This document shows positions 1 to 38,742 of a stretch of 38,742 nt of DNA, piece by piece. The position numbers and the translations under genes were made by a program. The stretch comes from Rhizobium sp. Q54 (GTDB taxonomy: Bacteria; Pseudomonadota; Alphaproteobacteria; Rhizobiales; Beijerinckiaceae): assembly GCA_945878875.1 (NCBI GenBank), contig CAMCUC010000025.1, forward strand, positions 1 to 38,742, given 5' to 3'. The notes under the pieces were generated by a model. The model was not told where the DNA came from. It did no database searches and saw only the letters and a list, made by a program, of their open reading frames with translations. Each line of letters starts with the position of its first letter. Position 1 is the first letter of the stretch.

Positions 1-325
1 GCCGACGCATTTCGAGGCGCCCACGGGATCGCACATCGCCATTGATTATGAGTCCGACGGCGCGCCTGTTTTGGCTGTGCGCGTGCAGGAACTCTACGGG
101 CTCAGCGCACATCCAAGCCTTGCGCGCGGGCGCGCTCCGTTGACGCTGCATTTGTTGTCGCCAGCCCATCGCCCGATTCAAATCACCCGTGATCTGCCCG
201 GCTTCTGGCGCGGCTCATGGGCGGCGGTAAAGTCGGATATGAAAGGCCGCTATCCGCGTCATCTGTGGCCCGACGATCCCGCGAACGCTGCGCCAACCAC
301 GCGCGCAAAACCAAGAGGCACATAA
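1..325 (+). CDS. hrpB: ATP-dependent RNA helicase HrpB, C-terminal end (5' truncated by window edge)
   Basis: The reading frame entered at base 2 runs without a start to TAA at 323-325, giving about 107 residues. The order of landmarks (PTHFEAPTGS, then DYES, then VQELYGL, LTLHLLSPAHRPIQ, ITRDLPGFWRGSW and KGRYPRHLWPDDP) is the highly conserved C-terminal HrpB_C domain of the DEAH-box HrpB family, which follows the two helicase lobes and the HA2/OB-like region. The helicase motifs lie off the left edge, so activity cannot be judged. The extreme C-terminus is Arg/Lys/Pro rich, as usual in this family. The stop codon overlaps the start of the next gene (TAATG), suggesting translational coupling. 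Identification rests on recognising the tail motif; no other common family carries it. Confidence 0.9.
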   Translation, partial: PTHFEAPTGSHIAIDYESDGAPVLAVRVQELYGLSAHPSLARGRAPLTLHLLSPAHRPIQITRDLPGFWRGSWAAVKSDMKGRYPRHLWPDDPANAAPTTRAKPRGT

Positions 326-819
326 TGATTTTGCGTGACGCATGGATTGAAGACTTGCCCGCTATCGCCGCCATCTATTCCCATCACGTGCGCACGGGAA
401 CAGGCTCGTTCGAGGAAGATACGCCGGGCTTGGAGATCATGATTGAACGCTGGCGCGCAGTCACAAATCGCAATCTGCCGTGGCTTGTGGCGGAGGTCGA
501 CGGCGCCATTGCGGGCTATGCCTACGCGCGCCCCTATCATGAGCGCTCCGCCTATCGCTTCACGCTTGAAGACGCAGTTTATATCGCGCCCGACGCTGTG
601 CGCAGCGGATTGGGCCGCGCTCTGCTCTCGGGCGTGCTCGACCGTTGCGCCAGCGATGGCTATCGGCAAATGATCGCCATCATCGGCGACAGCGCAAACG
701 CAGGCTCCATTGGCCTGCATGAGTCTCTCGGCTTCCGGCATGTCGGAACCTTGCGCAACGTCGGCGTCAAGTTCGGGCGCTCGCTTGATTCCGTGCTGAT
801 GCAGCGCGAGCTGGGGTAA
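325..819 (+). CDS. GNAT-family N-acetyltransferase (phosphinothricin acetyltransferase-like)
   Basis: A 164-residue cytoplasmic acetyltransferase of the Pat/YncA type. Visible landmarks are an N-terminal IRDA-like strand, the AIYSHHV..GTGSFEE segment typical of phosphinothricin or methionine-sulfone acetyltransferases, the central GYAYARPYHERSAYRFTLE stretch, the acetyl-CoA pyrophosphate loop (RSGLGRAL, about residues 92-99) and the C-terminal SIGLHESLGFRHVG motif. Family members acetylate small amines such as phosphinothricin or methionine derivatives; the substrate here cannot be read from sequence. The ATG at 325 overlaps the hrpB stop by one base, and the length matches the family (about 160-175), so this start is preferred over an upstream in-frame one at 217. 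Probably co-transcribed with hrpB. Confidence 0.88.
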   Translation: MILRDAWIEDLPAIAAIYSHHVRTGTGSFEEDTPGLEIMIERWRAVTNRNLPWLVAEVDGAIAGYAYARPYHERSAYRFTLEDAVYIAPDAVRSGLGRALLSGVLDRCASDGYRQMIAIIGDSANAGSIGLHESLGFRHVGTLRNVGVKFGRSLDSVLMQRELG

Positions 820-899
820 AAATACTCTCTGTTCCCCAAACGTTCTTGCGTGACGTTCAGGCATGAGCTAGGCTTGAAGCCGGTTGAGGGGAGCTGGCC

Positions 900-2438
900 A
901 TGGTCGTGCGGGTCGAGACGATAGCGTTCGAGGGCGTTGAGGCCCGGCCCGTGGACGTGCAGGTGCAATTGTCCAATGGCGCGGTGGCGTTCGCCGTTGT
1001 TGGATTGGCCGACAAGGCGGTGGGCGAATCGCGCGAGCGGGTGCGCGCCGCGCTCAACGCTTCCGGGCTGGCTCTGCCCGCCCGGCGCATCACCGTGAAC
1101 CTTGCGCCAGCGGACATGCCCAAGGAAGGCAGCCATTACGATCTCCCCATAGCGCTCGCCGTCATGGCCGCGATTGGCGCGATTCCCGCCGACGCGCTGG
1201 CGGGCTTCACGATTTTGGGCGAACTCGCGCTCGACGGCACGATCACGGCGGTCGCAGGCGTTCTGCCCGCAGCCGTCAGCGCCAATTCGCGCGGTCATGG
1301 CCTGATTTGTCCCGAAGCCTGCGGGCCGGAAGCGGCCTGGGCCTCGTCGGACATTGAAATTCTGGCGCCGCGTTCGCTGATTCAGCTCGCCAATCATTTT
1401 CGCGGCACGCAAGTCATGTCGCGCCCGGCCCCCGCCATTCGCGCGCAAGGGGCGAGCTATCCCGATCTGCGCGACATCAAAGGCCAGGAAAGCGCCAAGC
1501 GTGCGCTCGAAGTGGCGGCCGCTGGCGGGCATAATCTATTGATGAGCGGGCCACCGGGGTCCGGCAAATCCATGCTGGCGGCGCGTCTGCCCTCGATCCT
1601 GCCGCCGCTGTCGCCGCGCGAATTGCTGGAAGTGTCGATGATCCATTCGGTCGCTGGCGCGCTGGCGGGTGGCGAATTGACGGATCGGCGCCCGTTCCGT
1701 GCGCCCCATCATTCCGCCTCCATGGCCGCGCTGGTGGGCGGCGGCGCCAACGCCCGCCCGGGCGAGGCGTCGCTGGCGCACAACGGCGTGTTGTTTCTCG
1801 ACGAGCTGCCGGAGTTTCAGGCCCAAGCCCTCGATTCGCTGCGCCAGCCGATGGAGACGGGCGAAATCGCCATCGCCCGCGTGCATCATCGCGTTGTCTA
1901 TCCAGCGCGCTTTCAATTGGTGGCGGCGATGAACCCGTGCCGCTGCGGCCATGCGGACGATCCGGGCTTCTCGTGCCGGCGCATGCCCAATGAGCGATGC
2001 ATCGCCACCTATCAGGGGCGCATTTCTGGCCCGATGCTGGATCGCTTCGATCTGTCGATCAACGTGCCTGCGGTGAGCGCGTCGGATTTGATTTTGCCGC
2101 CGCCGACGGAAGGCTCGGCGGAGGTTGGCGCCCGGGTGGCGCGGGCGCGCGACATTCAAACGCGCCGCTTCGCCAGCATCGGTCTGCCGCATATCGCGTG
2201 CAATTCCGCCGCCCCGCCCAATGTGCTGGAGACGATCGCGCCGCTCGATACGGCGGCGGCGGCTTTGCTGCGCGAGGCCTCGGAGCGTTTGCGGCTGACG
2301 GCGCGCGGGTTTCACCGCGTGCTGAAACTGGCGCGCACGCTGGCCGATCTTGAGGGCGCCGAAAACATCGGGCGCCAGCATCTGGCCGAGGCTCTTGGCT
2401 ATCGCGCCAGAGGCCTCAACCAGTCGCAAGCGGCCTGA
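900..2438 (+). CDS. comM: YifB/ComM family Mg-chelatase-like AAA+ ATPase
   Basis: A 512-residue protein with the family's three-part layout: an N-terminal Lon-protease-like S5 fold (about residues 1-170, starting MVVRVETIAFEGVEARPVDV), a Mg-chelatase-type AAA+ core (about 190-390) and a C-terminal helical lid (about 400-500). Walker A is GPPGSGKS at about 217-224; Walker B is in VLFLDELPEF at about 296-305; a cysteine cluster NPCRCGH follows. ComM homologues are hexameric helicases promoting branch migration during natural transformation; whether this organism is competent is unknown. A GAGGGGAG ribosome-binding site lies about 7 bases before the ATG. Full length for the family, with no lesions. 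In many alphaproteobacteria this gene sits near gshB; here gshB is about 17 kb away. Confidence 0.92.
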   Translation: MVVRVETIAFEGVEARPVDVQVQLSNGAVAFAVVGLADKAVGESRERVRAALNASGLALPARRITVNLAPADMPKEGSHYDLPIALAVMAAIGAIPADALAGFTILGELALDGTITAVAGVLPAAVSANSRGHGLICPEACGPEAAWASSDIEILAPRSLIQLANHFRGTQVMSRPAPAIRAQGASYPDLRDIKGQESAKRALEVAAAGGHNLLMSGPPGSGKSMLAARLPSILPPLSPRELLEVSMIHSVAGALAGGELTDRRPFRAPHHSASMAALVGGGANARPGEASLAHNGVLFLDELPEFQAQALDSLRQPMETGEIAIARVHHRVVYPARFQLVAAMNPCRCGHADDPGFSCRRMPNERCIATYQGRISGPMLDRFDLSINVPAVSASDLILPPPTEGSAEVGARVARARDIQTRRFASIGLPHIACNSAAPPNVLETIAPLDTAAAALLREASERLRLTARGFHRVLKLARTLADLEGAENIGRQHLAEALGYRARGLNQSQAA

Positions 2439-2468
2439 GGCGCCGCAATGCCGGCGCCCGGAGCTAAT

Positions 2469-3587
2469 TCAGCCCCAGACTTCTTGCGCCACTTCGACGA
2501 CCAGCCGCAGCTTGTCCATTTCTTCCGCGACAGACAGCTTGTTCCCACGCTCGCCGCTGGCGAATCCGCATTGCGGCGACAAGGCCAGCCGCTCCAGCGG
2601 GCAGAATTTGGCGGCTTCTTCGATGCGGCGCTTGAGGTCGTCCTTCGTCTCCAGCGCGCCCGACTTGGTGGTCACGAGGCCCAGCACCACAGTCTTGCCA
2701 GCGGGCACATAGCGCAGCGGCCTGAAATCGCCGGCGCGCGCGCTGTCATATTCCAGAAAATACGCGTCAACGTTGATGCCGTTGAACAGAGCGTCAGCCA
2801 CCGGCTCATAGCCGCCCTCGGCCACCCAGGCGCCTTCAAAATTGCCGCGGCACAAATGGATCGCCTTCGTCATGTCTTTGGGCGCGGCGGCAAGTGCGTC
2901 GTTGATGATCTTCGCATAAGTCTGCGGCAGCTTGTCGGGGTCTTCGCCAATGGCCTGGGCTTCGGCGCGCATCGCGGGATCGCACAGATAGGCGAAATTG
3001 GTTTCGTCGATTTGCAGATAACGGCACCCGGCATTGGCAAGGTCCGCAATCTCTTCAGCGTAAATGCGCGAAAGATCGGCGTAAAAATCCTCCATGCGCG
3101 GATAGGCCGCCGAATCGACGCCGCCGCGACCGGCGCGGAAATGCAGGATCGAGGGCGAGGGGATCGTCTGTTTGGGCGTCTTGCGCGCGACCGATTTCAC
3201 GTAAGCGAAATGATCGACGAAAATCTTTTTCGGTCGCGAGAGTTTGCCGACGATGTGAAACGCCGACAGCGGGCGCTCGATGTCGCCCTCAGCCGTGCGG
3301 AACGTCGCGTTGGCGCCAGTCTTGACGGAGGCGACGTTTTCAAACGACAGCAAAAAATCAGAATGCCACAGCGTGCGGCGAAACTCGCCGTCGGTGACGA
3401 CCTGCAAGCCAATGTCTTCCTGCATCCGCACCACGTCCGCAATCGCAACGTCCTCCATCTGCGTCAGCTCGGCGCGGGACAATTCGCCCTTGCGGAAGCG
3501 CTCGCGAGCGGCCAGCAGCGAGGGCGGACGCAAGAGGCTCCCCACATGGTCGGCGCGGAACGGCGGCGTATCGCGGGGCAGGCTCAT
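2469..3587 (-). CDS. Compact MetE-like (B12-independent methionine synthase) family protein
   Basis: A 372-residue protein corresponding to the catalytic C-terminal half of cobalamin-independent methionine synthase (COG0620), without the N-terminal half found in full MetE (about 750 residues). Likely zinc ligands are present: His and Cys in IHLCRGN (about residues 244 and 246), an acidic LEYDSARAGDF stretch and Cys340 in SPQCGF. Also visible are the N-terminal DHVGSLLRP motif and LQIDETNFAYL. Stand-alone versions use various methyl donors or act on related thiols, so transfer of methyl to homocysteine is inferred rather than certain. The ATG at 3587 is chosen because GGAGAA sits about 8 bases upstream; an in-frame TTG at 3602 is less likely. 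Convergent with comM and divergent from the sensor kinase. A hairpin and T-run precede the ribosome-binding site. Confidence 0.85.
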   Translation of the reverse strand: MSLPRDTPPFRADHVGSLLRPPSLLAARERFRKGELSRAELTQMEDVAIADVVRMQEDIGLQVVTDGEFRRTLWHSDFLLSFENVASVKTGANATFRTAEGDIERPLSAFHIVGKLSRPKKIFVDHFAYVKSVARKTPKQTIPSPSILHFRAGRGGVDSAAYPRMEDFYADLSRIYAEEIADLANAGCRYLQIDETNFAYLCDPAMRAEAQAIGEDPDKLPQTYAKIINDALAAAPKDMTKAIHLCRGNFEGAWVAEGGYEPVADALFNGINVDAYFLEYDSARAGDFRPLRYVPAGKTVVLGLVTTKSGALETKDDLKRRIEEAAKFCPLERLALSPQCGFASGERGNKLSVAEEMDKLRLVVEVAQEVWG

Positions 3588-3600
3588 CGGGCGTTTCTCC

Positions 3601-3622
3601 AAAAATTCCGGCGTGGCGCCGG
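3601..3622 (-). promoter_or_regulatory. Attenuator-like hairpin plus T-run just before the metE-like ribosome-binding site
   Basis: On the minus strand a perfect 6-bp stem (CCGGCG, loop CCA, CGCCGG, bases 3622-3608) is followed by AATTTTT and then immediately by the GGAGAA ribosome-binding site of the MetE-like gene. A stem followed by a T-run in the leader of a methionine-related gene is the shape of an intrinsic terminator used for attenuation or riboswitch output. I did not recognise a known S-adenosylmethionine, S-adenosylhomocysteine or cobalamin aptamer upstream. It could also be a simple stability hairpin. Confidence 0.4.
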
Positions 3623-3749
3623 TTACCGGGCAGCTTGGGGAGAGCGGGCGGCTGCGTCAAGCCGATCTATTTTCAAAGCACGCAAGAAGCGCAACGCTAT
3701 TTCAACAGGTGACGTTCAAGCTGCCTGTGTTTTCAAAAAGGCGCCTGCG

Positions 3750-5347
3750 ATGGACGAGCCTCATACCGAAGTTTTAAGCCTGCGCGAGGAGAACGCCCGG
3801 CTGTTGGCCGAGGTCCGCGCTTTGCAACAGGCGGGAACGGCGGCGAAAGAAGCCAGCGCGGCCAAGACGCGGTTTCTGGCGATGATGAGCCATGAAATCC
3901 GCACGCCGCTCAGCGGGATCATCGGACTTGCCGATCTCCTCGCGCTTGGCCGGCTCGATCAGGAGCAGCGCGCCTACAATCAGGCGATCCGGGGCGCGGG
4001 CGCGTCGCTGATTTGTCTGCTGGATGAAATTCTCGACCTGTCGCGCGTTGAGGCTGGTCATCTTGATCTTGAAGATATGCCTTTCGAAATCGCGGCGCTG
4101 GTGGAGGGGGTCGCCGAATTGCTGGCTCCGCGCGCGCAAGGCAAGGGTCTTGAGATCGCCACCTACATTGCGCCCGACATTCCATCCATGTTGATGGGCG
4201 ATGGCGCCCGCCTGCGCCAGATCGTGCTGAATCTGGCGGGCAATGCGATCAAATTCACGCAAGCCGGGGGGTGGGGATCAGCGTGCTTGTGCGAGACGGA
4301 GCGCTTGTGTTCGAGGTTGCCGACACCGGCCCCGGCGTACCCGAAGATCGCCGCAACGCGATTTTTGAAGATTTCGAACAGGCTGATTCCAGCGCCGCAC
4401 GTGCGCACGAGGGCGCAGGACTGGGGCTGGCGATCTCGCGTCGACTTGCGCAGCGCATGGGCGGCTCGCTGGAGCTGGCGCGATCAGGCCTGCATGGCAG
4501 CACGTTTGTATTCACCTGCCCATTGCGCCCCGCCAGCGCGCAGTCTCAAGACGTTAAAGACAATTCCGGCCAAAGCGTGCTTCTGGTCGGCGCCAGTGCG
4601 TTCGAGCTGCCGTTTATTGCTGCCCGCGTGCGCGATTCTGGCGGGCGGGCGGTTTGCGTGGCTGATGCGGCGCAGGCCGCGATTGTGTTGACGCAGGAGC
4701 CTTGCCCCGGTCTGGTGATCGTGGATTGCGCGCTCGGGCTCGAAGCTGTCGGCGTGGTCGCAAAACTCAGCCGCACAGCGGGCGCGCCGCGCGTCCTCAC
4801 CCTGTTCTCGCCCTATGAGCGCCGGGCTTTGGGCGCGCAAGCGCTGTCTGCAACGGACGGCTGGCTGGTCAAGCCCGTGCGAACGGCCACCTTGCAGGCT
4901 CGCTTGCTGGAGCACAATGATCTCGCAGAAACCCCGGCGGCCGAGCCGGATCCGCTCCCTCTGGCGTACAAAAATATTTTGCTGGCGGAGGACAATCCCG
5001 TCAACGCTCTGGTAGCGCGCAAACACCTTGAGAGCCTTGGGGCCAGCGTGGTTCACGTGGAAGACGGGCAGGCGGCGGTAAGCGCTGCGGCGCAGGCGCG
5101 AACCGGCGAGGCGCCTTTGTTTGACGCGATCCTGATGGATATGCGCATGCCTAGGCTCGACGGCCCGGGCGCCGTGCGGTCGATTCGCGAAGCGGAGGCA
5201 GTTCTGGGCGCTGGGCGGGTGCGCATCGTCGCCCTCACCGCCAACGCTTTTGAGCAAGACCGGCGCGAATGTCTTGCGGCCGGCTTTGACGATTTTCTCG
5301 CCAAGCCTTTTGAGCCCATGGCGCTGGCGCGTATCCTCGTGTCATAA
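3750..5347 (+). pseudogene. Hybrid sensor histidine kinase with two receiver domains, broken by a -1 frameshift in a G-tract
   Basis: Starts at ATG 3750. An N-terminal coiled coil (residues 1-35) leads into HisKA with the H-box FLAMMSHEIRTPLSG (His48). The ATPase domain begins normally with the N-box QIVLNLAGNAIKFT. At G-tract 4266-4271 the frame is lost and continues one frame over as GISVLVRDG, with G1 box ADTGPGVPE and G2 box GAGLGLAIS. A degenerate receiver follows (VIVDCALG, LVKPV), then a canonical receiver (LLAEDNPVNA, ILMDMRMPRLDG, LTANAF, AKPF), ending at 5347. Adding one G to the tract restores an uninterrupted protein of about 532 residues. There is no transmembrane or PAS domain, so this would be a soluble BarA/ArcB-like kinase. 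Either a sequencing error, a real null allele or slippage-controlled expression. Divergent from the metE-like gene. Confidence 0.85.
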
Positions 5348-5404
5348 AACCGTCTGCAATCGCTGCGTAGAAGCAATCAGGTCAAGCGGGGCGGGAGCAA
5401 GTTG

Positions 5405-6271
5405 ATGATCCTGAACGGACAGGCGCACGCTGGCGCCATTCTCATGCGCCTCGCCCGCATCCAGAACACCGTGCGCGATCTGCATGGATTGCCGCAGACG
5501 CTGGCCCGATCAGGCCAGTTTGAGCTCAAACTGGCTGTCACTAAGAAGGAAATCAGCAAGGCGCAAAAACTGCGTTATCGCGTTTTCTTTGAAGAAGGAC
5601 ATGCGATTCCCGACGCCTATACCCGCCTGCGGCGCAGGGATATTTGCCGCTTTGATTCGATCTGCGACCATTTGATCGTCGTCGATCACGCATCCTCAAA
5701 GCGCAAGGTCGTTGGCTGCTATCGCCTGCTTCGGCAGGAGGTCGCACAGGCCAACGGCGGCTTCTACAGTGCGCAGGAATTTGATATCGCGCCGCTGCTC
5801 GCGCGCCATTCGGGCAAACGCTTTCTCGAACTCGGCCGCTCATGTGTGGCGGCGGAATATCGCGGCAAGCGCGTGCTGGAATTGCTCTGGCGCGGCTTGT
5901 GGATCTACGCAAGCCATCACGCCTGCGACGTGATGATCGGCTGCGCCTCTCTGCCAGGGTCTGACGCGAACCTGCATCAGGGCGCGCTGGCGTTCCTGCG
6001 CGATCATGCGGCGGCGCCCGATGAATGGCGCGCCAGCGCTTTGCCTGCGCGCCGTGCGAACGTGATTGCGGAAACACAGGTTGAAGCTCGCCGCACGCTC
6101 GCCGCTTTGCCGCCGCTGGTGAAAGGCTATCTGCGGGTCGGCGCATATTTTGGCGACGGCGCCGTAATTGATCGCCAGTTTGGCACGACGGACGTTCTGG
6201 TGATTGTGCCGATGGATCGGATCGACCCGCGTTATGTCGATCATTTCAGCGCGGGGGCGCTGGCGGCTTGA
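5405..6271 (+). CDS. olsB: L-ornithine N-alpha-acyltransferase (ornithine lipid synthesis), OlsB-like
   Basis: A 288-residue GNAT-superfamily protein of the OlsB/hemolysin-like acyltransferase type. Recognisable features are KEISKAQKLRYRVFFEE near residue 50, DSICDHLIVVD, VVGCYRLLRQE, FLELGRSCV...YRGKRVLELLWRGL (the acyl-carrier-protein binding and catalytic core) and DVMIGCASLPGSD. OlsB moves a 3-hydroxyacyl group from acyl-ACP to the alpha-amino group of ornithine, making lyso-ornithine lipid. The partner OlsA is not in the window. The ATG at 5405 follows GGGAG by about 8 bases; the TTG one codon earlier is less suitable. The 3' flank carries a GCGGTCCAAAG-containing hairpin. Together with PmtA at 26.1 kb this suggests amine-containing membrane lipids typical of soil alphaproteobacteria. 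Confidence 0.88.
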   Translation: MILNGQAHAGAILMRLARIQNTVRDLHGLPQTLARSGQFELKLAVTKKEISKAQKLRYRVFFEEGHAIPDAYTRLRRRDICRFDSICDHLIVVDHASSKRKVVGCYRLLRQEVAQANGGFYSAQEFDIAPLLARHSGKRFLELGRSCVAAEYRGKRVLELLWRGLWIYASHHACDVMIGCASLPGSDANLHQGALAFLRDHAAAPDEWRASALPARRANVIAETQVEARRTLAALPPLVKGYLRVGAYFGDGAVIDRQFGTTDVLVIVPMDRIDPRYVDHFSAGALAA

Positions 6272-6315
6272 CCACATGGCGCCTTCTGATAATGGGCGCT
6301 TGCGTGCAGGAATAT

Positions 6316-6341
6316 GCGCGCGGTCCAAAGCGGGCTTTAAT
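6316..6341. terminator. Hairpin between convergent olsB and epimerase genes, carrying the GCGGTCCAAAG motif
   Basis: The sequence GCGGTCCAAAG (6320-6330) continues into CGGGCTTTAA, so that AAAGC...GCTTT can form a small stem. It lies just past the olsB stop and overlaps the stop codon of the epimerase gene on the other strand, so it could serve as a weak bidirectional terminator. The same 11-base word recurs in three other intergenic hairpins in this window (16914, 34557, 37705). Confidence 0.45.
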
Positions 6342-7197
6342 CCTTCAGCATGTCGGCGAACGCCTCGCGATAGGTGGGATAAGCCAGCTGCACGGATAAC
6401 TTTTCCTTGATGGCGGCGTTGGTGACACGTTTGCACTCGGCGTAGAAACTGCGCGCCATGGGGGATAATTGCGCGGTCTCGAAGTCGATTTCCGGCGGCG
6501 GCGCGACGCCAAGCAAACGGGCGGCATAAGTCACTACATCCTGGGGCGGCGCGGGCTCGTCGTCGGCTACGTTCCAGACGTCGCCGGCGCCCTCATATGC
6601 AAAAGCCGCTTCAATCGTACGCGCAATGTCCTCGACGTGAATGCGGTTGAACACCTGGCCTGCTTTCACGATGCGCTTGGCTGTGCCCGCACGAAGGTTC
6701 ACGAGGGCGTTTTGTCCCGGCCCGTAAATGCCCGCCAGCCGCAGCACATGCACGGGCAAACCAGGATCGCGCCCGAGCGCGCGCCAGCCCTCTTCGGCGG
6801 CCAGCCGCCACAGGCTGCGCGGATTGGAGGGGCGGGGCGGCGTGCGCTCATCGATCCAGGCGCCGCCATGGTCGCCGTAAACTCCGATGGTCGAGAGATA
6901 GACGACGCTTTTCAGATTGGGCGATGCGCGCAGGTTCGCCGCAAATGCAGCCAGCGCAGGATCGCCCTCTGGCACAGGGGGAATCGAGACCAGAACGCGA
7001 TCAGCCTCAAACAAGGCGCCGGCCAGCGTGTCGTCAATGCGCTCAGACCCAAAGCAATGCGCATCGAAACCCTGCGCCCGCAAGGCGTCGCGTTTGTCGG
7101 TGGAGCGCGCTGTGCAGGAAATGCGCGCATAATTATTTTTGCGGGTGCGCGCAAAATGCAGCGCGCTATAGCCCATGCCGAATATGAATAGTTTCAT
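6337..7197 (-). CDS. NAD(P)-dependent epimerase/dehydratase (SDR family, YeeZ-like)
   Basis: A 286-residue extended short-chain dehydrogenase-like protein. The N-terminal MKLFIFGMGYSALHFA is a Rossmann beta-alpha-beta with a glycine motif; SVVYLSTIGVYGDHGG carries a Ser-x-x-x-Tyr-like arrangement and VLRLAGIYGPGQNAL is the usual nucleotide-sugar-epimerase-like segment. The family name is general and the substrate is unknown. The ATG at 7197 overlaps the queG stop by four bases (ATGA on the minus strand), which fixes the start and shows coupling in the fzlA-queG-epimerase operon. The conserved association with QueG is probably transcriptional only, since no queuosine role is known for this family. 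An in-frame start at 7224 would lie inside queG and is less likely. Confidence 0.85.
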   Translation of the reverse strand: MKLFIFGMGYSALHFARTRKNNYARISCTARSTDKRDALRAQGFDAHCFGSERIDDTLAGALFEADRVLVSIPPVPEGDPALAAFAANLRASPNLKSVVYLSTIGVYGDHGGAWIDERTPPRPSNPRSLWRLAAEEGWRALGRDPGLPVHVLRLAGIYGPGQNALVNLRAGTAKRIVKAGQVFNRIHVEDIARTIEAAFAYEGAGDVWNVADDEPAPPQDVVTYAARLLGVAPPPEIDFETAQLSPMARSFYAECKRVTNAAIKEKLSVQLAYPTYREAFADMLKD

Positions 7198-8474
7198 GGA
7201 CTGATAATTCCTTCGTTCATCCACTCAGCGCGCACATCCTCATCGCGCTCAAGCGGCAGGCGCTCCTCGCGCAAGCGGATAAATTCTTGCTGCGGCAGAA
7301 GCTGGCTCAAAGCCCAAAGCGCCATGCCGCGCACCATTGGCTCGTCGTCATCGATGCGCGCCAGCGCGTGCGGCGCAAGGCTGATGTCAGAACTGGCGCC
7401 GATTGCGCACAGCACGTTGCGGATAAAACGCTTGTGGCCGATGCGTTTCACCGGCCCGCCAGCAAACAGCGCGCGAAAGCCTGCCTCATCCAATTGCGCA
7501 AGATCGCCAAGTTTGGCGTTTGCTAAGTCCTCGCGCGCCTGCAATTTCATTTCGTGCGCGCTCTGGGCGAATTTGTTCCATGGGCAGGCGGCCAGGCAAT
7601 CGTCGCAACCATAAATGCGGCCGCCGACGCCTTTGCGAAACTCGCGCGGAATTTGGGCTTTGCTCTCGATGGTCAGATACGAGATGCAGCGCCGCGCGTC
7701 GATCTGGTAGGGTGCAGGAAACGCCCTTGTCGGGCAGATGTCGAGGCAGGCGGTGCATGAGCCGCAATGGTCGATTTCGGGTTCATCGGGCTCCAGTTGC
7801 AGCGTTGTGAAGATCGAGCCCAGAAACAGCCATGAGCCATATTCGCGCGAAACCAGATTTGTGTGCTTGCCCTGCCAACCGATTCCAGCGCTCTGCGCCA
7901 GCGGTTTCTCCATCACCGGCGCGGTGTCGACGAAGACTTTCACCTCCGGCGCGCCTTCGAGATCCGATAGAGCGCGGCCTTCCTTCACGAGCCATTGCGC
8001 CAGCATTTTCAGCCGGCCTTTCACCACGTCGTGATAATCGCGGTTTTGCGCATAGACGGAGATGATCGCGCGCGCGGGATCATGGGGGCGCGCAAGCGGG
8101 TTCTCTTCGGGGCCGTAATTCATGCCCAGCACGATGATGGAGGCCACATCCGGCCAGAGATTGCGCGGATCTGCCCGCCGCTCAGCGGTTTGCGCCATCC
8201 AGTCCATGTCCCCGTGGGCGCCGGACTCGAGCCATAAGCGCAGACGCGGCGCGGCGGTTTGCAGGGAATCTGGCGCAGCGATTGCGCACGAATCAAACCC
8301 AAGCTCGCGGGCTTTGGCGGCGAGCCGGGCCTTGAAGCGCGCGCTCAGAAGTCGAGGTCGGAATAGGCCGGCGCCGGGGTCAGTCCCGGCAGCCGGTCGG
8401 CCAGGATCGCGCGGAATGACGGGCGCGATTTCATGCGCGTGTACCAATCCTTTGCGGCCTCGTCCTCGCTCCAT
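7194..8474 (-). CDS. queG: Epoxyqueuosine reductase
   Basis: QueG catalyses the last step of queuosine formation, reducing epoxyqueuosine in the wobble position of GUN tRNAs with cobalamin and two [4Fe-4S] clusters. The two ferredoxin-type cysteine sets are visible: CGSCTACLDICPT and CDDCLAACPWN. Other family marks are MNYGP, the TAPVMEKPLAQSAGIGWQGKHTN core and LFLGSIFTTL. A HEAT-like C-terminus ends near DEDVRAEWMNEGI. The only ATG in frame is at 8474 (426 residues), but family homology begins around residue 43 ([20 protein letters not shown]), right where the fzlA stop lies. The true start may therefore be the CTG at 8348 or the TTG at 8447, and the first 40 residues may not be translated. 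Coupled to fzlA upstream and the epimerase downstream. Confidence 0.93.
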   Translation of the reverse strand: MERGRGRKGLVHAHEIAPVIPRDPGRPAAGTDPGAGLFRPRLLSARFKARLAAKARELGFDSCAIAAPDSLQTAAPRLRLWLESGAHGDMDWMAQTAERRADPRNLWPDVASIIVLGMNYGPEENPLARPHDPARAIISVYAQNRDYHDVVKGRLKMLAQWLVKEGRALSDLEGAPEVKVFVDTAPVMEKPLAQSAGIGWQGKHTNLVSREYGSWLFLGSIFTTLQLEPDEPEIDHCGSCTACLDICPTRAFPAPYQIDARRCISYLTIESKAQIPREFRKGVGGRIYGCDDCLAACPWNKFAQSAHEMKLQAREDLANAKLGDLAQLDEAGFRALFAGGPVKRIGHKRFIRNVLCAIGASSDISLAPHALARIDDDEPMVRGMALWALSQLLPQQEFIRLREERLPLERDEDVRAEWMNEGIISP

Positions 8475-9040
8475 GGCGCGTCACCCAGAAAATCCACGCA
8501 GGAAATATGCGCGGCGGCAGCCAGATCGGCATGGCTTAGCTTGTCGCCCGCCAACCATTTCCGCTTCGAGGCGAGATAGCCGATATAGCGCATATGATAG
8601 CGCACGTTTGCGCGCGCCGCCCGCACGACGGCCATGTCGGGCGGGCCGCCGCCCCCAAGCTCGGCTGGCATGAAGCGCTTGTGAATTTTCTCCGCCACCA
8701 GCGGGCCGGAGACTTCCTCGTAAAACTTGACGTTGAACCATTCGGTCAGGCGGCGCACTTCCACGCGTTCCGCCGGGTTTTCGGGCAACAGCCGATGATC
8801 GCCCAGAGCCAGACCACGCGTCTCGTCGAGATATTCGGCGATGACGTTGGCGCCGGGCACGATGAAATCGTTTTGCTCGACCAGCACCGGCAGATCGCCG
8901 GAGGGATTGGCAATCAGGAAATCGCGGCGCCGCTCATAGGGCTTTTCCTCGATCAGCTCCGGTTCGAAGCCATATTCGCTCATCACCGCCCGTATGAAGC
9001 GGGAGCGGGGGCAGAGTGGATAATGAAACAAATTCGCCAT
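8345..9040 (-). CDS. fzlA: FtsZ-binding division protein FzlA (glutathione S-transferase fold)
   Basis: A 231-residue GST-like protein: N-terminal thioredoxin-like domain ([16 protein letters not shown]... [11 protein letters not shown]), then an all-helical C-terminal domain with [57 protein letters not shown] and [14 protein letters not shown]. The end, [15 protein letters not shown], is the conserved C-terminal tail that sets alphaproteobacterial FzlA apart from ordinary GSTs. In Caulobacter crescentus FzlA binds FtsZ filaments, curves them, is essential, and has no known transferase role. I infer the same cytoplasmic division role here. First gene of a three-gene minus-strand operon with queG and an epimerase, an arrangement I recall from other alphaproteobacteria. 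An ordinary GST is the alternative. Confidence 0.83.
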
Positions 9041-9329
9041 GCTTCAACGCAATCCGTTACTCAACGCGCCGCCCGCAGGCGACCTTTTACGCAATGGGCA
9101 ACAAAGCGCGAAGCCCGTTAACCTCTGGTTTACGCGGGTGCGTTTCTTCACTTATTTACTCACATTTCCACCAATCATTATCCCTGACCGTTTGTGGAGT
9201 GCAAAATGCCCCAACGTCACTGGTGTTTTCTGGTTTCTACAAAGCGCAAACGCGCTAGACCTTGAGCCGTGGGATCGCAGATTTGAGTCGCAGCATCGGT
9301 GGCGGCAACCTTCACGCAAAGGCTTATTC

Positions 9330-10130
9330 ATGATTTGGGACGTCATCAAGGCATTGACGCTTGGGGCCGTTGAAGGCTTCACCGAATTTCTTCCCGTGTC
9401 CTCCACCGGCCATTTGCTGCTGGTGGGGCATTTTCTGGGTTTTGAATCCAAGGGCAAGACGTTCGAGGTTCTGGTCCAGCTGGGGGCGATCCTGGCCATT
9501 GTGATCGTCTATTTTCGCAAGATCCTGCAGATTGTTGTTGGCCTGCCCAACGATCCGGCTGCGCGGCGCTTTGTGCTGGGCGTGCTGGCGGCTTTTTTGC
9601 CCGCCGCCATCATTGGCGCCTTCGCGCATTCGTTCATCAAAGAGGTGCTGTTCAATCCCTATATCGTCTGCGTGACGCTGGTCGTGGGCGGCTTTGTGCT
9701 GCTGGCGGTGGATCGCATGAAGTTTGAGTTCAAGCACAGCGACGTGATGGATTTCTCCTTGCCGATGTGCCTGAAGATTGGCTTCTGCCAATGCCTGGCC
9801 ATGGTGCCGGGCGTGTCGCGTTCGGGCGCGACCATTGTTGGCGCGATGTTCATGGGCGCGGACAAGCGCGCGGCGGCGGAATTTTCGTTCTGGCTTGCCA
9901 TGCCCACAATGGCCGGCGCCTTCGCCTATGATCTGTTCAAGAATTACAAGCTGCTGGAAGTCAGCGACGTGGTGACGATCAGCATCGGCTTTGTGGCGGC
10001 GTTCTTTGCCGCGCTCATTGTCGTGCGCGGCTTTCTGGCGTTCGTATCAAAGCGCGGTTTCACGCTGTTTGCGTATTGGCGCATTGTTATTGGCTCGCTC
10101 GGGTTTATCGGGCTGCTGCTGACGGCCTAA
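9330..10130 (+). CDS. uppP: Undecaprenyl-diphosphate phosphatase
   Basis: UppP (BacA) removes a phosphate from undecaprenyl diphosphate, recycling the lipid carrier for peptidoglycan and other surface polymers at the inner membrane. The 266-residue protein has the two family signatures: [16 protein letters not shown] near residues 13-28 (E-x-x-x-E and SSTGH) and [10 protein letters not shown] near 160-170. About seven to eight hydrophobic segments are visible. The start at ATG 9330 puts the first motif at the usual distance from the N-terminus; the longer upstream frame has no membrane-protein character. The TAA overlaps the stop of nth on the other strand by four bases, a tail-to-tail arrangement with no terminator between. 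The 289 bases upstream hold no gene that I can support. Confidence 0.96.
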
Positions 10131-10933
10131 AGTCTTTTATCGGACGAGGTGCAAAGATCAGCTATTATGCATCGCTCGCATTCAGGCCGCAGCGCCTTGC
10201 AGACATAACGTCCGTGCAGGATCAGCCAATGGTGCGAGTGCAGGCGATAGGGGCCTGGCACGCGTTTCTCAAGCCCCGCCTCAACGGCTTCGGGCGTTCT
10301 GCCGGGCGCAAGCCGCAGGCGGTTGGCGAGGCGGAAGATGTGGGTGTCGACCGCCATCGTCTCATGGCCGAACGCCATGTTGAGCACGACATTTGCCGTC
10401 TTGCGGCCAACGCCGGGCAATTGCACGAGGGCGTCGCGATTTTGCGGCACTTCTCCGCCATGACGCTCGATCAGAAGGCGCGATAATTCCACCACGTTTT
10501 TGGCCTTGGTGCGGTAAAGCCCGATGGTTTTTACGTATTCGCGCACTTTCTCCTCGCCCAGAGTCAGCATTTTTTGCGGCGTGTCGGCGATTTTGAATAA
10601 AGGCTGCGTGGCTTTATTGACGCCGACGTCCGTGGCCTGCGCCGACAGCACGACGGCGACCAGAAGCGTGAACGGGTTGACGTATTCCAGCTCGCCCTTG
10701 GGCTCGGGCAGCGCTTTCTGGAAGCGGGCGAAAACTTCCTCGATCAGCGCGCTTCCCGCCGCCCGCACCAATGTCTTGCGGGCGCGAACTGCCTGCATGG
10801 CTTTGGAGGCGCCGCGCGGGCGGGGCAGTGTGGCTGGGATGGTGATCGCTGCGGCTTTCGCGCTCGATAGTTTGGCGGGGGCGCGACGTTGGGGCGCGGG
10901 GGACTTTTTGAGCGAAGGCTTTTTCACGGGCAT
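10127..10933 (-). CDS. nth: Endonuclease III
   Basis: A 268-residue DNA glycosylase/AP-lyase that removes oxidised pyrimidines in base-excision repair. The helix-hairpin-helix [14 protein letters not shown] contains the catalytic Lys, and the catalytic Asp is in VDTHIFR. The C-terminal [4Fe-4S] cluster has the standard C-x6-C-x2-C-x5-C spacing ([17 protein letters not shown]). About 60 Lys/Ala/Pro/Arg-rich residues precede the catalytic domain; such basic N-terminal tails occur in some alphaproteobacterial Nth proteins. The ATG at 10933 is divergent from the DUF2244 gene, whose upstream region contains a TATAAT (10942-10947). Stop codon overlaps the uppP stop. Confidence 0.96.
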
Positions 10934-10973
10934 GGAGGGACTATAATAGGTTACGAACCGGAGCGTCAGAGCC

Positions 10974-11471
10974 TTGACCCAGCCAGACCCCTGCGACGCA
11001 CAACTTTTCGCTGCCCGCCTCGTGCCTCATCGCTCTCTGAGCCAGAGCCATTTCCGGGTTCTGCTGATGGTGTTCGCGGGCTTGGCCTTCGTCTCGGCGC
11101 TGCCGTTCGTGTTGTTGGGAGCCTGGCCGGTGATGGGCTTCATGGGGCTGGACGTCGCGTTGTTTTACTTCGCGTTTCGCGCCAATTACCGCGCCGCCCG
11201 GGCTTTTGAAGAGGTGCGGGTGACACCGCTGGAAGTGTCGGTGGCCAAAGTCACGCAGCGCGGGGAGCGCCGCGAATATTTCTGCCATCCCGCCTTCGTC
11301 CGGCTGGAGCGGCAGGTTCACGAGGAATACGGGGTTGAGCGCGTATCGCTGGTCTCGCGCGGGCAAGCGCTTGAAGTGGCGAGCTTTCTGGGGCCGGACG
11401 CAAAGGCGCGCTTTGCCGACGGCCTGTCGGGCGCGCTGGCCGAGGCGCGCAAGGGGCCGAGATTTTCCTGA
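10974..11471 (+). CDS. DUF2244 family membrane protein
   Basis: A 165-residue protein with two adjacent hydrophobic helices (about residues 28-49 and 52-70: RVLLMVFAGLAFVSALPFVLL and VMGFMGLDVALFYFAF) followed by a soluble beta-rich tail of about 95 residues (FEEVRVTPLEVSVAKV ... VSLVSRGQALEVASFLGPDAK). This arrangement is the DUF2244 family, common in alphaproteobacteria and of unknown function. The start is TTG at 10974, with GGAG about 10 bases upstream; the only in-frame ATG lies inside the first membrane helix and would remove the N-terminus. Divergent from nth and about 50 bases before the Ada-like gene, so possibly in one transcript with it. No further functional claim is supported. 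Confidence 0.85.
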   Translation: MTQPDPCDAQLFAARLVPHRSLSQSHFRVLLMVFAGLAFVSALPFVLLGAWPVMGFMGLDVALFYFAFRANYRAARAFEEVRVTPLEVSVAKVTQRGERREYFCHPAFVRLERQVHEEYGVERVSLVSRGQALEVASFLGPDAKARFADGLSGALAEARKGPRFS

Positions 11472-11522
11472 AGAGAACGTTTTCGGGTGGCGCTGACGTC
11501 TTTGGCGTGCCATCCTGACTGC

Positions 11523-12392
11523 ATGAACGCGCCCACACAGATTGAGACTGATGCCGATCCCGCGCGCGATTATCTGCTCGTGCACGATGCGATTGAATTT
11601 GTGTCGGGTCAATGGCGTGAGCAGCCTTCCCTGGAGGCGATTGCGGACCACGTCGGCCTGTCGCCTTGGCTTTTGACAGCCCTGTTCCGGCGCTGGGCGG
11701 GGCTCACCCCCAAGGCTTTTTTGCAGGCTCTGACGCTCGACCACGCCCGTGCTCTCTTGCGCGACTGCGCTTCCGTGCTCGACGCCGCCTATGAGGTCGG
11801 CTTGTCGGGGCCGGGGCGCCTGCATGATTTGTTTGTGACGCACGAGGCGATGAGCCCGGGCGAATACAAAAGCGGCGGCGCGGGGCTGGAGCTTGCCTAC
11901 GGCTTTCATCCCTCGCCATTTGGAGAAGCGCTGGCGGTGATGGCGCCGCGCGGGCTCGCGGGCATGGGTTTTGTGGATGAGGCCGGGCGGCAAGGCGCTT
12001 TGGACGATATGATGCGCCGTTGGCCCGGCGCCCGTTTTCGGGAAGACATGGCGCTCACCGCCCCAGCCGTTAGGCGTGCGTTTGATCAAGTGCTGTGGCG
12101 GCCAGATCAGCCGTTGCGGATCGTGTTGATCGGCAGCGATTTCGAGGTGCGGGTGTGGGAGAGCCTGTTGCGCATTCCCATGGGCGGGGCCGCAAGCTAT
12201 GGCGCAATCGCCAGATCACTTGGGCGCCCAAAGGCTGCGCGCGCTATTGGCGCGGCTGTCGGGCGCAATCCGGTTTCCTTCGTTGTGCCGTGTCACCGCG
12301 TGCTTGGCGGGTCCGGCGCTATCACCGGTTATCATTGGGGCCTGACGCGCAAGCGCGCGATGCTTGGCTGGGAAGCGGGCAAAAAAGAATAG
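11523..12392 (+). CDS. Bifunctional AraC-type HTH / methylated-DNA-[protein]-cysteine S-methyltransferase (Ada-like, lacking the N-terminal phosphotriester domain)
   Basis: A 289-residue fusion. Residues about 15-120 form an AraC-type double helix-turn-helix (PSLEAIADHVGLSPWLLTALFRRWAGLTPKAFLQ). The C-terminal half is an O6-methylguanine methyltransferase, with PMGGAASYGAIARSLGRPKAARAIGAAVGRNP and the acceptor-cysteine motif VPCHRV at about 258-263. These proteins transfer alkyl groups from O6-methylguanine to their own cysteine. E. coli Ada also has an N-terminal four-cysteine zinc domain (Cys38) that senses phosphotriesters; it is absent here, so any autoregulation must differ. The ATG at 11523 gives the family-typical N-terminus. 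Together with alkB at 25.4 kb this provides direct reversal of alkylation damage. Convergent with the next gene. Confidence 0.92.
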   Translation: MNAPTQIETDADPARDYLLVHDAIEFVSGQWREQPSLEAIADHVGLSPWLLTALFRRWAGLTPKAFLQALTLDHARALLRDCASVLDAAYEVGLSGPGRLHDLFVTHEAMSPGEYKSGGAGLELAYGFHPSPFGEALAVMAPRGLAGMGFVDEAGRQGALDDMMRRWPGARFREDMALTAPAVRRAFDQVLWRPDQPLRIVLIGSDFEVRVWESLLRIPMGGAASYGAIARSLGRPKAARAIGAAVGRNPVSFVVPCHRVLGGSGAITGYHWGLTRKRAMLGWEAGKKE

Positions 12393-12395
12393 GCC

Positions 12396-13268
12396 CTAGC
12401 GTCCCACAGGCGCGCCCAATTGCATCGCGGGTCCGCGTGAAGGCGCAGGCTTTCTGGCCGCGCTGGCTTCCTCGGCCTCAAACGCCGCCGGATTCTGGCG
12501 GGCTCGCAGGGCAATCGCCCATGCCTCGGTGATGCGGGAGGCGCAAAAACCATGGCGCGCCTCGCCGGCATAATCCTCGCAACGCTCGGAGCGGCGCGAG
12601 GAAAAGCCCGCCTGTTCGGAGGCGATCATCCGCACCAGCGCGCGGTCCTTGCCCGCAGCCGCCATCAGGGCGCGGTAATTGGCCTGCGCGTTTTTCTCGG
12701 ACACGCCACGGATGCGCTCGTTCTGGGAAATGTCGACCGGGCTTATGGAATCGCCGGCAGGCCCCCAGAAACCGGCGGCATATCCCCGACAATCGGCGGC
12801 CTTGAACTCGCAAAAGCCGCCCGTTGGCGAGCTTGCGGTGAAATCGCCGACGTTCATTTGGACCGCGCCGTTATGAATCTCGACCGAGAACGGACAGGCG
12901 GGAATGGAGCCTTCAAACCGGCGCAGACCCTGAGCGCGGCGCAGGGGACGCAAAACGAACGGCCCGCCAGTCACCTCGATCTGGCAGGCCTCGCCCCGCG
13001 CAGATATTTTCTCGCCCGCAAGCACGAGTTTCGAAATCACGAAATCAGCGCCCTTTAGCTGAAACGCCAGACGGCCGTTTTCTCCATTCAGTCGTAATTC
13101 GCGACCAATGACGCTGGATTCGTGGGGCGCGCGCACCGCCACGCCCTGCTCGGTGGGCGGGCCTGAGCCCCCGACAGCCCCCGGAAGCTGCACTTGAGCT
13201 ATAGCCGGACCTGCCGCAAGCTTCAGGGCTGCGACGACGAAGGCGACCCTCAAGTAGCTGGAGCGCAT
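12396..13268 (-). CDS. Secreted cysteine-containing hypothetical protein
   Basis: A 290-residue protein with a clear signal peptide (MRSSYLRVAFVVAALKL then AAGPAIAQ, cleavage expected after AIA-Q near residue 24). The mature part carries about eight cysteines (EACQIEV, IPACPFSVEI, GGFCEFKAADCRGY, SERCEDYAGEARHGFCAS), suggesting disulfides in the periplasm. Two regions can be told apart: a beta-rich N-terminal half (RELRLNGENGRLAFQLKG ... VLRPLRRAQG) and a helical C-terminal half with FWGPAGDSI...NERIRGVSEKNAQANYRALM. I do not recognise the family with certainty. An ATG two codons upstream (13274) is an alternative start; neither has a strong ribosome-binding site. Divergent from dnaK across 368 bases. 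A long open frame upstream of the signal peptide is not coding. Confidence 0.75.
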   Translation of the reverse strand: MRSSYLRVAFVVAALKLAAGPAIAQVQLPGAVGGSGPPTEQGVAVRAPHESSVIGRELRLNGENGRLAFQLKGADFVISKLVLAGEKISARGEACQIEVTGGPFVLRPLRRAQGLRRFEGSIPACPFSVEIHNGAVQMNVGDFTASSPTGGFCEFKAADCRGYAAGFWGPAGDSISPVDISQNERIRGVSEKNAQANYRALMAAAGKDRALVRMIASEQAGFSSRRSERCEDYAGEARHGFCASRITEAWAIALRARQNPAAFEAEEASAARKPAPSRGPAMQLGAPVGR

Positions 13269-13460
13269 GAACATCAATAAACGCGACACTTTCTGGAACT
13301 CTGGACGCAGGACGCTTCTTCTGGCGCGAAAATCTATATCTACGCTTGAGTATATCGTCAGCTTCTTAATAAACTTGTTAAAGATAACGCGGGGCAAGCC
13401 ACGCAGCTTTGGGCCGGCGCGCCTTTGCTTTCCATCTGTCTTGTTTGCCCCCCACAATGT

Positions 13461-13489
13461 CTTGCGGGAGAAAAACGCCTGCATATATA
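13461..13489 (+). promoter_or_regulatory. Candidate RpoH (sigma-32) promoter of dnaK
   Basis: In the 368-base region between the secreted-protein gene and dnaK, CTTGCG (13461-13466) is followed after 15 bases by CATATATA (13482-13489). Alphaproteobacterial RpoH promoters have CTTG in the -35 region and a C(C/T)(A/T)TAT-type -10. The same arrangement and spacer occur before grpE (23918-23946). This leaves a 5' leader of roughly 140 bases before the dnaK AAGGAA ribosome-binding site. I see no gene in the rest of this region; an AT-rich stretch (13330-13390) probably holds the promoter of the divergent gene. Confidence 0.55.
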
Positions 13490-13636
13490 CGGGCCAGCCT
13501 TGCGGTTCGCCGCGGCGATCACAATCTTGGGAAGCAACGGGGACCGGGCGAGATGTCAAGCGCGCCGCGCGCTGGCCTCGCTCATCAAACGGACCGCTTC
13601 GGGGTCCATAGGTTCTGCGTAGAAAAGGAATTGAAT

Positions 13637-15559
<1,923 letters not shown>

Positions 15560-15576
15560 CAGCCCGACACGGAAAA

Positions 15577-15602
15577 GGCCCTTTCCCGCAAGGGAGAGGG
15601 CC
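15577..15602 (+). terminator. Strong hairpin between dnaK and dnaJ (terminator or processing signal)
   Basis: An 11-bp stem (GGCCCTTTCCC / GGGAGAGGGCC, one G-U pair) closes a GCAA tetraloop 17 bases after the dnaK stop. It is followed by GTTTCG rather than a long T-run, so partial termination or an RNA-stability boundary giving more DnaK than DnaJ is more likely than full termination. Confidence 0.65.
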
Positions 15603-15740
15603 GTTTCGAATCCGCCCGCTTTATGCGTCCACTTGCGAAAGACGCGGCCGCAAGGGTAGTTGAAGGCTGACGCCAGCTTCACGGGCCGGCGATTGCTCGT
15701 CGCTCCCCTTTCGCCGCAAGTTAGAGAACCGGACCGCCTT

Positions 15741-16886
15741 ATGTCCAAACGCGATTATTATGAAATTCTCGGCGTAGCCCGCACCGCGACCGAGGCCGAG
15801 ATGAAGGCGGCGTTCCGCAAATCGGCGATGCAATGCCATCCTGACAGACACCCCGGCGATTCTGCCGCCGAAGTGAAGTTCAAGGAACTCAACGAGGCCT
15901 ATCAATGCCTCTCCGACGGCCAGAAGCGGGCCGCCTATGACCGCTTTGGCCATGCCGCGTTTGAAAACGGCGGCGGGCCGGGCGGCTTTGGCGGCGGCGA
16001 CGGGTTTGGCTCGTCGATGTCGGATATTTTCGAAGACCTGTTCGGCAATATCATGGGCGGCGGGCGTGGGCGCCAGGGCGGCGGCAATGGCCGCGAGCGC
16101 GGCGCCGATTTGCGCTACAATCTGGAGATTAATCTGGAGGACTCCTTCAGGGGCAAGCAGGCGCAAATTTCCGTGCCGACCTCCATTTCCTGCGAGCCCT
16201 GTTCGGGCAGTGGGGCCAAGGCTGGCTCAAAGCCGCGCGCCTGCGCAACCTGCGCCGGACAGGGCCGCGTGCGCGCCCAGCAAGGCTTTTTCGCCATTGA
16301 GCGCACCTGTCCCGCCTGCCAGGGGCGCGGTCAGGTGATCGACAATCCGTGCGCCTCGTGTTCGGGCGCCGGGCGCGTCAGCCGCGAGCGCACGCTCTCG
16401 GTCAACATTCCCGTCGGCGTTGAGGACGGCACCCGCATCCGGCTGGCTGGCGAGGGCGAGGCTGGCCTGCGCGGGGGGCCATCCGGCGATCTGTATATTT
16501 TCCTGTCTCTGAAAGCCCATCCGTTCTTCCAGCGCGACGGGGCTGATCTTTATTGCCGCCTGCCGATCTCGATGGTGCAGGCGGCTTTGGGCGACGAAGT
16601 CGTTGTGCGCACCATTGACGGCGGCGAGGCGCGCGTGAAAGTGCCTGACGGAACGCAATCGGGTCGCCAGTTCAAGCTGCGCGGCAAGGGCATGCCGGTG
16701 CTGCGCTCGCGCGACGTTGGCGATCTGTACTTGCAGGCCGTGGTCGAGACGCCGCAGAACCTGACCAAGCGTCAACGCGAATTGCTGGCCGAGTTTGAAA
16801 CCGAATCCTCCAGCAAGACCCATCCTGAAGCCGCAGGTTTCCTGACCAAGATGAAGGATTTCTTCGGCAACCTCAGCGGCGCGTGA
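15741..16886 (+). CDS. dnaJ: Molecular chaperone DnaJ (Hsp40, type I)
   Basis: A 381-residue co-chaperone that delivers clients to DnaK and stimulates its ATPase. Order of domains: J domain (residues about 3-70, with CHPDRHPGD carrying the HPD motif), a Gly/Phe-rich linker ([14 protein letters not shown]), a zinc-binding domain with all four CxxCxGxG repeats ([32 protein letters not shown]), and the two C-terminal beta domains ([27 protein letters not shown]). ATG 15741 gives the usual start [12 protein letters not shown]. The gap to dnaK is 181 bases and contains a hairpin. Codon use is less biased than in dnaK. Confidence 0.99.
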
Positions 16887-16894
16887 CTCAATCT

Positions 16895-16920
16895 GGACCG
16901 CCTAAGGCCGCGCGCGGTCC
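16895..16920 (+). terminator. Inverted repeat after dnaJ, carrying the GCGGTCCAAAG motif
   Basis: GGACCGC (16895-16901) pairs with GCGGTCC (16914-16920), beginning eight bases after the dnaJ stop. AAAGGG follows, then a second small palindrome, CAAAGCGGGCTTTG. There is no T-run, so termination efficiency is uncertain. The 11-base word GCGGTCCAAAG (16914-16924) is shared with three other intergenic hairpins in the window. Confidence 0.5.
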
Positions 16921-16972
16921 AAAGGGCCAAAGCGGGCTTTGCTCCGCACGGCCAATAGGGTAAAGCGGCGCC

Positions 16973-17596
16973 ATGATTATCGCCATCGACGGACCGGCCG
17001 CTTCCGGCAAGGGCACCATCGCACGCCGACTGGCGGCTCATTTCAATTTAGCCCATCTCGACACAGGCCTGCTGTATCGAGCCACCGCCCGGGTGCTGCT
17101 CGACAATGGTTCCAGCCTTGAGGATGCAGGCAAGGCGGAAGCGGCTGCACGCGGATTGGCTTTGCGCGATTTTGACGAAACGCGCCTGCGCGGGGCGGAC
17201 ATGGGCGAGGCGGCCTCGGTCGTCGCCGCCATTCCGCAGGTTCGCGCGGCACTCATGGAATGGCAACGCCGTTTCGCCAGCCGGCCCGAAGGCGCCGTGC
17301 TCGATGGCCGCGACATCGGCACCGTCATTTGTCCCGATGCGCAGGTAAAACTCTTCGTCACCGCCAGCCCCGAGACGCGTGCCCAGCGCCGGGCGCTTGA
17401 ATTGCGCGGCCGTGGCGAGAACGTAGATTTCGCGGATGTGCTGGCCGACATCCGCCGTCGCGACGAGCGCGATTCTGGCCGTTCGTCGGCTCCGCTGGTC
17501 GCCGCTCCCGATGCTGTCATGCTTGATACGACCGAGATGGACGTAGAGGCGGCGGTGCGGGCGGCGATTGCGGCGACAAATGCGCGCGCGGGATAA
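16973..17596 (+). CDS. cmk: Cytidylate kinase
   Basis: A 207-residue (d)CMP kinase that makes (d)CDP in pyrimidine nucleotide supply. The P-loop is in [19 protein letters not shown], followed by the substrate-binding [12 protein letters not shown]; later come [31 protein letters not shown] and the [13 protein letters not shown] lid region. The size fits the short cmk class. In most Hyphomicrobiales that I know, cmk lies in an aroA-cmk-rpsA cluster; here it stands alone between dnaJ and an unrelated membrane-protein gene, while aroA is 15 kb away. The start ATG 16973 is the only one that preserves the P-loop near the N-terminus. No strong ribosome-binding site is apparent. Confidence 0.94.
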
Positions 17597-17655
17597 ATCT
17601 TAAGCGAGACTTTACCAACATCGACGATAAGCGCTTCACCTGATCGGAGCGCAGC

Positions 17656-19929
17656 ATGTCGATGCCTGAAGCAGCTTTGCCCCACCGCCTCCTCGCCGCG
17701 CGCGCGGGTTTGATGCTGCCCGCCTTTGCGGGCGCGCTTTTGTTATCGGCTCTGCTCCTGTTTTCTGTGCAGCCGATGTTCACCAAGATGATGCTGCCCT
17801 CGCTTGGCGGTTCGCCCGCCGTCTGGTCGGTGGCGATGGTGTTTTTCCAGATCATGCTGTTGCTGGGCTATCTCTGGGCGCATGCGCTGACGCGTTTGTT
17901 CTCGTTGTCTGTGGCGGCTGTCGCGCATCTGTGTTTGACGGCGACAGCCTTTATTGTGTTGCCGCTGGCGTGGCCGACCATGAGCGCGCCGCCTGCCGAA
18001 GGCGCGCAAGCGCTTTGGCTGGTGGGCGCGTTTGCGATCTCCGTTGGCCTGCCGTTCTTTGCGCTGGCGGGCAATGGGCCTCTGTTGCAGGCATGGTTTG
18101 CGCGCTCGGGCCATCGTGCCGCGGACGATCCGTACTTTCTTTATGCAGCCTCTAATGCTGGTTCGTTCGTCGCCCTGCTCGCCTATCCTTTCTTGATCGA
18201 GCCGTTCTTTGGCCTGCGCGCACAAAGCCTCGCATGGACGTGGGGCTTTGCGGGCCTGCTGCTGGCGCTGGCCTTGTGCGCGGCGCTTGCGCTGGCGGCG
18301 CGAAGCGCTGCGAGCGTCAAAGACCCTGCGCTGCAAGCTAAAGCTGCAATTGCGTGGCGCGACCGCCTCGCATGGGTCGGGCTCTCCAGCGTGCCCTCGG
18401 GTCTGCTTGTGGCGGCGACCGCGCACATTTCGACTGACATCGCCGCTGCGCCCTTGCTGTGGGTTGCGCCGCTGGCCTTGTTCCTGCTCACGTTCATCAT
18501 CGCGTTCCGGGACAGGCTGCCAGTATCGCCGCGCGTGCTGTTTCTGGCGCATGCGCTGACGGGGGCGCTGGCGCTGAGCTCGTTTCCGGGCGCGGCCACG
18601 AACATTCCCATGCAGCTCGCCGTGCATCTGCTGCTGCTGTTTGTGGCCAGCCTGTCGATCCATCACGCGCTTTACAAACGAAGGCCGCCCGCCTCCGCGC
18701 TGACCGATTTCTACGTCTGCATGTCGCTTGGCGGCGCGCTTGGCGGGTTGTTTGCAGCGCTTGTCGCGCCCGCGATTTTTTCTGGCGTGTATGAATATCC
18801 CATCCTGATCGTGGCGACGTTCCTGTGTCTGCCCGGCGCCTTCGCCTGGAGCCCGCAAGCACTACGGACCGCTGTCGGTTTCTCGCTCTTTGCAGGGGTC
18901 GCGCTGGTCGCGCTGCATTTTGCAGCCGATTCCGGTTTCCTGAGCGATGCGATGCGCGCCGCCGTGATCGCCTCGCTTGCGGCGCCAATACTGATCCTGC
19001 GCGAGCGCCCGGCGATGGCGGCAGGGTTTGCGGGGCTGGCCGCGCTCGCCTCGCTCATGCCGGGCGGCTCAGTCTCGGATGAGCGCGCCTATCGCTCATT
19101 CTTTGGGGTGCACAAGATAGGCCTGTGGCAGGGGGGTAAAACGCGTATCCTCAAGCATGGCACAACCGTTCACGGGTTCGCCCGCGTGCTCAACGAGGAT
19201 GGATCGCCCGCGACGCAGCGCCCGCGCCCTACCGGCTATTACACGCTGGATGGTCCGATGGGCGAGGCGATCCGCTCGGTCCGCCTGCAACAAGGCGGTC
19301 GCCTCAATCATATTGCAGCCATCGGCCTTGGGGCTGGCACGCTCGCTTGCCATCTGCGCGAGGGCGAGGCGATGACGTTCTATGAGATTGATGCTCTGGT
19401 GGTGGACCTTGCGCGCAATTCCAAATTGTTCCCTTTCCTCACCGCCTGCGCGCCGCAGGCTCCCATTGTGCTGGGCGATGCGCGCCTCACCATCGCCGGA
19501 CAAGTTGAGCGCAGCGATCTGATCATTGTCGACGCCTTCTCCTCGGACGCGATACCGGCTCATTTGCTGACGCGGGAAGCTGTTGCGCTTTATCTGAGCA
19601 AACTCGCGCCAAACGGCGTCATCGTGCTGCACATCTCCAACCGGGCGATGGATTTGCGCGCGACGCTGGCGCGGGTGGCAGCAGACGCTGGCCTGATCGC
19701 GCTTCACCGTCTCGACGTTTCGCAGATGAACGAGGATTACCGCTCCGGCAGCCGGGTTGTGGCTTTCGTGCGCGATGCCGGCGACATCGGCGCGTTGGCG
19801 CTCGACGGCGGGGCCTGGAGCCAGCTTCAGCCCGTCATGTCGCGCCGGGTCTGGAGCGATGATTATTCGACCATTCTCACGCCCGTGCTGGATATGATCC
19901 GGGATAAGCAAAAGGCCGACGGGCATTGA
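17656..19929 (+). CDS. Fused polytopic membrane / spermidine synthase-like protein
   Basis: A 757-residue protein. The first 470 or so residues are a transporter-like membrane domain with roughly 11-12 hydrophobic helices (first: FAGALLLSALLLFSVQPMFTKMMLPSLGG, which is characteristic of this fusion family). The C-terminal 250 residues form a Rossmann methyltransferase/spermidine-synthase fold: IAAIGLGAGTLACHL (nucleotide loop), MTFYEIDALVVDLARN, VLGDARLTI and LIIVDAFSSDAIPAHLLT. NCBI calls such proteins fused MFS/spermidine synthase; the real reaction is not established and no polyamine role should be assumed. ATG 17656 follows GGAG by about 8 bases. Between cmk and gshB, same strand; 71 bases separate it from gshB. 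Confidence 0.88.
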   Translation: MSMPEAALPHRLLAARAGLMLPAFAGALLLSALLLFSVQPMFTKMMLPSLGGSPAVWSVAMVFFQIMLLLGYLWAHALTRLFSLSVAAVAHLCLTATAFIVLPLAWPTMSAPPAEGAQALWLVGAFAISVGLPFFALAGNGPLLQAWFARSGHRAADDPYFLYAASNAGSFVALLAYPFLIEPFFGLRAQSLAWTWGFAGLLLALALCAALALAARSAASVKDPALQAKAAIAWRDRLAWVGLSSVPSGLLVAATAHISTDIAAAPLLWVAPLALFLLTFIIAFRDRLPVSPRVLFLAHALTGALALSSFPGAATNIPMQLAVHLLLLFVASLSIHHALYKRRPPASALTDFYVCMSLGGALGGLFAALVAPAIFSGVYEYPILIVATFLCLPGAFAWSPQALRTAVGFSLFAGVALVALHFAADSGFLSDAMRAAVIASLAAPILILRERPAMAAGFAGLAALASLMPGGSVSDERAYRSFFGVHKIGLWQGGKTRILKHGTTVHGFARVLNEDGSPATQRPRPTGYYTLDGPMGEAIRSVRLQQGGRLNHIAAIGLGAGTLACHLREGEAMTFYEIDALVVDLARNSKLFPFLTACAPQAPIVLGDARLTIAGQVERSDLIIVDAFSSDAIPAHLLTREAVALYLSKLAPNGVIVLHISNRAMDLRATLARVAADAGLIALHRLDVSQMNEDYRSGSRVVAFVRDAGDIGALALDGGAWSQLQPVMSRRVWSDDYSTILTPVLDMIRDKQKADGH

Positions 19930-20000
19930 CGCAGGCGCCTCCCCGTGCGTTCTCACCACGCGGGTAGCGCCCGCAATCAGACGCCGCCGGAGAGCATCGC

Positions 20001-20954
20001 ATGTCGTTGAAAACGTCGCTGACCATCGCCGTTCAGATGGACCCCATCGAGGCCATCAACATCGCAGGCGATTCCACCTTCGCGATGTTGCTGGAGGCGC
20101 AGAAGCGCGGGCATAATATCCTTTATTACACGCCCGATCGCCTTTCGATGACGGGCTCGGCCGTCACCGCGCAGGCGCAGCCTTTGCAAGTGCGCGATGT
20201 TGTCGGCGATCATTTCACGCTGGGTGAGATGCGCCGCGTCGATCTTGGTGCGGAAACCGACGTCGTGTTGCTGCGGCAGGACCCGCCGTTCGATCTTGCC
20301 TATGTCACCACGACCCATCTTCTGGAACGCATCCATCCGCAAACGCTGGTGGTGAACAATCCCGCCAGCGTGCGCGACGCGCCCGAAAAGCTGTTCGTGA
20401 TGGAATATCCCGAGCTGATGCCCGCCACCCTGATTACCCGCGACAGGTCAGAGATCGAGGCGTTCCGCAAGCAGCATGGCGACGTGGTGATGAAGCCGCT
20501 TTACGGCAACGGCGGCGCGGCGGTGTTCAAGGTCGCGGTGAAAGATCCCAATTTTGGTTCGCTGTTCGATTTGTTCTCGGCCACCTTCCGCGAGGCCTGG
20601 GTGGTGCAGCAATTCCTGCCGCGCGTCAGCGAGGGCGACAAGCGCATTATCCTCGTGGACGGAAAAGCCATGGGCGCCGTCAATCGCGTTCCGGCGGAAA
20701 ACGACATCCGCTCCAACATGGTGCGCGGCGGGGCTGCGCGCGAAACCGATCTGACGCCGCGCGAGCGCGAGATTTGCTATGCAATCGGGCCGGAATTGCA
20801 AAAACGCGGGTTGATTTTCGTTGGAATCGACGTCATCGACGGCCATCTGACAGAGATCAACGTCACCTCGCCCACGGGCCTGCGCGCCATCCAGCGGCTC
20901 GGCGGACCCGACCTTGCCGCCGCGTTGTGGGACTCGATTGAGTCAAAGCTTTAG
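20001..20954 (+). CDS. gshB: Glutathione synthetase
   Basis: A 317-residue ATP-grasp ligase joining gamma-glutamylcysteine and glycine to give glutathione. Family marks in order: [22 protein letters not shown]-type N-terminus, [53 protein letters not shown] (ATP-grasp lysine and glycine-rich loop), [36 protein letters not shown] and the Mg-binding [23 protein letters not shown]. Full length for the family. gshA is not in the window. Followed 71 bases later by glnD on the same strand. Confidence 0.97.
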
Positions 20955-21025
20955 GCGGGCTTAATCCATGGACCGCGCGCGTCCTCGCGCGCATCCGCCT
21001 CGCTCAAATGTGCTAGATGTAACTC

Positions 21026-23887
21026 ATGACTTTTGCAGCCAATCTTGCATCTGACCCCGCCCCCCCGCCAGCCGCGCCGCGCCGCGCCAAATCTCGCTTG
21101 GCCGCCCGCGTCGCGATCCTTGATTCTGCTGCCTTGCAGGCGCGCATAGACGCGCACGCCGCCAGCTTTGGCGATGACAGGCTGGGCTTGCGTCAGGTTG
21201 TGGTCGAGGAGCTTCGCGCCGCTTTGGCGGACGGTCGCGACAAAGCCCGCATTGCGCTTGAGGGCAATGCCGACGGGCTTGCGTGCGTGACCAGCCTGTC
21301 ATGGCTCGAAGACGAATTGATCCGCGCGATCTATTCCTTCGTCGTCACGCATATGTATCCGGCTGAAAATCCCTCTTCCGCCGAGCGGCTCGCGATTGCT
21401 GCGGTGGGCGGTTATGGGCGCGGCACGCTTGCGCCGGGCTCCGACATCGACCTGCTTTTCCTGCTGCCCTACAAGCAGACCGCCTGGAGCGAGAGCGTCA
21501 TCGAGGCGATGCTCTATGTGTTGTGGGATTTGCGCCAGCAGGTCGGCCACGCCACGCGTTCGGTGGACGAATGCCTGCGTCAGGCGCGCGACGACGTCAC
21601 CATCCGCACGTCGATCCTTGAGGCGCGGTTTATTCTGGGCGACGAAATTCTGTTTGAGGAAATGCGCACCCGTTTCGAGACCGAGATCGTGCGCACCACG
21701 GCGCGCGAATTCGTCGCCGCAAAACTTGCCGAACGCGATGCCCGCATCGCGCGCGCCGGCGCCTCGCGCTATCTCGTCGAGCCCAACGTCAAAGAGGGCA
21801 AGGGCGGCTTGCGCGATCTGAACACGTTGTTCTGGATTTCAAAATACGTCTATCAGGTGCGGCAGGCTGAAGATCTTGTGAAGGCGGGCCTGTTCACGCA
21901 GCGCGAATTTCGCACCTTCCGCAAGTGCGAGGAATTCCTCTGGACCGTGCGCTCGCACCTGCATTTCCTGACCGGGCGTTCCGAAGAGCGTTTGACGTTC
22001 GACCAGCAACGCCAGATCGCGCAGCGGCTGGGCTACGTCGCCCATGCAGGCCTGTCGGCTGTCGAGCGTTTCATGAAGCATTATTTTCTCGTCGCCAAAG
22101 ACGTCGGCGATCTCACCGCCATCGTGTGTGCGGCGCTTGAGGAAAAACAGGCCAAGCCGCGCGCCATGCTCAACCGTTTTGTAGGCCGCCTGCGCCGTCG
22201 CTCCGGCGTGAAGCTGGAAAGCGACGCGTTCACGGTCGAGCATGATCGCGTGACGGTGGCCGCGCAAGACGTGTTCGAGCGTGATCCTGTCAACCTGCTG
22301 CGATTGTTCTGGCTTGCCGACAAGCACGGGCTGGCGGTCCATCCCGACGCCGTGCGGCTTGTCACGTTGTCGCTGAAGCGCGTGGACGAGAAGCTGCGCA
22401 ACAATCTCCTCGCCAACAAGCTGTTTTTAGAAATCGTTTCGTCGCGCAATTCGCCCGAGACGATTTTGCGGATGATGAACGAGGCTGGCGTTCTGGGCCG
22501 CTTCATCCCGGATTTTGGCCGCATTGTCGCGATGATGCAGTTCAATATGTATCATCACTACACCGTGGATGAGCACCTGCTGCGCGCCATCGGCATACTC
22601 GCCAACATCGATTCCGGGCGGCTGGCCGAAGACCATCCCGTCGCCAGCGAAGTCATGCCCTCCATCGTCAAGCGCGTGGCGCTTTACGTAGCGCTGTTCC
22701 TGCATGATGTGGGCAAGGGGCGCCCGGAAGATCATTCCGTGGTGGGGGCCGAGATAGCGCGCAAATTATGCCCACGTCTTGGCCTGTCCAAAAGCGACAC
22801 CGAGACCATCGTCTGGCTGATCGACAATCATCTGGTGATGTCGAACGTGGCGCAAAGCCGCGATCTGTCGGATCGCGTCACCATCGAATCATTTGCACGA
22901 ACCGTGCAGACGCTGGAGCGCCTGCGCCTGCTGCTGGTGCTCACCGTGTGCGATATTCGCGCCGTTGGCCCCGGCGTCTGGAACGGCTGGAAGGGCCAAT
23001 TGCTGCGCACGCTCTATTGGGAGACCGAGCTTGTTCTGTCGGGAGGCCATTCGGCCATCGACCGCAAGCAGCGGGTGGCTTACGCGCAGGACGAATTGCG
23101 CCGCGCTTTGCCGCTCTGGTCCGATCCTGATTTTGACGCCTATGCGGCGCGTCATTATCAGGCCTATTGGCTGAAGGTCGATCTGCCGCACAAGATCAGG
23201 CACGCCGAGCTTTTGCGTGTGTGCGAAAAGGAAATGCGCTCACTGGCGACGGAAGTTTCGACTGATTCTTTTGCGGGAATCACCGAGCTGACCGTGGTGG
23301 CGCCCGATCATCCGCGCCTGCTCTCGATCATCGCCGGCGCCTGCGCTACGGCTGGCGCCAACATCGTCGATGCGCAGATTTTCACCACCACCGACGGGCT
23401 GGCGCTCGACACGATTTCGATCGGACGCGCGTTTGATCTTGACGAGGATGAGATGCGACGCGCCGAGCGCGTGGCCAAAGTCATCGAGAAAGCCCTGCGC
23501 GGTGAGATCCGTCTCACCGACGCCGTGGCCGAGAAGGCGGGGGGCGCGCGAGAGCGCGAGAAGACGTTCGATCTGGCGCCAAACGTGGCCATCGACAACA
23601 ATCTGTCGTCGCAATACACCGTCCTCGAAGTGTCGGGCCTTGATCGTCCCGGCCTGCTGTTTGACCTCACCTCGACGCTGTCGCGGCTGAACCTCAACAT
23701 CGGCTCCGCCCACATCGTCACCTTTGGCGAAAAGGCGGTGGACAGTTTCTACGTCACCGATTTGACGGGATTGAAGGTGACGAACGCTGCACGCCAGGCT
23801 GCGATTCGCCGCGCGTTGACCGATGCATTCGCCCCAAAAGAGACTGCAAAACCGCCCGCCCGCCGCAAGGTCGCCGAGGGCGGCTGA
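21026..23887 (+). CDS. glnD: [Protein-PII] uridylyltransferase / uridylyl-removing enzyme
   Basis: A 953-residue bifunctional nitrogen sensor that uridylylates PII proteins when glutamine is low and removes UMP when it is high. Domains in order: nucleotidyltransferase (about residues 125-240, GGYGRGTLAPGSDIDLLFLL with the catalytic G-S-D-x-D), the PII-uridylyltransferase helical region (EPNVKEGKGGLRDL), an HD hydrolase domain (YHHYTVDEHLL; LFLHDVGKGRPEDH) and two ACT domains at the C-terminus (ITELTVVAPDHPRLLS; VLEVSGLDRPGLLFDLT) that bind glutamine. Complete, with no lesions. ATG 21026 is retained; an alternative start inside the variable N-terminal 30 residues cannot be excluded. No PII or glutamine synthetase gene is in the window. 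Confidence 0.98.
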   Translation: MTFAANLASDPAPPPAAPRRAKSRLAARVAILDSAALQARIDAHAASFGDDRLGLRQVVVEELRAALADGRDKARIALEGNADGLACVTSLSWLEDELIRAIYSFVVTHMYPAENPSSAERLAIAAVGGYGRGTLAPGSDIDLLFLLPYKQTAWSESVIEAMLYVLWDLRQQVGHATRSVDECLRQARDDVTIRTSILEARFILGDEILFEEMRTRFETEIVRTTAREFVAAKLAERDARIARAGASRYLVEPNVKEGKGGLRDLNTLFWISKYVYQVRQAEDLVKAGLFTQREFRTFRKCEEFLWTVRSHLHFLTGRSEERLTFDQQRQIAQRLGYVAHAGLSAVERFMKHYFLVAKDVGDLTAIVCAALEEKQAKPRAMLNRFVGRLRRRSGVKLESDAFTVEHDRVTVAAQDVFERDPVNLLRLFWLADKHGLAVHPDAVRLVTLSLKRVDEKLRNNLLANKLFLEIVSSRNSPETILRMMNEAGVLGRFIPDFGRIVAMMQFNMYHHYTVDEHLLRAIGILANIDSGRLAEDHPVASEVMPSIVKRVALYVALFLHDVGKGRPEDHSVVGAEIARKLCPRLGLSKSDTETIVWLIDNHLVMSNVAQSRDLSDRVTIESFARTVQTLERLRLLLVLTVCDIRAVGPGVWNGWKGQLLRTLYWETELVLSGGHSAIDRKQRVAYAQDELRRALPLWSDPDFDAYAARHYQAYWLKVDLPHKIRHAELLRVCEKEMRSLATEVSTDSFAGITELTVVAPDHPRLLSIIAGACATAGANIVDAQIFTTTDGLALDTISIGRAFDLDEDEMRRAERVAKVIEKALRGEIRLTDAVAEKAGGAREREKTFDLAPNVAIDNNLSSQYTVLEVSGLDRPGLLFDLTSTLSRLNLNIGSAHIVTFGEKAVDSFYVTDLTGLKVTNAARQAAIRRALTDAFAPKETAKPPARRKVAEGG

Positions 23888-23917
23888 TATGGCGAAGGGC
23901 GATTAAAGAGCTGCAAG

Positions 23918-23946
23918 CTTGATTTTTGCCGCTCGCAACCTGATAT
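23918..23946 (+). promoter_or_regulatory. Candidate RpoH (sigma-32) promoter of grpE
   Basis: CTTGAT (23918-23923), 15 bases, then CCTGATAT (23939-23946), located about 47 bases before the grpE start. The -35 element and spacer length match the dnaK candidate at 13461-13489, although the two genes are 10 kb apart. Heat-shock control of grpE together with dnaK is expected from biology; transcription start mapping is needed for proof. Confidence 0.55.
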
Positions 23947-23992
23947 CGAGGCTAGCTTTGCGCCCATGTGCGCACATTCTGTTGATGAGATC

Positions 23993-24604
23993 ATGATGAC
24001 TGACAACAAAGACCAGCACGAGCAATCATTCGAATCCACCCCGCAGGGCTTTTCAGGCGAGACCGTTGATGGGCAGGATCAGGCGCAAAATCCGTTTGCC
24101 GTGCTTGAAAAGCTCAATGCGGAAAATGCCGAGCTGAAGGATCGCGCTTTGCGCACGCTGGCCGATATGGAGAACCTGCGCCGCCGCACCGAGCGCGAGA
24201 TCGCCGACGCCAAGGTTTACGGCGTGACCAAATTCGCCGCCGACATGGTGGGCTTTTCCGACAATCTGCGCCGCGCCGTCGAGAGCGTGCCCGCGGACGC
24301 GCGCGAGATCGACGCGGTCAAGACGCTGGTTGAGGGGCTGGAGCTGACCGAACGCGATTTCCTGTCGCGGCTCAATCGTTACGGCGTGCGCAAGCTGGAG
24401 CCGCAGGGCCAGAAGTTTGATCCCAATATGCACGAAGCCCTGTTCGAAATCCCTGATCCCAGCGTTCCCGCCAATACGGTGTTGCAGGTGGTGGAATCGG
24501 GCTTTGCTATTGGCGAGCGTTGCCTGCGCCCCGCCAAAGTGGGCGTGTCGCGTGGCGGCCCCAGGCTTGTGAGCGGCGAGGATGCGCCCGCCAACGGCGG
24601 TTGA
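23993..24604 (+). CDS. grpE: Nucleotide exchange factor GrpE
   Basis: A 203-residue homodimeric factor that releases ADP from DnaK. An acidic, disordered N-terminus is followed by the long coiled coil ([33 protein letters not shown]) and the beta-wing domain with [52 protein letters not shown] and the terminal RLVSGEDAP region. Tandem ATG codons at 23993 and 23996 are both possible; an in-frame ATG at 23966 would add nine residues. A candidate heat-shock promoter lies just upstream. The TGA stop overlaps the TTG start of the next gene (TTGA), so the two are translationally coupled. Confidence 0.97.
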
Positions 24605-25227
24605 GCGGGTATTTCCCGATCTATCTGGAATGGCTTGGCGTAGCGGTTTTTGCGCTCACCGGCGCTCTGACGGCTGCGCGTAAAGGCATGGACCCCTTGG
24701 GTTTCGCCTTGCTGGCGACGGTGACGGGCGTGGGCGGGGGAACCTTGCGCGAAGTGCTGCTGGGACGCCCTGCAACATGGATCGCCGATCCGACCGCGCC
24801 AGCGATCTGCATCATCGTCGGCTTTGCGACCTTTGCGATTGGCCGCAGCTACACTCCCACGCGCAAAGGCGCATTCCGCATGCTGATGTGGGCGGACGGG
24901 CTCGGGCTGGCGATTTTCGCCGTCAGCGGCGCGCAGACGGCGCTTCTGGCCTCCGCCCATCCCGTCACCGCGATCGTGCTGGGGGCATTGACCGCAACTT
25001 TTGGCGGAATCGTGCGCGACGTGCTGGCAGGCGAGATACCGCTCGTCTTGCGCCGTGAAATCTATGTCACCGCCGCGGCGTTGGGCGCTGGCGTCTATGT
25101 CGGGCTGGAGCAATTGGGCCACGAGGCCGCTCTGGCCGCTCTTGCCGGGGTGGCTGCAGGCTTCACGCTGCGCGCTATGGCGATAGCCCGCGATTGGTCG
25201 ATGCCGGCCTATCCGCCGGGGGCTTAG
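24601..25227 (+). CDS. Trimeric intracellular cation (TRIC) channel family protein, YadS/UPF0126-like
   Basis: A 208-residue inner-membrane protein with about seven hydrophobic helices and an internal duplication: the first half has [40 protein letters not shown] and the second half has [40 protein letters not shown]. This repeated glycine-rich GGG-x-x-R-(D/E) signature defines the prokaryotic TRIC/UPF0126 family. Solved homologues form trimers that conduct monovalent cations; ion and role here are unknown. The TTG at 24601 overlaps the grpE stop by four bases and begins [14 protein letters not shown], which fits the usual N-terminus, so it is chosen over a start inside grpE. Coupling to grpE suggests heat-induced co-expression, though it may only be a transcriptional accident. 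Confidence 0.88.
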
Positions 25228-25262
25228 GGGCTGCCTGTCTCGTAAAGCTCAATGCAAAACAC

Positions 25263-25344
25263 GCGTCATCCCGGCGACGGCCGAGACCCACGATAAGCTG
25301 CGGGGTCATAGTCTGCCGTGGATTCCGGCAATCCCGGGATGATG
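25263..25344. repeat. Interspersed palindromic repeat, CGTCATCCCGGC type (copy 1)
   Basis: Between the convergent TRIC-channel and alkB genes. It begins GCGTCATCCCGGCGACGGCC, contains GACCCACG, and ends with the inverted arm CCGTGGATTCCGGCAATCCC then GGGATGATG, so the arms can fold on each other. Similar elements are at 31851, 34267 and 38172. Such small palindromic elements are common between genes in Hyphomicrobiales genomes. It may act as a bidirectional terminator here. Confidence 0.75.
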
Positions 25345-25352
25345 TGGCAGGC

Positions 25353-25964
25353 TCAAACCTTCGTCACCCGCCGCAAGGTCAAATTGATGCGTCCGCCCTG
25401 CGACAGCAGCGTAGACGTGCCGCCATAGATTTTATCGACGCCATGGAACGCCAGCCTTGAGGCGCCGCCGATCAGCACCACGTCGCCCGAATGCAGACGC
25501 ACCGAGCGCGTGGGGCCGGAGCGAACTTCTCCTCCAAAACGAAACAGGCAGGAATCCCCCAGCGAAATCGAGACCACGGGAGCCTCCAAAGCCTCTTCGT
25601 CGCGATCCTGATGCAGGCCCATTTTGGCGCTCGCGTCATAGAAGTTAACGAGGCAGGCCTCGGGCGCGTGGACGTAGCCGCCCGAGGCCCACGCTTCCAG
25701 CGCCAGCCCGGGGATGGCGGGCCAGGGCGCGTCCGTCTCGGGATGGGTTGGCTGGTAGCGATAGCCACGCGCGGCGTCCGACACCCAGCCCAGCGATCCG
25801 CAATTGGTCATGCGCACGGAAAAAGCCTTGCCGGTGCGCGGCATGCGCGGGACGAACAGCGGCGCTGCGGCGACAATCGCGCGCAAATCGGACACCAGAC
25901 GCTCCTGCGCCTCGCGTGAAAAGAATTCGGGCAGATGCAAAAGCCCGGGAGCAAGTTCAAGCAT
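25353..25964 (-). CDS. alkB: Alpha-ketoglutarate-dependent DNA dioxygenase AlkB
   Basis: A 203-residue Fe(II)/2-oxoglutarate oxygenase that repairs 1-methyladenine and 3-methylcytosine by oxidative demethylation. The iron triad is visible: His and Asp in MGLHQDRDE (about residues 117-119) and the distal His in RLAFHGVDKI (about 174). 2-oxoglutarate-binding arginines follow in GGRINLTLRRV. LLHLPEFFS at the N-terminus, MTNCGSLGW (nucleotide-recognition lid) and PVVSISLGDSCLFRFGG (core strand) also match the family. Length is typical. ATG 25964 is the only start giving the usual N-terminus. Stands alone, convergent with the TRIC gene; complements the Ada-like methyltransferase at 11.5 kb. Confidence 0.96.
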   Translation of the reverse strand: MLELAPGLLHLPEFFSREAQERLVSDLRAIVAAAPLFVPRMPRTGKAFSVRMTNCGSLGWVSDAARGYRYQPTHPETDAPWPAIPGLALEAWASGGYVHAPEACLVNFYDASAKMGLHQDRDEEALEAPVVSISLGDSCLFRFGGEVRSGPTRSVRLHSGDVVLIGGASRLAFHGVDKIYGGTSTLLSQGGRINLTLRRVTKV

Positions 25965-26109
25965 GGGCGTGATATAGAGCGGCGGCTCGCAGTTTCAAAA
26001 CCTCGGGTGCGGCCGCTGACGATAATCCTTCCGCTTTCTTGACGCGGAGGCGGAAGTCGGCGACTTATTCAAAACAAGGGCAGAAGCGTCACCACGCGGA
26101 TGAGGTTTT

Positions 26110-26997
26110 GTGCGTACGCAAATAGATCCTCCCGAGGGCTCAGGCCGCTCGCGCGCCAATGGCGCGTTTCATCAGCGGTTTGCTGACGAGGCGCGCTTCA
26201 TTAAGGCGTGGTTTGAAAATCCCGGCGCAACCGGCGCAGTCTCCCCCTCGGGGCGCTTTCTGGCGCGCGCGATGGCGCGATGCATCAATGTAGACGCGCC
26301 CGGGCCCGTGGTCGAGCTTGGGCCGGGAACCGGACCTGTGACGCAGGCGCTTTTGCAGCGCGGGCTCGCGCCAGAACGGCTGATCCTTGTCGAATACGAT
26401 CCCGCTTTTTGCAGATTGCTTGAACGTCGTTTTCCCGGCGTTCGCGTCATTCAGGGTGACGCCTATGATCTGGCGACCACGCTCAAAGGCGTGCTGGAGG
26501 CGCCAGCCGCCGCCATCGTCTCCAGCCTGCCGCTGCTCAACCGGCCCGATTGTGACCGTCTGACGCTGCTGTCCGACGCTTTCGATCTTCTTGGCCCCAA
26601 CGGCGTGCTGGTGCAATTCACCTACGGCGTGACGTCACCGATCCCGCGCCGCAAGCCCGGCGAAGAGACAATCCCGCATTTCTCCGCCGAAGCCTCGCAG
26701 CCCGTCTGGCTGAACCTGCCGCCCGCCCGCGTCTGGTGTTATCGTCCGCTCGACGGCCCGGCTGCGTGCAAGGTCAATCGGGCCAAAGCGATGATGGTGA
26801 AGTTCCGGGCTGGCTCTGGCCGCGTCAAGGACGAGTTTCTGGAGACCTGCGACCGGATAGAGACTGAGATACGCCTCGCCCGGGACCGCGTCCGCCTCGA
26901 TATCGAACGCCGCGCGGCCCGCGTACGTGCCGCGCGCACCATGCGCCCGGCCATGGACCTGCTGCGCCGCATCGGCGAGCCGCGCAAGCGGCGGTGA
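26110..26997 (+). CDS. pmtA: Phospholipid N-methyltransferase (Sinorhizobium-type PmtA) with a C-terminal extension
   Basis: A 295-residue SAM-dependent methyltransferase. The first 210 or so residues match the small rhizobial PmtA: FIKAWFENPGATGAVSPSGRFLARAM, motif I VVELGPGTGPVTQALL, LILVEYDPAFCRLLERRFPGVRVIQGDAYDL, the signature IVSSLPLLNRP and FTYGVTSPIPRR, and PPARVWCYR. PmtA methylates phosphatidylethanolamine three times to give phosphatidylcholine at the inner membrane. The last 75-80 residues are an unusual Arg-rich helical tail (DEFLETCDRIETEIRLARDR... RRIGEPRKRR) that I do not expect in the classic enzyme of about 200 residues; it may aid membrane binding. The GTG at 26110 is chosen because no in-frame ATG lies before the conserved region. 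Confidence 0.85.
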   Translation: MRTQIDPPEGSGRSRANGAFHQRFADEARFIKAWFENPGATGAVSPSGRFLARAMARCINVDAPGPVVELGPGTGPVTQALLQRGLAPERLILVEYDPAFCRLLERRFPGVRVIQGDAYDLATTLKGVLEAPAAAIVSSLPLLNRPDCDRLTLLSDAFDLLGPNGVLVQFTYGVTSPIPRRKPGEETIPHFSAEASQPVWLNLPPARVWCYRPLDGPAACKVNRAKAMMVKFRAGSGRVKDEFLETCDRIETEIRLARDRVRLDIERRAARVRAARTMRPAMDLLRRIGEPRKRR

Positions 26998-27008
26998 GGG
27001 ATGACAGC

Positions 27009-27047
27009 GAGTCGCTTCTTCGTTAACTTGTTGATTAGAAGCGATTC
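27009..27047. promoter_or_regulatory. 11-bp inverted repeat between pmtA and a small unknown gene
   Basis: GAG-TCGCTTCT (27009-27019) and AGAAGCGA-TTC (27037-27047) form an inverted repeat with one G-U pair around a 17-base loop, 11 bases after the pmtA stop. There is no T-run after it, so it could be a weak terminator for pmtA or an operator for the small genes that follow. The TTGTTG (27028-27033) and TATTGT (27049-27054) words nearby have promoter-like character at 15-base spacing. Confidence 0.4.
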
Positions 27048-27106
27048 GTATTGTGAGCTTGAGTAGACTTCGCGTGTGTGTTACCCGCGCTCCATTTGGA
27101 GACGTT

Positions 27107-27337
27107 ATGTTTGATTTTTTGACCGATCTTCGCCGCCACCTTACGCTCGCCGATTATCATGATGATCTCGCCGCTGTCGCCGATGGCGTTGTGGTGCAAA
27201 TTACGCGCGGTAATGGCTCGATTCAGAACGGCTGGATCATCGACGAGGACGCGCAAAAGAAATTGTCGCAACAGGCCGACGTGTCGATGCGTTACCTGGA
27301 AGCCTGCGCCCGTAAGCAGAGCGCCAGTCATCATTGA
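27107..27337 (+). CDS. Small hypothetical protein (76 aa)
   Basis: ATG 27107 follows GGAGA (27098-27102) at a suitable distance, and the frame closes at 27337. The protein (MFDFLTDLRRHLTLADYHDD ... GNGSIQNGWIIDEDAQKKLSQQADVSMRYLEACARKQ) is soluble, predicted mostly helical, with no cysteine motif, signal peptide or membrane segment. I do not recognise a family. It lies 26 bases before another unknown gene on the same strand, so the two probably form an operon between pmtA and pyrF. Support is the ribosome-binding site, sensible amino-acid composition and the absence of a better frame. Confidence 0.6.
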   Translation: MFDFLTDLRRHLTLADYHDDLAAVADGVVVQITRGNGSIQNGWIIDEDAQKKLSQQADVSMRYLEACARKQSASHH

Positions 27338-27363
27338 CGCTTCGTCTCTTCACGAGACGTGAA

Positions 27364-27972
27364 ATGAATTTTTCAGAACAGCATATAAATCTTTTTGAAC
27401 AAATTTGCGCGGAATGGAACAAGGTAGAAAAAGACATCAAGCTAGCCGAACAAGTTTCCGGCAAAGCGGTCATCCCCTCCATAAACGAACTTCGTTACGC
27501 TGGCCGTCGTATCGTCGATGCTTTGGCTAAAGCGCGGGTTCCCGGCTCTGAACACGACGTGGCCGTGTTGTTGGCGGAGGCATGCTTCGATTGTCATCGC
27601 GCGCGGCATGACGCGATTGACGTCGGCTCGTCGATTATCGCTGGCGAATGCGAAGCGATGGTGCGTCATCTTGGATATGAGGTGATCCTCAAAACATATC
27701 CGGAGTTTCCTGCCCTCAATGCCCAATTGGTGAAAGCGCGGCGGATGATTGCTCATTCACGCCAGAACCGCGATGAGCGCGAAAAGATCTATGCGGAGCT
27801 TGAGGATGTGGCGTTTCCTGGTCTGGTCGAGAAGTTTAACGCCCTGAAGGCTTCCGGTCCCATCATGGTTGAACTCGCCAAGAGCCAGCGCCGCAAGAAC
27901 GCGTTTTTGCTTTTGGGCTTTGTCGTGACCTTGGCTGGCTTGGTCGTATCGCTTATCGTATTGTGGAAGTAA
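27364..27972 (+). CDS. Hypothetical tail-anchored membrane protein (202 aa)
   Basis: Begins at ATG 27364 and ends with one hydrophobic helix (residues about 178-200, [22 protein letters not shown]) and a two-residue tail, so it should be tail-anchored in the inner membrane with a cytoplasmic helical N-terminal domain. A motif [16 protein letters not shown] (about 73-88), together with [17 protein letters not shown] (about 131-147), resembles small helical domains but I cannot assign it. The 5' part is noticeably AT-rich compared with the neighbours, hinting at later acquisition. Probably co-transcribed with the 76-residue gene before it. Confidence 0.72.
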
Positions 27973-28054
27973 CCCTTATCTTCGTTTCCGATCCCGCCGT
28001 GACCCGTCGGTCCGTTTGTGCCAATGTCGTTCATCAGAACAACATGTGAGCGTC

Positions 28055-28753
28055 ATGACCCCAGAGACCGCACGCGACAAGCTCATCGTCGCTCTTGATC
28101 TGCCCGGCGTCGCGCAGGCGCGCGAGATGGTGGCAGTTCTTGGCGACAGCGTTTCTTTCTACAAGATCGGCATGGAGCTGGTTTACGCTGGCGGCCTGCC
28201 GCTCGCGCGCGAGCTGGCGGGCGCCGGCAAGAAAGTGTTTCTCGATCTGAAACTCCACGACATTCCCAACACGGTGGCGCGCGCCACTGCGCAGGTGGCG
28301 GAAATGGGCGCGACGTTCCTCACAGTTCACGCCTACCCTCAAACCATGCGGGCGGCGCGCAGCGCCTTGGGCGGATCGAACTTGAAGATTCTCGCCGTCA
28401 CCGTGATGACGAGCTACGACGATTCAGATTTGGCGGCTGCAGGCTATGCTTATGGCGTGAAGGAGCTGGTGGCCCGGCGCGCTGTTCAGGCGCTCGAGGC
28501 GGGCGTGCACGGGCTGATTCTCTCGCCCGAAGAAGCGCCCGACATGCGTGCGCTGCTGGGTCCCGACATGTTGCTGGTGACGCCGGGCGTGCGCCCGGCA
28601 GGCGCCGACATCGGCGACCAGAAGCGGGTGATGACGCCGGCGCGCGCGATTGCCAACGGCGCCAATCATCTGGTGGTGGGCCGCCCGATCACGCAAAGCC
28701 CCGATCCGCGCGCCGCGGCGCTGGCGATTCTCGCCGAGATTGCGGGCGCATAA
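28055..28753 (+). CDS. pyrF: Orotidine 5'-phosphate decarboxylase
   Basis: A 232-residue TIM-barrel enzyme converting OMP to UMP, the last step of de novo pyrimidine synthesis. The catalytic signature [16 protein letters not shown] (Asp-x-Lys-x-x-Asp-Ile) is intact. Other conserved parts are [58 protein letters not shown] and [18 protein letters not shown], which binds the phosphate. ATG 28055 is chosen over the longer frame starting at 28016 because homology begins at its N-terminus. A hairpin lies 34 bases after the stop, between it and the convergent metallophosphoesterase. Confidence 0.97.
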
Positions 28754-28786
28754 GGCGAACTAATTAAAGCAGTACAAAAACGCAAA

Positions 28787-28813
28787 ACGCCGGGCGTACA
28801 TCCGGCCCGGCGT
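28787..28813 (-). terminator. Intrinsic terminator of the metallophosphoesterase gene (possibly bidirectional)
   Basis: A perfect 9-bp stem (ACGCCGGGC / GCCCGGCGT) with a 9-base loop. Read on the minus strand the stem is followed by TTTTGCGTTTTTG, a good terminator tail for the metallophosphoesterase that ends at 28901. On the plus strand the downstream sequence is not T-rich, so it would only weakly terminate pyrF. Confidence 0.75.
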
Positions 28814-28900
28814 CAGCATCTTCAAACCGCTTTCGCGTTTCGTTGATGATTCATACTAGCGCTCAAGTATGAACATTTTATGAACGTGGCTAACTTTTCC

Positions 28901-29875
28901 TTAAGGCAATCCGTTTTCGGGCGCGATCAGCGGCGCAAACGAGAACACGCCCGGCGCATCGGGATCAACGGTCACGCGCACAGCGTGGACGCTTTTGTCG
29001 CCATAGACCTGCAAGCGCGTAACATGCGGCGCGGGCTTGCCGTCCATGTCGAGGAAGCGCGCAACCTCGAAGAAATGATAATCGCCGTAGATCACCAGCA
29101 CCGGTTTGCCGAAATCTTTGGCGTAGCTGGCGACGCTTGTGATCGTTTGCGCGAATGCGGGCGAGTACTCCTCAACCTTGCGGCCCCGATGATGCACATT
29201 GGCCTGCCACGCCAGCACGACTGCCCTTGAATCCTCGTTGCGCGCAGCTTTGAATGCATGCTCGATCCATACGGCGTTGGCCGCGTCGCGGGCGCGGAAT
29301 TCTTCCGCTGCGCCGGGTCGCTTCTCGTCCAGATTGTTGTTTGAGCCCACCACATGCAGCGTCGCAAATTGCACGTCGTTCTTTGAAAAGCGCACGTTCT
29401 CGACGTAAGGCGCAAAGCGCTCTTTCATCAGGAGACCCTGCGATTCAACGCTAATCTGCGTTTTGCCCAGACTCTGTCCGGGCTTTGGGAACATAAGCGC
29501 GCGCACTTTGGCCAGTCGCTCAAGCGGATCGAACCCGCCGCCGCGCGCACGGTGACAATCGGTCCACTCGTTATCGCCGGGCGTGTAGACGAGCGGCGCC
29601 TCCACCGCCTCAAGCTGGCGGGCCGAGAGCTCCAGAATCTCGTTGGAGCAGGGCACGCCGCCCGAAATCATGTCGCCGACATGGATCGAAAACGCCGGCC
29701 TGTCGGCGTTTATGCGAGCGATCAGCCGGTCTACTTTCTCGTAATCGTCAGGGACATTGTAGGGCATGTCGCCGAAGGCTGCGAAGTGGAACGCGCGCGC
29801 GCCCTGTTGCGCCAGCGCCGGATGCAGCGCCACGCTCGACAGAAGGATAGCAGCGACCGCCATTCGTCTCAGCAT
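28901..29875 (-). CDS. Periplasmic metallophosphoesterase (calcineurin-like)
   Basis: A 324-residue protein with signal peptide MLRRMAVAAILLSSVAL...ALAQ (cleavage near residue 22). The mature domain begins with strand and metal-site motifs FAAFGDMPYN (Asp), FSIHVGDMISGG (Gly-Asp) and YTPGDNEWTDCHRA (Gly-Asp-Asn-Glu), followed by SNNNLDE, VVLAWQANVHHRG and VIYGDYHFFEV, which probably supply the distal His ligands. Substrates of such secreted enzymes are unknown. The ATG at 29875 precedes the signal peptide directly. Divergent from the DUF1330 gene; followed by a terminator facing pyrF. Confidence 0.82.
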   Translation of the reverse strand: MLRRMAVAAILLSSVALHPALAQQGARAFHFAAFGDMPYNVPDDYEKVDRLIARINADRPAFSIHVGDMISGGVPCSNEILELSARQLEAVEAPLVYTPGDNEWTDCHRARGGGFDPLERLAKVRALMFPKPGQSLGKTQISVESQGLLMKERFAPYVENVRFSKNDVQFATLHVVGSNNNLDEKRPGAAEEFRARDAANAVWIEHAFKAARNEDSRAVVLAWQANVHHRGRKVEEYSPAFAQTITSVASYAKDFGKPVLVIYGDYHFFEVARFLDMDGKPAPHVTRLQVYGDKSVHAVRVTVDPDAPGVFSFAPLIAPENGLP

Positions 29876-29983
29876 GTCATCCCCGTTAAAATTTCTCGCC
29901 GCACGCAGAGTCTACTAGGCAGCACGTTGGCGGATGATTATCACAGCTTCAAGACAAAGCAGACGTCACATGAGGAGACAAGC

Positions 29984-30274
29984 ATGCCCAAAGGCTATTG
30001 GATTGCGCAGAACGACGTCACGGACCCCGAGACCTACAAGAAATACCTCGCCGGCAGCGCTCCTGCTTTCGTCAAGTATGGCGCCAAATTTCTGGTGCGC
30101 GGCGGGCGCCATTCCGCGCTTCAGGGCAATATCCGCTCGCGTCAGGTGCTGATCGAGTTCGAAAGCTACGAGCAGGCTCTGGCCTGTTTCAACTCGCCCG
30201 AATATCAGGACGCCGCCCAATATCGCCTGAGCGCGGCGCAGGGCGACATCGTGATCGTCGAGGGCGCTGAATAG
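29984..30274 (+). CDS. DUF1330 family protein
   Basis: A 96-residue dimeric alpha/beta-barrel protein of the DUF1330 family (MPKGYWIAQNDVTDPETYKKYL ... GGRHSALQGNIRSRQVLIEFESYEQALACFNSPEYQDA). The YWIA start, KFLVRGG and IEFESYEQALACFNSPEY are the conserved parts. The reaction, if any, is unknown. The GAGGAG ribosome-binding site lies about 7 bases before ATG 29984. In Hyphomicrobiales a DUF1330 gene is often found between pyrF and dapB, as here, apart from the inserted metallophosphoesterase; 73 bases separate it from dapB. Confidence 0.92.
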   Translation: MPKGYWIAQNDVTDPETYKKYLAGSAPAFVKYGAKFLVRGGRHSALQGNIRSRQVLIEFESYEQALACFNSPEYQDAAQYRLSAAQGDIVIVEGAE

Positions 30275-30347
30275 GGCCTCCTTGGCAAGCCCCGCCTGCG
30301 GCGGCTATAGACGCGCATGATTGCCGCAACCGAAAGTGGAGCCGCCG

Positions 30348-31175
30348 GTGGAATCGTCCAAAAGCCAGATGCGTCTCGTCGTCGCCGGAGCGGCGGGCCG
30401 AATGGGGCGCATGCTCGTGCAGGCGATCCACGCCTCGGAGGGAGCTATTCTCGCGGGCGCGCTTGAGCGTCCCGGCTCCAGCGCTTTGGGGCTGGACGCG
30501 GGCGAGCTGGCGGGAATTGGCGCCTGCGGCGTGCTGGTCTCCGACGATCCCTTGAGCGTGCTCGCCAAAGCCGACGGCCTGATCGACTTCACCACGCCCG
30601 ACACCACGATCGCGCTGGCTGGAATCGCCGCCCAAGCCCGCATCGTTCACGTGATAGGCACCACCGGCATTGGCGAGGCCCATCTGGCGGCGCTGGAGGC
30701 GGCGGGCCGCCATGCGGTGATCGTGCGCTCGGGCAATATGAGCCTTGGCGTTAATCTGCTGGCAGGCCTCGTGCGCAAGGTCGCCGCCACGCTTGGCGTT
30801 GATTACGACATCGAGATTGTTGAGATGCACCATCGCATGAAGGTCGACGCGCCTTCGGGCACGGCGCTGATGCTTGGCGAGGCTGCGGCGGAGGGTCGCG
30901 GCGTGTCGCTGGCCGAACAATCGGTGCGCTCGCGAGACGGCCACACCGGCGCCCGGCGCGAGGGCGACATCGGCTTTGCGGCTTTGCGCGGCGGCACGGT
31001 GGTTGGCGATCACGACGCCATTTTTGCGGGGCCGGGCGAGCGGCTGATTCTCAGCCATCGCGCCGAGGACCGCAGCATTTTCGCCCGCGGCGCCGTGCGC
31101 GCCGCCCTCTGGGGCCATGGCCGCAAGCCGGGGCAATATTCCATGGCCGACGTGCTCGGCCTCGCAGATCTCTAA
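30348..31175 (+). CDS. dapB: 4-hydroxy-tetrahydrodipicolinate reductase
   Basis: DapB reduces HTPA to tetrahydrodipicolinate with NAD(P)H in the lysine/diaminopimelate pathway. The Rossmann motif [49 protein letters not shown] and the catalytic signature [16 protein letters not shown] (His and Lys) are all present; the C-terminal half ends [17 protein letters not shown]. Start choice: GTG 30348 has GGAG six bases before it and gives 275 residues; ATG 30369 would start right at the Rossmann strand, and TTG 30321 is upstream. Same strand as gpmA, which begins 30 bases after the stop, so probably an operon. Confidence 0.96.
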
Positions 31176-31205
31176 GCCAATCCAACCATAAATGGAGCCG
31201 CCTGA

Positions 31206-31826
31206 ATGGACCGCACTTTAGTTCTCATCCGCCATGGCCAGAGCGACTGGAACCTGAAGAATTTGTTCACTGGCTGGAAAGACCCTGATTTGACGCCGGT
31301 TGGGATTCAGGAAGCGCGCGCCGCCGGGCAACGCCTGAAGGCGATTGGCGTTGGCTTCGACAAAGTATTCACCTCTGCGCTGACGCGCGCCCAGAACACC
31401 ACGAAGCTGGTGCTGGAAGAGCTTGGTCAATCGCATCTTGACGTGGTGCGGGACAAGCAGCTCAACGAGCGCGATTACGGCGATCTGTCGGGCCTCAACA
31501 AGGCCGAAGCCGCGGTGAAATGGGGCGACGAGCAGGTGATGATCTGGCGCCGCTCCTACTACATTCCCCCGCCCGGCGGCGAAAGCCTGCGCGACACGCT
31601 AGCCCGCGTGCTGCCCTATTATTGCCAGGACATCCTGCCCTGCGTGCTGCGCGGCGAGCGCACGGCTGTTGTGGCGCACGGAAACTCATTGCGCGCTTTG
31701 CTGATGGTGCTGGAGCGCGCCACGCCCGAGACGATCCCCCACATCGAGCTGGCGACGGGCATTCCGGTTGTCTACCGCCTGCGCGCTGATTCGACGGTTG
31801 AGTCGAAGCAGGTTCTGGAGGGGTAG
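31206..31826 (+). CDS. gpmA: 2,3-bisphosphoglycerate-dependent phosphoglycerate mutase
   Basis: A 206-residue histidine phosphatase-fold enzyme interconverting 3- and 2-phosphoglycerate. [20 protein letters not shown] carries the phosphohistidine, [11 protein letters not shown] and [15 protein letters not shown] the catalytic Arg and Glu, and [13 protein letters not shown] the second His. It is of the short alphaproteobacterial class, which lacks some of the C-terminal residues of the E. coli enzyme (about 250). Begins 30 bases after dapB with a TGGAG ribosome-binding site (dapB-gpmA is a pairing I recall from related genomes). Followed by a palindromic repeat before convergent aroA. Confidence 0.95.
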
Positions 31827-31850
31827 GGGGCTAGCCTCCACCTCTGTGCG

Positions 31851-31938
31851 CGTCATCCCGGCGAATGCCGGGAGATAGACCCACGGCAAGCCGCGAGCGT
31901 GCGGACTGCCGTGGATGGCGGCAGTAGCCGCCATGACG
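31851..31938. repeat. Interspersed palindromic repeat, CGTCATCCCGGC type (copy 2)
   Basis: Located between the convergent gpmA and aroA genes. Starts CGTCATCCCGGCGAATGCCG, contains CCACGGCAAGCCG and CTGCCGTGGATGGCGG, and ends GCCGCCATGACG. Internal arms CCACGGCA / TGCCGTGG form a stem. Same family as the repeats at 25263 and 38172. Confidence 0.75.
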
Positions 31939-31946
31939 TAGATGGC

Positions 31947-33341
<1,395 letters not shown>

Positions 33342-33522
33342 CTATGAAAAGAGCGAATAAAAGATGAGGCGCTCGTACCACGCTCCCCCGCGCCGTGTCA
33401 TTACGACAGCGTTTTTGCGATTTCCCATTTGACAGGGGCGCTGCCCGGCACTAACCGGAATCCGCAATTAGGGCCGGACGGGCGCGTCGCGGGCTGAACA
33501 GATCATTTACGCCACAGGGAAG

Positions 33523-33891
33523 ATGGACGTGGCCAAACCCGACCTCGGCAGCAAAAGGCAGTGTCAGAGCTGCGCTGCGAAATTTTTCGACCTTAACAAG
33601 TCGCCGATCTTGTGCCCCAAATGCGGCGCAACGTTTGTGGCCGCCGCCATCACCCGCGCGCCTGCGCGGGCGGCTGTCGCCGACGACGAGCCGGAGCTTG
33701 ATTCGGCCGGCCCCGAACTCGTGTCGCTTGAAGAAGCCGACGGCGAGGGCAAGGAGGCCGTAGTCGCCGATGACATCGAGATTGAGGACGACGGCGCCGC
33801 CGACGAAACTTTCCTTGAAGAAGAGGAAGAGGATCCCGACGACGTCTCCGCCCTCATCGACGGCGACATCGAGGACGACGAGGAAAGCTGA
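33523..33891 (+). CDS. TIGR02300 / FYDLN-acid family zinc-ribbon protein
   Basis: A 122-residue protein with an N-terminal zinc ribbon (CQSCAAKFFDLNKSPILCPKCGATF; the FYDLN-like word is FFDLN) and a long, very acidic low-complexity tail (EEEEEDPDDVSALIDGDIEDDEE). The family is found in alphaproteobacteria and has no established function. AGGGA lies directly before ATG 33523. Its position, divergent from aroA and upstream of tRNA-Ala, is the usual one in Hyphomicrobiales. The acidic C-terminus could mimic nucleic acid or bind a basic partner; that is speculation. Confidence 0.9.
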   Translation: MDVAKPDLGSKRQCQSCAAKFFDLNKSPILCPKCGATFVAAAITRAPARAAVADDEPELDSAGPELVSLEEADGEGKEAVVADDIEIEDDGAADETFLEEEEEDPDDVSALIDGDIEDDEES

Positions 33892-34076
33892 TCGCGAAAG
33901 GCTTTTCGCGCTCATCGCAAGGATCGCGCGATTATGCCGCGATTACGGGTTGTGCAGCGGCTGCGTTCCGTCTATACGACCCTCCGTTGCGCTGTTTGCA
34001 CAGCGACACAGGCGGTCCTCCCCAAAAGGACCGACCAATTTCTTCGGCTCTGGAACGTGTTCCCGAGCTGAAAAGT

Positions 34077-34152
<76 letters not shown>

Positions 34153-34266
34153 AAACTTTCCGATAGAATCTTTGTTCAGTTCTTTGCTCGCTTTGGCACT
34201 TGGGCTTTTAGCCTTCATGGCTGTTGCGCCAGTGGCGCTCGCTGTTTCATCGACCATGATTCCAAC

Positions 34267-34402
34267 GCGTCATGGCCGTCCCTGGACTTGATCCGGGGAT
34301 CCGTCCCGGCAACCCACGCCGACGTGAGCCTCGCGGCTGACAGCATAAAGCCACGGCTTGCGCCGTTTGCCTGAATGGACGGGTCAAGCCCGTCCATGAC
34401 GG
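34267..34402. repeat. Interspersed palindromic repeat, CGTCATGGCCG variant (copy 3)
   Basis: About 115 bases after tRNA-Ala. Begins GCGTCATGGCCGTCCCTGGA, and the right arm reads GGACGGGTCAAGCCCGTCCA then TGACGG, so the ends form an inverted repeat typical of longer versions of the CGTCATSSCCGG elements. No protein is encoded here. With the element at 34456 it accounts for most of the 34153-34572 stretch. Confidence 0.65.
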
Positions 34403-34455
34403 CCTCAGCATGTGCGTTTTGTCTTGCAGCGATGCGTCTTGCAGAAGCGCCACCT

Positions 34456-34572
34456 TCGGACGGCGGGCTTCCAGCCCGCACCTTTTTATGCCGGCGACTG
34501 TGCGCAATCAGCCGTGACGCCTATTCTTCCCGGCGCCCCATGCGGGCTGGAAACCCGCGGTCCAAAGAGACC
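34456..34572. repeat. Hairpin repeat element, left copy (A)
   Basis: Two inverted arms, GGACGGCGGGCTTCCAGCCC then GCA on the left and TGCGGGCTGGAAACCCGCGG then TCC on the right, separated by about 60 bases. The last 37 bases (34536-34572) match 37684-37720 with one difference. It is the 3' flank of a relic gene, exactly as the right copy is the 3' flank of the intact gene at 37721. Looks like a REP-doublet or MITE-like element; contains GCGGTCCAAAG (34557-34567). Confidence 0.7.
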
Positions 34573-34697
34573 TTGCCGTCGCAGCCAGGCCTATCCAAAC
34601 AACAGCTGGCTGATTCGGCGCGTTTCGATGCGATGGAATCCGCAGCTGGTCCATGCGCGGTCCCCGGCGCCCGGTCCGTCCTTGCCCAAAGGCGCGC
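34573..34697 (-). pseudogene. Decayed, internally deleted copy of the small membrane-protein gene found at 37721-38050
   Basis: The minus strand reads GAPLGKDGPGAGDRAW then TSCGFHRIETRRIS, which lines up with GSPLGDEGPGAGDRAW then SSYGFQRIEMRRIS of the intact gene. It then jumps across the membrane helices to a stop and AWLRR, the last residues of the intact protein. Over 83 aligned bases (34610-34692 against 37869-37951) I count nine mismatches. The N-terminal 30 or so codons are missing: the copy ends where the recombinase frame closes at 34701. There is no start codon and an in-frame stop, so it is non-functional. Confidence 0.8.
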
Positions 34698-34700
34698 CGC

Positions 34701-35165
34701 CTACATCGTCGACCAGCGTCCGCCGCGATATTCCTTCGACGCGGGCATGTTTTTCGTCGACTTCGGTCGCTCGTTTAAAATAGCAAATTCCCAGTCTGCG
34801 GTGGCCGACAGGATTTCAATGGTCCGTCTCGACTCCGGCTTGGACGTTTCGAAAACAGAACCGCCAAACATCAGAACACGCAAGGACGCGCCGTGATCAG
34901 CCAATTGCTCGATCACGTCCATCAATTCTCCTGCGGACTTGGCGATCCGGTCGATGCTGGTCACGACCAGCACGTCGCCCTCGCGCATGAAGCTCAGCGC
35001 GGTCTCCTTCTCGCTGCGTTTGCGCGAGGTTTCGCTCGTGTCGGTGAAGAATTTGATGCACCCGGCGGCTCTAAGGACACGCTCCTGATTCTGGACCCCG
35101 CTGCCGTCAAGGCCAAGCGGATCCAACTTCTCGGTGGGCGAAGAACGGCAATAGCCAATCAGCAT
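34701..35165 (-). CDS. Serine recombinase (resolvase/invertase) catalytic domain, truncated before the DNA-binding domain
   Basis: About 154 residues. The N-terminus MLIGYCRSSP aligns with the resolvase YARVS motif, with the second Ser as the probable nucleophile. EGDVLVVTSIDRIAKSAGELMDVIEQLADHGASL matches the family core (usual DRLARS; the second Arg is Lys here). The E-helix region (EILSATADWEFAILNERPKS) follows, but then the protein stops with no helix-turn-helix. The usual RP(E/G)L arginine segment is also altered (SETSRKRSEKE). The frame closes at the border of the relic gene, so the 3' part was probably lost in a rearrangement. ATG 35165 has AGGA nine bases upstream; ATG 35174 is in frame. 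Probably inactive or only able to bind as a heterodimer; type uncertain between gene and pseudogene. Confidence 0.75.
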   Translation of the reverse strand: MLIGYCRSSPTEKLDPLGLDGSGVQNQERVLRAAGCIKFFTDTSETSRKRSEKETALSFMREGDVLVVTSIDRIAKSAGELMDVIEQLADHGASLRVLMFGGSVFETSKPESRRTIEILSATADWEFAILNERPKSTKNMPASKEYRGGRWSTM

Positions 35166-35244
35166 CTTATGCATTCCTGTTGTTAAGGCTGCTCGGGACT
35201 TCCTGGGACAAGGTTCAGACCAGACCGCCGAATCGAAGGACTAT

Positions 35245-35302
35245 TTCACATTAATAATCATATATGATATTAGATTATCATAATTTTATGTCAATCTGTC
35301 AA
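35245..35302. promoter_or_regulatory. AT-rich divergent promoter region with a 12-bp palindrome between recombinase and response regulator
   Basis: Minus strand: TTGACA (complement of 35297-35302), 17 bases, GATAAT (complement of 35274-35279), near the sigma-70 consensus and pointing to the recombinase. Plus strand: TTCACA (35245-35250), 17 bases, TATTAG (35268-35273), pointing to the response regulator. The perfect palindrome ATCATATATGAT (35257-35268) lies inside the plus-strand spacer and at the expected minus-strand start. It could be an operator shared by both genes or a recombinase res subsite. The rest of 35166-35472 contains nothing else I can support. Confidence 0.5.
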
Positions 35303-35472
35303 AATCTAGACGCTCCGGAGCCTTCCAAACCTAGAGATTACCTCCTCTTTCGTTGCGGCATTGACGCTGTCGCCATCGGCAAGAGGACCAAAGTCAAGCC
35401 TTGAAACTTGCAATTTTCAGTCTGATCAATCAAACAGAAAACAGATCTCACCAGTGGAATGTATTTCGTACC

Positions 35473-36162
35473 ATGGCTGCCGACACGCAACGCCTGTGCA
35501 TCATCGACGACGATAAGGATTATGGCGAATTTCTCGCTGATTTCTTGCGCTCTCAGGGTTTTGACGTCGATTTGTTTACCTCTGGGGCGGATTTCATCCG
35601 CGACGGGACCGCAGATAGATATGATTTTTTTCTGATCGACCTCGGCCTTCCCGGCATCGACGGCGTCGATCTCATCATATTGCTTCGAGCCAAGTCCCGC
35701 GCCGGCATCATCATCATCAGTGGACGTATGGGGCCCGACGCCTTCAATTCAGGGCTTTCCGCCGGCGCCGACATGTTTCTCAACAAGCCCGTCCGTTTCG
35801 ATCAGGTACTGCAGGCCATCAAGACGGTAAGCCGCCGGATCACAACAGGAGATGGCGGGCAAACCTCGTGGACGCTCAGCGTGCGCGCCTCCGAGTTAAA
35901 GTGCTCCAACGGCCTTGCTGCGCAATTGACGGCCCTGGAATTGCGGATGCTTCAACTTCTCGCGGAGGCTGGCGAGGGCGGCATAGATCGCATGAGCCTC
36001 AGTGCAAACGTGAGCATACAGGAAACAGGTTCGTCGCGTAATCTTGACGCAGCGGTTTTTCGGCTGCGCAAGAAGATTGAGCAAGCCACCCAAAGGCCGG
36101 CGCCTATTCGCACATTGCACGCCATTGGTTACTCCATCACCGGCCAGGTAAGCATCGACTAG
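35473..36162 (+). CDS. OmpR/PhoB-family response regulator
   Basis: 229 residues: a receiver domain (1-120) with acidic pocket IIDDDKD, phosphoacceptor Asp56 in FFLIDLGLPGIDG, Ser83 and Lys105 (NKPV), then a winged-helix DNA-binding domain (about 140-229) with LTALELRMLQLLAEAGEGGIDR, SRNLDAAVFRLRKKIEQ and IRTLHAIGYSIT. ATG 35473 begins just before the receiver fold; a TTG at 35401 in frame would add 24 residues and has AGAGGA upstream, so the start is not certain. The kinase gene begins 21 bases downstream, forming a two-component operon. Base composition is more AT-rich than the housekeeping genes. Targets are unknown; autoregulation at the upstream palindrome is possible. Confidence 0.92.
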   Translation: MAADTQRLCIIDDDKDYGEFLADFLRSQGFDVDLFTSGADFIRDGTADRYDFFLIDLGLPGIDGVDLIILLRAKSRAGIIIISGRMGPDAFNSGLSAGADMFLNKPVRFDQVLQAIKTVSRRITTGDGGQTSWTLSVRASELKCSNGLAAQLTALELRMLQLLAEAGEGGIDRMSLSANVSIQETGSSRNLDAAVFRLRKKIEQATQRPAPIRTLHAIGYSITGQVSID

Positions 36163-36183
36163 CTCAATCAGGGTGAGGCGTGC

Positions 36184-37569
36184 GTGTATAATCAAGTTTG
36201 GATGGTGCACTTCTGGTTGCTGCTCGCGGTTGCATCCACGATCGCCGCCTTGTGGCTGCTAACGGGCAAGAGGAGCCTGAAATACTGGTTCTTGTCGGAT
36301 ATCGTCGCCTTGGCGAGCCTTACCCTTTTTTATAATGACCCCGAAAATCGGAGCATAATCCACCTTATCGCTTTTCCACTGTTTTCATGGCTGATGATAT
36401 ACTTGCGGCTTGTCGCGGTGGCACAGCAAGAATTTGTTCAAAGTATTCAGCGCTACGCTTTCGGCTGCGCTGCAGGCCTCATCGCAATCAGGCTCGCAAT
36501 CTATCCCAATGTGGACAGTCCAAGCCTTCTCGCAGCAAATTCTTTCCTGTTCTCCATCCTCGCCATAATGATGCTCGTGGCTATCCTACGCAACAAGGAA
36601 TGGGGCGTCACATTCGGCAGCATCCTCGTCATGCTGTCTACCTTTATCTATGTTCTTGTTAGCCTCTTTCGCGGCGTATCAATGATCTACGGGCCAACCG
36701 GTATTTTCATGAATACGCAAACAATTTATCTATCGGGATCGACCGGTATCATAGTTACCGCAGTGGCCGCCCACCTCGGCTTCATCATCATGGTGTTCGA
36801 GAAAATGCATCGGTCGCAAATGCTTTCCGTAGCGCAGATCGCGCGGGAAGCTGCAGGACGCGAGCAAGCCGAAAAGCGTGAACTCGAAATCCAGCGCGTC
36901 TCCGAAGAACAAAAGGCGTTGATCGAAGTCCTTACGCACGAAGTGCGCCAGCCGCTCAACAACGCCTCCGCCGCTCTCCAGTCTATTACGCACGAACTGG
37001 CTGTCGATAAAGCGCCACGTCACCTGGAGGCCGTCTTGCGCGCCCAGAGCGTCATCGAAAACGTCAGCACAGCGCTCTCAAATGCTCTTATTGCGGCCAC
37101 CATCCTGGAGCGTCAGCAAAAGTTCTACCCGGCGCGCTGCGAACCCGTCGCTATAGCTGAAATCGTTGCGCTCGATTTCAACAGTCCCGACCGCAAGCGA
37201 ATTAGGATAGTGGCGGCTAACGCCCCCCTTTTCATTACGGTTGATCCAATTCTCATGCGCATTGCTCTGCGCAATTTGTTCGACAACGCGCTGCGCTATG
37301 GATTGGCTGATTCAGAAGTGCTGGTCGAAATTTATGAAGATGAAGCGCGCATGGGCGTCGTGTTCAACATCTCCAACGAGGAGACTGATCCCACATGGAG
37401 CGACGGGGTCGATATCTTCGCCCGCCGGGTGCGGGGCGCCAGCCCGAAGATCAGCGGTTCGGGGATGGGTCTTTATATCGCAGCCGAAATCGCCAAGCTT
37501 CATAAGGGGTCGCTCACGACGCACGTGGCGGGCGGGCACCGAGTTTTCTGCCTGTTCCTCGGCGACTAA
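36184..37569 (+). CDS. Polytopic sensor histidine kinase with a degenerate ATP-binding G1 box
   Basis: 461 residues from GTG 36184. The N-terminal 215 residues contain about seven hydrophobic helices with short loops and no large periplasmic domain, so the signal is probably sensed in the membrane. A coiled coil (about 218-247) leads to HisKA with the H-box EVLTHEVRQPLNN (His252). The ATPase domain has the N-box RNLFDNALRYG (Asn368) and the G2 box GSGMGLYIA (425-433), but the G1 box DxGxG is replaced by SNEETDP. Some kinases with NEGPPI-type boxes are active, so this need not mean loss of function. Partner of the regulator just upstream. AT-rich relative to the window; part of the module between the duplicated flanks. 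Confidence 0.9.
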   Translation: MYNQVWMVHFWLLLAVASTIAALWLLTGKRSLKYWFLSDIVALASLTLFYNDPENRSIIHLIAFPLFSWLMIYLRLVAVAQQEFVQSIQRYAFGCAAGLIAIRLAIYPNVDSPSLLAANSFLFSILAIMMLVAILRNKEWGVTFGSILVMLSTFIYVLVSLFRGVSMIYGPTGIFMNTQTIYLSGSTGIIVTAVAAHLGFIIMVFEKMHRSQMLSVAQIAREAAGREQAEKRELEIQRVSEEQKALIEVLTHEVRQPLNNASAALQSITHELAVDKAPRHLEAVLRAQSVIENVSTALSNALIAATILERQQKFYPARCEPVAIAEIVALDFNSPDRKRIRIVAANAPLFITVDPILMRIALRNLFDNALRYGLADSEVLVEIYEDEARMGVVFNISNEETDPTWSDGVDIFARRVRGASPKISGSGMGLYIAAEIAKLHKGSLTTHVAGGHRVFCLFLGD

Positions 37570-37612
37570 ACGGACATAAGAACGCGCCGGCGCGCACCCG
37601 AGGCTGGCGGTT

Positions 37613-37720
37613 TGTTTTGGGCCGCGGGTTTCCTGCCCGCATTCTTGTCAGCCGCAGTGCCGCTGGCGTTCTTTTCTGCCGGCCCCCATGCGGGCTGGAA
37701 GCCCGCGGTCCAAAGAGACC
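37613..37720. repeat. Hairpin repeat element, right copy (B)
   Basis: Arms GGGCCGCGGGTTTCCTGCCC then GCA on the left and TGCGGGCTGGAAGCCCGCGG then TCC on the right, with about 45 bases between. Bases 37684-37720 match 34536-34572 with one difference. It fills the gap between the convergent kinase gene and the small membrane-protein gene and may terminate both. Contains GCGGTCCAAAG at 37705-37715. Confidence 0.7.
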
Positions 37721-38050
37721 CTAACGCCGCAAAACCCGCCGCAGCCACGCCGCGCCGAACGATAGCGCGGCGAGACCGGCGATGATGGGGAGCGCGATCA
37801 GCATGGTTCCGGCGATCAGCACGAGCAGGCTCAACGCGATCAGCGCCCATATGAACAGGCGCAGCGGGCTGATACGGCGCATTTCGATGCGCTGGAATCC
37901 GTAGCTGCTCCATGCGCGGTCCCCGGCGCCCGGCCCCTCGTCGCCCAAAGGGGAGCCCGGGCGCGTCGGCGGCAGGATTTCGGGCTCGCTGCGCGGGGTC
38001 TCTGGGCTTGGGCGCGAATCGGGGCCGTGTTTAAAGGGCTCGTCAGCCAT
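37721..38050 (-). CDS. Small membrane protein of unknown function (109 aa)
   Basis: A proline- and charge-rich cytoplasmic N-terminus of about 60 residues (MADEPFKHGPDSRPSPETPRSEPEILPPTRPGSPLGDEGPGAGDRAWSS is its general character) is followed by a hydrophobic stretch of about 40 residues that can form two helices (LFIWALIALSLLVLIAGTML and IALPIIAGLAALSFGAAWL) and a basic end RRVLRR. I do not recognise a named family. A decayed second copy lies at 34573-34697. ATG 38050 is the natural start. Its 3' end overlaps the hairpin repeat border. Confidence 0.78.
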   Translation of the reverse strand: MADEPFKHGPDSRPSPETPRSEPEILPPTRPGSPLGDEGPGAGDRAWSSYGFQRIEMRRISPLRLFIWALIALSLLVLIAGTMLIALPIIAGLAALSFGAAWLRRVLRR

Positions 38051-38171
38051 AATCCTGTTCCATATGGCGGGGCGTCCGCCGGTTTATGCTGCAATATAGC
38101 GCCGAATGCGGTTTATGACGATCAGCGTAGACACGAGGCTGCGGGCGTGTTTCACCATCATGCCCTTAATG

Positions 38172-38253
38172 CGTCATCCCGGCGAAGGCCGGGATCCACG
38201 GCAGGGTTTGAGCTTGTGGCTTGCCGTGGATGGCCGCCTTCGCGACCATGACG
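38172..38253. repeat. Interspersed palindromic repeat, CGTCATCCCGGC type (copy 4)
   Basis: Starts CGTCATCCCGGCGAAGGCCG, contains ATCCACGGCAG and TTGCCGTGGATGGCCG, and ends CCATGACG. Inner arms ATCCACGGCA / TTGCCGTGGAT form a stem. It occupies part of the 280-base region between the small membrane-protein gene and the methyltransferase gene; I see no gene in the rest of that region. Confidence 0.8.
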
Positions 38254-38330
38254 CGATTGGCGCCTTTCAAAATCAAGCGGCAAGCAGAGCTGCTGCAATA
38301 TGCAATTCACCAATTGAAGCGCCGGGGATC

Positions 38331-38742
38331 ATGATCGAGATCGAGTTTGAAAACGTTTACGGCGCGCCGATGGAGGCGCTGGTGGGCGCCTATTCCGGCG
38401 CCGCGCAATTCTCGCCGCTTAGCCCCGGCGCGCAATGCCTGTCGGAGGCGCCTGCGGGCTCGCTGAACGGTTTGGCCATGCTTGCGCCTGCGGGCACGGT
38501 GGAGCGGCGCTATGCCCTCGCGCTGGCGCTCAGGGCGCTGAAGCCCGGCGCGTGCCTGATCGCGCTTGCGCCCAAGGACAAGGGCGGCTCGCGCCTCGCG
38601 CAGGATTTGGAAATATTGGGCTGCGCGTTTACCGAATCGGCCAAGCGGCACCATCGTATTTGCGTCACGCAAGGCCCCGGCGATTCGGCCGCTATCGAGG
38701 CGGCGCTGACTGAGGGCGCGCCGCGCCTGCTGGAGGAGCTGG
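38331..38742 (+). CDS. RsmC-like class I SAM-dependent methyltransferase, N-terminal part (3' truncated by window edge)
   Basis: An open frame from ATG 38331 runs off the right edge (137 residues so far). The N-terminal part GLAMLAPAGTVERRYALALALRALKPGACLIALAPKDKGGSRLAQDLEILGC then KRHHRICV resembles the non-catalytic first domain of small-subunit rRNA guanine-N2 methyltransferases (RsmC type), in which KDKGG and KRHHR are conserved in alphaproteobacterial members. The catalytic domain with its NPPF motif would lie beyond the window, so function is an inference from the first half. No strong ribosome-binding site; GGGGATC precedes the ATG. Confidence 0.75.
   Translation, partial: MIEIEFENVYGAPMEALVGAYSGAAQFSPLSPGAQCLSEAPAGSLNGLAMLAPAGTVERRYALALALRALKPGACLIALAPKDKGGSRLAQDLEILGCAFTESAKRHHRICVTQGPGDSAAIEAALTEGAPRLLEEL

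Follow-up and report, generated by a model that had tools for sequence, protein, structure and literature searches.

How did a gene for a serine recombinase-like protein and a pair of two-component genes come to lie beside a tRNA gene and between two direct repeats located some 3.2 kb apart? The question arises near the right end of the window, by which we mean the whole stretch of DNA analysed, 38,742 nucleotides that make up all of contig C25 in the 2.84-Mb, 91-contig assembly of Rhizobium sp. Q54 (hereinafter G000). An earlier note on the same DNA had read the arrangement as an integration that duplicated its target locus, with subsequent decay of the redundant copy. The comparisons described here largely bear out the insertion with duplication as well as the decay of the left copy, but remove one of the two repeats from the evidence. 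Our best explanation, to which we assign a probability of roughly 60%, is that the locus is the scar of an insertion of DNA between the tRNA-Ala gene and a gene for a small membrane protein, at a spot that often receives foreign DNA.

Two repeats of different nature

The repeat search recovered two direct repeats around the module, one of 96 nt (34603-34698 and 37862-37957; 88% identity, spacing 3259) and one of 48 nt (34536-34583 and 37684-37731; 90% identity, spacing 3148), and thereby showed that the coordinates and mismatch rates previously counted by hand for a 37-base and an 83-base match are correct, as is the observation that both blocks occur in the same order and orientation. The longer block gives an E-value of 6.9e-28 in a whole-genome search of the window genome, and its translation matches residues 31-64 of the small protein with 71% identity (E 1.9e-10). 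The shorter one belongs to palindrome pairs located at 34454-34567 on the left and at 37616-37715 on the right (neither with an assigned strand), which were delineated by repeat search and alignment and, for the left pair, also by genome search. A query of 34440-34760 against the window genome yielded 80 matches, mostly to the palindrome, which is thus repeated genome-wide; the inverted pairs and the many copies are the features it has in common with dispersed palindromes of the REP/REPIN kind, the family to which we take it to belong. The bit score of the right palindrome block (68.0) is no better than those of unrelated loci on contigs C15 (70.7) and C10 (68.0) and only a little above that of a third on C41 (63.5), and alignment of both copies with five other genomic loci indicates that the letters following the hairpin (GGTCCAAAG or close to it) are part of the element family. 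Hence the 37-base match is no evidence of a duplicated locus: the block is a member of a dispersed REP-like palindrome and, alone, proves nothing. The 96-nt gene block, by contrast, does count as such evidence.

The possibility that the two repeats are attachment sites of an integrative element is ruled out, one being a dispersed palindrome and the other a decayed gene fragment. Nor were the marks of a transposon found, inverted repeats at the termini and a short, exact duplication of the target: besides the REP-like palindromes, there is no inverted match of 8 bases or more between the two ends of the module, and the flanking repeats are only 88-90% alike. An 11-base string, GGTTTGTTTTG, that follows the resolvase gene in one relative, G022, and precedes the right palindrome in the window was considered as an element end; a second relative, G699, has the string at neither end, and we treat it as a chance occurrence.

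The gene from which the longer block derives is intact in its right copy (37721-38050, minus strand), as had been claimed: it encodes a protein of 109 aa that is 97% identical in G022, with dN 0.018 and dS 0.190 between the two genomes. The left copy (34603-34699, minus strand; found by repeat and protein search and by alignment) is a fragment corresponding to residues about 31-64, and its alignment with the right copy and with the genes of G022 and G699 agrees with the earlier statement that it lacks the membrane helices, the part coding for the hydrophobic helices being absent. Over 32 codons, the two copies differ at 12 bases, 10 of which fall in codons with a changed residue (dN 0.135, dS 0.141); because these two values are nearly equal, in contrast to those of the intact gene, the left fragment decays without constraint. 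Its divergence puts the age of the fragment at about that of the split from G022; as to whether duplication or split came first, the informative sites disagree, with one for each order in our reading of the alignment. In a search of 61 genomes, a set to which G699 does not belong, eight had a match to the small gene, the window genome included, and only the window genome had two; the single match in G022 is 97% identical, and those in the remaining six genomes, likewise one each, are at 41-54%.

The tRNA-Ala gene and the sites without the module

The tRNA-Ala (GGC) gene that had been recognized beside the module was confirmed by tRNA prediction at 34077-34152 (plus strand). Its conserved upstream neighbour is a gene of the FYDLN_acid family (PF09538; 33523-33891, plus strand), and the spacer that follows it contains a dispersed repeat of about 145 bases (34259-34403, no strand) with matches on several G022 contigs. 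The conserved right neighbour of the locus is an RsmC-like methyltransferase gene, of which the window holds the 5' part up to the contig end (38331-38742, plus strand); the complete G022 methyltransferase matches PF05175 and, below cut-off, RsmC. Between the small gene and the methyltransferase gene there is an inverted repeat with 33-base arms (38171-38254).

Of 30 tRNA-Ala loci from the genus, counting that of the window, the FYDLN gene lies upstream in 27 and an EPSP synthase gene in 24. Downstream, no sequence in common with the window was found in the 25 other loci that have more than 30 bases there (19 have more than 1 kb), although these stretches, of at most 1.5 kb, are too short to reach a small gene 3.5 kb away. 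Internal copies of the tRNA-Ala 3' end, 47-55 bases long and located where ARAGORN predicts no tRNA, are present in at least 5 of the 51 genomes of the genus (G022, G025, G032, G036 and G699), a count that leaves out G721, in which the copy lies at a contig end, and matches of 26-45 bases in G007, G009, G026 and G738. A whole tRNA-Ala copy is also present in G022, G025 and G032, and no whole tRNA-Ala(GGC) was found in the assemblies of G036 or G699. In G022, G032 and G036, an integrase-like gene lies beside the 3'-end copy; the G022 ORF matches the integrase family phrog_1 (5.5e-12) and no Pfam or NCBIfam model, and the ORFs of G032 and G036 are 54% and 45% identical to it, respectively. To judge from these genomes, the tRNA-Ala gene is an integration hotspot in the genus.

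Some further observations concern the same loci. The integrase-like family (L202:2170-3390, L199:2085-2531 and L078:88-879 in G032, G036 and G022, respectively) varies in length, with 263 aa in G022 and 406 aa in G032. In G025 (L201:167-1714), the copied tRNA 3' end is separated by a few hundred bases from an ORF of 515 aa, by its looks a large serine recombinase. In G035 (L141:523-1733), a distant relative of the small gene is located upstream, not downstream, of FYDLN and tRNA-Ala.

Comparable elements are the genomic islands and integrative mobilizable elements that occupy the 3' ends of tRNA genes (PMC5704250). The window resembles them in having variable DNA right after the tRNA gene, and the relatives resemble them in having a copied tRNA 3' end, with an integrase-like gene adjoining in three; the module differs from them in that it has neither an integrase nor a second tRNA 3' end and that the flanking repeat is a gene fragment. 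The three gene-sized ORFs at 34.7-37.6 kb encode the resolvase-like protein, the regulator and the kinase only, with no integrase gene among them. When the window genome was searched with tRNA-Ala(GGC), the only full match was that on C25, and other contigs had two weak matches (81% and 74%); C25 showed no partial 3'-end copy, the right side of the module included. Thus, neither the far-side 3'-end copy nor the integrase gene of a tRNA-bounded integrative element was found in the module.

The earlier note had proposed a comparison with related genomes for an empty site. In G022, the assembly of which is 76% complete, contig C146 has the left flank as far as the end of the tRNA. Contig C220 reproduces 51 bases of the tRNA 3' end exactly (window 34107-34157), after which come a palindrome pair, a single small gene and the methyltransferase gene. 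On contig C334 of G699, a 48-base exact copy is followed by one small gene (the count of small genes covers C334) and the methyltransferase gene. The module is absent from the C220 and C334 sites, but neither is a clean empty site because, in both, other DNA adjoins the tRNA copy on its far side; the comparison thus yielded a single small gene after the tRNA 3' end in two relatives and no uninterrupted empty site. Since both relatives have the tRNA 3' end, the small gene and the methyltransferase gene without the module, the two-copy arrangement is probably derived.

The module and its resolvase-like protein

Pfam searches confirmed the response-regulator and kinase ATPase domains of the two-component pair and the Resolvase domain of the recombinase-like protein, in line with the earlier note. 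The response regulator (35473-36162, plus strand, in an ORF open from 35401) has a receiver and an output domain (PF00072 and PF00486), and the membrane sensor histidine kinase (36184-37569, plus strand) has the ATPase domain (PF02518) and a weak HisKA match (16.4 bits versus a cut-off of 26.9). The pair is like OmpR-type systems in the combination of the receiver with Trans_reg_C and in the membrane kinase encoded downstream; unlike in such systems, no NCBIfam cut-off is reached among the 25 models listed per protein (82 and 37 matched in all), and only one full-length relative of the kinase was found, at 67% identity in the Beijerinckiaceae record CANJPM010000140.1, where it is preceded by the end of its response regulator. 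The pair had been called AT-rich; the G+C content of the module is indeed lower, but only mildly so, at 54.1% versus 62.1% for the window.

When 61 genomes were searched with the kinase, the best match apart from that of the window genome was 30% identical over residues 209-448 (E 1.6e-13), and the matches listed are all partial and below 40%; a sample of 397 genomes from the order contained three others beyond E 1e-15, with 28-30% identity over a portion of the protein. For the resolvase-like protein, 76 of 397 genomes drawn from the family have a match at E 1e-15, and only those of G022 (97%) and G699 (78%) exceed 42%. In G022, the resolvase gene and the 5' part of the regulator gene lie on contig C155 near an ABC transporter (named from its ORFs, with solute-binding Pfam matches), and a 375-base regulator piece lies on C7 (L100:1-1334) near a DDE transposase gene. 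In G699 (C33 and C140), the resolvase gene is divergently oriented beside a decayed regulator gene, and a full-length kinase gene is on another contig. The loci in these two genomes indicate that the divergent resolvase and regulator genes recur in different surroundings, and the comparison supports a patchy distribution of the module genes, with occurrence at other loci in G022 and G699. No plasmid DNA match to 34700-37600 was found; plasmid matches to the kinase (59 records) are all below 60% identity, as are those to the resolvase (at least 5000 records) among the matches listed and phage matches to the resolvase (128 records), and viral contigs contained no relative of either protein. As far as paper titles go, the literature search produced none pointing to the locus or to resolvases without a DNA-binding domain beside response regulators.

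The least ordinary part of the locus is the resolvase-like protein itself (34701-35174, minus strand; PF00239), in which homology with G022 ends at 34700. It consists of 157 aa, compared with 181-206 aa in 29 family relatives (an alignment that omits two relatives with an inner stop, L146 and L051, and other fetched resolvase loci), and is devoid of the C-terminal part, presumably the helix-turn-helix. The protein stops at the matching place, within one residue, in the window genome, G022 and G699, so the description of a truncated serine recombinase is apt as to its anatomy but not as to a local truncation, the same short form being present in the two relatives. The catalytic serine, S12, is retained, as in 29 of 29 relatives, and so are R10, R76 and R136. 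The active-site arginines R79 and R130, which are arginines in all 29 relatives, are replaced in all three genomes, the former with K and the latter with F or S; G699 has lost R53 as well, and the short proteins depart from the relatives at many further conserved positions. Counting along the alignment places R79 and R130 at the positions of R71 and R119 in the gamma-delta enzyme, where R119 is important. For R71, a contact with the cleaved phosphate has been proposed (PMC4499144). The protein is thus like the small serine recombinases (Tn3/gamma-delta resolvase and DNA invertases) in the homology of the catalytic domain and in the catalytic serine, and unlike them in its 157-aa length without the C-terminal DNA-binding part and in the changed counterparts of R71 and R119; of the marks of an active enzyme, the serine is there, but the full set of conserved arginines and the C-terminal part are not. 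An active role for this recombinase is not supported.

Between the window and G699, the resolvase genes have a dN of 0.142 and a dS of 1.05 (dN/dS about 0.13, a rough value as dS is near 1), and the short form looks to be kept by selection. Between the window and G022 (dN 0.014, dS 0.028), there are five nonsynonymous and three synonymous differences, and in these alone no strong constraint is visible. It is conceivable, although we hold this only tentatively and with the odds against it, that the protein is a domesticated resolvase, which lost the DNA-binding domain and two arginines, was kept by selection beside the divergent regulator gene and could serve as a protein partner, for instance by forming pairs with recombinases of full length or by influencing the regulator; the scar then would be the trace of a regulatory cassette moving between strains.

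At third codon positions, the resolvase genes of G000 and G022 differ at 4 of 157 sites, compared with 143 of 1035 for five flanking genes taken together (Fisher p 7e-6), among which FYDLN is the lowest (8 of 122); the regulator pieces do not differ significantly from the background (6 of 87, p 0.07, for C155 and 17 of 124, p 1.0, for C7). These counts support the conclusion that the resolvase gene is too alike in the two genomes to share the history of the flanks and, because the difference is so far below that of the flanks, suggest that the gene was exchanged between the lineages after they parted. The resolvase-regulator stretch is a mosaic, as the window and G022 share only about 80% identity over 35360-35479 but are identical over 35600-35735.

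Origin of the arrangement

Under the insertion that we favor, the incoming segment would have carried the resolvase-like gene and the divergently transcribed two-component pair, and the event would have left a second, partial copy of the palindrome and the small gene on the tRNA side; this redundant left copy would then have lost the helix-coding part and decayed without constraint. As the likeliest route, a circle or segment in which the module already adjoined a piece of the locus would have integrated by homology; the end of the left copy at the end of the resolvase gene and the start of the right copy at the palindrome would both follow from this. We infer that integration by homology of such a segment gives the observed order most simply; the single event, the circle, the direction and the route of entry are likewise presumed. 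The partial copy, its neutral decay, the sites with one small gene in two relatives, the presence of the module genes elsewhere and the hotspot all speak for an insertion. Against our explanation stand the lack of a tRNA 3'-end copy at the right side of the module and of an uninterrupted empty site in either relative; moreover, the divergence of the left fragment, about that of the split between G000 and G022, and the much higher similarity of the resolvase genes misfit a single event without later exchange. The disagreement among the informative sites, the low count for FYDLN among the flanking genes and the background-like regulator pieces weigh on the same side.

An unlikely alternative is that the palindrome and the small gene were duplicated in tandem before the module entered the left copy, the 5' part of which was then lost. 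The order and orientation fit this scenario, and the left copy does look older than the similarity of the resolvase genes; none of its 5' part, however, is seen between the module and the right copy, and neither G022 nor G699 has the duplication without the module. Somewhat less probable still is the imprecise excision of an element integrated at tRNA-Ala, together with the palindrome and part of the small gene, followed by re-integration at the tRNA, as in specialised transduction, and later loss of the right attachment copy. Such a course predicts the observed order and could draw on the hotspot and the integrase-like genes of the relatives, but no tyrosine integrase is encoded by any of the three gene-sized ORFs at 34.7-37.6 kb, and the window contig has no partial tRNA 3'-end copy.

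The bin appears to hold two strain variants, given that the end of the window (38291-38742) overlaps that of contig C22 of G000 (40622-41073) over 452 bases at only 90% identity, so one could suppose that assembly joined pieces of two strains. We consider this quite improbable: no string of 12-15 bases across 34699/34700 recurs within the window, where the longest exact repeat of the left-copy region is 25 bases. The module homology with G022 stops at 34700 and the left gene fragment at 34699, one base apart, which makes 34699/34700 a real junction.

All in all, the locus is an ordinary islet scar at a known kind of hotspot, with one odd resolvase-like protein. It shows how dispersed palindromes can imitate the borders of a duplicated locus, and how a tRNA-adjacent hotspot changes and leaves behind a gene fragment as a datable scar. 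If the short protein is truly domesticated, it would present a testable case of a recombinase fold retained for another job.
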